The notes beneath the pieces were generated by a model. It made no database searches and had not been told where the DNA came from. It saw nothing but the letters and a program-made list of their open reading frames with translations. A program made the position numbers and the translations under genes. From assembly GCA_035968315.1 (NCBI GenBank), contig JAVYIN010000007.1, positions 342,996-406,995 of the forward strand: a stretch of DNA of 64,000 bases, given 5' to 3'. The DNA comes from Nitrospira sp. Lineage in GTDB: Bacteria; Nitrospirota; Nitrospiria; Nitrospirales; Nitrospiraceae. Shown piece by piece: positions 1 through 64,000 of this stretch. The number at the start of each line of letters is the position of its first letter. Position 1 is the first letter of the stretch.

Positions 1-1
1 G

Positions 2-283
2 ACAGGCCTTCCTGGCAGTATCCTGGACATCGCCATGGCCAACGGGGTGGAGTTGGAGCATGTCTGCGGAGGGGTCTGTGCCTGTTCCACCTGTCACGTG
101 ATTGTGAAGCAAGGGTTGGAGAGCTGTAACGAGGGGACGGACGATGAGTTCGATCAGCTGGATGAGGCGCCGATGACCACGTTGCACTCCCGCCTCGGCT
201 GCCAATGCGTGCCGAACGGCACCGCAGACATCGTGGTGGAGATCCCCGCGGTCAACAAAAACCTCGTGAAAGAGGGCCACTAA
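2..283 (+). CDS. fdx: 2Fe-2S ferredoxin, Isc type (5' end outside window)
   Basis: Small electron-transfer protein of the adrenodoxin/Isc ferredoxin type, which supplies electrons for iron-sulfur cluster assembly. The reading frame is already open at base 2 (TGLPGSILDIAMANGVELEH), matching the internal start of this family, so the true start lies upstream; the ATG at 35 is internal. The cluster-binding pattern is visible as CGGVCACSTC followed by a later LGCQC, giving four cysteines. About 30 N-terminal residues are missing. The other isc genes, if present, would lie upstream of the window. Confidence 0.9.
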   Translation, partial: TGLPGSILDIAMANGVELEHVCGGVCACSTCHVIVKQGLESCNEGTDDEFDQLDEAPMTTLHSRLGCQCVPNGTADIVVEIPAVNKNLVKEGH

Positions 284-387
284 CGCAGAGCGTCCGTGGC
301 TCGCTGAATCCGCGGCGATTCTGTACAAGCCTTTTCTCTGCGTGCTATAGATACCGGCCTTTCCACCCCTATCCATGAGATGAACGC

Positions 388-1800
388 ATGACCCAAGTCC
401 GCGTCCGTTTTGCGCCGAGTCCGACCGGATTCCTTCACATCGGGGGAGTCCGCACCGCGCTCTTCAATTGGCTCTTTGCCCGGCAGCAGGAGGGCGTCTT
501 TATTCTCCGCATCGAAGACACCGATCAAAGCCGGTCCACCGATGAGTCGATTCACGCCATCATCGAGGGGATGAAATGGGTGGGGCTCGATTGGGATGAG
601 GGGCCGTATCGGCAAACCGAGCGCATGGAGCTTTATCGCAGCCATGCCATGGCGCTGCTGGAGAAGGGCCAGGCCTATTGGTGTGTGTGCAAGGCCGAGG
701 AACTCGAAGCGCGGCGGAAAGAAGCCGAGGCAAAAGGGCTGTCCCCACGCTACGATGGGCGCTGCCGGACTCTCGGAATCTCGAATCCGCCGGGCGATGC
801 CGCGCTGCGTTTCAAAGCGCCGCAAGAAGGGCAGATCGTCGTCGATGATTTGATTAAAGGGAAGATCACGTTTGACAACAGCGCGGCGGACGATCTGATC
901 ATTCTGCGGTCGAACGGCTATCCGACCTACAATTTCTCCGTCGTCGTCGACGATGCGTTGATGCAGATCACGCATGTCGTGCGTGGAGATGACCATCTGA
1001 CCAACACGCCGCGCCAGGTGCCGATCTTCCAGGCCTTGGGATTTCCCGTCCCGCAGTTCGGCCACTTGCCGATGATTCTGGGGTCGGACAAGGCCCGGCT
1101 GTCCAAGCGCCATGGCGCCACGTCCATCATGGCGTACAAAGACATGGGCTATTTGCCCGAGGCGATGGTGAACTATCTCGTCCGGCTGGGCTGGTCGCAC
1201 GGGGATCAGGAGCTGTTTACCCGGCAGGAGCTGATTGAAAAATTTTCCTGGAAGAACGTCCAGTCTTCTCCGGCCGTCTTCAATCCCGAGAAACTGCTCT
1301 GGATCAATGCCGAATACATCAAAACCAGCCCTCCGAGCCAGGTCGCGCAGGCCCTTGTCCCGCTGCTGGAAGCGGCCGGACTGCATGAACAGGTGAAGGC
1401 TGTATCGATGGAGTGGCTGGCGCAGTTGGTGGTGCTCGTCAAAGAGCGGGCGAAGACCATTGCCGAGATGGTGGAGTGGGTGCGACCTTACTTTGGCGAG
1501 GCGGTCGTCTTTGAAGAAGAGGCGGCCAAGAAATTTCTCACGCCGGCTATCGCGCCGGTGCTTGGCAAGTTGCTTGCGCGGTTCGAAGCCTTGCCCGCCT
1601 TTTCCAAACAGGCCTGGGAAGAGTCGTTCAAGACATTCGTGGAAGAAGAAGGCCTCAAAATGGGGCAGCTGGCGCAGCCGGTGCGGGTGGCACTGACCGG
1701 CAGGACCGCCAGCCCTGGGCTGTTTGAGGTCATGGAAGTCTTGGGCCGGGACCGGACTCTGTTCCGTCTTAGGCAAGGAATTGAACGGGCCGCAGTCTAA
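388..1800 (+). CDS. gltX: Glutamyl-tRNA synthetase
   Basis: Class I aminoacyl-tRNA synthetase of 470 residues that charges tRNA-Glu with glutamate in the cytosol. The N-terminus carries APSPTGFLHIGG with the HIGH-type motif at residues 17-20. A CxC plus YDGRC pattern near residues 100-130 is the zinc site of many GluRS proteins. The KMSKS-equivalent ARLSKR lies near residue 237, and the C-terminal half is the helical anticodon-binding domain. Length is typical. A separate glnS at 10.4-12.1 kb makes direct Gln-tRNA charging likely, so this is probably a discriminating GluRS. The two tRNA-Gln genes follow directly downstream. Confidence 0.97.
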   Translation: MTQVRVRFAPSPTGFLHIGGVRTALFNWLFARQQEGVFILRIEDTDQSRSTDESIHAIIEGMKWVGLDWDEGPYRQTERMELYRSHAMALLEKGQAYWCVCKAEELEARRKEAEAKGLSPRYDGRCRTLGISNPPGDAALRFKAPQEGQIVVDDLIKGKITFDNSAADDLIILRSNGYPTYNFSVVVDDALMQITHVVRGDDHLTNTPRQVPIFQALGFPVPQFGHLPMILGSDKARLSKRHGATSIMAYKDMGYLPEAMVNYLVRLGWSHGDQELFTRQELIEKFSWKNVQSSPAVFNPEKLLWINAEYIKTSPPSQVAQALVPLLEAAGLHEQVKAVSMEWLAQLVVLVKERAKTIAEMVEWVRPYFGEAVVFEEEAAKKFLTPAIAPVLGKLLARFEALPAFSKQAWEESFKTFVEEEGLKMGQLAQPVRVALTGRTASPGLFEVMEVLGRDRTLFRLRQGIERAAV

Positions 1801-1834
1801 TCGTACGAATTCTGCCAATAAACCCGCATCGATC

Positions 1835-1861
1835 TTGACGGAATCACAAGCCGTATATTAC
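1835..1861 (+). promoter_or_regulatory. Putative sigma-70 promoter of the tRNA-Gln pair
   Basis: TTGACG at 1835-1840 and TATTAC at 1856-1861, spaced 15 bp, lie 13 bp before the mature 5' end of the first tRNA-Gln. An overlapping TATATT at 1854-1859 is an alternative -10. The spacing is slightly short, so this is a moderate call. Confidence 0.45.
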
Positions 1862-1874
1862 TGTGTGCGTCGGT

Positions 1875-1948
1875 TGGGGGATCGTCTAGCGGTAGGACGT
1901 CAGTCTCTGGATCTGACTACCTAGGTTCGATTCCTAGTCCCCCAGCCA
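1875..1948 (+). tRNA. tRNA-Gln (anticodon CUG)
   Basis: Cloverleaf of 74 nt including encoded CCA. The acceptor stem TGGGGGA pairs with TCCCCCA, the discriminator is G as usual for tRNA-Gln, and the T arm contains GGTTCGATTCC. The anticodon loop CTCTGGA gives anticodon CTG at 1907-1909, reading CAG. The innermost anticodon-stem pair (positions 31-39) is a T-T mismatch, which is unusual but next to a good four-pair stem. Confidence 0.93.
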
Positions 1949-1994
1949 AAATTTCCATCCTGTCCTAGCTCGACCATTCGCTTCCGTACCGCGC

Positions 1995-2068
1995 TGGGGG
2001 ATCGTCTAGCGGTAGGACGCCGGCCTTTGGAGCCGGCTACCTAGGTTCGATTCCTAGTCCCCCAGCCA
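1995..2068 (+). tRNA. tRNA-Gln (anticodon UUG)
   Basis: A 74-nt cloverleaf with encoded CCA, nearly identical to the upstream copy in the acceptor, D and T arms but with a fully paired anticodon stem CCGGC/GCCGG and loop CTTTGGA, giving anticodon TTG (reads CAA). It sits 46 bp after the first copy, so the two are probably co-transcribed and arose by tandem duplication. Confidence 0.95.
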
Positions 2069-2134
2069 TTTCTTCTCATTGCCGCGCACCGGCGGACTCC
2101 CACGCGAAATCCTTCACCAGCGGCATGACGCAGG

Positions 2135-2791
2135 CTACTGTCCCCCGTGGGGCGATTGCCGGTTCGCGCTGCTCTGCAAATCCATCTCAAACACGACCGG
2201 GCCATTCGGATTCTTGGAATCCAGGGGATGCGGCATCTGATCCACGGCCAGTTTGCCAAGCGGGACGGCGACGATGTGCGGCGCCTTGTCGGAGGGATTG
2301 GAATGGAGCGCCAGCCGGATGTTTTTCGGGCGCAGTTGCGGGGTGAGTTGGGGCTTCAGATCCGGTGTGACAAAGCCCACCACCATGGCGCTGCCGTCGG
2401 CTAGCTTATGGATTTCATAGGCATTCGGGGCCGGGGCCACTCGTGCCAGCATAATGTCCGGGCTTTGCGTGACTAAGGCGATGCCCAGTCCGCGCTGAGG
2501 CGCAAACCCAAAGCTGTTGAGCGGGGCTTGAGAGAAACGGACCTGCGGAGCGTCAGCCGGCATCTCTGCCACACCGTTCTTGCTCCGTAATTGCTGGCGC
2601 AGCTCGGCTTCGGTCCCGACGGACTCGATAAAGACGGCGGCTGGCGCGGCTTTCTGTGCCGGCAGGACTTCCGTCTTGCCGCCGCCTCGCGGCGCGGCTT
2701 GGACCGGAGCCGGGGACAGGCCGGTCAGGAACAGACTGAGAGATGTCGTCAGCAGCACGGCATGCAGTCCAAGGGCAGATCGTGAGAACAT
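2135..2791 (-). CDS. Exported protein of unknown function
   Basis: A 218-residue protein with a Sec signal peptide: a hydrophobic stretch at about residues 8-25 ends in PAPVQA before APRGGG, a plausible signal peptidase I site. The mature part has no motif I recognise; it is rich in Pro, Ala and Gln and has few charged clusters. It is probably periplasmic. It lies last in a leftward set after arsI and the sigma-factor gene, with 78 bp between it and the sigma gene, so it may be a target or accessory of that unit. No function assigned. Confidence 0.72.
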   Translation of the reverse strand: MFSRSALGLHAVLLTTSLSLFLTGLSPAPVQAAPRGGGKTEVLPAQKAAPAAVFIESVGTEAELRQQLRSKNGVAEMPADAPQVRFSQAPLNSFGFAPQRGLGIALVTQSPDIMLARVAPAPNAYEIHKLADGSAMVVGFVTPDLKPQLTPQLRPKNIRLALHSNPSDKAPHIVAVPLGKLAVDQMPHPLDSKNPNGPVVFEMDLQSSANRQSPHGGQ

Positions 2792-2869
2792 GATCGTTAC
2801 GATGCTCCAGTGAGAGGTCTGTGCGCCTTTTCTATCAAGCCCAGCGGGCTGAGCGCAATGGGCGGAGGT

Positions 2870-3490
2870 TTAACGAGACCGCCGCTCGGCTGGGAGCATT
2901 GGCGCGAAGGGGGCACAGGGATTTTCCGCGGGGTCGCGGAGGGCATATTCAGCAATCCCCCGGCGGCTATCCAGCTGCACGAGACAGCAGTCGTGCAGCA
3001 TGGCCTTCAACTGCCGCCGGCCCCGTTGTACACGGGATTTCATGCCCGAGAGCGAGAGCCCCAGCTTGGCGGCGGCCGCCTGTTGCGTGAAACCCTCCAG
3101 TTCGACGAGCTTCATGGCCTCACGATAGTCCGGTGCGAGCCGTTCAATCATTGGGCGCAGACAGCGGGCGAGCTGCGTACGCAGCTCGCCCGGCTCCTCA
3201 CCCGGCTCAACCAGAGTCATCTTTCCCTCAACATCGGCGGCAAGACCGGCCGGCACTTCATGCCGTCGGTGTGGCGCCCGGTAATAGTCGATCATTACAT
3301 GGCGGGCAATCTGATAGATCCAGGAGACAAGGCGGCGGGGATCCCTCACGCTGTCGATCTTTTGATGGATCCGTAAAAAGACCTCCTGCAGGAGGTCGTC
3401 CACGGCCGCATCGGAGCCGACCCGTTGTGCGATGAAGGCGCGCAGGCGCCCGCGCATCTCACTCCACAAGCCCTGGATATCTTCGGTCAT
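2870..3490 (-). CDS. sigZ: ECF RNA polymerase sigma factor, SigZ-like
   Basis: A 206-residue extracytoplasmic-function sigma factor. Region 2 is visible near residues 20-80 (DDLLQEVFLRIHQ, then WIYQIARHVMIDYYR) and region 4 near 130-170 (GFTQQAAAAKLGLSLSGMKS, a helix-turn-helix that reads the -35 element). The C-terminal tail has CC and a further Cys, as in SigZ-type factors, and might sense metal or redox state (inference). Start ATG 3490 has a strong GGGGAGG ribosome site. It lies 25 bp after arsI. No anti-sigma gene is recognisable beside it. Confidence 0.88.
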   Translation of the reverse strand: MTEDIQGLWSEMRGRLRAFIAQRVGSDAAVDDLLQEVFLRIHQKIDSVRDPRRLVSWIYQIARHVMIDYYRAPHRRHEVPAGLAADVEGKMTLVEPGEEPGELRTQLARCLRPMIERLAPDYREAMKLVELEGFTQQAAAAKLGLSLSGMKSRVQRGRRQLKAMLHDCCLVQLDSRRGIAEYALRDPAENPCAPFAPMLPAERRSR

Positions 3491-3515
3491 GGCCGTTCCT
3501 CCCCAAGTCCCATGC

Positions 3516-3977
3516 CTACGGTACAGGCCGTGAGGACGTGGCGCAAGTTGCGGCCTGTGCGGTTCCGTGGCTGGCAGGGACGCAACATCCCGTGTGGCTC
3601 AGCGGTGTATCAATCGGCAGTTGTTCGTGCACAAAAAATATTTCCCAGGCGTTGCCGTCGGGATCGGTCATCCAGAGCTTGTCTTGCAAGGCAAAGCAGC
3701 AGGCCGTCTGTGTGTCGACGTTCTCCAGCACGCCTCCGGCCTGTAAACGTGCGTTCCATTGGGCAAGCTCATCGAGCGAATCGACCTCGATCCCCAGATG
3801 GTTGACGGAACTGGTTCGGCCCGTTGCCGACACTAGCGATAGATTCAGCGCCGGAGCGGTCAAATCGAACTTGGCATAGTCCGCCGTCTGCTTCTGCGGC
3901 GCCACGCCAAAGACCTTCCGATAGAACTCAACGGATGCGGCGACATGGCGTACATCGAGCGATATATGTGGTCTCAT
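3516..3977 (-). CDS. arsI: ArsI/CadI-type metalloenzyme (glyoxalase-fold C-As lyase)
   Basis: A 153-residue vicinal-oxygen-chelate protein. ArsI proteins cleave the carbon-arsenic bond of trivalent organoarsenicals; CadI relatives bind cadmium. The vicinal cysteine pair in TACCFALQDKLW and the metal-site end DPDGNAWE are present, plus a further CC and C in the C-terminal tail. I chose the start at 3977 (MRPHISLDV) because AAGGAG lies 6 nt before it; the frame extends upstream to 4055 without a ribosome site. It leads an operon with sigZ. No arsR, arsM or arsenic transporter is adjacent, so the substrate is uncertain. Confidence 0.85.
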   Translation of the reverse strand: MRPHISLDVRHVAASVEFYRKVFGVAPQKQTADYAKFDLTAPALNLSLVSATGRTSSVNHLGIEVDSLDELAQWNARLQAGGVLENVDTQTACCFALQDKLWMTDPDGNAWEIFFVHEQLPIDTPLSHTGCCVPASHGTAQAATCATSSRPVP

Positions 3978-4373
3978 GGGCTGCTCCTTGGTGAGCGGCA
4001 GGAGCGGATTCCCCCGCCTGCTTCTAGAGACGGAGTTTCGTCCAAAAGGATGCACGTCACGAGGAGGCCGGTTGGTATGGAGGGACAGAAGGGCGTCTTG
4101 TCGTGCGGAGATAGGCCGGGAGCAGGGCGGTAATTAAGGCAGCAGGCGTTTCGTACCTTCCTGGATCCAGATGAGTTGTCTCTTGGGCCTTGTCCTGTGG
4201 ACTGCTGGGTTGTCTGAGGGAACCTAGGGATTCCCCCTGGTTATTGCCGTTTCCCTCGGGTAGACTCTCGCTGGGTCGGATCGCAGAAGTGTCTCTGCCA
4301 TAAGTCATTTTCGGCGCCGTTGAGGAATAATTCCGGATCCCTGCCGTGCTGATGGCCGGCCGATGGTCTTGAG
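3978..4373. other. Intergenic region between arsI and the cellulose-synthase-like gene
   Basis: About 400 bp of divergent intergenic DNA that should hold the promoters of the arsI operon (left) and the glycosyltransferase gene (right). I see no convincing gene, no strong -35/-10 pair and no cyclic-di-GMP riboswitch signature here. Confidence 0.5.
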
Positions 4374-6728
4374 TTGGGTGTGTCGTTCGATGGTCGTGTC
4401 TTCGGGGTATTCGTGAAAGGCTGGCTGGATTCTTACTATTGTTTGCCCATTGCCGGGACGGTGGCGGTCACGGTGTTCGTGCTGGTCGTTCTCTCGACCT
4501 GGCTGACAGCAAAGCGGAAATTCATTCTCAGCGCGCTGCTGTTTCTCTGCGCCCAGTACATGCTCTGGCGCGGGCTCTATACGTTGAACACCGACAGCCT
4601 TGCCGGAATGGCGGTCAGTGGAACGGTCTATCTCGCGGAGTTCTACAACCTGGCGCATATCGGGTTTTTCGTCTATCAGGCGTGGGATTCGCTTGATCGC
4701 GCTACGCCGCCGATGCACGTTGTGCCAACTGTCGATCTGTTGGTTCCCATCGTTCATGAACCGCTGTTTGTCCTGGAACGGACGCTGGTTGGGTGCCTGG
4801 AGCAAGATTACCCGCGAGAGCGGTTCCAGGTGTATGTGCTTGACGACGGCCACCGACCGGAGGTGGAACAGCTGGCTCGTGCATTGGGCTGTCAGTATCT
4901 CCGGCGTCCGAACCGCGGAGAATCGGCGAAAGCCGGGAACTTGAATTACGCGCTTGCCCGCTCCAGCGGAGAGTACATCGCGGTGTTCGACACGGACCAT
5001 GTTCCGGTTCGATCGTTTCTCAAAGAAACGGTGCCATTTTTTGAGGATCCTACGGTTGGGTTCGTCCAAACCGCGCATCACTTTTATAATCGGGATATCT
5101 TCCAGCGGAATTTGCGGCTGCAGCAGGCTCTCCAAGACGAGCAGCGGCTGTTTTTTCGGGTCATTCAGCCGGGGCGCGATCGGCACAACAGCGCATTCTT
5201 TGCCGGCAGCAGCGGTCTATTTCGACGAGCCGCCTTGCAGGAGGTTGGAGGATTCAGAGAGGAAACCGTCACGGAAGATCTGCATACCAGCCTCTTGGTC
5301 CATGCGAAGGGCTACCGGTCGTGTTATGTGAACCGGGTGCTCTCGGCCGGTCTGCTGCCTGAAACACTCGACGGCTACCTCACGCAGCGCATGCGGTGGG
5401 CAACCGGGGCGATTCAGCTGTTGTTCCGCGCCAGCCCGCTGACCACACCGGGCTTAACGGCGGCGCAACGCCTGGATTATCTGGGGGCGGTGCATTACTT
5501 CCTCTTCGGGCTTCCGCGCATCATTTGCTTGGTGGCGCCGTTGCCTTGGCTGTATTTCGATATCGCCGTGTTGCGGGCCGATCCCCTCATGCTCGTGGCC
5601 TTGTTCTTTTCCTATTTCCTCGCCTTTCTCCTGACGACCCATGCAGTGAGCAAGGGGATGCGAAGCGCTATTTGGTCCGACATCTATGAAACGATGCTGT
5701 GTTTTGCGGTAACCCGGGCGGTTGCCGGCACGATATTCTCGCCGAGGGCACGGCGTCCGTTCGTGGTGACGCCCAAAGGGGAAATGCTGCCGCGCGCCCC
5801 GGTGCTGAATCGGCTGATCCTGCCGCATCTTATTCTCTTTGGACTGTTGGTTGGCGGGGTCTTGATCAGCCTGATGCGGGCCTCTTCATGGGATTTGACG
5901 TCGGGTACGGCGCTCAGCGTGTTCTGGGCGGCGGCCAATCTTCTCCTGCTCGGCGCGGTTATTTCGACGGCCTATGAACCCCCGCAGCGGCAGCAACGCG
6001 TGCGTGTGCCGATGCATCTTCCCTGCGAGGTGGTGCTCGGTCACCGCCGTGTGATGGGAACTACGAGCAATCTGAGCGAGCTTGGCGCCCAGCTGGTTGT
6101 GCCGGAACCCATCGAGGCCCAGGCCGAAGGCCTGCTCGTGCGGTTTTTGCCGCCTGGTGAGGCCTCGGTTTCCGTGCATGGATGGGTTGTTCGCCAAGAG
6201 CGAGGCAACACCCGGCACTGCCAGGTCGGGATGCAGTTCGGCGCGCTGCCATCCGAGACCCGCCACGCCCTTATTAAACTCATGTTTTCCTCCCATCAGG
6301 CCTGGAAGGGTTCCAATCCTGCCTCAGGATTATGGACGAGTGTGTGGGCCGTTATTCGGGGGATCCCGGCGGCCTACGTGCCATATACACCAAGCCGGAG
6401 ACGGGTTCCCCGGATTCCCTGCCGGCAGCACGGGCGGTTGATGGCCGGCGCACAGGACGTAGATGTGCAATTGCGAGACATTTCCTACTCGGGATTATCA
6501 TTGTGGATCCCCCAGACCCACTTGGCCGGGCACAATAGTGTGGCCGTTTTGGAACTCGATGCGATCACGCTGAAAATACGCCCGCAGCGGACGATGGTGC
6601 AGGATGGCGGCCGGTTGCTTGTGTGTTCCGTCGAAAGTGTGGAGCAGGGGGAATCGGAGTGGGCCGAGTTACATCGATACTGGTGGGACAAGCTCTACGC
6701 TCCTACCGCAGGCGTAAGCGCAACATAG
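4374..6728 (+). CDS. Cellulose-synthase-like family 2 glycosyltransferase with two PilZ domains
   Basis: A 784-residue inner-membrane processive glycosyltransferase of the BcsA type, expected to polymerise a beta-glucan from a UDP-sugar. Catalytic residues are in order: DDG (157-159), DTD (206-208), TED (300-302) and QRMRW (338-342). Hydrophobic segments lie on both sides. Two PilZ-like domains follow: the first (about 545-650) has an imperfect arginine motif (QRQQRVRVP) and NLSELG, the second (about 670-770) has RRVPR and DISYSG and so should bind cyclic-di-GMP. No bcsB, bcsC or bcsZ is adjacent. The start is uncertain: TTG at 4374 is the longest; GTG at 4380 or 4413 is possible. Confidence 0.87.
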   Translation: MGVSFDGRVFGVFVKGWLDSYYCLPIAGTVAVTVFVLVVLSTWLTAKRKFILSALLFLCAQYMLWRGLYTLNTDSLAGMAVSGTVYLAEFYNLAHIGFFVYQAWDSLDRATPPMHVVPTVDLLVPIVHEPLFVLERTLVGCLEQDYPRERFQVYVLDDGHRPEVEQLARALGCQYLRRPNRGESAKAGNLNYALARSSGEYIAVFDTDHVPVRSFLKETVPFFEDPTVGFVQTAHHFYNRDIFQRNLRLQQALQDEQRLFFRVIQPGRDRHNSAFFAGSSGLFRRAALQEVGGFREETVTEDLHTSLLVHAKGYRSCYVNRVLSAGLLPETLDGYLTQRMRWATGAIQLLFRASPLTTPGLTAAQRLDYLGAVHYFLFGLPRIICLVAPLPWLYFDIAVLRADPLMLVALFFSYFLAFLLTTHAVSKGMRSAIWSDIYETMLCFAVTRAVAGTIFSPRARRPFVVTPKGEMLPRAPVLNRLILPHLILFGLLVGGVLISLMRASSWDLTSGTALSVFWAAANLLLLGAVISTAYEPPQRQQRVRVPMHLPCEVVLGHRRVMGTTSNLSELGAQLVVPEPIEAQAEGLLVRFLPPGEASVSVHGWVVRQERGNTRHCQVGMQFGALPSETRHALIKLMFSSHQAWKGSNPASGLWTSVWAVIRGIPAAYVPYTPSRRRVPRIPCRQHGRLMAGAQDVDVQLRDISYSGLSLWIPQTHLAGHNSVAVLELDAITLKIRPQRTMVQDGGRLLVCSVESVEQGESEWAELHRYWWDKLYAPTAGVSAT

Positions 6729-6772
6729 GCGGCGTGGGAAGCTTGGGGGCTCGACAGGAGGTCATGGGAGAA

Positions 6773-6803
6773 GGAGGGAGACGGTGTGACTCCATCTCCC
6801 TCC
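6773..6803. terminator. Putative bidirectional terminator hairpin
   Basis: A perfect 9-bp inverted repeat, GGAGGGAGA (6773-6781) and TCTCCCTCC (6795-6803), lies between two convergent genes. There is no T tract, so intrinsic termination is not proven; position and stem strength are the support. Confidence 0.4.
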
Positions 6804-6823
6804 CTCTCACAGGCAGAACAGAA

Positions 6824-7102
6824 TTAGCGACGGGCAGGACGGGCAGCTTGGTCGCGGCGGCAGCTTTCTTCCGCCAGCATCTTCTGGCCCGCGCTCGCGT
6901 TCGTGGGGATGCGCGCCAGGCAGGCGTCCAAGGTATCCTCAACGGCTCCTGTGGCAACCCGGTCGATGTTTTTCCCCGCGCCGAACGTGGCGCCACTGCT
7001 GGATGCGGACCCGGCGCCAGAGGCTCCGTCGCTCGCACAACCGCCAATCAGCAGGCCCAACAAGGCGATAACCCCGAATGCATTCATAGACCGATTTGCC
7101 AT
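6824..7102 (-). CDS. Small lipoprotein of unknown function
   Basis: A 92-residue lipoprotein. The N-terminus MANRSMNAFGVIALLGLL is a type II signal and ends in the lipobox LIGGC, so the mature Cys would be lipidated. The rest is Gly/Ser-rich, then a short helical part with two more Cys (DACLARIP, EESCRRDQ). I chose ATG 7102 because AGAGGAGA lies about 8 nt upstream; the frame extends to 7144 without support. Function unknown. Confidence 0.78.
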   Translation of the reverse strand: MANRSMNAFGVIALLGLLIGGCASDGASGAGSASSSGATFGAGKNIDRVATGAVEDTLDACLARIPTNASAGQKMLAEESCRRDQAARPARR

Positions 7103-7294
7103 GATACGATCTCTCCTCTGTGATTGAGAATAACAAGAGCTCAAGAAGCATTATCCTACTCTCGGCGGGGAGGAAGAACAAGCTGAGGGTTGAGCCATTG
7201 CTTCGTTGGCCGTTGCATTCCCCCTCTTACGGGGAATAGGGTTCTCGGAGGCCCCCCAGTACAGTGGACTCAACCACACGTTGAGAGGTCCTGT

Positions 7295-7777
7295 ATGACG
7301 ACCATCCGACGAACGATGCTTGCTCTCGCGCTGACCGTGTCTCTCGCGGGATGCGTGGGCACCCGCATCGAATACCTCACTGATACAACCTATCCGGCGC
7401 GAGACAGCGCGGCACCGATCGAGTGGCTGACGGGAGAGCCCGCTGGCGCCCACGTGGAGCTCGCACGGATTATCGTACGAAGCTCAAACTACAGTCTGGA
7501 GACGCTCCGGCACACGATGCTAGACCGTGCCCGCGCATTGGGGGCCGATGCGATCATGCCGGACCTGCCGGCGCTCGTGCTGTCTCAGCCGGGAAGCCCC
7601 TACTATGAGCCGGGCTTGCTGAGCCCGGCTGGAGCGGCGTTTAGTCTCTATGGGTACGGGTGGTATACCCCCTACAGTTCCAACCCCTACCTCCTGACCC
7701 AGGGCGCCACGGACCAGCCGCGTATCGAACAGGTCTTGTCAGGCATCGCCATTCGCTTTGAGGAAAGTCTGCCGTAG
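7295..7777 (+). CDS. Lipoprotein of unknown function
   Basis: A 160-residue lipoprotein starting at ATG 7295 behind GAGAGG. The signal ends in the lipobox SLAGC. A segment near residues 60-95 (TMLDRARALGADAIMPD) resembles the helix-strand pattern of small YbjQ/DUF4156-like domains, but the match is weak and I assign no function. The C-terminal half contains Tyr/Pro/Gly-rich text (YGYGWYTPYSSNPYL) suggestive of an exposed, poorly ordered region. It is divergent from the lipoprotein gene at 6824-7102, with about 190 bp between the starts. Confidence 0.78.
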   Translation: MTTIRRTMLALALTVSLAGCVGTRIEYLTDTTYPARDSAAPIEWLTGEPAGAHVELARIIVRSSNYSLETLRHTMLDRARALGADAIMPDLPALVLSQPGSPYYEPGLLSPAGAAFSLYGYGWYTPYSSNPYLLTQGATDQPRIEQVLSGIAIRFEESLP

Positions 7778-8044
7778 GCCCACATCTCTCCAGAAAAAAC
7801 CGTGCGGAACGAAGTCGCGCGATCATCCGGAGAGTGTTGCCCGTCGCGTCTGATCAGCGAACTGCCCTGGCGGTGTGAGGAGTGTGCAGGATCTTCGCGT
7901 CACAGAGTGTTGGGGAGCGACGGCGGAATGGGGTGGAGGTCTCTCCCAGGGGAAGAAGAGATCGTGTCATGGTCGGCAAGGGGAGTTGCCGCCAGATCCT
8001 CCACCCGTATTCATTCCGAAGCCTATTGCTGGAACCAGCGGCAG

Positions 8045-8248
8045 TTAGAGGACGTGGAGGGTCGTGATAAATCCGGCGTCGCTCTGCGTCAACCGCAATT
8101 GGCCAAGCCGGCTGAGACGGTCCACTTCGATGAACACCTCGGACCAACTCCATCTCGGCAGGCACTGGGTGAGTTCATCCAAGGTACAGCCAGGATGAGC
8201 CCTCACCATATCGAGAATTTCCTCAGCCGCCGTAGGGTGTTCCAGCAT
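8045..8248 (-). CDS. Small winged-helix-like protein
   Basis: A 67-residue soluble protein with a strong ribosome site (AAGGAGG about 5 nt before ATG 8248). The sequence reads as three helices and a two-stranded wing: AAEEILDMVRAHPGCTLDEL, then WSWSEVFIEVDRLSRLGQL, then LRLTQSDAGFITTL. This is the layout of a small winged helix, as in MarR or ArsR half-domains, but shorter. It may bind DNA as a dimer (inference). No partner gene is obvious; about 270 bp of DNA without features separates it from the lipoprotein gene to its left. Confidence 0.75.
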   Translation of the reverse strand: MLEHPTAAEEILDMVRAHPGCTLDELTQCLPRWSWSEVFIEVDRLSRLGQLRLTQSDAGFITTLHVL

Positions 8249-8555
8249 CCAGGCCTCCTTGCTCGAACCGGCTGTTTTCGACCGGCACTCTGATTCAGAG
8301 TGATAACAAACTTTTCTGGGAGTAGTGTGAAAGCAAGTTGTATTCCGTTGGAATGGGGACAGGGGCTTGCCTGGGCACGTTGGAGAGGATGAAGAAAAAC
8401 AACGAGATTGAAAGAGGGGCTCTCAGCCAGGCGCACGGGCGATCGTGCCTGCCATCAACCTGGTGCTCTCATGCACTGTGCGCAGAGAGCGAATTCGCTC
8501 AATGGGGGCCGGACGGGAGGCCTGCCAAGTCTGTACGAGCGAAAGCCGGATGGCG
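8249..8555. other. Intergenic region without recognised features
   Basis: About 300 bp between the small winged-helix gene and the 3' end of the alcohol dehydrogenase gene. A short hairpin (GCACG ... CGTGC near 8441-8456) is present; no gene is supported on either strand. Confidence 0.5.
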
Positions 8556-9599
8556 CTACTTCAGCGACGCCAGGTCGATGACGAAGCGGAAGCGGACGTC
8601 GCCCTTGAGGACTCGCTCGTAGGCGTCGTTCACCTGCTGGATCGGAATCACTTCGACATCGGATTCGATCTTGTGTTCGGCGCAGAAGTCGAGCATTTCC
8701 TGGGTCTCGCGGATGCCGCCGATGACGGAGCCGGCGATGCGGCGCCGGTGCATAATCAGCGAGAAGGGCTCCAGCGGGGCCGGTTTGTCGGGGACGCCGA
8801 CGAGGATCATGGTCCCGTCGGTCTTCAGCAGGTTGAGGTAGGTGTTGTAGTCGTGCGGAGCCGAGACGGTGTCGAGGATAAAGTCGAAATGCCGCTGCAG
8901 CCTGACCAGGGCCGTGGGCTGCGTGGTGACGACGAACTTGTGGGCTCCCAGGCGCATGGCGTCCGCCCGCTTGCTCTCCGACGTGCTGAGGACCGTGACT
9001 TCCGTGCCGAGGGCGCGTGCGATCTTTACCGCCATGTGGCCCAGTCCGCCCAAGCCCACCACGGCCAGCTTGTGATATTTCCCCACACCCCAGTGGCGCA
9101 GCGGAGAGTAGGTCGTAATGCCGGCGCACAAGAGCGGGGCGGCGCCAGCTGGCGACAAGGTGGCGGGAATCCGCAGGACATACTGTTCGTCGACCACGAT
9201 CTGGGTGGAATAGCCGCCCTGGGTGATCTGGCCGCTTTTGTCGCGCCCACTGTAGGTGAGCAGCATTCCGGTTTCGCAGTATTGTTCCAATCCTTCCCGG
9301 CAGGCGGCACAGGTACGGCAGGAATCGACGAAGCAGCCGACGCCGGCCTGATCTCCTATTTTGAACTTTTTGACGTTCGGTCCCACCTGAGCCACGGTGC
9401 CGACGATTTCGTGCCCCGGCACCATGGGGAAGAGCGAGCCGCCCCATTCGTCGCGCGCTTGATGGATATCGGAATGGCAGACGCCGCAATGGGTGATCGT
9501 GATCAGCACATCGTGAGGACCGACAGGGCGGCGCTCGAAAGAGAAGGGCGTCAACGGGGCCTTGGCGGTCAGGGCGGCGTAGCCTTGTGTCGGCAGCAT
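8556..9599 (-). CDS. Zinc-dependent NAD(P) alcohol dehydrogenase (cinnamyl alcohol dehydrogenase/YahK type)
   Basis: A 347-residue medium-chain dehydrogenase that interconverts aldehydes and alcohols. The catalytic zinc site is HCGVCHSD with GHEIVG. The structural zinc site is a four-Cys lobe (CFVDSCRTCAACREGLEQYC), with the cofactor-binding VGLGGLGHMAVK near residues 175-190. The start MLPTQGYAAL at 9599 is preceded by AGGAG; 24 further in-frame residues upstream lack a ribosome site. The gene stands alone between the small winged-helix gene and yacG. Substrate cannot be told from sequence. Confidence 0.92.
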   Translation of the reverse strand: MLPTQGYAALTAKAPLTPFSFERRPVGPHDVLITITHCGVCHSDIHQARDEWGGSLFPMVPGHEIVGTVAQVGPNVKKFKIGDQAGVGCFVDSCRTCAACREGLEQYCETGMLLTYSGRDKSGQITQGGYSTQIVVDEQYVLRIPATLSPAGAAPLLCAGITTYSPLRHWGVGKYHKLAVVGLGGLGHMAVKIARALGTEVTVLSTSESKRADAMRLGAHKFVVTTQPTALVRLQRHFDFILDTVSAPHDYNTYLNLLKTDGTMILVGVPDKPAPLEPFSLIMHRRRIAGSVIGGIRETQEMLDFCAEHKIESDVEVIPIQQVNDAYERVLKGDVRFRFVIDLASLK

Positions 9600-9700
9600 G
9601 ATGTGCGCTCCTGGTGAGAGAATGGTTGAGGCTGATGGGGAGACCTTAGCAAGTCGGACGGCACTTGCCAACTGGGAAAATCGCGAAGACCGTCAGCGCC

Positions 9701-9880
9701 TTACCGGTCGGAGTCTTGTCCCGATTCTCGTTCAGGATCGATGGTCAGGGGCGCGCCTGCAATCCGGTAGCCTTCCGAGGCCCAGGTGCCCAGGTCTGTC
9801 ATCTGGCAGCGTTCTGAACAGAACGGGCGCCAGTGATTCTGTTCCCAGGTCGTGGGCTTTTTACATACGGGGCAGGTCAT
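9701..9880 (-). CDS. yacG: Zinc-binding DNA gyrase inhibitor YacG
   Basis: A 59-residue protein that is easy to miss because of its size. It has the YacG four-cysteine zinc site: CPVC at residues 3-6 and FCSERC with Cys21 and Cys25. The family continues with DLGTWASEGYRI, as seen here. In Escherichia coli YacG binds GyrB and blocks gyrase binding to DNA. The start ATG at 9880 and stop TAA at 9701 are unambiguous. It lies between the alcohol dehydrogenase and a PilZ gene on the same strand; the usual coaE/yacF neighbours are not here. Confidence 0.9.
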   Translation of the reverse strand: MTCPVCKKPTTWEQNHWRPFCSERCQMTDLGTWASEGYRIAGAPLTIDPERESGQDSDR

Positions 9881-9934
9881 GCCGGAAGTGTATCACTCTC
9901 CCGGCGGGGTCGGGCAAGGGCGTGGGGCGTGATG

Positions 9935-10264
9935 TTATGACGCCGCCGGCGGCTTCACGACGTGAAGGAATCGCTGCAGGCGGCTTCGATCCAGCTCGGT
10001 CAGGTTCAGAAATTCGACTCCGAATTCGCCGTGGCAGGCCCACCGCACGGTAGCGGCCTGTACGGTGATGGCCGACCCCAAATCGGTGGCGCGAATGAGG
10101 AGTTGGACCCCGGCGCCGGGGTTGATCGGCACGGTGCTGGTGACGGCGCACCCTCCGGCGGAGATGTCGAACATCGTGCCTTGGCGGATGTCGGTGTTGT
10201 TGGTTGTGGAAAATAACACTTGGGCTTCAACCGGCACACGCGGATGCTCGCGGCACTCGATCAT
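9935..10264 (-). CDS. PilZ domain protein
   Basis: A 109-residue single-domain PilZ protein, a likely cyclic-di-GMP receptor. Both ligand motifs are intact: REHPR (RxxxR) followed by VPVEAQVLF, and DISAGG (DxSxxG). It ends with a short helix (LDRSRLQRFLHVV). An AGGAGG-like site lies just before ATG 10264. Its partner is unknown; the glycosyltransferase at 4.4-6.7 kb has its own PilZ domains. Confidence 0.88.
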   Translation of the reverse strand: MIECREHPRVPVEAQVLFSTTNNTDIRQGTMFDISAGGCAVTSTVPINPGAGVQLLIRATDLGSAITVQAATVRWACHGEFGVEFLNLTELDRSRLQRFLHVVKPPAAS

Positions 10265-10428
10265 GCTGGCCTCCTGAACGTGGGGGAGTGAGCAGGGCGA
10301 CGGTCGCAGCGACCGAACGCGCTTCTGAGGCCATCGTAGACCAGCCTATTTTCTATTTGAAGCAATAATCGAAAATCTGCCTGGGCGGCTGTCGCCGGGC
10401 TGACGGCGGGCGGCGGAACGGAACTGGC

Positions 10429-12129
10429 TCAGGTGGTCTTTTGGGCCTTCTCGATCTTGGCCCAGGCATCTTTCAGCGAGACCGTTCGATTGAAGACCAG
10501 GCCGGTCTGTGAGCTGTCCGGATCGACGCAGAAATATCCCGTCCGTTCAAATTGAAAACGCGCGCCGGCTTGCGCTTGTTTCAGGCTGGGCTCGACCAGG
10601 CAGCCGGTGAGGCGTTCGAGCGACTGGGGGTTGAGCGACTGTGTCCAATCCTGGTCCGGGGGAATCTTCGCCAGGTCGGTTGTGAGCAACGGGTTGTAGA
10701 GGCGCACTTCGGCCGGCACGGCATGGGCGGCGGACACCCAGTGAATGGTCGCTTTCACTTTGCGCTGTTCCTGCGACGATCCGCTCTTGGTATCGGGATC
10801 GTAGGTGCAGCGCAATTCGGTGATGGCGCCGGTCTGCGGATCTTTGACGACGCCGGTGCATTTCACGATATAGGCGTAGCGCAAGCGGACTTCGCGTCCG
10901 GGCGCCAAGCGGAAGAATTGTTTCGGCGGATCTTCGCGGAAATCGTCCTGCTCGATGTACAGGACCCGCGAAAAGGGCACGCGCCTGGTCCCGGCCGACG
11001 GGTCTTCGGGATTGTTCACGGCTTCCATTTCCTCGACGCTGTCCTCGGGATAGTTCTCGATGACGACTTTCAAAGGATTGAGCACCGCCATGACGCGCGG
11101 CGACCGTTTGTTCAAGTCCTCGCGGATGAAATATTCAAGCAGCTGCATTTCCACGACTGCGTCGCGCTTGGCGACGCCGATGTGCTCGCAGAAGGCGCGA
11201 ATGGCTTCGGCGGTGTAGCCGCGCCGCCGCAGCCCCTTGATGGTCGGGATGCGCGGATCGTCCCAGCCCGCGACGAGTTTCTTGCCCACCAGTTCGAGCA
11301 GCTTGCGCTTGCTCATGACGGCACAGGTCAGATTGAGCCGGGCGAATTCAATTTGCTGCGGGCGATGCGGCGCGTCCGCTTCGGCCACGACCCAGTCGTA
11401 GAGCGGGCGATGATCTTCGAATTCCAGGGTGCAGATGGAGTGGGTGATTCCTTCGATCGCGTCCGAGAGCGGATGGGCAAAGTCGTAGGCCGGATAGATG
11501 CACCACTGGGTGCCGGTCCGGTAATGAGCGGCATGCCGGATGCGATACAGCACGGGATCGCGCAGATTGATGTTGGGCGAGGCCATGTCGATTTTGGCGC
11601 GCAGCACATGCGTGCCATCCGGGAATTCGCCGGCGCGCATGCGCCGGAACAGATCGAGATTGTCTTCGACGGTGCGGGTTCTATAGGGGCTGTTCGTGCC
11701 GGGCTCCGTCAGCGTGCCACGATATTCGCGCATGTGCTCCGCGGTCAGGCTATCGACATAGGCCTTGCCCTTTTGAATCAGGACGACGGCGAAGCCGTAG
11801 AGTTGCTCGAAATAATCGGAGGCGAAAAACATTTTCCCCTGCCAGTCGAAGCCCAGCCAGTGCACGTCGTCTTGAATGGCCTCGACGTATTCCGGATCTT
11901 CGGTGGTGGGGTTGGTGTCGTCGAACCGGAGGTGGCAGATGCCGCCGGGATGTTCCTTGGCGATGCCAAAATTCAGGCAAATGGATTTGGCATGGCCGAT
12001 GTGCAGGTAGCCGTTCGGTTCCGGGGGGAAGCGGGTGACCACGCGCCCGGCATGTTTGCCGGCCGCACGGTCCGCGGATACGAGGTCGCGGATAAAATCT
12101 GACGGTGCGGTTGGAGTCGGATCGGTCAT
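10429..12129 (-). CDS. glnS: Glutaminyl-tRNA synthetase
   Basis: A 566-residue class I synthetase that charges tRNA-Gln directly. The HIGH region is [15 protein letters not shown] near residues 36-50, and the KMSKS-like VMSKRKL is near residue 268. The C-terminal half is the two beta-barrel anticodon-binding part typical of GlnRS. Length matches the family (about 555). With gltX and two tRNA-Gln genes in the same window, the organism should not need transamidation for Gln-tRNA. Confidence 0.97.
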
Positions 12130-12240
12130 CGGTGCAATCTCTTGCCGGTCGCTGAGGTGAACGGGTTTGCCAGGTTGCGGCGTAGTTGTACCACAGTCGG
12201 GCTTCAGCGAGAAGCGGGAAGGCGGGTGCCTAGCATTCTG

Positions 12241-12675
12241 TTAGGCGTGGGGTTCGGAGGATTCTCGAGGCTGGGCGGAGGCCATCTGAATCACATGAAA
12301 GTCTTTTTGTGCGATGAGGTGGCCTTCCATCCGCAGGCGGAATTCGTAGCGGCCGGGAGCGGGGAAGATCAGCGACGGGATATTGATGCCGAAGTCGGAA
12401 ATCTGGAGCCGGTCTGCGATCGCAATATTCGGCAGGTTCGCGCGGCAGACCAATTGCTCCGTATTGAGATAGACCAGGTCGATGTCGAAGTGATAGGTGC
12501 CCTCGGCATCGGTGAGGCAGAAATAGAGCCCCATTTGATTATGCTGGAAGGGGAACGCGCCGGCCTGTAAATGGGTGAAGAGCCCGATCAGGCTTTTTTT
12601 CTTCGTGAGGCTGTCCTCGATGACCTGATCGCAGACCAGGAACGCTTGCACGCTGGGTTTGGCAATGTCCGACAT
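12241..12675 (-). CDS. Conserved protein of unknown function (DUF6941-like)
   Basis: A 144-residue soluble protein, mostly beta in pattern. The opening (QAFLVCDQVIEDSLTKKKSL followed by IGLF) and the later FPAPGRYEFRL resemble a family of small uncharacterised proteins (DUF6941) found in many bacteria. No catalytic motif is visible and no signal peptide. The PGRYEFRL text suggests a beta-sandwich. It lies after another uncharacterised gene on the same strand; the two could be co-transcribed. Function unknown. Confidence 0.75.
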   Translation of the reverse strand: MSDIAKPSVQAFLVCDQVIEDSLTKKKSLIGLFTHLQAGAFPFQHNQMGLYFCLTDAEGTYHFDIDLVYLNTEQLVCRANLPNIAIADRLQISDFGINIPSLIFPAPGRYEFRLRMEGHLIAQKDFHVIQMASAQPRESSEPHA

Positions 12676-12752
12676 GGCGTCATTTTATGGGAGGAATGGG
12701 ATTTGGCAAAGGATTCTTCCACTTTCGCGATGGGCCGGTGAGGCGTGAATGG

Positions 12753-13289
12753 CTAGCCCAGCACGATGGCGCTGCCCTTGTTTTCGCTCACGTCTCCGAA
12801 GAGGGTTGTGCCGGAACCGATGCGGCAGTAGTGCGGGGTGATGTCCACCAGCATGCCTTTGTGGGAATAGAACTTTCCGGTCAGGATCTGCACTTTCTTC
12901 TCGGCAACCGCGCGGGCTTCAAGCACGGTCTGGCCGGAGAGGCGGTCCGTGACGATGACGGACGGCAGGTCGGACGGCGTGGAGCCGTCGGTGCGATGGA
13001 TGTCGATGGCAAATTGTTCCGTGCGATTCAGGACCAGCACGTTGCGCCGCACATGGCCGACATGCACGCCGGCCTCGCTATAGAGGTCAAGGGTGACGAG
13101 GAGGAGGCCGTGCTCCGGTTTCGATTCCAGGAACAACTGTTCTTTCCCCTGGATCTTGATCACACCGTTGGTGTTGCGAAAAATATTCGATCCGATAAGC
13201 AGCTCCAATCCTAGCGGGGCGGCCGGAGCGGGGCGGCCCCCTTGTGGCGCGGCCATGCCGGGATGGGGCTGTCCGAGAAACTCTGCCAT
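12753..13289 (-). CDS. Conserved protein of unknown function
   Basis: A 178-residue protein, probably cytoplasmic since no signal peptide is seen. A Pro/Ala/Gly-rich N-terminus (about 28 residues) precedes a beta-rich domain (LELLIGSNIFRNTNGVIKIQ; later VLEARAVAEKKVQILTGKF). I chose ATG 13289 with AGGAGG three nucleotides upstream; a TTG at 13301 in frame is less likely. I do not recognise the family. It is 77 bp upstream of the DUF6941-like gene on the same strand. Confidence 0.72.
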   Translation of the reverse strand: MAEFLGQPHPGMAAPQGGRPAPAAPLGLELLIGSNIFRNTNGVIKIQGKEQLFLESKPEHGLLLVTLDLYSEAGVHVGHVRRNVLVLNRTEQFAIDIHRTDGSTPSDLPSVIVTDRLSGQTVLEARAVAEKKVQILTGKFYSHKGMLVDITPHYCRIGSGTTLFGDVSENKGSAIVLG

Positions 13290-13537
13290 GATCCTCCTCA
13301 ATGATGGGCGTATCGATTGCGATGGCGTCAGCCTGAGGCTGTTCGTCGTGCGTCAGGCTCACGCTGAAGCTAGGCCTTGAGCGCCTGGCCTGTCAAGAGC
13401 GGCACCGAGGAGAGAGCCCCCGCATCTTTTAGGCACGGGTGTTTGCAAACCTGAAAGAGCCTATGCTACCGTTCCTCCGTTCTGCACGCCCGTATGGAGC
13501 CTCGCCGCTCGCGGCGAATGCTCATGATGATTCGGAT

Positions 13538-13615
13538 GGTCCCATCGTCTAGCCTGGCCTAGGACGGAGCCCTCTCAAGGCTTAAACACGGGTTCAAATC
13601 CCGTTGGGACCACCA
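13538..13615 (+). tRNA. tRNA-Glu (anticodon CUC)
   Basis: A 78-nt cloverleaf with encoded CCA. Acceptor arms GGTCCCA and TGGGACC pair fully, the discriminator is A, and the T arm has GGTTCAAATCC. The anticodon loop CTCTCAA gives anticodon CTC, reading GAG. No second tRNA lies next to it. Confidence 0.95.
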
Positions 13616-13823
13616 CCTTTCCCCAGCTTCTGAAAGTATCTCGCTCCCATCTGGTGCTCCCTTCCTCATTCTGCATGACCGCATGGCAGCGTCCGTCGTT
13701 AATGCTCAAGGCCTCGGATGTCTGGTCGAGCCCTGGTTGGAACGGAAGCTGGGACAGTTGCCCCTGCCATGATGGCCAAGGTCAAAGACGCTAGTCGTTT
13801 CTCGCTCGAGCTGTAACGTTCTC

Positions 13824-14564
13824 TTATTTCTGGCGGGATGAGTCGCGCTGCATCGTGATGAGCGTGGAGATGGCCTGTGCGATTCGTGCAGCCGTTTTCG
13901 GCGGGAGTGCACCGAAGTCTACCCCGAAGGCGGACTCTTTGGCCCATTGCACGGTCGCGCGATCGATGAGCACCGGCTCCGGGTCCCCCGGCACAAATAG
14001 CTGCAGGGTGAGGACCATTCCGGCTAAAACCGGCACATTCCCGGCGATGCGGCTCCCGCTCAGTGAAAGATCGGTGATCGTTCCTTCCCCGGCAATCATG
14101 GTCCCGCTATACCTTATCGGCATCGATCCCTCGATCCGTTGGTTCTTCCGCATGGCGACCCAGGCCATGCTGTCGTGGGGGGAGCTCTCTCCCGTGTGTT
14201 GGCCGAGCACGCCGCGGATCGCTGCGATCAATGTGTCCGCCTTCACGGGCTTGGGGAGGAAGGCGGCGGCTCCGTACCGCCGTGCCTTGTGCTCCGCCAT
14301 CTCACGATCGCGCGCGGTCACGATAATTACCGGAATGGCCTGGAGCAGTTGGTTGCTCTTCAGCCGCTGGAGAATGAGAAACCCGTCTCCTCCCGGCAGG
14401 CCCAGATCCAAGAGAATGGCGTCGGGCTGGTGCTTCCGGGCCTCGCTCAGGGCCTGAACTCCGTCTGCCGCCCATAGAGGCTGATACTGGTGTGCGCGTA
14501 AAATCGAACTGAGCAATTGCCAGCTATCGGCCCCATCTTCGATGACCAGAATCTTTGCTCCCAT
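13824..14564 (-). CDS. Response regulator with C-terminal PilZ domain
   Basis: A 246-residue fusion. The N-terminal receiver domain (about 1-120) begins MGAKILVIEDGADSW, has the phospho-acceptor Asp in PDAILLDLGLPGGDGF, the conserved Thr in PVIIVTARDRE and Lys in FLPKPVKAD. The C-terminal PilZ domain (about 140-240) has RKNQR and TDLSLSG. It should link a phosphorelay input to cyclic-di-GMP binding. The start at ATG 14564 has AGGAGG upstream; the frame runs a further 69 codons upstream without a site. No histidine kinase gene is adjacent, so it is an orphan. Confidence 0.9.
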   Translation of the reverse strand: MGAKILVIEDGADSWQLLSSILRAHQYQPLWAADGVQALSEARKHQPDAILLDLGLPGGDGFLILQRLKSNQLLQAIPVIIVTARDREMAEHKARRYGAAAFLPKPVKADTLIAAIRGVLGQHTGESSPHDSMAWVAMRKNQRIEGSMPIRYSGTMIAGEGTITDLSLSGSRIAGNVPVLAGMVLTLQLFVPGDPEPVLIDRATVQWAKESAFGVDFGALPPKTAARIAQAISTLITMQRDSSRQK

Positions 14565-14683
14565 GCGAGGTCCTCCTGTGGCCCTACCATGCGCAATGGC
14601 GTGTAGAAACAATGGATCATGCATTCGTGGCAGCACAGTTCGTTGCGGCCTGGTGACTACTGGGTTGAAGAGAGAGAGACGGA

Positions 14684-15019
14684 TTAGGAGCAGGGTGGTG
14701 GTCTGGAAGTCAGCGAAACGACGGCAAGGTAATTGGGAGGTGTGAGCGGAACGAAATCGAAAAGCGGCCACGAATTTTCTGCATTATCCAAAAGCAGGAT
14801 GATATTCGTGGCGTGGTTATCGTAGGTAACGAGCGCGGTGGCGTCTTCAGAGGCGTCGTCATTCTCTCCAGCCAACAAGGCTGGTTGATGCGCCATCGAG
14901 GCAGAGGCTTCTTCACAACTGGCCATATCGAGTAGATAGGGCACGACACAGAGCACGAGGAGGCACATTCCGCACGAGATCAGTGAGCCGCGCAGGGGAG
15001 ATAATCGCCAGTGTCGCAT
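14684..15019 (-). CDS. Small membrane-anchored or exported protein, unknown
   Basis: A 111-residue open frame with a hydrophobic segment at about residues 12-30 (SLISCGMCLLVLCVVPYLLD) after basic residues, so it is a candidate signal anchor or signal peptide. The rest shows no known motif. There is no ribosome site before the ATG, but TATAAT lies 7 nt upstream, which would fit a leaderless transcript. Support is limited to the plausible signal and the promoter. Confidence 0.45.
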   Translation of the reverse strand: MRHWRLSPLRGSLISCGMCLLVLCVVPYLLDMASCEEASASMAHQPALLAGENDDASEDATALVTYDNHATNIILLLDNAENSWPLFDFVPLTPPNYLAVVSLTSRPPPCS

Positions 15020-15206
15020 GGAAGGTATTATAGCAGCCGGTATCAGCCGGAGGAAGTTCTTCCCGCGGCCTGACGCGCGAGACCGTTACTTTCCTGAGCC
15101 GCAGGACGTGCGGAGGGGGGCGGTTGGCAATGAGAATTCCCGCATGCGGGCGCTGTTCCCGAAGCGCGGCTTCGTGCCGCCATTCTCAGGATTCGACCTC
15201 CCCTTG

Positions 15207-15227
15207 CCCCTCCTTACGAAGGAGGGG
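15207..15227. repeat. Short perfect intergenic hairpin
   Basis: A 9-bp perfect inverted repeat, CCCCTCCTT and AAGGAGGGG around ACG. It lies in a 450-bp intergenic stretch (15020-15473) that otherwise holds only the promoter at 15406. It could be a terminator stem or a member of a dispersed palindromic repeat family; no T tract follows. Confidence 0.4.
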
Positions 15228-15405
15228 TACCTATGGGAATGTTGGTGTCAATCCGAACGGACTCCCTTGTTCACGCACCCACACGAAATCCTGAAGCGCC
15301 TGATCTCTTAGCCAAGCGTCATAGGGTCAGCGGCGTGAGCGAAACAATTCGTCCATGCCGCGCGGCAGTTGCCGTGTCGCGCTACGTTCAGCGTCCCTCG
15401 CTTCA

Positions 15406-15435
15406 TTGACGCCTTTAGTAACGGTTGTGTATAAA
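15406..15435 (+). promoter_or_regulatory. Sigma-70 promoter of the polyamine cluster
   Basis: TTGACG (15406-15411) and TATAAA (15430-15435) with an 18-bp spacer lie about 40 bp before the first start codon of the deoxyhypusine-synthase-like gene. This is one of the best promoter matches in the window. Confidence 0.6.
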
Positions 15436-15473
15436 GAATGCGCTTTCACAATGATTTTTAAAGGGGATACGGG

Positions 15474-16580
15474 ATGGGTGCACGCGAATTTCATGACGGG
15501 GCGAAGGACGGCTTAGAAGCGCTGGAGCCGCTGGATCCGGAGAAAATCGGGTCGTTTGACGAGCTGCTCGTAGCGATGGGGAAGACGGCGTTCGGCGGCC
15601 GCCGATTGGGCGAGGCCTACGAGGTGCTGTCGGCGATGTTCGATGACCGTGATTGCAAGGTGGTCATGACGCTGTCCGGCGCCATGACGATTGCCAAGAT
15701 GGGGAAGATCGTCAGCACGATGATCGATATGGGCATGGTGCATTGTGTGGTCTCCACCGGCGCGCTGATCGCGCATGGCTTGAGCGAATCGGTTGGCAAG
15801 ACGCACTATCGTGTGAAGCCGTCGATGTCCGATGAGGAGCTGTTCAAGAAGGGCTATAACCGCGTCTACGACACGCTGGAGATGGAGACGAACCTCAATT
15901 ATGTCGAGCAGGTCGTCTCGCAGACGATGAAGCGGGTCGATCCGGCGACGATGCTGTCCTCGGAAATGCTCACGCGCGAACTGGGCAAGACGCTGGCGGA
16001 AGAATTCGACGGCGCCGGGATTTTGAAAAGCGCCTATCTTAAGAATGTGCCGGTCTACATTCCGGCCTTCACCGATTCGGAGATGGGGCTCGATGTCGGG
16101 ACCTGGGCCATGGGCCGGGTGATTGATCAGACGCGTCCGAAGCATAAGCAGGGGGGCGATCTGGGGTTGTTGCAGGACCTGCATCATGCGTATCCGTCCT
16201 TTAACCCGTATCTCGATCTGAATAGCTATGCCGGGCGCATGTTGTCCGCCAAGAAGCTCGGGATCTTTACGATCGGTGGCGGCGTGCCGCGCAATTGGGC
16301 GCAGCAGGTCGGCCCCTATGTTGAGATCAGCAACCATCGGTTGGGCATGGATGTTCAGCCGCCGCGGTTTCAGTACGGCGTGCGGATTTGTCCGGAGCCG
16401 GACTACTGGGGCGGGTTGAGCGGCTGCACCTATCAAGAAGGGATTTCCTGGGGCAAGTTTGTGCCTCCCGCTGAGGGCGGCCGGTTTGCCGAAGTGTTGA
16501 GCGATGCCACGATTGTCTGGCCGTTGCTGATGATGGGGCTGCTGGAGCGCCGGCGCGCAGCCGGCAAGCGGACCGCATGA
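15474..16580 (+). CDS. Deoxyhypusine-synthase-like protein (probable homospermidine synthase-type aminobutyltransferase)
   Basis: A 368-residue member of the deoxyhypusine synthase family, NAD-dependent enzymes that transfer an aminobutyl group from spermidine. Bacteria lack eIF5A, and bacterial relatives can make homospermidine from putrescine. Family landmarks: VVSTGALIAHGL near residue 100, GGGVPRNWAQQ near 268, and ISWGKF with Lys328 matching the catalytic lysine. The start has AAGGGG upstream. It overlaps the DsbA-like gene by 4 bp. Arginine decarboxylase and agmatinase genes 3 to 4 kb downstream would supply putrescine, supporting a polyamine role (inference). Confidence 0.88.
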   Translation: MGAREFHDGAKDGLEALEPLDPEKIGSFDELLVAMGKTAFGGRRLGEAYEVLSAMFDDRDCKVVMTLSGAMTIAKMGKIVSTMIDMGMVHCVVSTGALIAHGLSESVGKTHYRVKPSMSDEELFKKGYNRVYDTLEMETNLNYVEQVVSQTMKRVDPATMLSSEMLTRELGKTLAEEFDGAGILKSAYLKNVPVYIPAFTDSEMGLDVGTWAMGRVIDQTRPKHKQGGDLGLLQDLHHAYPSFNPYLDLNSYAGRMLSAKKLGIFTIGGGVPRNWAQQVGPYVEISNHRLGMDVQPPRFQYGVRICPEPDYWGGLSGCTYQEGISWGKFVPPAEGGRFAEVLSDATIVWPLLMMGLLERRRAAGKRTA

Positions 16581-17212
16581 GCCGGTTCGGCGGTCGAACG
16601 GCTGCATGGCTCTTGCTCGGGGTGCTCGCCTGGTCACCGTCGGTTGGCGCCAAGGAGGCGGGGGAGTCCGATGGCCGGGTCAGGGGGCAAGCCAAGGCCC
16701 CGGTAACGCTGATTGAGTATTCGGACTTTACCTGTGGCTATTGCCTGAAGTTTTTCCAGGAGACCTGGCCGAAGATTCAGGCGCGCTACGTCGAGACCGG
16801 GAAGGTCAAATTTATCTACCGCGACTATCCCCGGGCCGATCAAGGGCCTGGCGTCGAGGCGGCGGTGGCGGCCCGTTGTGCCGGTGGGCAAGGGAAGTAT
16901 TGGGCGATGCACGATCGGCTGTTCGCGGAGGGGGGGCGGCTGGATCAAGCGGTGATTCTGCGCCATGCCACCGCCATCGGGTTGAATCTGCCGGCGTTTG
17001 AGCGTTGCATGAAAGACAAGGCGTCCCTGGCCTCGATCTTCGCGGACCGGGACGAGGCGAATCGCTGGGGCTTTCATGGCACGCCCGGGTTTATTCTCAT
17101 GCGGACGGCCATCGAACCGACGGAGAAGGAGCCGGCCATTGCGATTCCCGGCGCGTTCCCGTTCGAGCTGTTTGCCGAAGAGATCGATCGGCTGCTGGCC
17201 AATAAGCCGTAG
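16577..17212 (+). CDS. DsbA-family thioredoxin-fold protein
   Basis: A 211-residue exported thiol oxidoreductase. An N-terminal signal segment ends around SVGAKEA; the active site is CGYC (Cys53, Cys56) in EYSDFTCGYCLKFF, and the cis-proline loop is GFHGTPGFILM. The fold matches the DsbA/DsbC-like group that also includes Na+/H+ antiporter-associated and general disulfide proteins. It overlaps the preceding gene by 4 bp, so it is translated with it, though a functional link to polyamines is not evident. No dsbB is in the window. Confidence 0.88.
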   Translation: MSRFGGRTAAWLLLGVLAWSPSVGAKEAGESDGRVRGQAKAPVTLIEYSDFTCGYCLKFFQETWPKIQARYVETGKVKFIYRDYPRADQGPGVEAAVAARCAGGQGKYWAMHDRLFAEGGRLDQAVILRHATAIGLNLPAFERCMKDKASLASIFADRDEANRWGFHGTPGFILMRTAIEPTEKEPAIAIPGAFPFELFAEEIDRLLANKP

Positions 17213-17298
17213 CCGTTTCAGGATGGGGTCAGTGTGCGGCCAGGCAAGTGTTTCCTGAGGCTCGGGGGCAATTTATACGGGCTCATATAGGAGTAACT

Positions 17299-17562
17299 AT
17301 GGCGTCTACACAATCATTCTGGTCTGTGCCTCAGCGGGAAGGTTCGGCTGATTTTTTCGTGTGCATGTCATGTCTGGGCGAAGTCTTTTATCGCCGGGTA
17401 CCGATGCCCGATTGCCCGGGGTGCCACGGTGTGTCCACCTATGAAGCGTTCACGCTGGAGGCGGTGCGCGATTGGGGGACCGAAGAGCTGATTGCCAAGG
17501 CGGTCGCCGCGCAGCAAGCGTCCGATGCGGCCGAATCCGCCGCCATGCCTGCCTCGTCGTAG
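17299..17562 (+). CDS. Small zinc-ribbon protein
   Basis: An 87-residue soluble protein starting at ATG 17299 after TAGGAG. A single zinc-ribbon pattern, CMSC at residues 23-26 and DCPGC near residue 43, implies one bound zinc. A Glu/Ala-rich helical tail follows. No specific family recognised. It precedes the aldehyde dehydrogenase gene by 14 bp, so the two are probably in one transcript. Confidence 0.78.
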   Translation: MASTQSFWSVPQREGSADFFVCMSCLGEVFYRRVPMPDCPGCHGVSTYEAFTLEAVRDWGTEELIAKAVAAQQASDAAESAAMPASS

Positions 17563-17576
17563 GGAGCTAGCCGGTC

Positions 17577-19016
17577 TTGCAGGGGCCACGACCTTTTCTT
17601 GTCAATGGCGAATGGACGCCCGGCGCAACGACAGCGCGGGTCACGAATCCGTTCAACGGACAGCTGATCGCGGAGGTGTGCCAGGCCGGAGAGGCCGATG
17701 CCGAAGCGGCGATGGCCTCGTCCGCCGCCGCCGCGCCTATCATGGGCAAGTTGTCATCCCATGCCCGCTACAATATGTTGCAAGAGATCGCGGCGCTGAT
17801 CTATAAACGGCGCGACGAGTTCGCGCAGACCATCACGGCTGAAGCGGGCAAACCCATTGCCGATGCCAAGCGTGAAGTCAGCCGCTCCATTCAAACCTTT
17901 ACCGTCGCGGCGGAAGAGGCGAAGCGCATTCCCGGCGAAGTGGTGCCGCTGGATTGGACTCCGAACACCGAGTCATTTCTGGGCATGTTGCGCCGGTTCC
18001 CCATCGGGCCGGTTCTCGGGATCACTCCGTTCAATTTCCCGCTGAATCTCGTGGCGCACAAGGTAGCTCCGGCGCTGGCGGCCGGCAATCCGATCCTCAT
18101 CAAGCCCGCCCCCCAGACGCCGCTGACAGCGCTGCTACTGGGTGAGGTGGCGCTGGCGGCCGGTGTGCCGCCCGGCGGCCTCAACGTGCTGCCCTGCGAC
18201 AATGCGGTCGCCGAACGGCTGGTGATCGATCCCCGGTTCAAGCTGCTGAGTTTTACCGGCAGCGCGGCGGTGGGGTGGATGTTGAAGGCCAGGTGCGGGA
18301 AGAAAAAAGTGACGCTCGAGCTGGGCGGGAACGCCGGCGTGATCATCGAGCCGGACGCGGATCTCGACCTCGCGGCGCAACGCTGCGCGGCGGGCGGATT
18401 TGGCTATGCGGGGCAGACCTGTATTTCGGTGCAGCGTATTCTGGTTCACCACTCGGTGGCCGACGCCTTTTCGACGAAGTTGCTGCTGCAAGTGGCGCGA
18501 GTGAAGGCCGGAGATCCCACGGACGAGACGACGGTCGTGGGGCCGTTGATCAATGAGGCGGCGACGCAGCGGGTCGAAGGATGGATTGAAGAAGCCGTGG
18601 CTCAAGGCGCCAGGGTCTTGCTGGGAGGGAAGCGCCGGGGCTCGGTGCTGGAAGCGACGGTCTTGACCAATGTGAAGCCGGAGATGAAGGTGTCCTGCCA
18701 GGAAGTGTTTGGGCCGGTTGTGACGGTGTCGTCCTACCGGCAGCTGAACGATGCCATTGCGGAGCTGAATCGCTCCGATTACGGGCTCCAGGCGGGCATT
18801 TTCACACAGGACATCAATAAGATCTTCCACGCCTTTCGCCATCTGGAGGTCGGGGGCGTCCTGGCCAACGAAATTCCCACGTTCCGTGCCGATCACATGC
18901 CCTATGGTGGGGTGAAGGATTCCGGGCTGGGGCGGGAAGGGGTGCGGGCGGCGATTGAAGATATGACCGAGCCCCGGTTGCTGGTCCTGAATCTCAAGGA
19001 GCCGGCCGGAGGGTAG
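17577..19016 (+). CDS. NAD(P)-dependent aldehyde dehydrogenase
   Basis: A 479-residue aldehyde dehydrogenase superfamily enzyme oxidising an aldehyde to an acid. Motifs: GITPFNFPLNLVAHK for cofactor binding, FTGSAAVG, the catalytic Glu in LELGGN near residue 248 and the catalytic Cys in GYAGQTCISVQR near residue 281. The start is TTG 17577 with GGGAG about 10 nt upstream. Its place between the zinc-ribbon gene and arginine decarboxylase could suit oxidation of an aminoaldehyde from polyamine breakdown, but a glyceraldehyde- or lactaldehyde-type substrate is equally possible. Confidence 0.92.
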   Translation: MQGPRPFLVNGEWTPGATTARVTNPFNGQLIAEVCQAGEADAEAAMASSAAAAPIMGKLSSHARYNMLQEIAALIYKRRDEFAQTITAEAGKPIADAKREVSRSIQTFTVAAEEAKRIPGEVVPLDWTPNTESFLGMLRRFPIGPVLGITPFNFPLNLVAHKVAPALAAGNPILIKPAPQTPLTALLLGEVALAAGVPPGGLNVLPCDNAVAERLVIDPRFKLLSFTGSAAVGWMLKARCGKKKVTLELGGNAGVIIEPDADLDLAAQRCAAGGFGYAGQTCISVQRILVHHSVADAFSTKLLLQVARVKAGDPTDETTVVGPLINEAATQRVEGWIEEAVAQGARVLLGGKRRGSVLEATVLTNVKPEMKVSCQEVFGPVVTVSSYRQLNDAIAELNRSDYGLQAGIFTQDINKIFHAFRHLEVGGVLANEIPTFRADHMPYGGVKDSGLGREGVRAAIEDMTEPRLLVLNLKEPAGG

Positions 19017-19138
19017 CGTAAAAAAACCGCTGAGGATATTGCGAACCCAGGCCAATCTTGGTACAACAGCGGCCCGATGCGTGCATGGTCGGCGCGGTGA
19101 ACGGCGGTTTGTGGGCGTAGCCAAGGGAGAAGAGAACG

Positions 19139-19708
19139 ATGGTACCTACACATATGTTTCTGACACGAGGGGTAGGGGTCCACAAAGAGAAGCTCGCTTC
19201 CTTTGAGCAGGCCCTCCGCAGCGCCGGCGTGGCGTATTGCAACCTGGTGACGGTGTCGTCCATTCTGCCGCCGAATTGCAAGATTGTCCCGCGGAAGCGC
19301 GGTGAAAAGCTCTTGAACCCCGGTGAAATCACGTTTTGCGTGATGGCACGTTCGGAAACGAACGAGCGCAACCGCCTCGTGTCAGCCTCCATTGGGCTGG
19401 CGATTCCCACGGACCGGGATACCTACGGGTATCTGTCCGAGCACCATGCGCACGGCGAAACGGATGAGGAAACGGGCGAATATACCGAGGACCTGGCCGC
19501 CCAGATGCTGGCAACGACCTTGGGGGTTGAATTCGATCCGAACAGCGCGTGGAAAGAGCGCGAACAAGTGTTCAAAATGGGCGGGCAGATCGTGCGGACG
19601 CTCAACATCACCCAGTCCGCCGTCGGCAAGGCCGGCAAGTGGACGACGGTGGTCGCGCTGGCGGTCTTTATCCCATCAGAAAATCTGCCGAAGCGGGAGC
19701 GGCGCTAG
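19139..19708 (+). CDS. pdaD: Pyruvoyl-dependent arginine decarboxylase
   Basis: A 189-residue proenzyme that cleaves itself to form a pyruvoyl cofactor and converts arginine to agmatine. The cleavage site is visible as [11 protein letters not shown], between Ser40 and Ser41. The later text [19 protein letters not shown] and TWT-type C-terminus ([14 protein letters not shown]) fit the family known mostly from archaea and scattered bacteria. The start ATG 19139 follows AAGGGAGAAGAG. It is 61 bp upstream of agmatinase, the next enzyme in the pathway. Confidence 0.94.
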
Positions 19709-19769
19709 TCCGTGCCTGGCCGAGCGGCCCTTCATCCGCCGGTCGAATTGTCAGCCTAAAGGATTGTCT

Positions 19770-20702
19770 GTGGCGCTGCCATCGGGTTGGGAAGGGGCGG
19801 AGGGTAATTTTCTCGGGATCGATGAGCCCTGGTGCCATCCCGGCCAAGCGGGGGTCTATGTCCTGCCCGCGCCCTACGAGCATACCTCCAGTTATATTCT
19901 TGGGTCGGATCGCGGCCCGTCCGCCATTATTGAAGCCTCGCATCAGGTCGAGTTTTACGACGAGCAGCTTGGCTACGAACCCTTTCGAGAATGGAAGGGC
20001 ATCGCGACCGCGACGCCGCTCGATCTCAAGGGGCAGGTCGATGGCGCCGCCGTGGATGCCATCGAAGCCTTTGTCGCGCCCCATGTGGGCACCGGCCGGT
20101 TGCTCGTGACGCTGACGGGGGAGCATACCGGGGCGTTGGGGGCGATTAGAGCGCATGCGAAACGCTATCCGGATCTCTGTGTGGTGCAAATCGATGCGCA
20201 CGGCGATTTGCGCCAGGCCTACGAAGGCAATCCCTTCAGCCATGCCAGCGTGATGGCGCGGGTCGTCGATGACGGACACCCGCTGGTGCAGGTGGGCATC
20301 CGGTCGATTTGCCAGGAAGAGGTGCAACGGATCAAATCGACGGATCGCATCGCGACTTTCTTTGCCGCCTCGATCCTCGATCCGTCCGGGCCCTATGAAG
20401 GCAAGGCCTCGCGCTGGGTTCCCGAGGTGGTGGCGGCCTGCAAGGGGCCGGTGTATCTGACGTTCGATTGCGACGGCTTGGATGCGTCCATCATTCCCGC
20501 GCTGGGCACGCCGGAGCCGGGTGGCCTGGGCTGGTACGATACGCTGCACCTGATCACGGCGCTGGCCAATGGCCCCGGTATTGTGGGGATGGACATCAGC
20601 GAAATTGCGCCGATCGACGGGTTCGTGGCCCCGCAGTTTTCGATCGCCCGGTTGATTTACCGCATGCTGGGCCGGATCAAGGCCGGCCGCCGCGTCCATT
20701 AG
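19770..20702 (+). CDS. speB: Agmatinase
   Basis: A 310-residue ureohydrolase that splits agmatine to putrescine and urea using two manganese ions. All ligand motifs are present: GEHTG, DAHGD (with downstream SHAS), and FDCDGLDAS with the closing GTPEPGG. The start is GTG 19770 with AAAGGA upstream; a much longer open frame to 19392 overlaps pdaD and is not used. It completes the two-step putrescine route with pdaD. Confidence 0.93.
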   Translation: MALPSGWEGAEGNFLGIDEPWCHPGQAGVYVLPAPYEHTSSYILGSDRGPSAIIEASHQVEFYDEQLGYEPFREWKGIATATPLDLKGQVDGAAVDAIEAFVAPHVGTGRLLVTLTGEHTGALGAIRAHAKRYPDLCVVQIDAHGDLRQAYEGNPFSHASVMARVVDDGHPLVQVGIRSICQEEVQRIKSTDRIATFFAASILDPSGPYEGKASRWVPEVVAACKGPVYLTFDCDGLDASIIPALGTPEPGGLGWYDTLHLITALANGPGIVGMDISEIAPIDGFVAPQFSIARLIYRMLGRIKAGRRVH

Positions 20703-20706
20703 CCGT

Positions 20707-21456
20707 GTGACCATGTCGCGCGAATCTGACCACGCGCCTCCAGCCTCTCCATCCATCCGGATCAACAAATTTTTCACCCAGCATGGGATTTGTTCGCGCC
20801 GTGAGGCCGATGCCCTCATCGAATCCGGGCGGGTGACGATCAATGGGCGGACGGCCAAGCTGGGCGACCAGGTGAGCCAGGCCGATGTGATTGCTCGTGA
20901 CGGCACCGTCATCCCATGGGGGCAGGCCTTCACCTACATCAAGTATCACAAGCCGGTCGGCGTGACGACGACGAGCGAACCGCACGTGCCGCGCAATATC
21001 ATCGCAGAAATCGGGCATCCCGAGCGCATCTTCCCCATTGGCCGGTTGGACAAGGATTCGTCCGGTCTCATCTTGCTCACGAACGACGGGAATATCGTCA
21101 ATGAGATTTTGCGGACCGAGTTTGGCCACGAGCGGGAATATGTCGTGGAGGTCGATCATCCGTTCGATGACGCGTTTTTGACGCAGATGGCCGCCGGAGT
21201 AATGGTGCTGGGGAGTATGACCAAGCCTTGCCGTATGGAGCGTGTGCGGGCGAACCGGTTCCGGATCGTGCTGACGGAGGGCCGCAATCGTCAGATCCGC
21301 CGCATGTGCCAGGCGCTGGGATATCGTGTGACGGGCCTGCATCGTGTGCGGATCATGCACATCGGCATCGAGGGGCTTGGGGTCGGACGATGGAACGTGC
21401 TGACGGATGAGGAGCGAATGCACCTGTTTCGGGCGGTCGGCAGGGCGGCGAGTTAG
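20707..21456 (+). CDS. rluF: 23S rRNA pseudouridine synthase, RluF/RsuA type
   Basis: A 249-residue enzyme. The N-terminal S4 RNA-binding domain (RINKFFTQHGICSRREADA) precedes a catalytic domain with GRLDKDSSGLILLTNDG, whose Asp attacks the uridine, and EGRNRQIRRMCQ. It is closest to the RluF/RluE/RsuA group; RluF modifies U2604 (E. coli) of 23S rRNA. Starts at GTG 20707 or ATG 20713. It follows speB by 4 bp and overlaps the end of the convergent membrane-protein gene by 4 bp. Confidence 0.9.
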   Translation: MTMSRESDHAPPASPSIRINKFFTQHGICSRREADALIESGRVTINGRTAKLGDQVSQADVIARDGTVIPWGQAFTYIKYHKPVGVTTTSEPHVPRNIIAEIGHPERIFPIGRLDKDSSGLILLTNDGNIVNEILRTEFGHEREYVVEVDHPFDDAFLTQMAAGVMVLGSMTKPCRMERVRANRFRIVLTEGRNRQIRRMCQALGYRVTGLHRVRIMHIGIEGLGVGRWNVLTDEERMHLFRAVGRAAS

Positions 21457-22241
21457 CGGGCGTCGCTCGGGAGAGCAGGGGGCGGCGGAGCCGACGAATC
21501 CCCTAGCGTGCCGGCATCGGTGATGGCCGGCTGATGAGTGGCCGCTGGTTCCTCGTCGTCACGCCTGCGTCGTCCAAGGAAGAGGTTCAGAAAGGCGATA
21601 CAGAAACTTCCCCCCACCAGCAGTTCACTGCTGGTTTGGATCGTCCTGGTTCCCTCATCGCGCATGTCTTTCGCCACCTCGGCGACGGTATCCAAGAGCC
21701 GGTCGAGCGCCAGGCTGACCTGGATCATTTTCGGCCCCGCATTGTCCGAGGCATGCTCCTCGGCTTTTCTCCTCAGGGCCTCTCGCTCCGCGGGGGAGGC
21801 GACCGTCCATTCTTGCGTTAAGAGCTGGATGGTGGTGCTGGCGACGGAGAAGTATTGATCGAGGCTCCTTCGGACCGCTTCGATGTCTTCGGGTTCGCTC
21901 CGTCCGCTGCGCGACACGCGCAATCCGGCGGCGGCATACCGGTCGATGGCGTGCTGAATCTTGGCTCGCTGGGTCGGGAGCGACTCGGTGATGCGCTCAA
22001 AATCTTTCTGGCTGTCGGCCTCCAGCGCACGAATGATGGTATTGCGGTACCGCATCGTATCGGCTGAGATGTGGGCCAGGTCGGCGGCGCCCAGGGTGTA
22101 TTCCGTGTACATGATGCGCAAGTCTTGGTCGACCTGGCTCAGGGCCTGGCCGCTGTACCAGCCGAGCGCGGCAATCAGCAGGCTGATGAAGAGCTGGGAG
22201 CCGCGGGGTTTGGGAATCGGTAGATGGTTGAGCAGTCCCAC
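21453..22241 (-). CDS. Membrane protein with MCP-type four-helix-bundle sensor domain
   Basis: A 262-residue protein. A first membrane segment near residues 15-32 (LFISLLIAALGWYSG) is followed by a roughly 160-residue periplasmic helical bundle like the 4HB_MCP ligand domain of chemoreceptors, then a second membrane segment (LLVGGSFCIAFLNLFLG), RRRRDDEE and a Pro-rich tail. There is no HAMP or signalling domain, so it is a sensor-like or accessory protein rather than a full receptor. I chose GTG 22241 with AAGGA upstream. It lies 13 bp after the degenerate ABC gene, last in the operon. Confidence 0.75.
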   Translation of the reverse strand: MGLLNHLPIPKPRGSQLFISLLIAALGWYSGQALSQVDQDLRIMYTEYTLGAADLAHISADTMRYRNTIIRALEADSQKDFERITESLPTQRAKIQHAIDRYAAAGLRVSRSGRSEPEDIEAVRRSLDQYFSVASTTIQLLTQEWTVASPAEREALRRKAEEHASDNAGPKMIQVSLALDRLLDTVAEVAKDMRDEGTRTIQTSSELLVGGSFCIAFLNLFLGRRRRDDEEPAATHQPAITDAGTLGDSSAPPPPALPSDAR

Positions 22242-22254
22242 GGCAGTGTCCTTA

Positions 22255-23922
22255 TCACTCAAGAATGAGACGGCGATCGACGTGCGGGGTGAGGTTGGGA
22301 TCGTTCGAAACGAACACCACCGACCAGGATTCATCTTTTGAACAGAGGCGCCGAATGAGGGTTTCCCGCAGGGCCGGTTGGAGCGCGTGCAGGATGCCGT
22401 CAAAAATCAAGATCTGCGGCTTGGCGAGAATGGCGCGGGCCAGGAGAATTCGCATGATGTGGGTCGGAGCCAGGATTTTCCCGGGAGCCCGGATATGGGT
22501 TTTGATGCCCTGCGGCATGGCATCGATCTCTTCTTCCAACTCGGTGAAGCGCAGCGCCCACCGCACATCGGCATAGGGAACGTAGGGTCGGCCGAGGACA
22601 ATGTTTTCTTCGATCGTGCCCTCAAAGAGGGAGAGTTGGGAGTCGAGAATGAATCCCCGGCAGCGATTGATGGCCAAGGGGTCCAGATGGCGGAGATCGA
22701 CCCCGTTATAGCGGATGACGCCATGGGTGGGGGGTTCGAGTCCGGCCAGCACGCGGGCCAGAGCGGTTTTCGCGAGGGTGGTGCTGGCATAGATCCCGAT
22801 TTTTTCTCCGGGAGTGGCCTCCAGATCGAAGTGTTCAAAGATAGGAGGGACACCGGGATGGGCCATGGCCAGGCCTTTACAGGTGAGCCGGATGCCATGG
22901 ATCGCCGGGTCCGGCAGCGGGGCCGACAGTTCCGCGGAAACCTGGTCCTTGGGATGCGAGAAAAAGGCGTCCAGCTCCGCAAGGCCGGTCATGAAGTAGT
23001 AGACGTGCCCCATCCGTTTCACGACCGCGTCGAAGTTGGTCAACAAGCCGCTGACCACCACTTCGGCGGCCACCAATTGGCCGATCGTCAATTGGCCGAT
23101 GGAAATGAGCCAGCCGGCCGTGGCGATCAATCCGCCGTGGACGATGGCTTGCCAGCCCACAGCGCTCAGGTATTGGCGGGCCAGAATCGTGAACCGCGCG
23201 CGCCGGGCCTGCACATAGGTCTCGACCAGCCGGTCGGATTTCTGCATCAGGAGCGGCTGGCTGTCGGTGGCTTTGAAGTGCAGCAGGTTGTAGGAGATTT
23301 CTTGTATCCAATGCAGCGTATTGTATTTCGCATGGGACACGTCGATGGTGGTGCGCAGCCCCCCGTGGGACATGAGGAAAAAGACGATGTTGAATCCGAC
23401 GAGCAGCAGGATGTTGAAGAGCAGAAAATACGGGTGATAGAAGACGAGGATCGACATGCCGACCGCGCCGCCGACCACGACATTGATCAAATCCACGAGC
23501 AGGACGGAGAGCGCTCGCTGGATGAGGACCGTTTCCAGGAAGTAGTTGGCGAACCGGGGCTTGAACCCGTAAAACTGCATTTGGGGCAGTTGCTGGGTCA
23601 TGGCGATCGTGATGCGGGCGAAAATCCGCCGCTCCAGCACTTCCACGGCATAGTACTGGAGCGTTTTGAAGGCGCCCACGAAGGCCAAGCCGGTGATCAT
23701 GATGCCGGACAGGGTCACGATCGTAATGGGCTGAATGGCAAAGGCAAAGGTGTTGACCAGTTCCTGGACGGTCAGCGGCACGATGAGGGAGAAGAGCCCG
23801 ATGGCCAGCGAGTAGGAGAAAATGAGGGCGAGGATGCGCCGTTCCAGCCGGAACAGGAGCCCCAGGTGCCCCAGCATGGCTTGAAAGAGGTTCGGCTGGT
23901 TGTCGGAATGGCTTTGCGCCAT
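22255..23922 (-). CDS. ABC transporter-like membrane protein with degenerate nucleotide-binding domain
   Basis: A 555-residue fusion of a six-helix exporter-type membrane domain (about 1-320) and an ABC-like domain (330-555). The nucleotide-binding motifs are lost: the P-loop reads ASTTLAKT (Lys385) without the glycines, the LSGGQ signature is LAPTH (484-488), Walker B is LIFDG (Asp508 kept, catalytic Glu replaced by Gly509), and the H-loop His is Asn540. The FEGTIEENI text after the Q-loop region shows the domain is otherwise colinear. It follows hlyD and tolC genes, as in type I secretion. It probably does not hydrolyse ATP. Start MAQSH at 23922 is preferred; TTG/GTG starts upstream lack a ribosome site. 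Confidence 0.87.
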   Translation of the reverse strand: MAQSHSDNQPNLFQAMLGHLGLLFRLERRILALIFSYSLAIGLFSLIVPLTVQELVNTFAFAIQPITIVTLSGIMITGLAFVGAFKTLQYYAVEVLERRIFARITIAMTQQLPQMQFYGFKPRFANYFLETVLIQRALSVLLVDLINVVVGGAVGMSILVFYHPYFLLFNILLLVGFNIVFFLMSHGGLRTTIDVSHAKYNTLHWIQEISYNLLHFKATDSQPLLMQKSDRLVETYVQARRARFTILARQYLSAVGWQAIVHGGLIATAGWLISIGQLTIGQLVAAEVVVSGLLTNFDAVVKRMGHVYYFMTGLAELDAFFSHPKDQVSAELSAPLPDPAIHGIRLTCKGLAMAHPGVPPIFEHFDLEATPGEKIGIYASTTLAKTALARVLAGLEPPTHGVIRYNGVDLRHLDPLAINRCRGFILDSQLSLFEGTIEENIVLGRPYVPYADVRWALRFTELEEEIDAMPQGIKTHIRAPGKILAPTHIMRILLARAILAKPQILIFDGILHALQPALRETLIRRLCSKDESWSVVFVSNDPNLTPHVDRRLILE

Positions 23923-24043
23923 GTCGTCTAGATCCTCGCGCGAAACCGGCACGCCGTGGCGCGGCGAAAGGCGGTGCTCCGTATCGCCACCGATGCTGCC
24001 ACCCTAGCAAATCTTTGCCGGAAATGCCACGTTCTGCCGTGAC

Positions 24044-25531
24044 TTAGTCACGGGCCCGGTAGTTGACCGGCGTGGCGCTGGGCATGTTCACCGCCCAGGC
24101 GCCAATGGCCCATTGGTACAGGGCCAGGGCTTTCTGATAGTCGGCTTTGGCGCGGATCACCTGCGCTTCCGAATCCACGGAATTCCGCTCGCGGAGATTG
24201 ACGAACAAAATGCTGGTGGCGCCCAGGCTGAAGCGGAACCGTTCGCCTTCTTCCAGGGTTTTCGCCAAGCGCAGGGAATGCATGGCGGCGTCCATCCGCT
24301 CCTTGGCGCGGTCGATGGCGGAGAGGGCGTTATCGACGTCGATCGCCACCTGCTGCTCGCGAAATTTTTGCACCATGACAAACCGGTCGGCTTTGCCTTG
24401 GGCTTCCAGCACCTCGCCCCGGCTCTTGCGCTGGAGCAGCGGAATTTTCAATTCCAGCCCAAACCGGTAGCCGAGTCCCAGGACGAATTTCTCGGGCGCG
24501 CGGGCCGGCGCCGCTTCGGCATCGAGGCTGGGCAGCAGGTTGTTTTTGGCGAGTTCGAGGTCGATGTCGTTGAGCTTCGCTTCAATGCTGATTTCTTTGA
24601 TTTCCGGGCGGTCCGCCTTGGCTTGGAGTTTGTGCGCCTGGACGGTGTCGGGAGATGGCGAGGGCGTGAGTATCTGCGCTGGGAAGTCCGGCGCGCGGTC
24701 GATGGTAGGCAGCGTCGGCGCATTGTTTTCCCAGAGGAACATGGAGAGCTTGAACTGTTCCTGTTCGACCTGGCGTTGGGCGGCGATGGCCACCTCGCGC
24801 CGGCGCTGGACTTCCTGATTCGCTTCGACAACGTCCAGCGGGGCCACGGCCCCGGCTTTGGACCGCCCCTCCACCTGTTTAAACCGGTCTTCCGCGACCT
24901 TCAGGGCTTTGCGCTGCATCTCGACATACCGCACGGCGGCGACCCAATCCCAAAACTGGGTGGCGGCGGCGAGAAAGAGGTCCTGGCGGGTCTGCGCGAT
25001 GCGCACGTCCGCTCGCGGATCGGCCAGTTCCGAGCGCTGTAATTCGGCCTTCTCAGGATTGACCATCAAGCCTTTGAGCAGCGGAAAGAAGCCGCCCAAG
25101 ATCACTTGCTGGCTGCCATTGCCGAAGGAGAGGTCGGGAATCTTGGCGTCGCCGATGGCCTGGCGCACGCCCGCGCTGTAGCGGAACCCCATCGGATCCC
25201 GCGCTTCGATCAAGGTGTCGTTGAAGCCGACGGTTTGGGTATTGAGTTTGTCTTTTGAGATGAACCGTTCCACCTCGGTGTCATTGATGAGGACTGGCTC
25301 AAACGCCCCAAGCGCTTTGAGCATTTTCCCGCGGGCCATGATTTTCTCGGTGCCGGCCCCTTTCAACAGCGGATGTGCGCGGTCGATCCAGGCATGGATT
25401 TCGTTGAGACTCAAGGGGATGGCGGGAAGTCCCTTGGAGGCCTCCCCTTCGGCGGAGGCGGGAGATGGATTCGTGAAAGCGCAGAGTGAGAGCAGACTTA
25501 GGGTCAGGCTCAATCTCAAGAGGGTCATCAT
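24044..25531 (-). CDS. TolC-family outer membrane efflux protein
   Basis: A 495-residue outer-membrane channel subunit. A signal peptide ends at PASAEG. The rest is long amphipathic helices in two repeats with typical efflux-protein text (DVVEANQEVQRRREVAIAAQ near residue 230 and a C-terminal NLRERNSVDSEAQVIRAKAD). Trimers of this family form a barrel and periplasmic tunnel. It sits between hlyD and the ABC gene, with 120 bp upstream and about 120 bp downstream gaps. Confidence 0.9.
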   Translation of the reverse strand: MMTLLRLSLTLSLLSLCAFTNPSPASAEGEASKGLPAIPLSLNEIHAWIDRAHPLLKGAGTEKIMARGKMLKALGAFEPVLINDTEVERFISKDKLNTQTVGFNDTLIEARDPMGFRYSAGVRQAIGDAKIPDLSFGNGSQQVILGGFFPLLKGLMVNPEKAELQRSELADPRADVRIAQTRQDLFLAAATQFWDWVAAVRYVEMQRKALKVAEDRFKQVEGRSKAGAVAPLDVVEANQEVQRRREVAIAAQRQVEQEQFKLSMFLWENNAPTLPTIDRAPDFPAQILTPSPSPDTVQAHKLQAKADRPEIKEISIEAKLNDIDLELAKNNLLPSLDAEAAPARAPEKFVLGLGYRFGLELKIPLLQRKSRGEVLEAQGKADRFVMVQKFREQQVAIDVDNALSAIDRAKERMDAAMHSLRLAKTLEEGERFRFSLGATSILFVNLRERNSVDSEAQVIRAKADYQKALALYQWAIGAWAVNMPSATPVNYRARD

Positions 25532-25651
25532 GCGTACTCCTTTTGCTCCAGGGATAGAGAGTCATGTGCCATAGGCCGAAGTGCCGGCAGATAGAGTAGA
25601 TCGGTCAGTGTGAAGATGATGCAGGGACGATGAGCGGCAGACCGGAGGCGA

Positions 25652-27088
25652 TTACTTCGCACCTCGTCCCGCTTTCGGCAAGAGAGTGTCGATCAAGCTG
25701 GGTGGACGTTCTTGATAGTCCGGCGGGAAGAGATTAAAGCGCCGCCAGAGCTCGTACCAGAGCGGAACGCGATTCAGGATCACCCAGCCCATGGCTTTGG
25801 TGCCTTGCCGCACATGGCTTTGCTCCGGCCAGGGGCGATCCTCGGGATCAGGGACCACCCAGAAGCGGAAATTGCCCTTGCCGTCGTCCACCTGGTCGAT
25901 CACCTTGATGACGCCGGTGTAGGTGCCGGACATCAATTCCGGCCAGGCCGGCAACGGAATGGCCGGGATGCCGTAGAACAGGATTTTGACCTTGCGGCCC
26001 ACGTTGAGCAGCGGTGCGTCGATGCCGTCCGCCGTCATCTCGATGGCTTTATCGAGGCTATTCGGGGAGAGGCGCACGATCTTGTCGCCTTGGCGGACGG
26101 TTTCGCCGGCTCCGGCTTCGGCCATCTTCACGACCGTGCCGTCGATGGGGGCCAAGATTTTGCTGGCGATGCGCCGTTGGGTGGCATTCGACAGTCTGAG
26201 CGAGACCTCCGCCAGTTGATCGGTTGCTTTGGCGGCTTCGGCGACCGACGAATCGCGTGCCGCTTCCGCGTCGAGGAGGCGTTGCAGCACTTCCGCGTTG
26301 ACTTGATCGCGGCCGAAGCTCAGCGCTTTCATGCCCTGCTCGGCGGCTTTGACATTGGCCTGAGCGCCCTGGAAGTCCGCTTGGGTCGCGATGGCCCCTT
26401 GAATGCTCAATTCCAGTTCTCGCTGGGAGACCAGGCCCTGTTCCGCCAGCTGCTTATGGCGATTGACGTTGAGTTCCGCGGTGGCCATGGCAATTCTCGC
26501 GGACTCCACCTTTTGATAGGCCTCACGGACCTTGTTTTCAGCCTCCACCACCCGGGCTTGAGCCGAGGGCACGGCGGCTTTCACGAGATTCTGCATTTCC
26601 GCGATGCGTTTATCGAGTTGCTCGGCGCGCGCGAGGGCGGCCCGGCGTGTCTGTTCCAATGCCTTCTTCCGTTGATCGAGGAAAGACAGCAAATCGGGGG
26701 CCATGAAGTTGGGGTCGTAGTCTTCCAATTCGACAATGAGGTCGCCCTTTTTCACGCGCACGCCTTCAAAGACATGCCACTTTTGGATGCGTCCCGTAAT
26801 TTGCGCTTCGATATCTTGCGGGCGTTCGTAGGGTGAATAGGCCGAGAGCTGGCCGGTGACGGTGATGGTCTGCGTCCAGGGGAGGAACGCGATAATCAGC
26901 AGAAAGAGGACAACCAGTTTAATTGCGAGACGGGAGGAAAATTTCAATCGCTCAGGGATCTGAACGGATTCCCACGATTGGAGCTGGGTCGATGTGGCCA
27001 GGTCATCGACGGCGATCTCGCTCAGCCCGCTGTCCTTTCGGGTGAGTGAATGGATGGTGTTTTTGAGATCTACGCCAGGGCGAGCCAC
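25652..27088 (-). CDS. HlyD-family membrane fusion protein
   Basis: A 478-residue periplasmic adaptor anchored by one N-terminal membrane helix near residues 50-70 (LAIKLVVLFLLIIAFLPW). A biotinyl-lipoyl-like part (TGRIQKWHVFEGVRVKKGD), a long coiled-coil hairpin (about 150-290) and a beta-barrel part (ILAPIDGTVVKMAEAGAGETV) follow. It would join the inner-membrane ABC protein to TolC. Starts at GTG 27088 with AAGGGA upstream. First gene of the leftward operon, behind the promoter at 27134-27163. Confidence 0.9.
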   Translation of the reverse strand: MARPGVDLKNTIHSLTRKDSGLSEIAVDDLATSTQLQSWESVQIPERLKFSSRLAIKLVVLFLLIIAFLPWTQTITVTGQLSAYSPYERPQDIEAQITGRIQKWHVFEGVRVKKGDLIVELEDYDPNFMAPDLLSFLDQRKKALEQTRRAALARAEQLDKRIAEMQNLVKAAVPSAQARVVEAENKVREAYQKVESARIAMATAELNVNRHKQLAEQGLVSQRELELSIQGAIATQADFQGAQANVKAAEQGMKALSFGRDQVNAEVLQRLLDAEAARDSSVAEAAKATDQLAEVSLRLSNATQRRIASKILAPIDGTVVKMAEAGAGETVRQGDKIVRLSPNSLDKAIEMTADGIDAPLLNVGRKVKILFYGIPAIPLPAWPELMSGTYTGVIKVIDQVDDGKGNFRFWVVPDPEDRPWPEQSHVRQGTKAMGWVILNRVPLWYELWRRFNLFPPDYQERPPSLIDTLLPKAGRGAK

Positions 27089-27133
27089 AACGGTGATCCC
27101 TTACGTGAGAGGCCAGGAAACGATCACTCGCTC

Positions 27134-27163
27134 ATCATAAAAGAAAGGCAGGGCGTGGGTCAA
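27134..27163 (-). promoter_or_regulatory. Sigma-70 promoter of the hlyD-tolC-ABC operon
   Basis: On the minus strand TTGACC (27163-27158) and TATGAT (27139-27134) are separated by 18 bp, about 45 bp before the GTG start of the hlyD-family gene. Confidence 0.55.
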
Positions 27164-27302
27164 TTTGAAGTGGTGAAATAACAAGCGGACAGAGCGGCTC
27201 CGGCGTCACCTTGACCCATGGGGAGAGAATCGCTAAGGTGGCGCGTGGGGTGGAAACACACGGAATGGCGGTTAATTGGGAGCGAACAAGGGTGGTGCTT
27301 TC

Positions 27303-27884
27303 ATGAGTGGAACAGGACAATCGTCTCGCCGGACGGCGCCGCGCGCGAAGCGGGGGAATCGGCCGGTGATCGGTATTTTAGGGGGCAGCAAGTCGGACTT
27401 TCCCATCTTGGAAAAAGCCGGGGCGCTGCTGTCCGATCTGGATATCCCCTATGAATTGTTGGTGGTGTCGGCCCATCGGACCCCTGACCGGCTCTTTGAA
27501 TATGCGGAAACGGCTCCGGGCAGGGGCATTGAAGTGATTATCGCCGGGGCTGGAGGGGCGGCGCATTTGCCCGGCATGCTGGCCTCCAAGACACACTTGC
27601 CGATTATCGGCGTGCCCATTCCGACGGAAAATCTTCGGGGGCTCGACTCGCTTCTGTCCATCGTGCAAATGCCGAAGGGGATTCCGGTTGCCACCGTCGC
27701 CATCGGCGGGGCGGAAAATGCCGGATTATTGGCGGCGCAAATTCTTGGGGGGCGGTATCCCTGGATTGCCGAGCGGGTGAAGGCCTTTCGCAAGGCGCAA
27801 ACGGAAAGCGTGTTGAACTCTCCGGAAGCGCAAGGGCGGAGTGTCGGCAATCTTCAGGCAGATGGGATGAGCCAGTCGTCGTGA
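27303..27884 (+). CDS. purE: N5-carboxyaminoimidazole ribonucleotide mutase
   Basis: A 193-residue class I PurE that moves the carboxyl group of N5-CAIR to give CAIR in purine synthesis. The active-site text is GGSKSDFPI near residue 30 and SAHRTPDR near residue 60; the closing [14 protein letters not shown] is also typical. The start ATG 27303 has AAGGGTGG upstream; about 20 basic N-terminal residues precede the family core. It overlaps purK by 4 bp (GTGA). Confidence 0.95.
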
Positions 27885-29041
27885 CCGGCGCGCCGCTCTA
27901 TCCCGGAGCCACCCTGGGCGTGCTCGGTGGCGGGCAGCTTGGCGCCATGTTTGCGGCGGCGGCTCTGCGCCTGGGCTACCGGGTGGCGGTCTGGGATCCT
28001 GATTCCGATGCGCCCGCGCATCGCGCCGCCTATCGCTCCTTTACCACGTCTTTCGCCGATCCTGCCACGGCTCGCGAGTTCAGCCAGTCGGTCAGCGCGG
28101 TGACGCTGGAATGGGAAAATGTTCCGGCGGCCCTCTGCGATCAGCTGGCGGAGACCCTTCCTGTGCGGCCATCCGGTGCGGTTCTGCGGGTGATTCAAGA
28201 CCGGATCGAACAAAAGCAATTTCTTCGGGCTCAGGGATTTCCCGTGCCTTCGTTCCGGATGGTTCAGGCGCCGCACGAGCTTGCTGGTGCGGTGGCCGAA
28301 CTGGGGGGCGCGGTCATCTGCAAGACGGCCACCTCCGGATATGACGGCAAGGGCCAATGGGCGATCAGGCATGCGTCTGATGTGGTGGCTGTCGAGCAGG
28401 CGCTCACCAGCATGGTACCTCGTGGCGCACGGTGGATTGTCGAGTCGATGGTGGATTTTGCGCGGGAGCTGTCCGTCCTTGTTGTGCGGGGGCAGGACGG
28501 TGACCAGCGCGTCTATCCTGTCGTGGAGAACCGGCATGAGGGCGGAATCTTGCGGATGTCGGTCGTGCCGGCCGGAATCTCGGAGGTCCTGTCACAACAG
28601 GCCGCCGATCTGGTGATGCAGGCGGTGCGTGCGCTGAATGGGGTCGGTGTGTTTTGCGTAGAGCTGTTTCACGCCCGGAATGGCGCGCTTCTCATTAACG
28701 AAATTGCCCCTCGTCCGCATAACTCCGGGCACTACACCCTTGATGCCTGCTCTGTATCGCAATTTGAGCAACAGGTCCGTGCGCTCTGCGGGTTGCCGCT
28801 CGGGGAGGTTCGGCTCTTGAGCCCGGCGGCCATGGTGAATGTAATCGGCCAGGACCTGGAGGCCGTGACGAGCCGTGAGGGCTGTCACGATCTCCTGGCC
28901 ACTCCGGGCGCGGTGCTGCACCTCTATGGGAAGCGGGTGGCCAGGGCTGGCCGGAAAATGGGCCATGTGACCTTTCTGGCAGAGGAGTCGGAACAGGCGG
29001 CGACACGGGCAAGCCGGTTCGAGAAGCTCCTTCGTGTTTAG
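27881..29041 (+). CDS. purK: N5-carboxyaminoimidazole ribonucleotide synthase
   Basis: A 386-residue ATP-grasp enzyme making N5-CAIR from AIR, bicarbonate and ATP, the step before PurE. Visible are [18 protein letters not shown] at the N-terminus, [13 protein letters not shown] in the ATP-grasp part and [14 protein letters not shown] in the catalytic core. Start is GTG 27881 within the purE stop. It overlaps the convergent rhomboid gene by 4 bp. Confidence 0.95.
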
Positions 29042-29748
29042 CGATCCCACCGATGGGGACGGCTCTGCGAGAACAGCGGGACCTCTCGTCGTTTGAAGAG
29101 GCTGATCAGCGCCATCCCCGCGACAAATCCTCCGATGTGGGCGAAGAACGCGATGCCTCCTCCCTTCGTCCCAAGGCTCATCCCGCCGCTCAAGAGCTGG
29201 CCAAGAAACCAGACGCCCAGGACCACGACCGCCGGCACATAGGCGGTTCGAAGGAACGGGGGTGGGATGAGAATCAGCACCTGCGCGCGCGGGAAGACCA
29301 ACAGATATGCGCCTAGAATAGCCGAGATGGCGCCACTGGCCCCCACCATCGGGATTTGGGATGAGGGATCGGTCAGGGCATGGCTCACGGCGGCCAGAAC
29401 TCCGCAGACGACATAGAACACGACAAAGCGGACATGGCCCATGATGTCTTCGATATTATTGCCGAAGATCCAGAGGTAGAGCATGTTTCCGAACAGATGC
29501 ATCCAGCTGCCATGGAGAAACATGCTGGTGAGCAGCGTCAGCAAGCCGGGAAGGGCCGCCATATCGCCGGGCAGCGTGGCCTGTCCGAAGACAACGGCGG
29601 GAATGGCGCCGTACTGAAAGACGAAGGCTTCATCGCCGTGGGATGGGAGAGACGCTTGATACAGGAATACCAGCACGCAGGCGGCGATGATCGACATGGT
29701 GACGAAAGGAGTGCGCTCCGTAGGATTGTCGTCGTGCAGCGGGAGCAT
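29038..29748 (-). CDS. Rhomboid-family intramembrane serine protease
   Basis: A 236-residue inner-membrane protease with about six membrane helices. The catalytic serine is in GASGAISAILGAYL and the catalytic histidine in HIGGFVAGM; the WMHLFGNMLYLW helix carries the family's His/Asn region. Rhomboids cut single-pass membrane proteins. It lies 9 bp after the DHH phosphoesterase gene, on the same strand. Confidence 0.92.
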   Translation of the reverse strand: MLPLHDDNPTERTPFVTMSIIAACVLVFLYQASLPSHGDEAFVFQYGAIPAVVFGQATLPGDMAALPGLLTLLTSMFLHGSWMHLFGNMLYLWIFGNNIEDIMGHVRFVVFYVVCGVLAAVSHALTDPSSQIPMVGASGAISAILGAYLLVFPRAQVLILIPPPFLRTAYVPAVVVLGVWFLGQLLSGGMSLGTKGGGIAFFAHIGGFVAGMALISLFKRREVPLFSQSRPHRWDR

Positions 29749-29757
29749 GGAGCTGGT

Positions 29758-30648
29758 CTATGGTGAACGGCGGCGATCGAGCACGGGTCTGGGCAAGACG
29801 GGATTGGCCGGCAGAGACCCGTCGGCGTTGAGGGGAACCGAAAAACCGGCGGCATGGGTATGGCCGCCGCCGCCGAACGAGGCTGCGATCGTCCCCACAT
29901 CGGTCCCGTCTTCGCGGGAGCGCATGCTGAAGTAGCGGCGTCCGTCCCGGTCGTGCCAGATGAGGCAAAAGGGGTGGTGCGGTGACAACCGCTCGCCGAC
30001 CTGGGTGGTCAGAATGGCGCTCTGGACCGCGGGAATGACGGCGCCTTGGAATTCCACCATCACGGCCTGGGCCGCCAATTTCCCCACGAGTTCTTGCTCG
30101 TAGCGAAGAATCGCCCGCCCTTCCTGTTCAAGGTCCGATTGGGTGAATCCATTCCATCGTTCGAAGTCGAACGGGTAGGACGCAATCGCGGCGTTGATCT
30201 CACGGCTGCCGGGCAGGGCCCAATTCCATAAATCCTTATCCTGGATGTATTGCAGCAACCAGGGAGCCGATGAGCCGTGGGCCCATTCCCATCCCAGCAC
30301 CGCGCCGGACTTCTTGAGGTCGAAATAGGCGTACGGCAGGCCGGCCAAGGCTTTTTCAGCCGTGATGTGATGGTCCAAGATGATGAGGTCCTTGGCCTCG
30401 GCCGCCATCGTTTCAAGGATGGGCCGGGAATAGCTGAAGTCAACGATGACGACGTGTTCGTCTTTTAGATCGTCAGGGGGAGGATTCCCGTGTTTGACGG
30501 GAATGAATTTCGCGCCGGGATATTGTTTCCAAATCGCCCAGGCGGCGCCGAATCCATCGGCGCATTCGGCGTGATAGAGCACCCTGCTCGGAGGACTGCT
30601 GAATTGACGGGTCTGGGGCGAATCACTCATGGACGTGGGAGCCACCAT
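29758..30648 (-). CDS. DHH/DHHA1-family phosphoesterase
   Basis: A 296-residue cytosolic phosphoesterase of the DHH superfamily (nanoRNase, cyclic dinucleotide phosphodiesterase and related). Metal-site motifs are HAECADGFGAAW, DFSYSRP, and LDHHITAEK; the DHHA1 lobe ends GGGGHTHAAGF, the substrate-binding motif. Its compact size without CBS or membrane parts resembles NrnA-like or oligoribonuclease-like members, but the Cys/Ala spacing also fits a group with unknown substrate. Two in-frame ATGs (30648, 30630) are possible starts. Confidence 0.88.
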   Translation of the reverse strand: MVAPTSMSDSPQTRQFSSPPSRVLYHAECADGFGAAWAIWKQYPGAKFIPVKHGNPPPDDLKDEHVVIVDFSYSRPILETMAAEAKDLIILDHHITAEKALAGLPYAYFDLKKSGAVLGWEWAHGSSAPWLLQYIQDKDLWNWALPGSREINAAIASYPFDFERWNGFTQSDLEQEGRAILRYEQELVGKLAAQAVMVEFQGAVIPAVQSAILTTQVGERLSPHHPFCLIWHDRDGRRYFSMRSREDGTDVGTIAASFGGGGHTHAAGFSVPLNADGSLPANPVLPRPVLDRRRSP

Positions 30649-30678
30649 ACCATGCTCAGGCCTCAGACTAAAGGGGCG

Positions 30679-31734
30679 CTAGAGACTATTCAGATGGTCG
30701 ATCAGCTGCCGCAGCCGTCCCGCGCTGCGGCGATTGAAGGGGAAGACCAGCCGCGGCAGTGTGGCCAGGGTTGGCTCATCGAGTTCCTCCTCCAGCGCGC
30801 CGCGCAATTCAAAGCGTCCGTCGATGAGGAGATCGGCGAACTGGCCTTGAATGTGATCGAGTTGCTCCGCGGAGATCGGTGACGTCAGCCGCATGGCCAG
30901 TTGGCGGCCGACGAAGCGAATCGAATGGTAGCGCCGATAGAAGGCCTGGATTTCTTCGACCGCCGCGTCCGCCGAGTCCACGATCTTGAAGAGACTGAGA
31001 TCTTCTCCGTTGATCAATTTTCGTTTCAAGAGTTGCTTGACGATGAAACCTGACCAGTCATCCCAATAGTCGCAGCCGGGCGCTTGCAGGCAGACGATCG
31101 GTTGCGGATCGCTCTTGCCGGTCTGCGCGAGGGTGAGGATTTCAAATCCTTCATCGTGGGTGCCGAAGCCGCCGGGAAAGAGGGCGATGGCGTTGGCTTC
31201 TTTCTGGAACATCAGCTTGCGAGTGAAAAAGTATTTGAAGGTAATCAATTTGGGATCGTTGGCGATCGTGGCGTTCGCCCCCTGTTCGAACGGCAGCATG
31301 ATGTTCACGCCGAAGCTATTTTCCCGCCCGGCGCCTTCCTGCGAGGCCCGCATGATGCCGTCGGCGCCTCCGGTAATGACCATGTAGCCGGCTGTTACGA
31401 CCTGCTCGGCGAACTGATGGGCCAAGCGATAGTTGGGATCGTCCGAGGGCGTGCGGGCTGAGCCGAAGATGCTGACTTTCCGCCGGTCGCGATAGTTGTG
31501 GAAGACGCCAAACGCATGGCGGAGTTCCTTGACGGCCCGGTTGACGATCTTGAGATCCAAGAGGTCGAGATGGGCGTCATGGAGCCGCAGGAAGCCGCTC
31601 AGGAGCTCTTTCATAATGGCGGCCTGGAGATCGTCGTCCGGTCCCTCCAGCAGCGCGCGAATCTGCGCCAGAATATCTTCGTTGGAGAGCATCGGCCGTT
31701 GGCGGTGTTGCGGGGGTTGGGTCGGAGTATCCAT
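30679..31734 (-). CDS. LOG-family protein (lysine-decarboxylase-like nucleotide hydrolase fold)
   Basis: A 351-residue protein with a Rossmann-like LOG domain at about 85-260. The hallmark PGGFGTHDEGFE motif and the glycine-rich TGGADGIMRASQEGAG are intact. Members hydrolyse cytokinin or other nucleoside monophosphates; longer ones like this have extra N- and C-terminal helices of unknown role (the TIGR00730 and PpnN-like branches). The start ATG 31734 has AAAGG 8 nt upstream; the GTG at 31743 does not. Confidence 0.88.
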   Translation of the reverse strand: MDTPTQPPQHRQRPMLSNEDILAQIRALLEGPDDDLQAAIMKELLSGFLRLHDAHLDLLDLKIVNRAVKELRHAFGVFHNYRDRRKVSIFGSARTPSDDPNYRLAHQFAEQVVTAGYMVITGGADGIMRASQEGAGRENSFGVNIMLPFEQGANATIANDPKLITFKYFFTRKLMFQKEANAIALFPGGFGTHDEGFEILTLAQTGKSDPQPIVCLQAPGCDYWDDWSGFIVKQLLKRKLINGEDLSLFKIVDSADAAVEEIQAFYRRYHSIRFVGRQLAMRLTSPISAEQLDHIQGQFADLLIDGRFELRGALEEELDEPTLATLPRLVFPFNRRSAGRLRQLIDHLNSL

Positions 31735-31854
31735 CGTCTGCACCTTTAGTGAGTCGGAGGAATTCCACGTGAGAAAAAATTCTACCAGTGGACCGGCCGG
31801 CGGTCAAAGAAGATCGCAAGACTTGCTACGACGGAAATGGCGGCGTGGAACGTG

Positions 31855-32622
31855 TTAGGACAGATCGGCCGATTTGGGCGAGTTTTTCAGCACCCAGGCT
31901 TTGATGCGAGACTGGTCTTCAGGGGAGAGATTGGTGAACTGGATATCCACGCTGGGGATAGTGGATGCCGCCCGCTTGCCGGGACCGGCGGTCTCACTGT
32001 CATCGAGAATGGTGCCGGTGATCGTCAGGGGGGCCGGGAGTTCGGGCAGTGAGAAGCTCACGAGGACCGTGGTTCCCGGCAAGAGCAGTGTTGGGGACTG
32101 GACCATGGCGCCCACATGGCTGAGCTGCACGATGATGGCCTGATGTTGGGCGCCCGGCGCGTCTCCCTCCAGCACGCTGACGGTAGCCGGCACCCGGGTA
32201 TGGCAGCGTTTGGGGGAGAGGATCAGGTCGCGTGCCGTCAGGACTCCGACGGGCTGTTCTTGTTTGGTCACGATCAAAATAGGCGATCCGGACGACATCA
32301 TCAAGGTCGAGGCGTCATCGGCTAGGCAGTCGTATTCGATAAACTGAACAGGCCGTGACATGATGGCGCGCACTTCAATGTCGTCGGGGTGGAGGCCCTG
32401 GGCGACCACTTTCTTGACGATATCGGCCGGGGTCATCAGTCCGAAATGCGTGTCCGTGTCTTTTACCAGCAGGCAGGGCATGTGTTCCTGCTCAAGCAGC
32501 GACGCGGCCTCGGTGACTGTGATATCACCGGGAATTTGCACGACACCTGGAGTCATCATATGGGCTACCAAGGTTAATAAGGGGTTCGGTGTTTTGGTAT
32601 GTTGATCGTCCTGATTCGTCAT
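31855..32622 (-). CDS. CBS-pair and PilZ domain protein
   Basis: A 255-residue regulator. Two CBS repeats (about 20-75 and 85-135: MMTPGVVQIPGDITVTEAAS and IMSRPVQFIEYDCLADDAST) form an adenine-nucleotide-sensing pair. A PilZ domain follows with RCHTR and QLSHVG; the usual Asp of DxSxxG is Gln, so cyclic-di-GMP binding may be weaker. No output domain is attached. It may combine energy state and cyclic-di-GMP (inference). Neighbours give no target. Confidence 0.85.
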   Translation of the reverse strand: MTNQDDQHTKTPNPLLTLVAHMMTPGVVQIPGDITVTEAASLLEQEHMPCLLVKDTDTHFGLMTPADIVKKVVAQGLHPDDIEVRAIMSRPVQFIEYDCLADDASTLMMSSGSPILIVTKQEQPVGVLTARDLILSPKRCHTRVPATVSVLEGDAPGAQHQAIIVQLSHVGAMVQSPTLLLPGTTVLVSFSLPELPAPLTITGTILDDSETAGPGKRAASTIPSVDIQFTNLSPEDQSRIKAWVLKNSPKSADLS

Positions 32623-32798
32623 CGCTCAGCCAGGTCCTTGTCGTTCACCATCAGCAGTCCCAACCGTCGCGATGTAGGGCAAGTATAGCAGACGATTCCG
32701 GGAGTTCCTGCCACGCTTAACACCTTGTCATTGCAGCGTTTCTAGGCATACACTAGGTTTCAATTTTGTCAAGGGACAAGAGTGAGGAAAGGGGCCCC

Positions 32799-34283
32799 GT
32801 GAATTCCCTGCGCGATGAATATCAACGACGTGTCGATCAGGTTCCCGTGCAGGGGCTGGGACTCTCCGTCGATGTGTATTCCCCAGACGTCGTTAGCTTG
32901 CTCGCCTCCCTCAGGTGCCGTCAAGTCATTCCTGCTTATCTGGAAGTGTTCCACGCGGCATCCACCGCCTTGGCCGCAGTCCGGAGCCAGACAGAGATTT
33001 CCCTCACGTATCATGGCGAAGGGTTATGGGTGACTCAGCCGGGAGCAGAGCGGGATCGGCTGTTTCTGCAGGAGGCCTGTGCGGTGGCCGGCCAGCTGGA
33101 GATCCTTCAGAGTGCCTGGTCAAACCATGAATGCGCCACGAAACACATGGCAGGGTATTCGTTCGGCACCTATCTCCCGCCGCTCTATACGGCGGCGAGC
33201 GCGGCGGTGGTGGCGAGGAATATACGGGCGGTGCAGGCGATCTTCGATCGGGAGTGCCGGTTGCCTGGCGGGCAATCGCCGTTGTTCCTGTTGGAACTGC
33301 CGCCGCTCACCTATTTTGTGGCGGGCACCCTGTCGATCCCGGAGTTTTTCCGCCACGTCACCGAACAGGCGGCTTGCGGACTGGTGCTGGATATCGGGCA
33401 TCTTTGGACGGTCTATCGGTATACACGGGCGTGGCAGCGTCTGTCGCTGACGGCATTTCTCGTTCGATTCTTGGCGGAGTTTCCGCTGGAGCGCGTCGTC
33501 GAGATTCACGTGGCAGGGCTGTCGGTGCATGAGTCGATGACGGTGAGCCCCCTGCGGCCGCTGGCCGAACAGGATCAGGGATTGCCGTTGTGGACCGACG
33601 CCCATGCCGCGCCGATTCCCCCGGTGCTGTTCGAGATGTTGGATCGCATTCTGACGGATTCGCGGTTGAGGCACCTCAAGGGGCTGGCGCTGGAAGTCGA
33701 TACCAAGCCGATCGAGCTGATCGTCGAGGAATTTGAATCGTTCACCCGCCGGTATGGGACCGTCTTCCCGATCACGGCGCAGGCCGACGTCTGTGCCGAT
33801 GCGAACCGGCCAGTGCGGGCCAATCGCGTGACGGAGGTCTGGTCGGATGCGGAGGAAGAAGGTGTGCGCCGGGCGTATGAGGCCTATGCGCGCGTCGTCT
33901 CGGGCCAGGCGGCTCCGGCGGGGCCGGACTGGACCTCACCGGCTGCCTGTTCCGATGGACTGACGTGGTATCAATCGAGTTATCTGCCCTATGAGATTGT
34001 GCAGTGGGGCGGCGAGATCGAGGCCATGTTTCCCGGAACCTGCCGTGAGTTGGCGGCACGGGCCGTGCCGCTCAAGACCTTCGTCGCCTTTTGGTTTCGG
34101 GAACCGCGTCCCGTGACGACGTCGTACGATTTCTTCGAGATCAAGATCGACCGGTTTCTGGAATTTGTGCGGGAGGTTGCTCCGGACGTCGAGACCATGG
34201 CGCAACGTGAAGCGAACGAGTTGCGCGAGGCCTACCGGTCGGCCAATGAAGCCCCCGCATCGGTTGAGAGCCATCAGCCATGA
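32799..34283 (+). CDS. MNIO (DUF692)-family-like TIM-barrel protein with C-terminal extension
   Basis: A 494-residue protein whose first 300 residues follow the DUF692/MNIO pattern, multinuclear iron oxidases that modify peptides (MbnB, TglH, BufB). Equivalents of the metal ligands are visible: His72 (YHGEGL), His110 (WSNHEC), Glu166 (LLELPP), Asp198/His201 (LVLDIGH), His237 (EIHVAG), Asp267/His269 (TDAHA) and Glu299 (LEVD). Residues 310-494 are extra, mostly helical. No peptide substrate or partner (TglI, BufC, MbnC) gene is beside it. I chose GTG 32799 (GGAAAGGGG upstream); TTG 32766 is possible. It overlaps dus by 4 bp. Confidence 0.75.
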   Translation: MNSLRDEYQRRVDQVPVQGLGLSVDVYSPDVVSLLASLRCRQVIPAYLEVFHAASTALAAVRSQTEISLTYHGEGLWVTQPGAERDRLFLQEACAVAGQLEILQSAWSNHECATKHMAGYSFGTYLPPLYTAASAAVVARNIRAVQAIFDRECRLPGGQSPLFLLELPPLTYFVAGTLSIPEFFRHVTEQAACGLVLDIGHLWTVYRYTRAWQRLSLTAFLVRFLAEFPLERVVEIHVAGLSVHESMTVSPLRPLAEQDQGLPLWTDAHAAPIPPVLFEMLDRILTDSRLRHLKGLALEVDTKPIELIVEEFESFTRRYGTVFPITAQADVCADANRPVRANRVTEVWSDAEEEGVRRAYEAYARVVSGQAAPAGPDWTSPAACSDGLTWYQSSYLPYEIVQWGGEIEAMFPGTCRELAARAVPLKTFVAFWFREPRPVTTSYDFFEIKIDRFLEFVREVAPDVETMAQREANELREAYRSANEAPASVESHQP

Positions 34284-35464
34284 GTTTTTGGACGACATTG
34301 CCCCGGCCGATCATCGGCTTGTCACCCATGGACGGGGTGACGGACGCCACCTTTCGGCGTGTCATCGCGCAGCAGGGGAAGCCTGATGTCACGATGACGG
34401 AGTTCACCCATGTCCATGACATCTGCCGTGGTCCGGAATTTCTGCTGAGCACGCTGATCTACAGTGACATCGAACGGCCGATCGTGGCGCAACTCTACGG
34501 CAAGGATCCCGCCCTGTTCTATCAAGCCGCTCATGCGGCCTGCGAGCTGGGGTTTGACGGGATCGATATCAACATGGGATGCCCGTCGAAAAGCGTGGCT
34601 TCATCCGGGTCTGGTGCGGGGCTCATTAAGACGCCGGAGGTGGCCCTGGCGATTCTTCGTGAGACGCGGCGGGGCATGGACGATTGGGCGAACGGGCAGA
34701 CGCTGGAGCAGGCCGGATTCAAATCTGCGAGGATCGCCGCCATCCGGGCGCTCAACGAACGCCGTCAAGGCTCCGTGCCTGTTCCGCGGCGGATGCTGCC
34801 GCTCTCGGTGAAAACGCGTCTGGGGTATGAGCGAGCCATTGTCGAACATTGGATTGCCGATCTCTTGGAGGTGCGACCGGCGGCCATTTCGCTGCATGGA
34901 CGGACGTTGCAACAGATGTATCGGGGAGAGGCCGACTGGTCGGCGATCGCCCAGGCCGCGCAACTGGTGAAAGGCACCGGCACGTTGTTGCTGGGGAACG
35001 GAGATATTCAGAGTCTGGATGAGACCGTGCAACGGGTGAGGTCCGCGCAGGTTGATGGAGTGCTCGTGGGCCGGGCGGTGCTGGGCGCGCCCTGGTTTTT
35101 CCGCGAGAAGGAACAGGCCCGGGCGCTGGCTCAAGCGGGCGATCCCGCCGGCCGGATCGAAGCGCCGGCCATCGTCCTCGATCAACGGTTCGGGTTGTTG
35201 CTCGACCACGCCAGGCAATATGAGGCGATCTGCGGCCCCGGGCAGTTTCACCGCATGCGGAAACATCTGGGGTGGTATTGCAAGGGGTTCGCGCATGCCG
35301 CCGCGTTGCGCGCCCGGATGTTCGGGGCCTCGTCCGTTGCCGATGTCGAACGGATTGTCGCCGACTACCGCGCCAATCAGGTGCTGGACCCCGCGCCCTC
35401 TTCCGGCCAGATCGATCCGGATCCGGACGATTCCGTGACGACGCTTGTGTCGCGATGCAGCTGA
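34280..35464 (+). CDS. dus: tRNA-dihydrouridine synthase
   Basis: A 394-residue FMN enzyme reducing uridine to dihydrouridine in the tRNA D-loop. The family text is LSPMDGVTDATFRR at the N-terminus, INMGCPSKSV with the active-site Cys near residue 99, SLHGRTLQQMYRGEADW and GVLVGRAVLGAPWF. An insertion at about 125-165 (GMDDWANGQTLEQAGFKSAR) makes it longer than DusB or DusC. Start ATG overlaps the preceding stop; the end overlaps maf by 10 bp. Confidence 0.93.
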   Translation: MSFWTTLPRPIIGLSPMDGVTDATFRRVIAQQGKPDVTMTEFTHVHDICRGPEFLLSTLIYSDIERPIVAQLYGKDPALFYQAAHAACELGFDGIDINMGCPSKSVASSGSGAGLIKTPEVALAILRETRRGMDDWANGQTLEQAGFKSARIAAIRALNERRQGSVPVPRRMLPLSVKTRLGYERAIVEHWIADLLEVRPAAISLHGRTLQQMYRGEADWSAIAQAAQLVKGTGTLLLGNGDIQSLDETVQRVRSAQVDGVLVGRAVLGAPWFFREKEQARALAQAGDPAGRIEAPAIVLDQRFGLLLDHARQYEAICGPGQFHRMRKHLGWYCKGFAHAAALRARMFGASSVADVERIVADYRANQVLDPAPSSGQIDPDPDDSVTTLVSRCS

Positions 35465-36090
35465 TTCTCGCCTCGACCTCGCCGCGCCGCCGTGAACTGC
35501 TGGCGCTGCTGGGGATTCCCTTTGAAAGTCACGCGCCTGCATTCGAGGAACAGCCGCTTCCAGGGCTCACGCCTCTTCAGCATGTCCGCCATTTTGCGCA
35601 GGAGAAGGCCCGTTCGATTGCCCGGCAGCATCCTGAGCATCTGGTAGTGGGGAGCGATACCGTCATTGAGTGCGATGGACAGATGATGGGGAAGCCCGTG
35701 GATCTGTCGGAGGCGCGAGGCATGTTGACCAAGCTGGCCGGGCGGGATCACCTGGTGCACACAGCGGTCGCGCTCTGTTGTGTGAACCGGTCGCTCGATC
35801 TGGTCGAGGTGGCCACGGCGACTGTGCGCATGAAGCGCGATGATGGAGCGTGTCTTGAGCGGTATGTGGCGACCGGCGAATCGCTCGGGAAAGCGGGCGC
35901 GTATTCCATCCAGGGCGAGGGCGGGGCGCTGGTGGAAGCCGTCCAGGGGGATTATCTTGGCGTGGTGGGGCTGCCGTTGCGGCTGGTCGCGACCTTGCTG
36001 GCTGGCGCAGGGCTCCCTGTTCCTGTCGATCTGGAGGCGCTCTATCGGGAGAAGCCCTATCCGAATTGGGCGCGGTTTGCGCACGATTGA
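35455..36090 (+). CDS. maf: Maf-family nucleoside triphosphate pyrophosphatase
   Basis: A 211-residue house-cleaning enzyme that hydrolyses dTTP/UTP or modified nucleotides. The core SPRRRELLALLGIPFE, VVGSDTVIECDGQ and GKAGAYSIQGEGG are intact. Start ATG 35455 lies inside the end of dus, so the two are translationally coupled. The stop overlaps the -35 of the next promoter. Confidence 0.95.
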   Translation: MQLILASTSPRRRELLALLGIPFESHAPAFEEQPLPGLTPLQHVRHFAQEKARSIARQHPEHLVVGSDTVIECDGQMMGKPVDLSEARGMLTKLAGRDHLVHTAVALCCVNRSLDLVEVATATVRMKRDDGACLERYVATGESLGKAGAYSIQGEGGALVEAVQGDYLGVVGLPLRLVATLLAGAGLPVPVDLEALYREKPYPNWARFAHD

Positions 36091-36115
36091 AAAGGGGGAA
36101 CGGTTTCCCTACAAT
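36087..36115 (+). promoter_or_regulatory. Sigma-70 promoter of the exported-protein gene
   Basis: TTGAAA (36087-36092) and TACAAT (36110-36115) with a 17-bp spacer, 43 bp before the ATG of the exported protein. The -35 overlaps the end of maf. Confidence 0.6.
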
Positions 36116-36157
36116 GCCGGAGTCTATTATTCTGTCTTCATCCTGAGGGAGGCGGTC

Positions 36158-36820
36158 ATGTCGTTCGTATCACATCGTCGTGCGTCGGTATGGGCCTGTT
36201 GTGCGGTGCTGGGCGTGCTCGGGATCACGGTTCCGCAGACGGCGCCGGCGATTGATGTGAAACTGACGATGGAAGAGGCGCAGAAGAGTTTGGAAGCCGG
36301 GCGCATCCCGATGGACAAAGCCAACTCGCCGGAAGATGTGAAGAAAGTGCTGCAGCAGGCCTCGCTGGCCACCCGGATCGGTTCCGATCCCGAGAAAGAT
36401 TCGTGTGGCGCCAGTGCCATTCTGCGTACGAAGCGGTTCCGGCTGGAAGCGTTCGGACGCCAGGAGGCGGCGGAATCCAAGAAACAGAAGAAAGAGATCC
36501 GCATGCCCGACGAGTTCATCAAGAAGGTCGTCGAGATGCCCAACATGGAAATCGAAGTGCAGCTCTGCGGCGATGATGAGTATTTTGCCGAGGGTGCGCA
36601 AGTGGCCTTCCAGCAGGGCAACAAGAACATCAAGCCGATCGATGTGAGCCCCGCCGAGAAGGGCCGTAAGAACGAGGGGCAGGGACCGGCCTACCGGTCG
36701 CGTTTTACCGCGCGTTTTGCCTACGAAAGCTTCGATCCCAACGGCAAGACCAAAGTCATCGTCTTTTCCCCGGACGGGAAAACCAGCGAATTTGACGCGG
36801 ACTTCTCAAAGGTTCGGTAG
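36158..36820 (+). CDS. Exported protein of unknown function
   Basis: A 220-residue protein with a signal peptide ending near TAPAID (hydrophobic core AVLGVLGITV). The mature part is charged and Lys-rich, with two Cys (DSCGASA and VQLCGDDEY) that could form one disulfide. The end (FARFAYESFD, KTKVIVFSPDGK) is beta-like. GGGAGG precedes the ATG. I do not recognise a family. It has its own promoter and is the last gene before the island at 36.8-39.3 kb. Confidence 0.78.
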   Translation: MSFVSHRRASVWACCAVLGVLGITVPQTAPAIDVKLTMEEAQKSLEAGRIPMDKANSPEDVKKVLQQASLATRIGSDPEKDSCGASAILRTKRFRLEAFGRQEAAESKKQKKEIRMPDEFIKKVVEMPNMEIEVQLCGDDEYFAEGAQVAFQQGNKNIKPIDVSPAEKGRKNEGQGPAYRSRFTARFAYESFDPNGKTKVIVFSPDGKTSEFDADFSKVR

Positions 36821-37277
36821 TTCGAGCAAACGGGATTCTTCGTTGTAGTTAGGGGATAAAAACGTAAACTGACTAGAAAGTTGTAAGCTGAAACGTCGCC
36901 CTCCAACGGAATTTGGGAATAAAGTCGTAAACTAGATCAATTGTTTTTTGAAGCTGGTGGTTAAAGCTGGTGGTTAATGGTGGCATCACCATTAGCTCTG
37001 CCTGCAGCTCAGCTCTCTCGCCTGCGCGCAAGTGATTGCGTACTCTACTCAAACAGGCCACCCATACTGCTCCAAAGCAGCCACTCAAAATGCTGAAACC
37101 CAGTCGGCGTAACTGCCCAAGGCAAACTGTGTCGCTTGAGTCTTGATTGATCCCCGACTCCGGTAAGGTTGGGCACTGGATTGCGGTTTTCTCGAGGCTC
37201 TGAACGGCTGCATCCGGCCAAGAGCGGAAGTTCATCACCGAGATCGCACCGCCGTAAAGCGGTCCTCAGCCTTGTCG
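36821..37277. other. Left flank of the FRG island, non-coding
   Basis: About 450 bp between the exported-protein gene and the attC-like site, lower in GC than its surroundings. A short direct duplication (GCTGGTGGTTAA twice at about 36953-36976) and the left inverted-repeat copy (37035-37098) are present; no gene is supported. An open frame on the minus strand here has no ribosome site or recognisable content. Confidence 0.5.
37035..37098 (+). repeat. Left copy of inverted repeat resembling an IS21-family end
   Basis: About 64 bp that recur in inverted orientation at 38871-38934. The best-conserved part, CAGCCACTCAAAATGC (37078-37093), is identical in both copies. Each copy has two ACTCAAA-type motifs, one in CTACTCAAACAGGCCACC, about 33 bp apart, like the repeated ends of IS21-type elements. 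No transposase gene lies between the copies. Confidence 0.65.
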
Positions 37278-37334
37278 CGTTAACGCTTCAATCAGTCGCC
37301 GTTTTCAGCGGTCGGCTGGATTGACTTGTTAAAC
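37278..37334 (-). other. attC-like integron cassette recombination site
   Basis: On the minus strand a 57-bp imperfect palindrome starts with GTTTAAC (fits RYYYAAC) and ends with GTTAACG (close to GTTRRRY). Inner boxes TCAATC and GATTGA pair, and so does the core around the AAAA loop. The FRG gene's stop codon lies inside it, as often seen in cassettes. No integrase gene is in the window. Confidence 0.6.
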
Positions 37335-38608
37335 TTAAACTTTTCGGCAATATACTTCGCTGAGTTTTCAATGTACGGAAATACTGTGCTTTCATTAATG
37401 TTTAGCAAATCGAGTTCTTTCAGCATGCTTTCCTTATTCGACACGGTGAATCTGGACACTTTGATTTCCGGAGTTCCTTCCTCATTAAAAACGGCATCCA
37501 TGCCGAATAGAAGGAACGCACCAGATTGGGAAGATATTCGATCGTTACTCTGTTTTCCCTTAACGCAAACAATTTTCCGAAGATCCTCAGGAATAATTTT
37601 TGCCTCGAAAAATGGCTTTTCTTCTCTAATAAAATGAAGGAGGCGCTTTATTGGAAGCTGCTCATTAAACTTTTCTTCGTCGAACTCAATCGCGTTTTTC
37701 TCCGATTCTGGTAAACGAGCGAGGTTTGCAATGCAACTAGCCACATCTGAATCAAAATATTTCACATCAGTCCGTTTCATCGAGAAAACGATTACCTCCC
37801 CCTCTTCACTAGGTGTTGACTTGCATGCGAAGTAGAGGGCAATCAGTGGATTGGAGGTGATATCGAGTAGCCGAGTAGGCAACGAGTAATGCTGCATTCG
37901 AACTAGGCTATCAAGCGTGTAAACATCTGACTGAAAATCAGCGGAGTTTGATACCAATAACTCCCGAAACAGTATGTGCTCATTTTCCTTGTACAGTGGG
38001 TTTCCGTCTTCGTCCCTGCGAAACAATGACGGCTCCAGCTTGTACTTCTTTTTGTTTGAATGGCCGCGGTAAAATACCTCCTGGCCATCTTTCTGTTCGA
38101 GCGATAGAACCTTACGTATAAACTCCTGAATGGTGGTGATCTTGGGGTTCTTAGATTCTTCTATCGTTGGCCTTTCTTGTTTGGTTGTTCTTGATTCGCC
38201 CCTTGCCCCCAAAACTCCCTTTTTCCGAAGCCTTTCAAATAAGTCTTCGTCTTTTACAGCCCAGTGGGTTCTGTTCATTTCCCAGCTACGGATATCCAGC
38301 AGCGGGGCAATGGGTTGTATTTGAGCGAAGGGAATTGGTGCGATGTTTTGTTCGAATTCGAATTCAATTAGGAGGTTTCGCCCACGTTCCTTAATGGATG
38401 TGAGATAGCCAATACGAACATCAGAATCTATGCCCTCATACGCGAACAAGGTTGGGTAGCTTTTCAAGTTTTCGATATGAGATGCACTCAGTTCTTGTAG
38501 AGCCGAAGCAATATCTTCGTTCGTATACTCAAGAAAGCGACTCTTATCGAATTCGTAGAAGCCCTTATCCCAAGCGCCATTCATTGAAGTCACTAGGAGG
38601 TTGTACAT
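37292..38608 (-). CDS. FRG-domain protein in a cassette-like island
   Basis: A 438-residue protein with an FRG domain at about 165-330: IQEFIRKVLSLEQ, FYRGHSNKKKYKLEPSLFRR, and the hallmark QHYSLPTRLLDITSNPLIAL. FRG domains are of unknown activity and are common in mobile and defence-linked genes. The N-terminal 130 residues are not recognised. The codon use is AT-richer than neighbours, indicating transfer. The ATG at 38608 has AAAGGA about 12 nt upstream. The C-terminus (SIQPTAENGD) is encoded by the attC-like site, a normal cassette feature. It is isolated from other genes. Confidence 0.85.
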   Translation of the reverse strand: MYNLLVTSMNGAWDKGFYEFDKSRFLEYTNEDIASALQELSASHIENLKSYPTLFAYEGIDSDVRIGYLTSIKERGRNLLIEFEFEQNIAPIPFAQIQPIAPLLDIRSWEMNRTHWAVKDEDLFERLRKKGVLGARGESRTTKQERPTIEESKNPKITTIQEFIRKVLSLEQKDGQEVFYRGHSNKKKYKLEPSLFRRDEDGNPLYKENEHILFRELLVSNSADFQSDVYTLDSLVRMQHYSLPTRLLDITSNPLIALYFACKSTPSEEGEVIVFSMKRTDVKYFDSDVASCIANLARLPESEKNAIEFDEEKFNEQLPIKRLLHFIREEKPFFEAKIIPEDLRKIVCVKGKQSNDRISSQSGAFLLFGMDAVFNEEGTPEIKVSRFTVSNKESMLKELDLLNINESTVFPYIENSAKYIAEKFKFNKSIQPTAENGD

Positions 38609-39273
38609 GGGGTGCAGATATCCTTTACGAATTTAACAATGTTTAGACGGATCGGCGTAAGAGCGGGATCCGACCATTTCTGTCCGTATAACACGTCGCT
38701 ACTGTTCGTGAAGAATATGCCATGCTCGTCGTCGTTTCAATGCGTTGCGGCCGCAGAGCCATTTATCACGGGTTCTTATGCGGATCGGCGTAAGCCCACC
38801 GGATAGCGGTCGGTCGTGAACAGCGGCTTTGGGTCGGAAGCAGCCATTCAGAACAGCTAGGGCGGCTGGTTTGCTGCATTTTGAGTGGCTGGATTCCGTC
38901 ATACTAGGTGGCCGTTTTGAGTAGCATACGCCATCGGGATACAATTTTATTTCATCTAGGCATTTGAATTGCCTGGGTCGTAGGGCGATAGGATGCAACT
39001 ATATTGCACTCATTCTGAAAATGACCACTTGCACTATCAATAGGTTGTGACGTGCTGAGGATACAACTTAATTACACGTCCTCATTCGGCATTGTGCGTT
39101 CGCGAACGGGCTCGTGCGAGCTGAGGGGGATATCCCTGCGGAGTCGCGGATTCAGGTTTCTGTAATCCCTTGGCGTGCGTCCTGCCAACGTATAAACCAC
39201 CAGTCTCATTTCTCTCTTGCCTGACAGGTGCGGCTGTGCGCACGCTCTAGCATTTAGGCGCGATGCTTCGCGA
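38609..39273. other. Right flank of the FRG island, non-coding
   Basis: About 660 bp without a supported gene. It holds an R'-box-like GTTAAAT on the minus strand at 38637-38631, 24 nt before the FRG start, an imperfect palindrome at about 38641-38690, a second occurrence of CGGATCGGCGTAAG (38648-38661 and again near 38780), and the right inverted-repeat copy (38871-38934). Confidence 0.5.
38871..38934 (-). repeat. Right copy of inverted repeat resembling an IS21-family end
   Basis: Inverted counterpart of the repeat at 37035-37098. GCATTTTGAGTGGCTG (38876-38891) is the exact reverse complement of the core of the left copy, and GGTGGCCGTTTTGAGTAG is a near match to the second motif. The two copies enclose about 1.8 kb including the FRG gene. 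Confidence 0.65.
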
Positions 39274-39651
39274 TTAGTGCAGGGTGATCGGTTGAAGCGA
39301 GATGAGGATGGGCGCTTCTTCCTGGTCATCGATCCGCTGTGCGCTCAGGAGTAAATCGTACACGTTCTTGATTCGTGCGAGAGCGTCCGGGCTGAGGTCA
39401 AGGAACCGGATGCCGCATTTCTGGTTGTGTGTCCAGGTCACGATGGCGTGTTCGATCTCTAGATGGTCTTGCCGATCGGGGAGTGCCAGCTGCAGCTTCA
39501 GGCGCATGCCGCAATGAAGTGAACGCGTATCCTGTTGGATGGCACATCCGTCCGGAGAAAAATCCTTGGTTATGCCGGACTGATTGTGTCCGGTGCCGCG
39601 AAGGCTTACGGGGCGCTGCAGGGGGACTCGTTGGTAACGGCGTGTCGGCAT
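39274..39651 (-). CDS. PilZ domain protein
   Basis: A 125-residue single PilZ domain with RRYQR at residues 4-8 (RxxxR), VPLQRPVSL and KDFSPDGCAI (DxSxxG) intact, so it probably binds cyclic-di-GMP. A C-terminal helical tail (ARIKNVYDLLLSAQRID) follows. It is the last gene before the non-coding right flank of the FRG island. Its output is unknown. Confidence 0.87.
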   Translation of the reverse strand: MPTRRYQRVPLQRPVSLRGTGHNQSGITKDFSPDGCAIQQDTRSLHCGMRLKLQLALPDRQDHLEIEHAIVTWTHNQKCGIRFLDLSPDALARIKNVYDLLLSAQRIDDQEEAPILISLQPITLH

Positions 39652-39775
39652 GTCATCCTCCTCCGGTTTGTCGGCGGTGTGGATTAACTCTAGCAGCGGT
39701 TCCCTGGCCGAGTAAGACGCAGAAGGGTTAACACGAAAGAGGGGGGAGTTGTCGGAGCGCTCGAATAAGATCGGA

Positions 39776-41506
39776 TTATGCCGGTTGTTCGTTGAAGCGG
39801 ATGGTGTAGAGGTAATGGTAGAGGCCTTTGCGCTCTAAGAGTTGCGCGTGGGTGCCTGATTCGACGATGCGGCCCTTGTCCAAAACAAGAATGCGGTCGG
39901 CGCGCTGAATGGTGGTGAGCCGGTGCGCGACAACAAAGGTTGTGCGTCCCGCCATGAGCCGTTCCAGGGCCTCTTGCACCAGCCGTTCCGACTCGGTGTC
40001 GAGCGACGAGGTCGCTTCGTCCAGCAGCAGCACGCGCGGATTCTTGAGAATGGCGCGGGCGATGGCGATGCGCTGGCGCTGTCCGCCGGACAAGTTGATG
40101 CCTTTTTCTCCCACCACGGTCTGGTAGCCATCCGGAAATGCGGAAATAAATTCGTGGGCATGGGCGGCCTTGCTGGCTTCCTGCACCGCGGCTTCGTCGG
40201 CCTGCGGATTGCCGTAGCGAATATTGTCCAGGATGGTGCCGCCGAAGAGGATCGTTTCTTGCGGGACCAACGCGACTTGCCGATACCAGCTTTCGACCGA
40301 CACGGTTTTCAGGTCGTGCCCATCGATGGTGATGCGGCCTTTAAGGGGGTCGTAGAACCGGTGGAGCAGATTGATAACGGTTGTTTTCCCGGCTCCGGTC
40401 GGCCCAACAAACGCGACGAGTTCTCCGGGACGGGCCTCAAACGACACGTGTGAGAGGACCGGTGTGCGAGGATCGTAGTGGAAGCTCACCTGTTCAACCT
40501 GCACGTGGCCTTGTACGGCCGAGAGCGTAAGGGCATTCGGTTCGTCGCGAATGTCGGGCTGGGCGTTGAGAATTTCAAACACCCGCTCGGTCGCGCCCTG
40601 GGCTTCTTTGATCTGCGCGAAGACTCTGGCCGCTGAGCTGAAGGGGCCGATCAGAATGCCCGCGAACAACACGAAGGCAAAGAGATCGCCCGGCGTGACG
40701 GTGCCTTCGATGACTTGGGTGCCACCGTACCACAGCACGGCGGCTGCCGCCGAAAAAGTCAGCAGCGTAATCACGGGAATAAACAGCGCCATTACGCCTG
40801 CCCGGCGGAGCGACAGGGCGAGGCCCTGATGGAGCTGTGCGGTAAAACGCGCGTCTTCCCGCGCGGTTTGCACGAACGATTTGACAATGCGAATGCCTGA
40901 AATCACTTCTTCCAGGAGCGTGCTGAGTGCGGCGGTCTGGTCCTGAATGGAGGTTGAGAGGGATTTCAACTGGCGTCCAAAGAATTTTGCGGCGAGGACC
41001 AGCAGCGGAAGAAGGACGAGGATCAGCAGGCATAACCGCCAGTTCATGGAGAGCAAGAAGCCGATGCCGCCGATGAAGGTGACGAGTTGCTTGGCTGTAT
41101 CGATCGGTGTTTCAGTGACAATGGATTGGATGACGGTCACATCGTTCATCAGCCGCGAGAGCAGTTCGCCCGTTCGGCGCCGGGCAAAGAAGCTGACGGC
41201 CAGGCTTTGGAGATGTTTGAAGAGGTGCGTGCGAACGTCCGCAATGATGTGTTGAGAAATCCAGGCCGTGAGATAGCTGTGCCCCATCGAACAGAGGCCC
41301 TGGAGCAGGACCAGCCCGACAAACAGCGTGATCAATTCCGTCATCCGCCCCTGATCGTGCTGGACGGTAATGACATCCCATAAGGTGCCGGCCAGGCGCA
41401 GCAGGGCAAGATTGATGGCGGCGACCCCCATGACGAGGAGTCCTGCCACAGCCATGCGTGAAAGATAGGGGCGGATAAACGGGAAAAAGCGTTTCAAGTT
41501 CGACAT
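39776..41506 (-). CDS. ABC exporter, MsbA-like (membrane and ATPase domains fused)
   Basis: A 576-residue half-transporter with six membrane helices (about 15-300) and a complete ATPase domain: GPTGAGKTT (P-loop), LVPQETILF (Q-loop), LSGGQRQRIAIARA, LLLDEATSSLD and VVAHRLTTI. It is of the lipid A/multidrug exporter type and would act as a homodimer. It follows two small genes leftward. Its intact motifs serve as a contrast to the ABC protein at 22.3-23.9 kb. Confidence 0.93.
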   Translation of the reverse strand: MSNLKRFFPFIRPYLSRMAVAGLLVMGVAAINLALLRLAGTLWDVITVQHDQGRMTELITLFVGLVLLQGLCSMGHSYLTAWISQHIIADVRTHLFKHLQSLAVSFFARRRTGELLSRLMNDVTVIQSIVTETPIDTAKQLVTFIGGIGFLLSMNWRLCLLILVLLPLLVLAAKFFGRQLKSLSTSIQDQTAALSTLLEEVISGIRIVKSFVQTAREDARFTAQLHQGLALSLRRAGVMALFIPVITLLTFSAAAAVLWYGGTQVIEGTVTPGDLFAFVLFAGILIGPFSSAARVFAQIKEAQGATERVFEILNAQPDIRDEPNALTLSAVQGHVQVEQVSFHYDPRTPVLSHVSFEARPGELVAFVGPTGAGKTTVINLLHRFYDPLKGRITIDGHDLKTVSVESWYRQVALVPQETILFGGTILDNIRYGNPQADEAAVQEASKAAHAHEFISAFPDGYQTVVGEKGINLSGGQRQRIAIARAILKNPRVLLLDEATSSLDTESERLVQEALERLMAGRTTFVVAHRLTTIQRADRILVLDKGRIVESGTHAQLLERKGLYHYLYTIRFNEQPA

Positions 41507-41580
41507 CAGCTGATCGCGCGAGTGCGTGAGGGCAGTGTGATAGGGATGGCAGTGAAAAGCCTAGACGGCATAATCGCAGT

Positions 41581-41597
41581 CACACGGCAGCCGTGTG
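41581..41597. terminator. Possible terminator hairpin
   Basis: CACACGG and CCGTGTG form a 7-bp stem with a CAG loop in the gap between the 72-residue gene and the MsbA-like gene. There is no T tract; weak support. Confidence 0.25.
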
Positions 41598-41620
41598 GAC
41601 ACGCCCTTAAAAGGGAACGT

Positions 41621-41839
41621 CTACAGTTGCGCGATGGACTCGATGAGGTTCTTGTTCAGCGCCACGAAATCTGAGCGCTCCTGATCATTGATGAGCACGT
41701 CTGTCAAACTAATGAACAGACGTGCTTCCTCATTGATGGCGTCAGAGACACGATGGCGCATCGGCGGAACGAGAAAGTCCCCCACGTAGGTACAGCTTAC
41801 AGTACGGACGCGGATGCGAACCTTTTTGCCCTCCGGCAC
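41621..41839 (-). CDS. Small conserved protein (DUF6812-like)
   Basis: A 72-residue soluble protein from a GTG start with GGAGGAG upstream. The pattern TYVGDFLVPPMRHRVSDAIN then RLFISLTDVLIN resembles small DUF6812-type proteins, in which a beta-strand pair is followed by an LTDV stretch; the match is from memory and tentative. It lies just after the COX24-type gene and before the MsbA-like gene in the same direction. Function unknown. Confidence 0.78.
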   Translation of the reverse strand: MPEGKKVRIRVRTVSCTYVGDFLVPPMRHRVSDAINEEARLFISLTDVLINDQERSDFVALNKNLIESIAQL

Positions 41840-41869
41840 AATCTCCTCCTCCCGGCGAACGGGGTGAGC

Positions 41870-41965
41870 CTAGCTTTTACGACGCAAGAATTTTTGGCGC
41901 CGGCGCAGCTTCTTGTACTTGTGCTTGCGCATTTTCTTCCGACGCTTTTTTAACACGCTCGACAT
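41870..41965 (-). CDS. Very small AURKAIP1/COX24-domain basic protein
   Basis: A 31-residue highly basic protein (LKKRRKKMRKHKYKKLRRRQ) with ATG at 41965, a GGGAG ribosome site 9 nt upstream and TAG at 41870. Members of this tiny family are ribosome-associated (bS22 in mycobacteria is a member). The length and Lys/Arg content match. It is 30 bp before the 72-residue gene and is easy to overlook. A ribosomal role here is inferred from the family. Confidence 0.85.
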   Translation of the reverse strand: MSSVLKKRRKKMRKHKYKKLRRRQKFLRRKS

Positions 41966-42087
41966 GCAATGAATCTCCCAAGTCGGGCGAGTCTAGAGAC
42001 TTTCGGCTGAAAAAGCAAGCCATAAGCGGGCGGCTATGGAGCGATGCGTGAGAATGGCGGCGGACATTTCCGCCGAATTGTGATGCC

Positions 42088-42116
42088 TTGACCGCTCCCG
42101 GCGACGTTCCTATACT
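42088..42116 (+). promoter_or_regulatory. Sigma-70 promoter of the lipoprotein-nadB unit
   Basis: TTGACC (42088-42093) and TATACT (42111-42116) with a 17-bp spacer. The predicted transcription start would fall within 1-3 nt of the ATG at 42125. Confidence 0.6.
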
Positions 42117-42124
42117 GCGGTACG

Positions 42125-42649
42125 ATGACTACATTTTCTGCGTTGCCGTTGCTCGCGCGTCTCTGTGTTGTAGGGTGTGCCGTTGTCGCGCTCTCATTGT
42201 CGGCCGCCTGCTCAGGGAAGGTGATGCTGTATCCTGAAGACCATGAGCGCTTTGTCCGGATCGATAAGGCCGTTGAGGCCTTGCGCGAGGCGTATCAGAA
42301 ACGGGATCGCTCGGCCCTTCAGGATGTGATGCTGCCGGTGGAGCAGCTGGAACAGCTGCAGGCCGATGCGGAGCGGGATTTCGAGATGTTCCAAACAATT
42401 CGGTTGGAGTTCAAGATGGAGCGGATCTTGATCGACGGCGACAACATCGATGTGTATGTCCACTGGCAAGGCCTGTGGAAGAAAACCGGCGAGGATGCCG
42501 GCATCCGGCAGCGCGGGCATGCGCGCTTGCAGTGGGTGGGAACGCAATCCATTCTTCTGCGCGGGGTGCAAGGCGACTTGCCGTTTGGCATGAAAACACG
42601 CCAGGCCCTTTCCGATCTCCCACCTTCCGGCCAGAAGTTGCCCCAGTGA
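42125..42649 (+). CDS. Lipoprotein of unknown function
   Basis: A 174-residue lipoprotein with lipobox LSAAC near residue 29. The mature part is helical at first (RFVRIDKAVEALREAYQK, later VEQLEQLQADAERDFEMF), then beta-like (VYVHWQGLWKK). It could be a periplasmic SnoaL/NTF2-like small domain; the family is not recognised. It is followed by nadB with a 4-bp overlap and likely shares its promoter. Confidence 0.8.
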   Translation: MTTFSALPLLARLCVVGCAVVALSLSAACSGKVMLYPEDHERFVRIDKAVEALREAYQKRDRSALQDVMLPVEQLEQLQADAERDFEMFQTIRLEFKMERILIDGDNIDVYVHWQGLWKKTGEDAGIRQRGHARLQWVGTQSILLRGVQGDLPFGMKTRQALSDLPPSGQKLPQ

Positions 42650-44337
42650 AGACGACCGTGCAGACAGCTCGTCGTGCCTCATCGGCGCCCCAAGCCGATT
42701 TTCTTGTGGTCGGGAGCGGTGTGGCCGGGCTTCGCGCCGCGCTTGAATTGAGCCGGTCCGGCCGGGTCATCATGTTGACGAAGGGGCACCCGCTGCAAAG
42801 CAACTCGATCTATGCCCAAGGGGGCGTGGCCGTGGCCTTGAGCGAAGAGGACGACGTGGCCATTCATTACACGGACACCTTGAAGGCCGGTCATGGGCTC
42901 TGCCGCCAGGAGGCCGTGCGGGTTTTAGTCGAGGAAGGACCTGAGCGGATCCAGGAATTGATTCGCTGGGGCGCCAAGTTCGACAAAGCCGGGGGCAAGT
43001 TTGCGTTCGCACGGGAAGCCGCCCATAGCCGCAGCCGCATTTTGCGCGCGCGCGGCGATGCCACGGGCAATGAAATGGTGCGCGCGCTCATGGCGCAGGC
43101 CGGCCGTCAGAAGCGGATCCAGCGGCTGGATTATCACTTCACCGTCGATCTGGTCGTGGAGCAGGGGCGCTGTTGCGGGGCGGTCGTGTTGGACGAAGCA
43201 TCGGGCAAGCAATTCATCATCCCCGCCAAGGCGGTGGTGTTGTCCACCGGCGGAGCCGGGCAGATTTATGCACGGACAACGAATCCGCCCAATGCCACCG
43301 GCGACGGAATGGCAATGGCCTTTCGCGCGGGTGCGATGCTGCAGGATATGGAATTCGTCCAGTTTCACCCGACGTCGCTGTATCTTCCGTCGAGTCCGCC
43401 GTTTCTGCTGTCCGAAGCCATGCGGGGAGAAGGGGGGCAGCTGCGGAATAACAAAGGCGAGCTCTTCATGCAGCGGTACCACCCGCTGGGGGCGCTGGCC
43501 CCGCGCGACATCGTCGCGCGCGCCATTTGGGCCGAAATGGCCGCGACGCGGGCGCGGCATGTCTATCTTGACGTGACCCATCTTGGCGCGGACTTCGTCA
43601 AACGCCGGTTTCCGACGATCTATGCGACCTGTCTGCGCTACGACATTGACATCACGGAAGAGTGGATCCCCGTGTCGCCGAGCGCGCATTACATGATGGG
43701 CGGGGTCTGGACCGATCTGAATGGCGCGACGACGCTGCCCGGTTTGTTTGCGGCTGGAGAAGTGGCGTGCAGCGGCGTGCATGGGGCCAACCGCCTGGCA
43801 AGCAATTCGTTGCTGGAGGGATTGGTCTTTGGCATGCGGGCGGGGGTTGCGGCGACGGCGTTTGCGCAGCGCCATGGCCGGCTCGATCTATCGGCTCAGG
43901 CCGCGGCGCTGGCTGGTGAAGCTGAGCAGCGGTTGGAGGATGCCGAAAAGCTGAGAAGCTCATTGCGCCGCACGATGTGGGGACAGGTCGGGGTGGTGCG
44001 TTCGCGCGAGTCCCTTGTTCGGGCCACGGCGCAATTGTCTCGCTGGCTTAAAGTCGTCTCAGGCCCGTTTGTGAGCCGGGCCGATCTCGAAGTGAAGAAC
44101 ATGGTGCAGGTTGCGCATTGCGTGGCCGAGGCGGCGCTCTGGCGCGAGAACAGCATCGGCGCGCATTTCCGGTCCGATTTCCCCCAGGTCAAACGGGCCG
44201 GGTGGAAGCTCCATAGCCAGTTGACCTGTACGGATGAGTTTACTCCGCCGCAGCCGGGGCGGAAGCCGGGTGTGGTGATTGCGATGCAGGTTGGGTCGAA
44301 GCGATCACGTGTCCGGTCGTCGCCAGGTCTTTCATGA
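42646..44337 (+). CDS. nadB: L-aspartate oxidase
   Basis: A 563-residue FAD enzyme oxidising aspartate to iminoaspartate in NAD biosynthesis. The N-terminal dinucleotide motif is LVVGSGVAGLRAALEL; the succinate-dehydrogenase-like active-site texts REAAHSRSRIL and HPTSLY are present; C-terminal helices follow. GTG 42646 overlaps the lipoprotein stop. Its 3' end overlaps the convergent transglycosylase gene by 98 bp. nadA and nadC are not in the window. Confidence 0.94.
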   Translation: MKTTVQTARRASSAPQADFLVVGSGVAGLRAALELSRSGRVIMLTKGHPLQSNSIYAQGGVAVALSEEDDVAIHYTDTLKAGHGLCRQEAVRVLVEEGPERIQELIRWGAKFDKAGGKFAFAREAAHSRSRILRARGDATGNEMVRALMAQAGRQKRIQRLDYHFTVDLVVEQGRCCGAVVLDEASGKQFIIPAKAVVLSTGGAGQIYARTTNPPNATGDGMAMAFRAGAMLQDMEFVQFHPTSLYLPSSPPFLLSEAMRGEGGQLRNNKGELFMQRYHPLGALAPRDIVARAIWAEMAATRARHVYLDVTHLGADFVKRRFPTIYATCLRYDIDITEEWIPVSPSAHYMMGGVWTDLNGATTLPGLFAAGEVACSGVHGANRLASNSLLEGLVFGMRAGVAATAFAQRHGRLDLSAQAAALAGEAEQRLEDAEKLRSSLRRTMWGQVGVVRSRESLVRATAQLSRWLKVVSGPFVSRADLEVKNMVQVAHCVAEAALWRENSIGAHFRSDFPQVKRAGWKLHSQLTCTDEFTPPQPGRKPGVVIAMQVGSKRSRVRSSPGLS

Positions 44338-44929
44338 GAAAGGTCCGATAGTAGCGAATGACCTTGCGGACGTATTGGCGCGTTTCGTCGATCGGCGGCA
44401 AGCCGCGATAGCGGTCCACCGTGTGTTCGCCGGCGTTGTAGGCGGCGAGGGCGAGCGGAAGGTTTCCGCTAAACCGATCGAGCAGCTGGCGAAGATACTT
44501 GGTCCCCCCTCCGATATTGTCTTCCGGATCATACAGGTCGTGGACATCGAGGCGCACGGCGGTCTGCGGCATCAGCTGCATGAGTCCGACCGCTCCGGCG
44601 CGAGAAACGGCCATGGGGTCGAAGTCGGACTCCGCTTTAATGACGGCTCGAATCAGGGCGGGGTGCAACTGATGTTGCTGGGAGGATCGGCTGATCATCG
44701 GCCCGAGTTCCCGTTCGGACAAGGTGGGGTGCAACCGGTTCGATTGGGGGGTGATGCGGCGGTAGCGAAGATCGTTCGGCACATTGGTGAGAGCAATCGT
44801 GCCATTGGCGTCGATGTATTGATAGATTTCAGCGTGCAGATCCTGGGGTGACAGCGTGAGCCATGTTGCGCCAAGCAGCAGGGTCGAAAGAAGCATTCTG
44901 GTCGTAGGCAATGGAGATCTCCTCAACAT
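44240..44929 (-). CDS. Exported lytic transglycosylase with DUF4124 region
   Basis: An envelope enzyme (about 229 residues) cutting peptidoglycan glycan strands. The signal peptide (LLSTLLLGATWLTLSPQDLHA) is followed by a DUF4124-like part (EIYQYIDANGTIALTNVP) and an SLT domain with the catalytic Glu in VIKAESDFDPMAVSRAGAVG, then LMQLMPQTA and AAYNAGEHTV. The start is uncertain: ATG 44959, 44953 or 44929, or a TTG at 44911 that has a good AGGAG site. Its 3' end overlaps nadB on the opposite strand. Confidence 0.88.
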   Translation of the reverse strand: MLRRSPLPTTRMLLSTLLLGATWLTLSPQDLHAEIYQYIDANGTIALTNVPNDLRYRRITPQSNRLHPTLSERELGPMISRSSQQHQLHPALIRAVIKAESDFDPMAVSRAGAVGLMQLMPQTAVRLDVHDLYDPEDNIGGGTKYLRQLLDRFSGNLPLALAAYNAGEHTVDRYRGLPPIDETRQYVRKVIRYYRTFLMKDLATTGHVIASTQPASQSPHPASAPAAAE

Positions 44930-45052
44930 GGTGGTTCGCTCGTTTGCAGGCATGGTCAAACGATAGCAGCCTGCTGCTACCTGTCAAGGAAATGCAGTTC
45001 CTGTACCCTGCAAGGAAATGGGAATAGATCGTGAAAACAAGAGGATCGGAGT

Positions 45053-45952
45053 CTAGGGCGAAGCCGGCGGTTCCAGAAAGCGGCGATGATTGTCCATAAA
45101 GTGCTTATGCAGTTGCCGAGTCAGAGGGCCTGGAGTTCCGGCGCCGATTGGCTGGCGGTCGATCGACATGACGGGCATGAGCTCCATGCTGGTGTTGCTG
45201 AGAAAGCATTCATCGGCCTGCAGCAGGTCGTGAGGGGTGAAGCGGCCTTCGATGGCCGGGATGCCGAGCTCCCGTGCGAACTGTAAGATGAGTTCTCTGG
45301 TGATCCCGTCAAGAATGCCGCACGCAATCGCCGGTGTCAGGAGCCGGTTTTGAGAGACAAAAAAGAGATTGCTCACGGTGCACTCCGTGAGATGGCCTTC
45401 CCAGTTTAAGAAGAGGCTGTCGAATGCTCCGGCGGCGATGGCTTCGCGCTTGGCCAGAATATTGTTCAAAAAGTTGGTGGATTTGATTTGAGGCGACAAC
45501 GCGCTGGGCAGGTTGCGTTTGGTCTGCGCGATGATCAGCGCCACTCCGCGCTGGTAGGTGTCCTCGGTTGGCGGGTGCAAGGGCTTCGCCATAATGACGA
45601 GCGTGGGGTTCGGGCACAGCGCGGGGTCGAGGCCGATTTCGCCGACGCCTCGAGACACCGTAATTCTGAGATAGGCGTCGGTCTGGTCGGTTCCCACCTG
45701 ATTGCGTTCCATCGCCTCGTGCAAGAGATGCGGCCATCCGCCGGAAGGGACTGGGAGCGTCAGGCCAATGGCATCGGCCGACCGCTGCAAGCGCGCCAGG
45801 TGCTGATCGCGCATGAAGATCCGATTCCCGTAGGAGCGGATCGTTTCGTAGACGCCATCACCATACAGAAACCCGTGATCGAAGACGGAGACGACGGCAT
45901 CCTTCTCTTCGACAAACCGGTCATTCAGATAAATCCACATCGGTGTTGTCAC
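45053..45952 (-). CDS. pabC: Class IV aminotransferase (aminodeoxychorismate lyase or branched-chain type)
   Basis: A 299-residue PLP enzyme. Fold-type IV texts: YLNDRFVEE, FDHGFLYGDGVYETIRSY, the Schiff-base Lys in SPQIKSTNFLNNILAK, and GHLTECTVSNLFFV. The family includes aminodeoxychorismate lyase, D-amino acid and branched-chain aminotransferases. Adjacency to pabB (4-bp overlap, pabB first) favours the folate role, making 4-aminobenzoate. Sequence alone cannot exclude D-alanine or branched-chain activity. Confidence 0.85.
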   Translation of the reverse strand: MTTPMWIYLNDRFVEEKDAVVSVFDHGFLYGDGVYETIRSYGNRIFMRDQHLARLQRSADAIGLTLPVPSGGWPHLLHEAMERNQVGTDQTDAYLRITVSRGVGEIGLDPALCPNPTLVIMAKPLHPPTEDTYQRGVALIIAQTKRNLPSALSPQIKSTNFLNNILAKREAIAAGAFDSLFLNWEGHLTECTVSNLFFVSQNRLLTPAIACGILDGITRELILQFARELGIPAIEGRFTPHDLLQADECFLSNTSMELMPVMSIDRQPIGAGTPGPLTRQLHKHFMDNHRRFLEPPASP

Positions 45953-47421
45953 GATAAGGCGCTCAGGAAGGCCTGGGCCTTGTGCATCGTCTCCTCATAT
46001 TCTTTGGCCGGGTCCGAGTCGGCAACGATACCGGCTCCGACCTGAAGGTAGCCGGCTTCCTCCCGGAGTACCAGCGTGCGGATCACGATGTTGAAATCCA
46101 GATCGCCGCTCCAGCTGACATAGCCCATCGATCCAGTATAGGGGCCTCTCCGCACGGGTTCCAGTTCATCGATGATCTCCATGCAACGGATTTTGGGCAC
46201 GCCGGTAATGGTGCCTCCGGGAAAGACGGCGCGGAGGAGGTCAAAGCCGGTCGTGTCTGCCTGGAGCCGGCCGGAGATGTGGGAGACCAGATGGCTGACG
46301 TGGGAATATTGCTCAATGGCCATCAATTCATCGACAAGGACCGAGCCGAATTCACATACGCGTCCCAGGTCATTCCGTTCAAGATCGACGAGCATCAGGT
46401 GTTCAGCCCGTTCTTTTTCGCTGGCCCGCAATTCTTCCATCAGCCGCCGGTCGTCAGCCGCGTCTCGCCCCCGCGGCCTGGTTCCCGCAATCGGCCTCGT
46501 GTCGGCCTGCCGGCCGGTCAAGCGCACCAGCCGTTCCGGCGAGGTGCTGATGAAGCTGGTTTCGCCGACACGCAGGAGGCCGGAAAAGGGCGAAGGGTTC
46601 ATGGTGCGCAACCGCGCATAGGCCTGGAGTTCCGAGGCGAGGCGTGATTCCGGGGCAAAGCGCGGGCTCGTGACGGAAAAGCGGTGTGAGAGGTTGGCTT
46701 GATACAAATCGCCCGCGGCAATGTAGTCCTGGCAGCGGCGCACTCGCTCCATGTACGAGGCTTGGGATTGCTGGGGCGCAAAGGTAATCGGTCCCGACGA
46801 GTCAGCCGTGCGCGGTTCGTGGGCCGGACGGGTGAGCCGATCGTGCAGCCGGGCGAGCCGGTCGCAGCCTTCTCGATAGAGGGATTCCCGCGATTCTCCG
46901 GAAAACCGTTCAAGCGGAGGGCAGAAGATCAAGTGGAGATCGTGTGAATCATGATCGAATGCCGCCACGAGGTCGAAGAAGGCGAACTCCAGATCAGGGA
47001 AATGCAGATCGTCGAGCGCATGGCTGGGTAAGGATTCGAATTGACGGACGAGATCGTAGCTCAGATAGCCCACGGCTCCGCCGAAGAACGGAGGGGCTCC
47101 CGGCGGGCGCTGGATTGGGGAGCGCTGCATCAATTGAGCAAGGGTGTGGAATGGTTCCCGTCCTGTGCTGGTGTTCCCGTCCGATGTTCTGAGGGTCCAG
47201 TCATGATTCTTTCCCGAGAACGTTTGATAGGGGGCGTCGGCAAAGAACGAATAGCGGCCGGTTGTGAGGGGGCCTTTGCCGCTCTCAAATAAGAAGGAGG
47301 GGCCAGAGTTGGACGTGACTCGGCTATAGCACTCGAACGGACTCAGGGAGATTCCGCGAATCGTGACGATCAAGGGCTGGGGAGGTCCGTCGAGGAAGGG
47401 CGTCGGTGATGGCATGGTCAT
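45949..47421 (-). CDS. pabB: Aminodeoxychorismate synthase component I
   Basis: A 490-residue chorismate-binding enzyme that adds ammonia to chorismate to give aminodeoxychorismate for folate. The motifs FISTSPERLVRL, PIAGTRPRGRD, LMLVDLERNDLGRV and the closing GAGIVADSDPAKEYEE are typical of PabB/TrpE. It is followed by the class IV aminotransferase with GTGA overlap. A glutamine amidotransferase pabA is not in the window. I chose ATG 47421; 47415 is also possible; a longer frame to 47508 has no support. Confidence 0.9.
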   Translation of the reverse strand: MTMPSPTPFLDGPPQPLIVTIRGISLSPFECYSRVTSNSGPSFLFESGKGPLTTGRYSFFADAPYQTFSGKNHDWTLRTSDGNTSTGREPFHTLAQLMQRSPIQRPPGAPPFFGGAVGYLSYDLVRQFESLPSHALDDLHFPDLEFAFFDLVAAFDHDSHDLHLIFCPPLERFSGESRESLYREGCDRLARLHDRLTRPAHEPRTADSSGPITFAPQQSQASYMERVRRCQDYIAAGDLYQANLSHRFSVTSPRFAPESRLASELQAYARLRTMNPSPFSGLLRVGETSFISTSPERLVRLTGRQADTRPIAGTRPRGRDAADDRRLMEELRASEKERAEHLMLVDLERNDLGRVCEFGSVLVDELMAIEQYSHVSHLVSHISGRLQADTTGFDLLRAVFPGGTITGVPKIRCMEIIDELEPVRRGPYTGSMGYVSWSGDLDFNIVIRTLVLREEAGYLQVGAGIVADSDPAKEYEETMHKAQAFLSALS

Positions 47422-47596
47422 AGACGGTCGAATCTGCGCTCCGATAGGGACCACACTATACCGTAGCCATCCGGTCGAGGGACAGGGCCTAACGGCTTGA
47501 CATTTCAATAAGGATTCTGCTTGAATTGCGCGCCCGCAAACGGTGGAGTGCTTATTCAGTATCGCGGTCTGAGTACTCGCCCCCAGTGGGTATGGT

Positions 47597-47842
47597 ATGC
47601 CCCCTTCACAAGATCCGTTCTATGCGGGGCTCGGCCAGGCGGTCCGAATCGGGACCGACCTGCTAGCTGCGTTGATTGTCGGAGGAGGGTTAGGCTGGGC
47701 CATCGATACCTATCTCCTGGAGTCTACTCCCTGGGGAATGGTGGTGGGGTTGGTGCTGGGCGTCATAGCCGGGATACGGAACGCATACCGGTCGGCGATG
47801 AGATGGCCGGGGTCACCGCAAGAGAACGAACGTAAAGGATAG
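47597..47842 (+). CDS. atpZ: AtpZ/AtpI-type F-ATPase accessory membrane protein
   Basis: An 81-residue protein with two membrane helices (LLAALIVGGGLGWAID and WGMVVGLVLGVIAG), matching AtpZ. Such proteins help c-ring assembly or Mg transport beside F-type ATPase genes. It is 2 bp before atpB. Confidence 0.82.
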   Translation: MPPSQDPFYAGLGQAVRIGTDLLAALIVGGGLGWAIDTYLLESTPWGMVVGLVLGVIAGIRNAYRSAMRWPGSPQENERKG

Positions 47843-47844
47843 CC

Positions 47845-48594
47845 GTGGAAGAAAGTCCGCTTCACGCATTTGAACTGCATAATTATATCCCGCTCTCCAT
47901 TGGAGGGCTGGATATCTCCATCAACAAAGCCGTGATTCTCATGTGGATCGTGGTCGCGTTGGCGGCGGTGTTGATGGTCATGGCCGGGTCGGCCCGCCGC
48001 CTGGTGCCGGGCAAGCTGCAAAATCTCGCCGAAATGCTCGTGGATTTTATCCGGAGCATTATTCTCGACACCATGGGCAAAGACGGGATGCGGTTCTTTC
48101 CGCTGATCGCCAGCCTGTTCATTTTTATCCTCTTTTGTAATTTGCTCGGGTTGATTCCCGGATCGTATACGGTCACCAGCCAGATCGTGGTCACGGCCGT
48201 GTTTGCGTGCCTTGTCTATGGGTTGAGCCTGGTGATGGGCTTTATCCTTCACGGAGCCAAGTTTCTCGGGATTCTCGTGCCGCCTGGGACTCCGGGATGG
48301 CTGCTGCCCTTGATGATTCCGATCGAGTTGATCAGCCAGTTAGCCAGGCCGATTTCGCTGGCCGTCCGGTTGTTCGCCAACATGACGGCGGGCCACGTGA
48401 TCTTGGGCGTGCTGTTCGGGTTGGCGATCAGCGGCGGGATGCTCATCGGCTGGCTGCCGTTTGCCTTTACGATCGCCATGAATGGGTTGGAAGTCGGTAT
48501 TGCGTTCATTCAAGCCTATATTTTCACCGTGTTGACCTGCGTCTATTTGGGAGACGCATTCCATCTGCACGGCCACGATGACCACGCGCATTAA
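47845..48594 (+). CDS. atpB: ATP synthase F0 subunit a
   Basis: A 249-residue membrane subunit forming the proton half-channels. The C-terminal helices carry the essential Arg in SLAVRLFANMTAGH (near residue 175) and end with NGLEVGIAFIQAYIFTVL. Start is GTG 47845 with AAGGA upstream. The C-terminus is His-rich (HLHGHDDHAH). F1 genes (atpH, A, G, D, C) do not follow in this window. Confidence 0.94.
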   Translation: MEESPLHAFELHNYIPLSIGGLDISINKAVILMWIVVALAAVLMVMAGSARRLVPGKLQNLAEMLVDFIRSIILDTMGKDGMRFFPLIASLFIFILFCNLLGLIPGSYTVTSQIVVTAVFACLVYGLSLVMGFILHGAKFLGILVPPGTPGWLLPLMIPIELISQLARPISLAVRLFANMTAGHVILGVLFGLAISGGMLIGWLPFAFTIAMNGLEVGIAFIQAYIFTVLTCVYLGDAFHLHGHDDHAH

Positions 48595-48631
48595 TCGCGT
48601 GTCAGATCAGACAAGGGAGGAGTAGCACACA

Positions 48632-48862
48632 ATGGATTCAGCAGCAGCAGCGTTGTTAGGCATGGGGTTGGCGGCGGCGGGTTTCGCCGGTGCCGGTGTG
48701 GGAATCGGGTACATCTTCGGCAAGATGATCGAAGCCGTGGCGCGCCAGCCGGAAGCCGAAGGCCGCGTCGGCAAGTACATGTGGATCGGATTCGCGCTGG
48801 TCGAAGCCATCGCACTGTACGGGTTGGTCATTGCATTTATCATCATGGGCCTTCGCAAATAA
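48632..48862 (+). CDS. atpE: ATP synthase F0 subunit c
   Basis: A 76-residue hairpin of two membrane helices. The first is Gly/Ala-rich (GLAAAGFAGAGVGIGYIFG), the loop has ARQPEAEGR, and the ion-binding Glu is in FALVEAIAL. Ala after the Glu, and no Gln in helix one, suggests proton rather than sodium specificity. A long stem-loop lies immediately after the stop. Confidence 0.95.
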   Translation: MDSAAAALLGMGLAAAGFAGAGVGIGYIFGKMIEAVARQPEAEGRVGKYMWIGFALVEAIALYGLVIAFIIMGLRK

Positions 48863-48864
48863 CC

Positions 48865-48929
48865 GTGCTGAGCAGTGAGTGCTCAGTGCTGAGCAATGCG
48901 CTCGGCACTCAGGACTCAGCACACAGCAC
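48865..48929. repeat. Long imperfect inverted repeat between atpE and atpF
   Basis: GTGCTGAG at 48865 and a matching CAGCAC at 48924-48929 bound two arms of about 30 bp rich in TGAGTGCTCAG-type units. The arms can fold into a long hairpin starting 3 nt after the atpE stop. It could limit readthrough or stabilise the atpE message so that subunit c is made in excess (inference). Confidence 0.6.
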
Positions 48930-48941
48930 GTAGGGGCAACT

Positions 48942-49445
48942 ATGCCGCAGTTTGAATCGAGTTTTTTCTCGTCGCTGATTTTTTGGGAGGTCGTCTCCTT
49001 CGGGATTCTGTTCTTCGTGCTGTACAAGTTTGCCTTCCCGGGCATTCTTGGCATCCTCGAAGAGCGGGAGAAGAAGATCAAGGACAGCCTCGATCAGGCC
49101 GAGCGGCACCGTGCCGACGCCGAGCGGGCGCTCAAGGAGTACGAGGCCAAGCTCAGCGCGGCAGCCAAGGAAGCCGAAGGCCTTCTCGCGGCAGCGAAGG
49201 AGCGGGCGCAACGGCTGTTGGATGAAAACGAACAGCGCCTGACGGCCGAAGCGGAACGTATCAAGGGAGACGCCACACGTGAAATCGATCACGAGCGGCG
49301 GAAGGCGGTGCAGGAGATTCGCAATCAGACCACGGAGCTGGCCTTGCTGGTGGCTGAAAAAGTCGTGCAGCGCAGCCTGACCGATGCGGATCACCGCAAG
49401 TTTGCCGACGAAGCCCTTGAGGCGCTTTCGAAAGCCCACTCCTGA
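48942..49445 (+). CDS. atpF: ATP synthase F0 subunit b
   Basis: A 167-residue peripheral stalk subunit: one N-terminal membrane helix (SLIFWEVVSFGILFFVLYKF) then a long charged coiled coil (EEREKKIKDSLDQAERHRAD). I chose ATG 48942 after TAGGGGC; the frame extends upstream to 48879 inside the stem-loop. It is the last atp gene here and convergent with larE. Confidence 0.93.
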   Translation: MPQFESSFFSSLIFWEVVSFGILFFVLYKFAFPGILGILEEREKKIKDSLDQAERHRADAERALKEYEAKLSAAAKEAEGLLAAAKERAQRLLDENEQRLTAEAERIKGDATREIDHERRKAVQEIRNQTTELALLVAEKVVQRSLTDADHRKFADEALEALSKAHS

Positions 49446-49453
49446 TCAACAGA

Positions 49454-50281
49454 CTATCTGGCCGGGCGCGGTGAGCCCAGACTGACCCCGCCCGGCCGAT
49501 ACCCTTCCAAATCAATCGTCACAAAGCGAAACCCCAGCTCTTTCAGTTTCCGGCTGATGCGCAGCCCTCGCTCGTGCTCAGTCAGGCGTGCCAGCTCGTC
49601 CTGGCCCACTTCAATTCGTGCGATCTCCCCATGGTCCCGCACGCGGTAGTGCCGGAATCCTTCACCTTGCAGGACGGCTTCCGCCTGTTCAATGCGGCTG
49701 AGTTTCTCTCTCGTGATCGTAATCCCACGCGGGATGCGCGAAGAGAGACAGGCCGCGGCAGGCTTGTCCCAATTCGACAGGCCGAGCTCCTGGGCGAGCG
49801 TTCGGATTTCCGCTTTGGAGAGTCCGGCTTCCACCAGCGGGCTGCGGACGCCCCACTCGCGGGCGGCCTTGATGCCAGGGCGGTCGTCTCCGAGATCGTC
49901 AAGGTTCGTCCCGTCCACTATGATGGATCCCGCATGCGCAGCTCGGAGTGTGCCCAATAACTGGTAGAGATCGGTTTTGCAGTGGAAGCACCGGCTCGCA
50001 TCGTTCTCGGCGAAGGCGGGAATCTTGAGTTGATCGGTCTCTATGAGCTCATGGCGGACCCCGATTTCCTCAGCCACGCGTGTTGCGACCTCCAGTTCAG
50101 AGGCCGGGAAGGTGGGAGACAGAGCGGTAATTCCTACCGCGCGGTCTTTGAGCTGATCGTAGGCCACTTTCAGCACCACCGTACTATCGATGCCGCCGGA
50201 GTACGCGACCAGCACGGAGTCCATGCCTGCAAAGATCTGGCGAAGACGGGTGAGCTTCTGCTGGAGAGGAAGGGGCTGCAT
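49454..50281 (-). CDS. larE: ATP-dependent sacrificial sulfur transferase LarE
   Basis: A 275-residue PP-loop enzyme; LarE donates its own cysteine sulfur (or uses a cluster) to build the nickel-pincer cofactor of lactate racemase and related enzymes. Visible are YSGGIDSTVVL (ATP), RCFHCKTDLY with two Cys, and KPAAACLSSRIPRG with a third Cys. Start ATG 50281 is preferred over a TTG at 50296. larB and larC are absent from the window. It is 27 bp after the M16 gene pair and probably co-transcribed. Confidence 0.9.
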   Translation of the reverse strand: MQPLPLQQKLTRLRQIFAGMDSVLVAYSGGIDSTVVLKVAYDQLKDRAVGITALSPTFPASELEVATRVAEEIGVRHELIETDQLKIPAFAENDASRCFHCKTDLYQLLGTLRAAHAGSIIVDGTNLDDLGDDRPGIKAAREWGVRSPLVEAGLSKAEIRTLAQELGLSNWDKPAAACLSSRIPRGITITREKLSRIEQAEAVLQGEGFRHYRVRDHGEIARIEVGQDELARLTEHERGLRISRKLKELGFRFVTIDLEGYRPGGVSLGSPRPAR

Positions 50282-50308
50282 AGGAACTCGCGGCAAACGG
50301 GTGAGTGG

Positions 50309-51691
50309 TTACTGGCGAACTTTGGCCTTGGCGACATTGCCCACGACGACGAGCGCATACCGGGCGGGGTCGAGATACTGTTTGGCGGCTCGCTGCACAT
50401 CTTCTTTGGTGACGCGCTCGATCCATTTGGGGTATTGGCTGAAGTATTCGAAGCCGAGCCCATAGAATTCAACTTGCGCGAGCACCTGGGCCAGCTTCGC
50501 GGTGGAGTCGAGCCGAAGCGGGAAGCTGCCCATCAAAAAGGTCTTCGCCTCGGACAGTTCTTGCTCGCTGACCGGATTGTCTCGCATCGCTTTGATCTCC
50601 GACAGGACTCCGGCAATGGCCTGGTTCGTGGCTTCGGTCCTGGTTTGGAGATTGATCCAGAACGAGCCGGGCAGCGCCCGCGCGTCGTAGTGACTGGAGA
50701 TGCCGTAGGCCAGCCCTTGCTTGTCACGAATGGAGTCCATGAGGCGCGAGGAAAATCCGCCGGCTCCAAGAATGTGATTCATGACGGTGACGGCATAGAA
50801 GTCGGGATTATTTCGGCTGATGCCGCCGTGGCCCAGCATAATCGTCGATTGCGTGAGATCTTTTTCAATGAGCTGCACGGTTTTCTTTTCCACCGCCGCG
50901 GGCTTTTTTAGCGCACGGGCCGCCGGCGTGCCTTTTTTCCAGGCTCCGAAATGGGTCTGCACCAAGGCCGTGGCTTGTTCGACCGTGACATCCCCCACGA
51001 CGGTGAGGATGACTTGATTGGGAATGTACTCCCTCGCATAGAACCCCTGCACATCGGCCAGGGTAATCTTGGCGACGGTCTCCTCCGTGCCGTTCACCGG
51101 CCAGCGATAGGGATGGTTGTGGAACACCAGCTGGTTAAAGGCCCTCATGGCCACGGTGCCGGGATCGTCGTTGTCGCTCGACATCTCTCCCAGGATTTGC
51201 GACCGCACGCGGTCGAATTCCTGCTTGGGAAAGGCCGGATGCATCAGGATGTCGGCCAGCAACGTGAACCCCAGGTCGAGATCTTTTTTCAGCACCCGCG
51301 CCGAGGCGGTGGTGAAGTCCTCGGCGGCCTTGGCTTCCAACGACCCGCCGACGAAATCGATCTGTTCCGCCAGTTGCTTCGAGGAGCGGGTTGAGGTGCC
51401 TTCGTCCAAGAGACTGGCGACGAGGTTGGCGACACCGGCTTTGTCGGAAGGATCCTGGGCCGAGCCGGCTTTGATCAGCGCGTGGATTTCCACGATCGGG
51501 AGAAAGTGCTGTTCCAGCACTAGCACGGTCATGCCGTTGGCCGTCGTGACTTTGACCGGAGTGATGTCCGCGGCCAGTGCCGGAGCGGCCACACAGAACA
51601 GCGCGATGACCGACAGCGCGCGGCAGACGCCCAGCCAGCGGCGAAGCCGGTTCACGGTATGGAGTCCCTGTTGATCGGATGGGTGAGCCAT
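50309..51691 (-). CDS. M16-family peptidase subunit without zinc motif
   Basis: A 460-residue exported M16 protein; signal segment LSVIALFCVAAPALA. The region where HxxEH is expected reads VANLVASLLDEGT, so it lacks the zinc ligands and should be the non-catalytic partner, as in mitochondrial MPP-alpha. The rest shows the two M16 lobes (FPLRLDSTAKLAQVLAQVEF in the second). It begins 5 bp after the catalytic M16 gene and would form a heterodimer with it (inference). Confidence 0.88.
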   Translation of the reverse strand: MAHPSDQQGLHTVNRLRRWLGVCRALSVIALFCVAAPALAADITPVKVTTANGMTVLVLEQHFLPIVEIHALIKAGSAQDPSDKAGVANLVASLLDEGTSTRSSKQLAEQIDFVGGSLEAKAAEDFTTASARVLKKDLDLGFTLLADILMHPAFPKQEFDRVRSQILGEMSSDNDDPGTVAMRAFNQLVFHNHPYRWPVNGTEETVAKITLADVQGFYAREYIPNQVILTVVGDVTVEQATALVQTHFGAWKKGTPAARALKKPAAVEKKTVQLIEKDLTQSTIMLGHGGISRNNPDFYAVTVMNHILGAGGFSSRLMDSIRDKQGLAYGISSHYDARALPGSFWINLQTRTEATNQAIAGVLSEIKAMRDNPVSEQELSEAKTFLMGSFPLRLDSTAKLAQVLAQVEFYGLGFEYFSQYPKWIERVTKEDVQRAAKQYLDPARYALVVVGNVAKAKVRQ

Positions 51692-51696
51692 GGCGA

Positions 51697-53070
51697 TTAC
51701 GATTTCCCCTGGTGGGCGGTGCTCGGTTGCGGCTCCGGTTGCTTCGGCGGCTGAGGCAGCAGAATGCCCAGGGTGCGATTGTCGTGGGTCAGGTATTGCC
51801 TGGCAACGCGTTGCACGTCCTTGGCCGTGACCGACCGGATGCGTTCGAGAAATTGATCGGCCCGCCGCCAGCCGGCTCCGATCGATTCCATCTCCCCCAG
51901 CAACATGGCCCGCCGGAAATTGGAATCCTGTTCAAAGATATGGGCGGCTTCCACTTGGTTCTTGGCCCGCTGTAATTCCAGCTCGGTGGGCGGGTCATTC
52001 TGCAAACGGGTGATTTCATGCTGGAGCGCGTCTTCGACCGCCTCGGTTTTTGCGCCGGGCGTGACGAGGGAGTAGAGGTAGAACAGGCCGGGATCGGTCT
52101 GCATCAACCCATAGTCGGCGCCGACGGCCAGCGAGTTTTTCTGGTCATAGACCAGGCTTTGATAGAGCCGCGAGCTTTTCCCGTGCGAGAGAATCGACTC
52201 CAGGATGTCGAGCGCGTACGAGTCGTCGCTCGCATAATTAGGCACCCGGAAGCCCATCATGACAAAGGGCACCTGAGCCTCACGTTTGAGGAGGAAGCGC
52301 CGCTCGCCGCGCTGTTCCGGTTCAGGGGCCAGTGTCGTCTTCGGGGTCGGTCCTTTGGGAATCGGCTCGAAGAGCTGTTTGATGGTGGGGAGCAGGGCGT
52401 CGGCCTTGATATCGCCGACCACGATCAGCGTCGCATTGTTCGGGGAGTAGAAGGTGTCGTAATGGCGCTGAAGATCGTCGAGCGACATGGCGTCCAGATC
52501 GGCAAACCAGCCGATGATGGGCCAATGGTAGGGATGGCTGAGAAACGCCTGGGCGAACAGGGCTTCCACCAGTGCGCCTTGCGGATCGTCTTCGTTGCGC
52601 ATCCGGCGCTCTTCCTTGACGACTTCCCGCTCGGTTTGAAATTCGCTGTTATCGAGCAGTAAGCCCTGCATCCGATCCGCTTCCATCTCCAGGGCGAGTT
52701 CGACACGGTCGGCCGCGAGATTTTCAAAGTAGGCCGTGAAATCCTGGCTGGTAAAGGCGTTATCGACCCCGCCGTTCTTGCGAATGATCCGGGAGAACGT
52801 GCCCTTGGGATACTTGGCGGTGCCCTTGAACATCATATGCTCAAGCATGTGCGATAGGCCCGCCCGGCCCATCACTTCATTGCGTGAGCCCACTTTGTAC
52901 CAGACTTGTACGGTGGCCACCGGCGCCTTGGGCACCTCGACCAGCAAGACCTTCATTCCATTGGACAAGAGATATTCGTGCGGTTCATTCGCGCGCGCGA
53001 CGTTCCACGAACAGAGGATCGCGAGGAATGCCAAGAGGGCCGGGTAGTAATGGCGTGTGGGTGAATTCAT
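51697..53070 (-). CDS. M16-family zinc peptidase (catalytic subunit)
   Basis: A 457-residue exported metallopeptidase. The signal peptide ends near CSWNVARAN; the zinc motif HMLEH is in GLSHMLEHMMFKGT with the downstream Glu in the following helix. M16 proteins degrade peptides in the periplasm or process exported proteins. It is the upstream gene of the M16 pair, which suggests the two are made in equal amounts. Confidence 0.92.
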   Translation of the reverse strand: MNSPTRHYYPALLAFLAILCSWNVARANEPHEYLLSNGMKVLLVEVPKAPVATVQVWYKVGSRNEVMGRAGLSHMLEHMMFKGTAKYPKGTFSRIIRKNGGVDNAFTSQDFTAYFENLAADRVELALEMEADRMQGLLLDNSEFQTEREVVKEERRMRNEDDPQGALVEALFAQAFLSHPYHWPIIGWFADLDAMSLDDLQRHYDTFYSPNNATLIVVGDIKADALLPTIKQLFEPIPKGPTPKTTLAPEPEQRGERRFLLKREAQVPFVMMGFRVPNYASDDSYALDILESILSHGKSSRLYQSLVYDQKNSLAVGADYGLMQTDPGLFYLYSLVTPGAKTEAVEDALQHEITRLQNDPPTELELQRAKNQVEAAHIFEQDSNFRRAMLLGEMESIGAGWRRADQFLERIRSVTAKDVQRVARQYLTHDNRTLGILLPQPPKQPEPQPSTAHQGKS

Positions 53071-53095
53071 AGTCGGGTGAGTCGCACGGAGTATG

Positions 53096-54184
53096 CTAGC
53101 AACGGGATTCGATTTGTGTCAAGGCAACCGGCGCGGCTCCGGCCGGCACATTGCCCAATTGGCCGCAGGCGCCCAGCACGTCGCGGCCCCGGCTTTTGCG
53201 AATAAAGGCGTCGATGCCGGCCTGGGTGAGGATGCGTTGAAACGACAGCACGTTCCGGTCAGCCGGCCGGCGGAAGGCGCTGCCAGGAAATTCATTGAAG
53301 GGAATCAGGTTCACTTTGCAACGGATGCCCTTCAGCAGCTTCACGAGCCGATGGGCGTCTTTGTCGCGATCGTTCACCCCGGAGAGCAACACATATTCAA
53401 AGGTCAGCCGTCTGGTCGGGGCGAGCGGATAGCGGCGGCAGGCGGCCATGAGTGTCTTGAGCGAGGCGATCTGGCTGACCGCCGGCATCAACTGCTGGCG
53501 CTGTTCCTCCGTCGTGCCGTTCAGCGAGATGGCGAGATTCACACCGAGCGCGGCCACCTCGTTCAGCCGCCCTGCCAGGCCTGCCGTCGAGACGGTGATC
53601 CGGCGCGGTGACCAGCCCAGCCCCCATGATTTATTGAGGAGGCACTGGATGGCAGCGGACAAGGCCTCGATATTCGCCAGCGGCTCGCCCATGCCCATGA
53701 AGACGAGATTGGTGAGCCGCTCCTCGCCGGTCAAATGGTCCTGAGCCGTGAGGATTTGATCGACGATCTCATGCGCTTTGAGATTGCGCTTCAGCCCCAT
53801 TGTACCGGTCAGGCAAAAGCCGCAATCCAGCATGCAGCCGACCTGCGTCGAGACGCAGAGCGTAAGGCGGTCCTCATCGGGAATCAGCACCGTTTCAATG
53901 CGCAGCCCGTCATCCAAGGTGAGCAGCAGCTTGCGCGTGCCGTCGGTCGATTCCAGAACCGTGCAGGCTTGTGTGCGTGCAATCGTTGCAACGTCAGCCA
54001 GCTGTTCGCGGTCCTTCTGTGAAAGATCGGTCATCTGCGCGATGGTGCGCGCGCGGCGCTGATAGAGCCAGCGCAAAATCTGCCCGGTCCGATAGCCAGG
54101 CCAGCCGAATCCGCGCACCAGCGTGGTCATCTGGGCTTCACTCAAGCTCAGCAAGTTGGTCTGTGGGCGAGCAGGTTCAGTCAT
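53096..54184 (-). CDS. rlmN: Dual-specificity 23S rRNA/tRNA (adenine-C2) methyltransferase
   Basis: A 362-residue radical SAM enzyme methylating A2503 of 23S rRNA and A37 of some tRNAs. The cluster motif CMLDCGFC is near residue 116; GMGEPLANIEAL and the second catalytic Cys in the C-terminal RDVLGACGQL are present. Start ATG 54184 rather than 54202. It is divergent from the Slt-type gene. Confidence 0.95.
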   Translation of the reverse strand: MTEPARPQTNLLSLSEAQMTTLVRGFGWPGYRTGQILRWLYQRRARTIAQMTDLSQKDREQLADVATIARTQACTVLESTDGTRKLLLTLDDGLRIETVLIPDEDRLTLCVSTQVGCMLDCGFCLTGTMGLKRNLKAHEIVDQILTAQDHLTGEERLTNLVFMGMGEPLANIEALSAAIQCLLNKSWGLGWSPRRITVSTAGLAGRLNEVAALGVNLAISLNGTTEEQRQQLMPAVSQIASLKTLMAACRRYPLAPTRRLTFEYVLLSGVNDRDKDAHRLVKLLKGIRCKVNLIPFNEFPGSAFRRPADRNVLSFQRILTQAGIDAFIRKSRGRDVLGACGQLGNVPAGAAPVALTQIESRC

Positions 54185-54305
54185 CGACAGGCGTCCAGTC
54201 AATAATCAGCTTGCAGAGTAACACAGCCCGCAGGGCTTCGGCAGTATCCGTCCTGAGGGCCACGTGCATGCAAGCGCTGTATCTCCTACCCCCGCAGGAT
54301 ATAAT

Positions 54306-56564
54306 ATGATAGTAGATTTCAACATGATGATTGCTCTGCGCTCACGTTTTATCTCTTCTTTACTGCTGACCGTGCTGGGGGCTTGCCCTGCCTGGGCGTT
54401 GGCCTCGCAGGTGGGCAACGGAGACGTGGCTGCTGCCGCGCCCTGTGACTCTGCCGAAGAATGTTTTGCCGCAGCCGCTCAGCCCAAGGAGCGATTGGGC
54501 AGTCAGCTCACCAAAGATCAAGTCTCGGCGCTCAAACTCGAACGGTTGCGGTTAGTGATGGAACGGTTTCCCGGTTCGCTTTGGGCGAAACGCGCGGGCG
54601 TGCTGTCCGGAGTGTTGCTGATCGAGCCGAATCCGGCGGCGGCCCTACAGTTTCTCCGCGCGGGCCAGCGTGATTTTGGGGTGCTCGACGACTATCTCCG
54701 CCTCTGGATGGGCGAGGCCTTGCTGCATCTCGGTGATGCCAAAGAGGCGGCGGGGTTCTTTGAAAGCATCGGGCAGGCGGTGCCCGATTCCAATCTGCTC
54801 ACGCAGGCGGCATTCCGCGCCGGGGAGGCCTGGTATCAAGCGTCGAGTTGTCCTGAGTCCGTCGGGTGGCTGGCGAAAGCCGTGGCAAACAACGACAAAG
54901 ATCCGCTGGCGCCGCAAGCCTGGTTGCGGTTGGCTGCCTGTTATCTGCGCGAGAATCAGTTGGAGGACGGCCGGGCAACCCTCACGCAGTTGTGGGTGCG
55001 GTTCGCCTATGCGCCTGAAGCCAAGGAGGCGGAGGCGCTGCTCCGCACGAACCTCGGCGGAGCGGTGTGGGCTCCCACGGCGGAGGATCATTTCGGCCGG
55101 GCGCAGGCGTTTCTAGGGCAGGCGCTGCACGCGGAGGCAATCGACGAGTTGAAGCAGTTCCTGGCCATGGAGCCGGCCTCGCCGCAACGGGGGAGCGCAA
55201 AACTCAAACTCGGCATCGCACAAGTCAGGCTCAAACAATACGATCCCGCACGCGAAACGTTTCATGCCCTTATGGCAAATCGGGTGGCGGAATCGGATGA
55301 GGCGACGGTGTGGCTGGCACGGGTCTATCTGCGCCAGGCGATGGGGCCCAAGCTGTTGGAGCTGAGCCGGTCGATCGAGAAGCAGGCCTTGTCGGCGGAA
55401 CAGAAGGGGCAGATCCATTTATTTGCCGGTATTTGGCTGGAGGATCAGGGGCAATACGAGGAGGCGGTTGCGAAGTATCGCCAAGTGGCGAAGGCGGGGG
55501 AGCCCGCGACGCAGCGGGCTGAAGCGCTCTGGCGGATCGGCTGGGTTCACTACCGCACGGCGCGTTACAAAGACGCGATCGATGTGCTGCAACAAATTGT
55601 GGCGCAGCACGACAGTGATTTTGAGCCGCAAGCGCTCTATTGGATCGGGCGGTCTCTCACGCAGTTGCACGCGGCCCGTGCGCATGAGGTCTATGCGCAA
55701 CTTTGCCGGCAGTTTCCCTATACCTATTATTGCCAGTTGGCGAAAGAGCAATCGGCGGAAGCGGCGTCTGACCGTGCGGCGGCACTGGAGCCAGCCGTTG
55801 CGCCGGTGAATGGCGAGGCGGCCGTGGCCCAAGCGGGGAACGGCGGGGATGTGGAGCAGCAGCCGGCCTATCGCCGCGCGGTGGAGCTGAAGCTGCTCGG
55901 GCTCGACGCCGATGCGGCGCGCGAACTGGCGGCGTTGACGGATCACTATAGCCATAGCCCCAATGTGCTCATGACGCTGTCGATGCGCTTGAATGAAGTG
56001 GGGGCCTATCATCCGGCGCTGCGGCTGGCGCGGGCGCAATTTCGGGACAAGCTGGAGCGCACGGGCGGGACGGTGGCGCCGGGGCTGTGGAGTGTGGCGT
56101 ATCCTACGGGGCTGATTCCGACTATCAAGACCCAGGAATTGAACGGGGTGAGCCCCTATCTGGTGGCGGCCATCATCCGGGAAGAGAGCCAGTACGATGT
56201 GCGTGCGGTCTCGCGGGTGGGGGCCATCGGCCTGATGCAGGTCATGCCGGCGACGGCCAATGCGGTGGCGCAACGGCATCACCTTCCCGCGGTGACGCGG
56301 GAGGATCTGTTCGATCAGGATACGAACATCCGCATCGGCGCGCGCTATGTGGAGCAGTTGCTGGCGCAATTTTCCGGCAACGTGATCCAGACGATTGCCG
56401 CCTATAACGCTGGGCCGATTGTGGTGGAAAATTGGGCGGCGCAGCATCGGGGGCGCAGCCAGGATGAGTTTGTCGAGCTGATTCCGTTTCGCGAGACGCG
56501 GCAGTACGTGAAGCGCGTGTTGCGGAGCTTTCGGGAATATCTCCGGCTGGCAGGAGGGTCCTGA
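54306..56564 (+). CDS. Slt70-like soluble lytic transglycosylase with TPR-type helices
   Basis: A 752-residue periplasmic enzyme: signal segment (SLLLTVLGACPAWALA), a long alpha superhelix of TPR-like repeats (about 60-560), then an SLT domain with the catalytic Glu in IREESQYDVRAVSRVGAIG, LMQVMPATA and AAYNAGPIVV. It cuts peptidoglycan and forms anhydro ends. The start is uncertain: ATG 54306 has AGGA upstream, but a TATAAT sits directly before it, so ATG 54324 or 54327 may be used. Confidence 0.9.
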   Translation: MIVDFNMMIALRSRFISSLLLTVLGACPAWALASQVGNGDVAAAAPCDSAEECFAAAAQPKERLGSQLTKDQVSALKLERLRLVMERFPGSLWAKRAGVLSGVLLIEPNPAAALQFLRAGQRDFGVLDDYLRLWMGEALLHLGDAKEAAGFFESIGQAVPDSNLLTQAAFRAGEAWYQASSCPESVGWLAKAVANNDKDPLAPQAWLRLAACYLRENQLEDGRATLTQLWVRFAYAPEAKEAEALLRTNLGGAVWAPTAEDHFGRAQAFLGQALHAEAIDELKQFLAMEPASPQRGSAKLKLGIAQVRLKQYDPARETFHALMANRVAESDEATVWLARVYLRQAMGPKLLELSRSIEKQALSAEQKGQIHLFAGIWLEDQGQYEEAVAKYRQVAKAGEPATQRAEALWRIGWVHYRTARYKDAIDVLQQIVAQHDSDFEPQALYWIGRSLTQLHAARAHEVYAQLCRQFPYTYYCQLAKEQSAEAASDRAAALEPAVAPVNGEAAVAQAGNGGDVEQQPAYRRAVELKLLGLDADAARELAALTDHYSHSPNVLMTLSMRLNEVGAYHPALRLARAQFRDKLERTGGTVAPGLWSVAYPTGLIPTIKTQELNGVSPYLVAAIIREESQYDVRAVSRVGAIGLMQVMPATANAVAQRHHLPAVTREDLFDQDTNIRIGARYVEQLLAQFSGNVIQTIAAYNAGPIVVENWAAQHRGRSQDEFVELIPFRETRQYVKRVLRSFREYLRLAGGS

Positions 56565-56573
56565 TTCCCTTCC

Positions 56574-56602
56574 TTGACACGGGGGTATGAAATTTTTATA
56601 GT
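56574..56602 (+). promoter_or_regulatory. Sigma-70 promoter of zapB-zapA
   Basis: TTGACA (56574-56579) and TATAGT (56597-56602) with a 17-bp spacer, 40 bp before zapB; the strongest -35/-10 pair I saw in the window. Confidence 0.7.
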
Positions 56603-56642
56603 GGCCCACAATCTATTGGATTTTTAAAGGAGATTTGCCGGT

Positions 56643-56897
56643 ATGGCTTTGGAACGTCTTGATGCTTTGGAAACGCGGATTCGTGATCTTGTGAAGCTGG
56701 TGCAGGAGATCAAGCGGAAAAATGTCATGCTGGAAGACGAGCTCAAGGCCGCGCGCCAGCGGATTGCCACGCAAGACGATTTGAATCGGCGGTGGGAGCA
56801 GGAACGAGTCGATATTAAGGCACGGATTGAAAAGGTGATGGGCGAGATCGAGTTGTTGGAATGTTTAGAAGACACCAAGGAGGTGGCTCTTGACTAA
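56643..56897 (+). CDS. zapB: Cell division protein ZapB
   Basis: An 84-residue coiled-coil protein (LDALETRIRDLVKLVQEIKR onward, heptads throughout). ZapB binds ZapA and helps order the FtsZ ring. The C-terminus overlaps zapA by 8 bp. Length and coiled coil match the family, and zapA next to it makes the call firm. Confidence 0.88.
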   Translation: MALERLDALETRIRDLVKLVQEIKRKNVMLEDELKAARQRIATQDDLNRRWEQERVDIKARIEKVMGEIELLECLEDTKEVALD

Positions 56898-57186
56898 GAC
56901 CATTGATGTCGAAATCTACGGTCAACGATACTCGATCCGCGGGCAGGCGGAGGATGCCTATATCCGGCGCCTCGCCAGCTTTGTCGATGATCATATGAAG
57001 CGGCTGGCTGAAGGCATGAAGACCGCGACGCCCTCCAAACTCGCGGTCCTGACGGCTGTTAACCTGGCGCATCAGCTGTTTGAGGCGGAAAAGAAGCGGG
57101 CGCAGGGCGAGGCCGATGTGGAGCGCCGCATGGTCAATTTGATGGAATCCATCGAAGAGCAGATGCCGACCTCGCTCTTCCGGTGA
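56890..57186 (+). CDS. zapA: Cell division protein ZapA
   Basis: A 98-residue FtsZ-binding protein. The N-terminus (DVEIYGQRYSIRGQAEDAY) and the C-terminal coiled coil (LAVLTAVNLAHQLFEAEKK) match ZapA. Start is TTG 56890, inside the end of zapB. In many bacteria the 6S RNA gene lies directly downstream of zapA, as the next region may show. Confidence 0.93.
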   Translation: MTKTIDVEIYGQRYSIRGQAEDAYIRRLASFVDDHMKRLAEGMKTATPSKLAVLTAVNLAHQLFEAEKKRAQGEADVERRMVNLMESIEEQMPTSLFR

Positions 57187-57334
57187 GTTTCGCCTTGCTT
57201 TCGGAAAAGGCCTTTGTTATCGTGGGTCTAGTGTATTGCGTTATGCGTGTGTCGAGTCTGAGGAAAGGTCTTTCAGGAATATCATCCAGAACAGGTCATG
57301 TGTCGAGATAGTCGAATCGTGAACGCACCAATGA

Positions 57335-57580
57335 ACAGTCCTCTCTCTGTGTATGCATGTGTAGTCAAGTGGATCCTCACGCTGTGGGTGATTCCCATTC
57401 GGCGGTTCGTGTGGACGGTCCTAGACCGGAGTGCCGACGTCGCGTCGGCGCTTCTGCCTGCGCAAGGACACGTGTCGCAAGGGCAGCCGGTGTTCGCTGC
57501 AGTCCCTCTTCGGCGGAGAATCGGGTTGCGAGTACGAGTGCCTCGGCCGGATAGAGGTAGATACACAGACACAGGTGCCG
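57335..57580 (+). ncRNA. ssrS: Candidate 6S RNA
   Basis: A 520-bp region without a gene follows zapA. CTGTGTAT (57347-57354) pairs with ATACACAG (57561-57568), enclosing about 205 nt in which CCCATTC and GAATCGGG pair and GCCGAC/GTCGGC form an inner hairpin. A closing stem with an open interior resembles 6S RNA, and the position after zapA is classic for it. I could not confirm the conserved bubble, and the length of about 240 nt is above the usual 180-200. The ends are approximate. Confidence 0.35.
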
Positions 57581-57704
57581 GATTGTCCCGTTCGTGAGTG
57601 CGGTTGTTTCTGGGATGATATAGTCCGTCGGTTTCAGCCTTCCTCGGTTCTCCATACCCCCGCATAGCGGTTCATGGCTAACAGATTGTAGACGATCGGC
57701 GGTT

Positions 57705-59306
57705 GTGGCCGGTTGTCTCCAAGAAGGGGGTGCTCCCATTTCTACCTCAATCGTTGCGTATATTCTGTGCGGGCTGATCGGCGCCTTGATCGGGGCCGGG
57801 CTCCTTGAACTGGTTCGCCGCAATCTCGCCGCCGGGAAACAAGCCGAAGCGGAAGAGCAAGCCAAACATGTGCTGCAGAACGCTCAGCGCGAAGCCGAGA
57901 CCATCATTAAAGAGGCGAAGCTGGAATCAAAGGATTTGGTCTTTCAAGCCAGGACTGAATTTGAAAAAGAGCAGAAGCTGAAGCAGGGCGAGTGGGCCGT
58001 GACGGAAAAACGGCTGGTGCAGCGGGAAGAGAATCTGGACCGGAAAATCGGCGCCGTCGAGAAGCGCGAGGCCGAGTCTCAAAAGCGTGATCAGGAACTC
58101 GGCCGGCGTGAAGAAGGCCTGGCCAAGAAAGAGGCGGCCTGCGCCAAGGCGGAGCGGGAGCATCGCGACGCGCTGGAGCGTGTCGCGGGCATGACCGCCG
58201 AGGAGGCCAAAAAGCATCTGATGGTGGAAATGGAGAGCCAGGCCAAGCTCGATGCGGCCGGCATCGCCAAGCGGACGTTGGAAGAGGCGCGCGAGAATGC
58301 GGAGCGGGAAGCGCGCGAGATCATTGCACGGTCCATTCAGCGTGTGGTGCGCGATTATGTGTCGGAGTCCACGATCTCCGTGGTGCCGATTCCGAACGAT
58401 GCGATGAAGGGCCGGATCATCGGCCGCGAAGGGCGGAATATTCGGGCCATCGAGGCGGCCACCGGCATTGATTTGATTATCGATGAAACGCCGGAGGCGG
58501 TCATTATTTCAGGGTTCGATCCCTTGCGCCGCGAGATTGCCAAGGTGTCGCTCGAACGGCTGATGCACGACGGGCGCATTCATCCGACGCGGATCGAAGA
58601 GATCGTCGAAAAGGTGAAGGTCGATATCGACAAGCTGATGTATGAAGAAGCCGAGAAGATTATCTTCGAGTTGGGGCTCTCGGATTTCCATCCGGAATTG
58701 ATCAAGGTGCTCGGCCGGCTCAAGTACCGGACCAGCTATGGGCAGAACAATCTCTATCATGCGCGCGAAGCGGCCTATATCTGCGGCATCATGGCCTCGG
58801 AGCTGGGGCTCGACGTCAAGCTGGCCCGGCGCGGCGCGCTGCTGCACGATATCGGGAAAGCGGTCAGCCACGAAGAAGAAGGCCCGCACGCCATGCTGGG
58901 GGCCGAGATCGCCAAGAAGTGGGGCGAGAACGAGAAGATCGTGAATGCGATTGCAGGCCACCACGAACAGGTGGAGCCGATCTGCCCAGAATCGGTCCTT
59001 GTCGCGGCGGCGGAAGCCTTGTCGGCGGCCAGGCCGGGAGCCAGGCGTGAAGCGCTGGAGTCGTATGTGAAGCGGCTGGAGAAATTGGAAGCGCTGGCCG
59101 TGGCCTATAAAGGGGTGCAGAAGGCCTATGCGATTCAAGCCGGCCGGGAGATTCGGGTGATCGTGCGGCAGGAGGATATTACTGATACGGAGTCGTTCCA
59201 ACTGTCGCGCGATCTGGCCAAGAAGATCGAGCAGGAGTTGACGTATCCCGGCCAAATCAGAGTCACGGTCATTCGTGAAAGCCGGTATGTGGAGTATGCC
59301 AAGTGA
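57705..59306 (+). CDS. rny: Ribonuclease Y
   Basis: A 533-residue endoribonuclease starting mRNA decay. An N-terminal membrane helix (IVAYILCGLIGALIGAGLL) precedes a long coiled coil (about 45-200), a KH domain (GRIIGREGRNIRAIEAATG), and an HD domain with LLHDIGKAVSHE. Start at GTG 57705 adds 11 residues before the usual beginning; an ATT at 57738 preceded by AAGGGGG would give a better match to family length. ymdB follows with GTG overlap. Confidence 0.94.
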   Translation: MAGCLQEGGAPISTSIVAYILCGLIGALIGAGLLELVRRNLAAGKQAEAEEQAKHVLQNAQREAETIIKEAKLESKDLVFQARTEFEKEQKLKQGEWAVTEKRLVQREENLDRKIGAVEKREAESQKRDQELGRREEGLAKKEAACAKAEREHRDALERVAGMTAEEAKKHLMVEMESQAKLDAAGIAKRTLEEARENAEREAREIIARSIQRVVRDYVSESTISVVPIPNDAMKGRIIGREGRNIRAIEAATGIDLIIDETPEAVIISGFDPLRREIAKVSLERLMHDGRIHPTRIEEIVEKVKVDIDKLMYEEAEKIIFELGLSDFHPELIKVLGRLKYRTSYGQNNLYHAREAAYICGIMASELGLDVKLARRGALLHDIGKAVSHEEEGPHAMLGAEIAKKWGENEKIVNAIAGHHEQVEPICPESVLVAAAEALSAARPGARREALESYVKRLEKLEALAVAYKGVQKAYAIQAGREIRVIVRQEDITDTESFQLSRDLAKKIEQELTYPGQIRVTVIRESRYVEYAK

Positions 59307-60082
59307 AGGTGCTCTTCATCGGCGATATTTTCGGAGAGCCGGGACGCCGGGCGGTCAGCCGCATGGTGCCGCGCATCGTGTCGCAACGCCAAGTGGATAT
59401 CGTCATCGGCAATGGCGAAAATGTTGCCGGGGGATTTGGGATTACCCCGGAGCTGGCGGAAGATTTGTTTGAAATGGGCCTGTCGGTCATTACGACGGGG
59501 AACCATGCCTGGGACAAGAAGGAAGTGTTGGAATATTTCCCGCGGGAGCCCCGCCTGTTGCGGCCGGCCAATTACCCGGTCGGTGTGCCGGGGCAGGGGA
59601 GCTACATCGTGGAATCGGCGGGCGGCGAACGGCTGGCCGTGCTTCAGTTGATGGGGCGGGCCTACATGCCGACGCTGGATTGTCCCTTTCAGGTCGCCAA
59701 GCGGGAATTGGCCAAGCTCAAGCAGGAGGTCGCGGCGGTCATCGTCGATATGCATGCCGAAGCGACGTCGGAAAAGATGGCGATGGGCCATTATCTCGAT
59801 GGTGACGTGTCGGCGGTCGTCGGGACGCATACGCATGTGCAGACGGCTGACGATCAGATTCTTCCCAAGGGCACGGCCTATCTCACCGATATTGGCATGA
59901 CCGGTCCGCTGCATGGGGTCATCGGCGTCAAAAAAGAATTGGCGATTGAGAAGTTTCTGACCGGGATGCCCAAACGGTTTGAAGTGGCCTCCGGGCCGTC
60001 GGTCTTTTGCGCCGTGCTGGTCGAGCTGGACGCGCGGCTCGGCAAGGCCATCGCGATCGAACGGATTCGTGTCATCGATTGA
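59303..60082 (+). CDS. ymdB: YmdB-type metallophosphoesterase (TIGR00282)
   Basis: A 259-residue calcineurin-like phosphodiesterase. Metal-ligand motifs: FIGDIFGEPGRR, GNGENVAGG, TTGNHAWDKKE, DMHAEATSEK and GTHTHVQTAD. Bacillus YmdB cleaves 2',3'-cyclic nucleotides and affects RNA decay and biofilm. The gene follows rny as in many bacteria; start GTG 59303 overlaps the rny stop. Confidence 0.93.
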   Translation: MKVLFIGDIFGEPGRRAVSRMVPRIVSQRQVDIVIGNGENVAGGFGITPELAEDLFEMGLSVITTGNHAWDKKEVLEYFPREPRLLRPANYPVGVPGQGSYIVESAGGERLAVLQLMGRAYMPTLDCPFQVAKRELAKLKQEVAAVIVDMHAEATSEKMAMGHYLDGDVSAVVGTHTHVQTADDQILPKGTAYLTDIGMTGPLHGVIGVKKELAIEKFLTGMPKRFEVASGPSVFCAVLVELDARLGKAIAIERIRVID

Positions 60083-60156
60083 CAGGATGCTGAAAACGTC
60101 CGCACTCGAAATTGAGTAAGGGAGACCGCGCTACGGGCTTCCCAACGTCCTCATCC

Positions 60157-61515
60157 ATGTTCCCTCCGTCTCCACCGCTCAGGCAGATTCTGACTGTCTC
60201 GGAACTGACCGGCTTGGTCCGGGCTGCCATCGAAACCAATTTCTCCGAGATCTGGCTGGAGGGTGAAATCTCCAATCTACGCGCGCCGGCATCCGGCCAT
60301 CTGTATCTGACCCTGAAAGACGAGTCGAGCCAAATCCGCGCCGTCCTGTTTAAGGGGGTGGCGGGCCGGCTGCGCTTTGCGTTGGAGGATGGCCTGCAGG
60401 TGGTGGCGCGCGGCCGGGTGACGGTCTACGAGCCCCGGGGAGAGTACCAGATTATTCTGGACTCGGTGGAGCCGAAGGGGCGCGGCGCGCTGCAGGTGGC
60501 ATTTGAGCAGTTGAAGGCGCGCCTCGAAGCGGAGGGCCTTTTCGAGGCGGATCGGAAGCGTCCGCTTCCCGAATGGCCCCGCGCCGTCGGGGTGGTGACC
60601 TCGCTCAGCGGAGCCGCTCTGCGCGATGTATTGACCGTCCTGCATCGGCGCTGCCCTACGTTGCGGATCATTATTGTTCCGGTGCAAGTCCAGGGGGAGG
60701 GGTCTGCGGAGCAGATTGCCGCCGCCATCACGATGCTCGGTGATTCGGGCCTGGTCGATGTCATGATCGTGGGACGCGGGGGCGGCTCACTGGAGGATCT
60801 GTGGAGTTTCAATGAAGAGATGGTGGTGCGGGCGATTGTGGCCTCTCGCGTCCCTGTCGTATCCGCTGTCGGGCATGAGACGGATGTCACACTGGCTGAC
60901 TTTGCGGCGGACCTTCGCGCCCCGACTCCATCGGCAGCCGCCGAGGCGGTGGCGCCGGTGTTGGCGCAGATCGTGAGCCGGCTGGCGGAGTTGACGGCGC
61001 GGTTGCAGCAGTCCGTGACGCGCCGGACTGAGGAAGAGCGGCAGCGGTTGCGCTTGGCCACGCATCAGATGGCGGCGGTGCGCTATCGGATTCAGGAGGA
61101 GATGCAGCGGGTCGATGCGGCGCTGTTCGGCATGACGGCGGCGGTGCGGTTGGCGGTTCAGGCCGGCCAGGACCGGCTGCAGCTGGCGGAGCGATCGTTG
61201 TTGGCGGGGAGCCCGGAAACGATCGTCCGCCATGGATTGGCCGTGGTTCCGCAATTGCTCACCCGTCTCCATCGTGGCATGCGGGGAGAGATGGCGGCCC
61301 GTATGCAGCGGGTTCACGCCTGTCTGGGGAATTTACACACGCTCAGCCCGCTGGCGACCTTGGGACGGGGATACAGCATTCTCCGGCATGTTCCCTCCGG
61401 TTCCGTGGTTCGGAGGGTAGAGGATGTGACCGTCGGAGAAGATCTTCAGGCGCAGTTCGTGGACGGACAGGCGCTGTGCACGGTGAAGGCGGTGCAGCCG
61501 GACCACGCGGTTTGA
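60157..61515 (+). CDS. xseA: Exodeoxyribonuclease VII large subunit
   Basis: A 452-residue nuclease subunit. An OB-fold (about 10-100: IWLEGEISNLRAPASGHLYL and later VYEPRGEYQII) precedes the catalytic domain with VVTSLSGAALRDVL and DVMIVGRGGGSLEDLWSFN. Helical C-terminal region follows. I chose ATG 60157, since it aligns with the family start; a TTG at 60112 adds 15 residues but has a poor site. It is 57 bp upstream of xseB. Confidence 0.94.
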   Translation: MFPPSPPLRQILTVSELTGLVRAAIETNFSEIWLEGEISNLRAPASGHLYLTLKDESSQIRAVLFKGVAGRLRFALEDGLQVVARGRVTVYEPRGEYQIILDSVEPKGRGALQVAFEQLKARLEAEGLFEADRKRPLPEWPRAVGVVTSLSGAALRDVLTVLHRRCPTLRIIIVPVQVQGEGSAEQIAAAITMLGDSGLVDVMIVGRGGGSLEDLWSFNEEMVVRAIVASRVPVVSAVGHETDVTLADFAADLRAPTPSAAAEAVAPVLAQIVSRLAELTARLQQSVTRRTEEERQRLRLATHQMAAVRYRIQEEMQRVDAALFGMTAAVRLAVQAGQDRLQLAERSLLAGSPETIVRHGLAVVPQLLTRLHRGMRGEMAARMQRVHACLGNLHTLSPLATLGRGYSILRHVPSGSVVRRVEDVTVGEDLQAQFVDGQALCTVKAVQPDHAV

Positions 61516-61572
61516 AATCACCCGGTGAGTCGTTATAATGCGCAGAATGCTGTCTATGATGAGGAGTGAATT

Positions 61573-61830
61573 GTGGCCGCTGTGAAGTTTGAGCAGGCGA
61601 TGGCGCGCTTGGAAGCGATTGTCGGGGAGTTGGAGAAGGGCGAGCTCCCGCTCGATGAATCTCTCAAGATTTTTGAAGAAGGCATTCGGCTGTCGAAAAA
61701 TTGCCTCAAAGTATTGGAAGACGCCGAACGCAAGGTGGAAGTGTTGGTGCAGGATACGAACGGCAAAAAGCAGTTACGGGCCTTCTCCCTCGATGATGAT
61801 GACGCCGAGGCGCCCTCGCTGGAGTCGTAG
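61573..61830 (+). CDS. xseB: Exodeoxyribonuclease VII small subunit
   Basis: An 85-residue helical subunit: FEQAMARLEAIVGELEKGEL then LDESLKIFEEGIRL, the family signature. Start is GTG 61573 with GAGGAG upstream. Several XseB copies bind one XseA. The acidic tail (DDDDAEAPSLES) is longer than in E. coli. Confidence 0.94.
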   Translation: MAAVKFEQAMARLEAIVGELEKGELPLDESLKIFEEGIRLSKNCLKVLEDAERKVEVLVQDTNGKKQLRAFSLDDDDAEAPSLES

Positions 61831-61882
61831 TCGGCACGCCCGATCCATGTGACGCGTCTTCAACCCGCTCTCTTTCTCACGC

Positions 61883-62695
61883 ATGGGAACTCAGATTCGC
61901 CCTCCCAAAGACCGGCTTGACCGTGTGCTCGTCGCGCGCGGCCTGGCCCAGAGCCGGGATGTCGCCGTACGGATGCTGCTTGCCGGAGAAGTCCGGCTGG
62001 ACGGGGCGCTGGCCGACAAGCCGGCGAAGCTCGTGTCTCTCGATGCGGCGATTGAGGTGGTGTCGCAAGCGACCAGGTTTGTGAGCCGGGGCGGTGACAA
62101 GCTCATTGCCGCGCTCGATGCCTGTGCCGTCGATCCGCAAGGGGCTGTTTGTCTCGATGTCGGGTGTTCGACCGGGGGATTTACCGATTGCCTTCTGCAG
62201 CGCGGTGCCGCGCGTGTCTATGCCGTGGATGTCGGCTATGGCCAGTTCGACTGGCGTCTGCGCCAGGACCCGCGCGTCTCCCTGTTCGAGCGCACCAACA
62301 TTCGCTATGTCGATCGGTCGCTGATTCCGGAGCCGGTTTCCCTGGTGGTGATCGATGTCTCCTTTATCTCGCTCACCATGGTCTTGCCGCCGATTATCCA
62401 GTTTCTGCGCCCTGGCGCGATCGTCATCGCACTGGTGAAGCCCCAATTTGAAGTGGGGAAAGGGCAGGTCGGGCGTGGCGGGATTGTGCGCGATGAAGGG
62501 CTGCGGCAGTCGGCGTTGCAGCGCATTCTCGCGTCGGCGGCTCCGCTTGGACTGCGGTCCAAGGCGACTCTCGATTCCCCGATCAAGGGGAAAAAGGGGA
62601 ACCTGGAATTTTTGGCAATTTTTGAGTTTGATCCGGCAAGTTGTGCTATGAAGGAAACGGCAAGCGCAGTGGATCCTCATGAGCTGGAGGGATGA
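61883..62695 (+). CDS. tlyA: TlyA-family rRNA 2'-O-methyltransferase
   Basis: A 270-residue S4-plus-FtsJ protein. The S4 domain (DRLDRVLVARGLAQSRDVAV) is followed by a SAM-binding Rossmann part with CLDVGCSTGGFTDCLLQRGA and the VKPQFEVGKGQ text. TlyA methylates C1409 of 16S and C1920 of 23S rRNA; some relatives are haemolysins by name only. It ends directly at the epimerase start. Confidence 0.92.
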   Translation: MGTQIRPPKDRLDRVLVARGLAQSRDVAVRMLLAGEVRLDGALADKPAKLVSLDAAIEVVSQATRFVSRGGDKLIAALDACAVDPQGAVCLDVGCSTGGFTDCLLQRGAARVYAVDVGYGQFDWRLRQDPRVSLFERTNIRYVDRSLIPEPVSLVVIDVSFISLTMVLPPIIQFLRPGAIVIALVKPQFEVGKGQVGRGGIVRDEGLRQSALQRILASAAPLGLRSKATLDSPIKGKKGNLEFLAIFEFDPASCAMKETASAVDPHELEG

Positions 62696-63619
62696 ATGAA
62701 GGTGTTGGTCACGGGTGGCGCAGGCTTTATTGGATCGCATGTGGTCGATCGGCTGGTTGAGGAAGGCCACGATGTGGTGGTCGTCGATAATCTGTCGACC
62801 GGGAAACGAAAAAATGTGAACCGTGCGGCGAATCTCTATAAAGCGGATATTCAAAGCTCGCGGCTGGAACGGATTTTCCGCAACGAGCGGCCCAGCGTCG
62901 TCATTCACTTGGCGGCGCAGGTCAGTGTCAGGAAGTCCGTTGAGGATCCTGCGTTCGACGCGCAGGCGAATATTTTGGGCACGATGAATGTGGTGCACCA
63001 GGCCGTGCTGCATGGCGCTAGAAAGGTCGTGTTTTCCTCATCGGGCGGGGCGATTTACGGGGAGCAGGAGATCTATCCCGCGCCGGAATCCCATCCCACG
63101 AATCCTCTGTCACCGTACGGGATCAGCAAATTGTGCGGAGAGCACTATGTGTCATATTTTGAGCGGACCAGCGGGATTCAGACCGTCTGTCTGCGCTATG
63201 CCAACGTCTATGGGCCCAGGCAAGATCCGGAAGGGGAGGCCGGGGTCGTCGCGATTTTTATCCAGAAGATTCTGAACAATGAGCAGCCCATTATCAATGG
63301 AAACGGCCGCCAGACCCGCGACTTCGTGTTTGTCGATGATGTGGTCGAAGCCAATCTGGCGGTGATGGGGCAGCAGATTAAGGGCGTGTATAACGTGGGG
63401 ACGGGAGTGGAGACCTCCATTAATGAGCTCTTTAGAATGGTCGCGGATTATACCGGGGCGTCTTCCAAGGAAGTGCATGGCCCGGCGAAAAAGGGGGAGC
63501 AACAGCGCAGCCTCGTGGATTCCTCAAAAATCCGCCAAGAACTTGGCTGGGAAGTGAAGGTCGATCTCGCTGAGGGCCTCAAGAGAACCGTGGCCTATTT
63601 CCGAGAGAAGATGAGTTAG
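62696..63619 (+). CDS. NAD-dependent sugar-nucleotide epimerase/dehydratase
   Basis: A 307-residue extended short-chain dehydrogenase, UDP-glucose 4-epimerase-like. GGAGFIGSHVVDRL binds NAD; the catalytic YGISK is near residue 143 and SSGGAIYG supplies the Ser. The C-terminal part has RDFVFVDDVVEANL. Substrate likely UDP-glucose or a related sugar for exopolysaccharide or LPS, but this is not resolved by sequence. The start follows the tlyA stop directly. Confidence 0.9.
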   Translation: MKVLVTGGAGFIGSHVVDRLVEEGHDVVVVDNLSTGKRKNVNRAANLYKADIQSSRLERIFRNERPSVVIHLAAQVSVRKSVEDPAFDAQANILGTMNVVHQAVLHGARKVVFSSSGGAIYGEQEIYPAPESHPTNPLSPYGISKLCGEHYVSYFERTSGIQTVCLRYANVYGPRQDPEGEAGVVAIFIQKILNNEQPIINGNGRQTRDFVFVDDVVEANLAVMGQQIKGVYNVGTGVETSINELFRMVADYTGASSKEVHGPAKKGEQQRSLVDSSKIRQELGWEVKVDLAEGLKRTVAYFREKMS

Positions 63620-63682
63620 GTCAAAGGTATCCGTTGGGAGAAGCCTGCATCCCGAAGGGAAACGTGTAGGGACGGCAAGCGC

Positions 63683-64000
63683 CTAGTACCGGGGAACGCT
63701 GGTATCAACCTGCGTTGACCAGGCGTCGATTCCCCCGACCAGGTTCTTCACGTTGGCGAATCCCTGCTGAACCAGAAAGCCTGTCGCATCGGCACTCCGC
63801 ATACCGTGGTGGCAATAGGCGATGATTTCCGTATTCTTATCCAGTTTAGCGAGGGATTGCGGCAAGGTGCCCAGAGGGATCAGAACTGACCCGTCGAGCT
63901 TTGCCAGGGCATGTTCCCATGGTTCGCGGACGTCCAAGAGAACGAGTTTATCCCCTTTATCAAGTCTGGTCTTCAGTTCTTTCACGCCGATTGAATAGCT
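63683..64000 (-). CDS. Rhodanese-like protein (5' end outside window)
   Basis: A single rhodanese domain with the catalytic loop Cys in AYCHHGMRSAD and the N-terminal LLDVREPWEHALAKLDG. The frame is open to the window edge (SYSIGVKEL before the GTG at 63985), so the true start may lie outside. Single-domain rhodaneses move sulfane sulfur. It is convergent with the epimerase gene. Confidence 0.88.
   Translation of the reverse strand, partial: SYSIGVKELKTRLDKGDKLVLLDVREPWEHALAKLDGSVLIPLGTLPQSLAKLDKNTEIIAYCHHGMRSADATGFLVQQGFANVKNLVGGIDAWSTQVDTSVPRY

Follow-up and report, generated by a model that had tools for sequence, protein, structure and literature searches.

The window, i.e., the whole stretch of 64,000 nucleotides that was analyzed, carries on its reverse strand an operon encoding an ABC exporter-type protein together with HlyD-type, TolC-type and 4HB-type proteins. 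Its features are, in the order of transcription:

27134..27163 (-), sigma-70-like promoter match TTGACC-18-TATGAT upstream of hlyD, weak and based on the consensus only
25652..27088 (-), hlyD, HlyD-type periplasmic adaptor of 478 aa with an RxxxLxxxxxxS (RLS) TolC-binding motif, RHKQLAEQGLVS
24044..25531 (-), tolC, TolC-family outer-membrane factor of 495 aa (Pfam OEP, E 9e-31)
22255..23922 (-), ABC exporter-type protein of 555 aa with a degenerate ATPase domain; membrane domain (TMD) at about residues 12-325, ATPase domain (NBD) at about residues 340-555
22765..22788 (-), degenerate Walker A ASTTLAKT (residues 379-386), which replaces GxxGxGK[ST]
22459..22473 (-), degenerate signature LAPTH (residues 484-488), which replaces LSGGQ
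22396..22413 (-), Walker B ILIFD followed by Gly509, which replaces the catalytic Glu
22303..22305 (-), H-loop position, with Asn540 replacing His
21453..22241 (-), 4HB_MCP-like membrane protein of 262 aa, starting from GTG at 22241 (Pfam 4HB_MCP_1, E 1e-10)

The tolC gene, and then hlyD, lie upstream of the ABC gene, and the gene of the 4HB membrane protein lies downstream. The most likely start of the latter is the GTG at 22241, which lies 13 nt past the ABC stop codon, rather than an upstream TTG. In most Nitrospiraceae loci, this gene also adjoins that of the ABC protein. The consensus scan for sigma-70-like promoters gave 2 matches, vs 1.3 expected by chance, and no further match between the operon genes.

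As in type I secretion, the ABC, HlyD and TolC genes stand together, both in the window and in homologous operons of several phyla, and the adaptor possesses the RxxxLxxxxxxS motif, whose definition and role in TolC binding were established in other systems (PMC3391258). The RLS motif is retained across the HlyD partners, including those located beside ABC proteins devoid of NBD. No substrate gene was suggested by the recurrent neighbors of the operon, which are either housekeeping genes or blocks restricted to a single genus or clade. Elsewhere in the window, a deoxyhypusine synthase-like protein is encoded at 15474-16580, in a bacterium, and putative arginine decarboxylase and agmatinase genes were recognized by eye at 19.1-20.7 kb (to 20702).

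Fold and motif losses of the ABC protein

The sole Pfam match of the ABC protein was a weak hit to ABC_tran (33 bits), in contrast with the ABC exporter encoded at 39.8-41.5 kb of the window, which gave strong ABC_membrane and ABC_tran matches. Its nearest NCBIfam models were those of exporters and type I secretion permease/ATPases, with scores far below every cut-off. The AlphaFold model (pLDDT 87.1, pTM 0.78) showed a six-helix exporter TMD and, after it, an ABC NBD fold, and its best PDB match in Foldseek was HlyB from the HlyB/HlyD complex (8dck, TMq 0.90). According to this model, the protein keeps a HlyB-type fold despite the loss of its motifs.

In the Walker A remnant, Lys385 and Thr386 remain and all P-loop glycines are gone; Asp508-Gly509 stands where Asp-Glu is expected. 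Also, the protein ends with its last NBD strand (VDRRLILE*) and lacks the C-terminal tail of intact relatives. Even the intact members of the family have no Gln at the canonical Q-loop position, behind which an IFEGTIEEN motif is common to the family. The original prediction had given the coordinates and strand of this gene, the replacement of the P-loop glycines, LSGGQ, the Walker B Glu and the H-loop His, and an operon shared with hlyD, tolC and a 4HB-domain membrane protein. All of this was borne out by re-examination of the protein and by the neighboring genes.

Conservation in Nitrospirales and origin of the losses

A match to the ABC protein (E <= 1e-30) was found in 122/147 genomes of the host's family, with an internal stop in only one among the matches listed (a draft of 1030 contigs). 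In a sample of the phylum, 77 of the 296 genomes carry the protein, and all 77 belong to the order Nitrospirales, an order name taken from the named loci. Among 65 non-redundant Nitrospirales homologues, the full Walker A, the signature, the catalytic Glu and the H-loop His, which are expected in a HlyB-type exporter, are each absent from every sequence (0/65). As judged from these sequences, the fixation of the same losses in all 65 homologues is far beyond chance. The remnants are the Walker A Lys (57/65) and Thr (52/65) and the Walker B Asp (59/65). Gly509 is invariant in the 52/52 Nitrospirales sequences compared, and His512 and Trp533 of the NBD are likewise invariant.

The NBD is as constrained as the rest of the protein, with a mean frequency of the commonest residue of 0.68 vs 0.66 for the TMD. 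Comparison with a 92%-identical relative gave omega values of 0.055 (TMD), 0.087 (NBD), 0.067 (TolC) and 0.027 (HlyD), and those of the NBD ranged from 0.034 to 0.139 in eight further Nitrospirales pairs, which indicates purifying selection. The loss of catalytic motifs could be that of a decaying copy, i.e., a pseudogene in progress, but the frames are open, the omega of the NBD is low (about 0.09 here, 0.03-0.14 overall) and the replacements are common to 65 sequences of the order. Decay was rejected on these grounds, and we consider its probability negligible. Close relatives with intact motifs, which would have pointed to decay, were looked for and are absent among the 65 Nitrospirales sequences, intact motifs being found in distant phyla only. 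The comparative data support the earlier view of an ABC protein that is conserved within a tripartite envelope system and, judging hydrolysis from sequence, probably does not hydrolyse ATP.

This ABC-HlyD-TolC operon is found with all motifs intact in Melainabacteria/Obscuribacterales, Blastocatellia (Acidobacteriota) and Armatimonadota, as well as in a MAG labelled Actinomycetota, which may be misbinned. With partial motif loss, it is present in Bacteroidota and relatives, and 73/297 sampled genomes of the Bacteroidota-side phylum hold a family member. Homologues from this side have kept the full Walker A in 51/54 cases and the catalytic Glu in 24/54, and none has the signature (0/54). Most of the Bacteroidota homologues of loci L059-L079 also present about 190 extra N-terminal residues without Pfam match. 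The tree of membrane domains placed Nitrospirales on one long branch (support 100/100), and a clade uniting Nitrospirales and Bacteroidota was not rejected by this tree (p-AU 0.335). The signature and H-loop losses may be common to both groups by descent. The losses of Walker A and of the catalytic Glu were separate in Nitrospirales, because most (Walker A) or many (Glu) Bacteroidota-side sequences keep those residues; the same counts speak against all losses going back to one common event.

Relatives without ATPase domain and the question of a partner

Two ABC orthologues, of 337 aa (locus L151) and 346 aa (L152), end in the linker after the TMD, and their NBD is missing. They come from genomes 99% and 95% complete, which belong to a second Nitrospirales family, in which the Walker A Lys is also replaced. 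HlyD and TolC are full length beside them. Behind the two TMD-only genes no NBD remnant was found, nor was this NBD encoded separately elsewhere in the two genomes. The hypothesis of a split gene was discarded, the best other matches being ordinary ABC proteins (37-38% identity) that are present in relatives too. The AlphaFold model of the 337-aa protein (pLDDT 80.5) kept the exporter membrane fold and matched ComA, PCAT1, TmrAB and HlyB. In these loci (L151:5504-11731 and L152), NuoL-like genes and a gene for a large protein come after the operon; by eye, they look like a DabAB-type system of inorganic carbon uptake. Judging from motifs and domains, a system with its catalytic motifs lost, and with two members devoid of NBD, does not appear to be energised by its own ABC ATPase, as type I secretion is.

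The complex could be driven in trans by an additional ABC ATPase, intact and encoded at another locus, which would either form a heterodimer with the dead protein or contribute some of the dimers in a ring of three. Mixed assemblies are conceivable in view of the HlyB-HlyD complex of E. coli, which consists of three HlyB dimers and six HlyD (PMC11026475), and the genome has other ABC exporters. However, a heterodimer with the window protein, which is devoid of Walker A glycines, Glu, His and signature, would have both composite sites defective. No copy supplying one canonical composite site was seen: the ABC protein is single-copy in its own 3.1-Mb genome, the tandem copies present elsewhere are both degenerate, and the operon contains no intact ABC gene. 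Also, the canonical type I secretion HlyB of the genome does not track the operon, as it occurs in 77/122 genomes with the operon vs 16/25 without it (Fisher p = 1; split derived from genome lists and tallies), a comparison that is blind to a universal ABC ATPase. Obligate pairing with that HlyB was rejected for lack of co-occurrence, and we consider a drive in trans unlikely on the whole. The original prediction had proposed a scaffold, another energy source or a partner ATPase elsewhere, to be sought as a second ABC ATPase conserved with the operon; the first two are favored by our data, and the partner loses ground given the dead tandem pairs and the lack of co-occurrence.

Proposed role of the complex

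We hypothesize that the ABC protein is the inner-membrane component of a tripartite complex (ABC-HlyD-TolC) derived from type I secretion, in which it has turned pseudo-ATPase; we give this reading an even chance. An assembly similar to HlyB/D/TolC is likely because, among PDB entries, the model comes closest to HlyB as found in the HlyB/HlyD complex, and the RLS motif is preserved in HlyD. The TMDs, probably dimeric like HlyB, would act as platform and entrance conduit, holding the HlyD ring and linking it to TolC. The NBD would be a folded, selected and non-hydrolysing element of assembly or gating, dispensable in some relatives. We infer that such a complex assembles and transports a substrate, that its ABC protein would not hydrolyse ATP in vitro, and that transport, if any, would be ATP-independent at this protein, its energy coming from a gradient, from substrate folding or binding outside, or from a partner.

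A more specific version is an ATP-free trans-envelope machine, whose TMD would be a gated channel or a gradient-driven transporter feeding the HlyD-TolC duct, and whose NBD would have been frozen as a pseudo-ATPase and later deleted in some lineages. We advance this version tentatively. The ATP requirement of E. coli HlyB in secretion counts against the pseudo-ATPase complex, as does the absence of a substrate gene, and we know of no precedent for ATP-free export by a HlyB-type fold.

Nucleotide binding may persist, as the Walker A Lys and Walker B Asp are mostly kept in Nitrospirales, and this weighs against the pseudo-ATPase complex. The NBD could then be a nucleotide-gated switch in which ATP or ADP, bound without hydrolysis, would open or close the channel or signal by its occupancy, as does the non-hydrolysing site of CFTR. 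The Walker A Thr is kept in a majority of the same sequences too, and the Bacteroidota-side homologues, all without signature, mostly keep the full Walker A. But the window protein has lost all its P-loop glycines, the Lys is lost in the second Nitrospirales family and two members have no NBD at all, so that a switch seems unlikely.

Other roles can be envisaged for the ABC protein, since some paralogues are solo, with neither HlyD nor TolC in the 12-15 kb of surrounding sequence that was retrieved; this too weighs against the main reading. It could mainly be a scaffold for sensing or signaling outside any export route, in line with the 4HB_MCP-type sensory domain encoded by the fourth operon gene and with a solo dead paralogue whose gene immediately precedes those of a PAS histidine kinase and an NtrC-type regulator. 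Such a role is rather improbable for the window operon, which keeps HlyD and TolC with the TolC-binding motif, and three tandem TolC genes accompany the dead ABC protein in one Nitrospira lineage.

The pseudo-ATPase complex resembles the hemolysin type I secretion system HlyB/HlyD/TolC (PDB 8dck, 7sgr) by its ABC exporter fold, RLS/RLT-type HlyD adaptor, TolC channel and operon organization. It differs by the absence of catalytic ATPase motifs and of a C39-like domain, and by the deletion of the NBD in two relatives. Loss of the catalytic Glu and of other NBD motifs is also a feature of degenerate-site ABC exporters such as TM287/288, TmrAB, TAP and CFTR (PMC7756269). Yet these keep one canonical ATP-hydrolysing composite site, whereas the Nitrospira proteins have no canonical half, even in tandem pairs. 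HlyD/TolC loci without active ABC ATPase are represented by the secondary SecA_DEAD/HlyD loci of Planctomycetes, Nitrospirae and others (PMC4452313). Those loci have an unrelated gene set that includes SecA-like and M50 proteins but lacks an ABC protein, which rules out identity with the present operon. Our literature search, in which subscription journals were thinly covered, found ABC exporters with one degenerate site, no type I secretion-like system with its whole ATP site lost, and no published description of this operon, which no curated family model matched at its cut-off.

ABC exporters are commonly viewed as ATP-driven by definition. Here, a three-gene operon offers a graded natural series, from intact to ATP-binding motif only, fully degenerate and NBD-less. 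As the whole series comes from one type of operon, the capacities of the TMD, adaptor and TolC in the absence of ATP can be tested directly. The operon is widespread among Nitrospira, which as nitrite oxidisers are important in nitrification and wastewater treatment.

The Nitrospira lineage with tandem TolC-family genes (loci L165-L168, L170 and L183; three such genes in complete loci) carries them with the dead ABC protein and HlyD, which suggests a mixed outer-membrane channel. In L166, the operon adjoins purE-purK, as it does in the window. The solo paralogue found upstream of the histidine kinase and the NtrC-type sigma-54 regulator (L158:3976-8522, L159, L163, L164) has conserved neighbors in four genomes; the ABC scaffold is perhaps reused there in sensing. 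Another solo dead paralogue (L155:3252-7955, L154, L156, L157, L161) lies upstream of family 2 and PMT-type glycosyltransferases.
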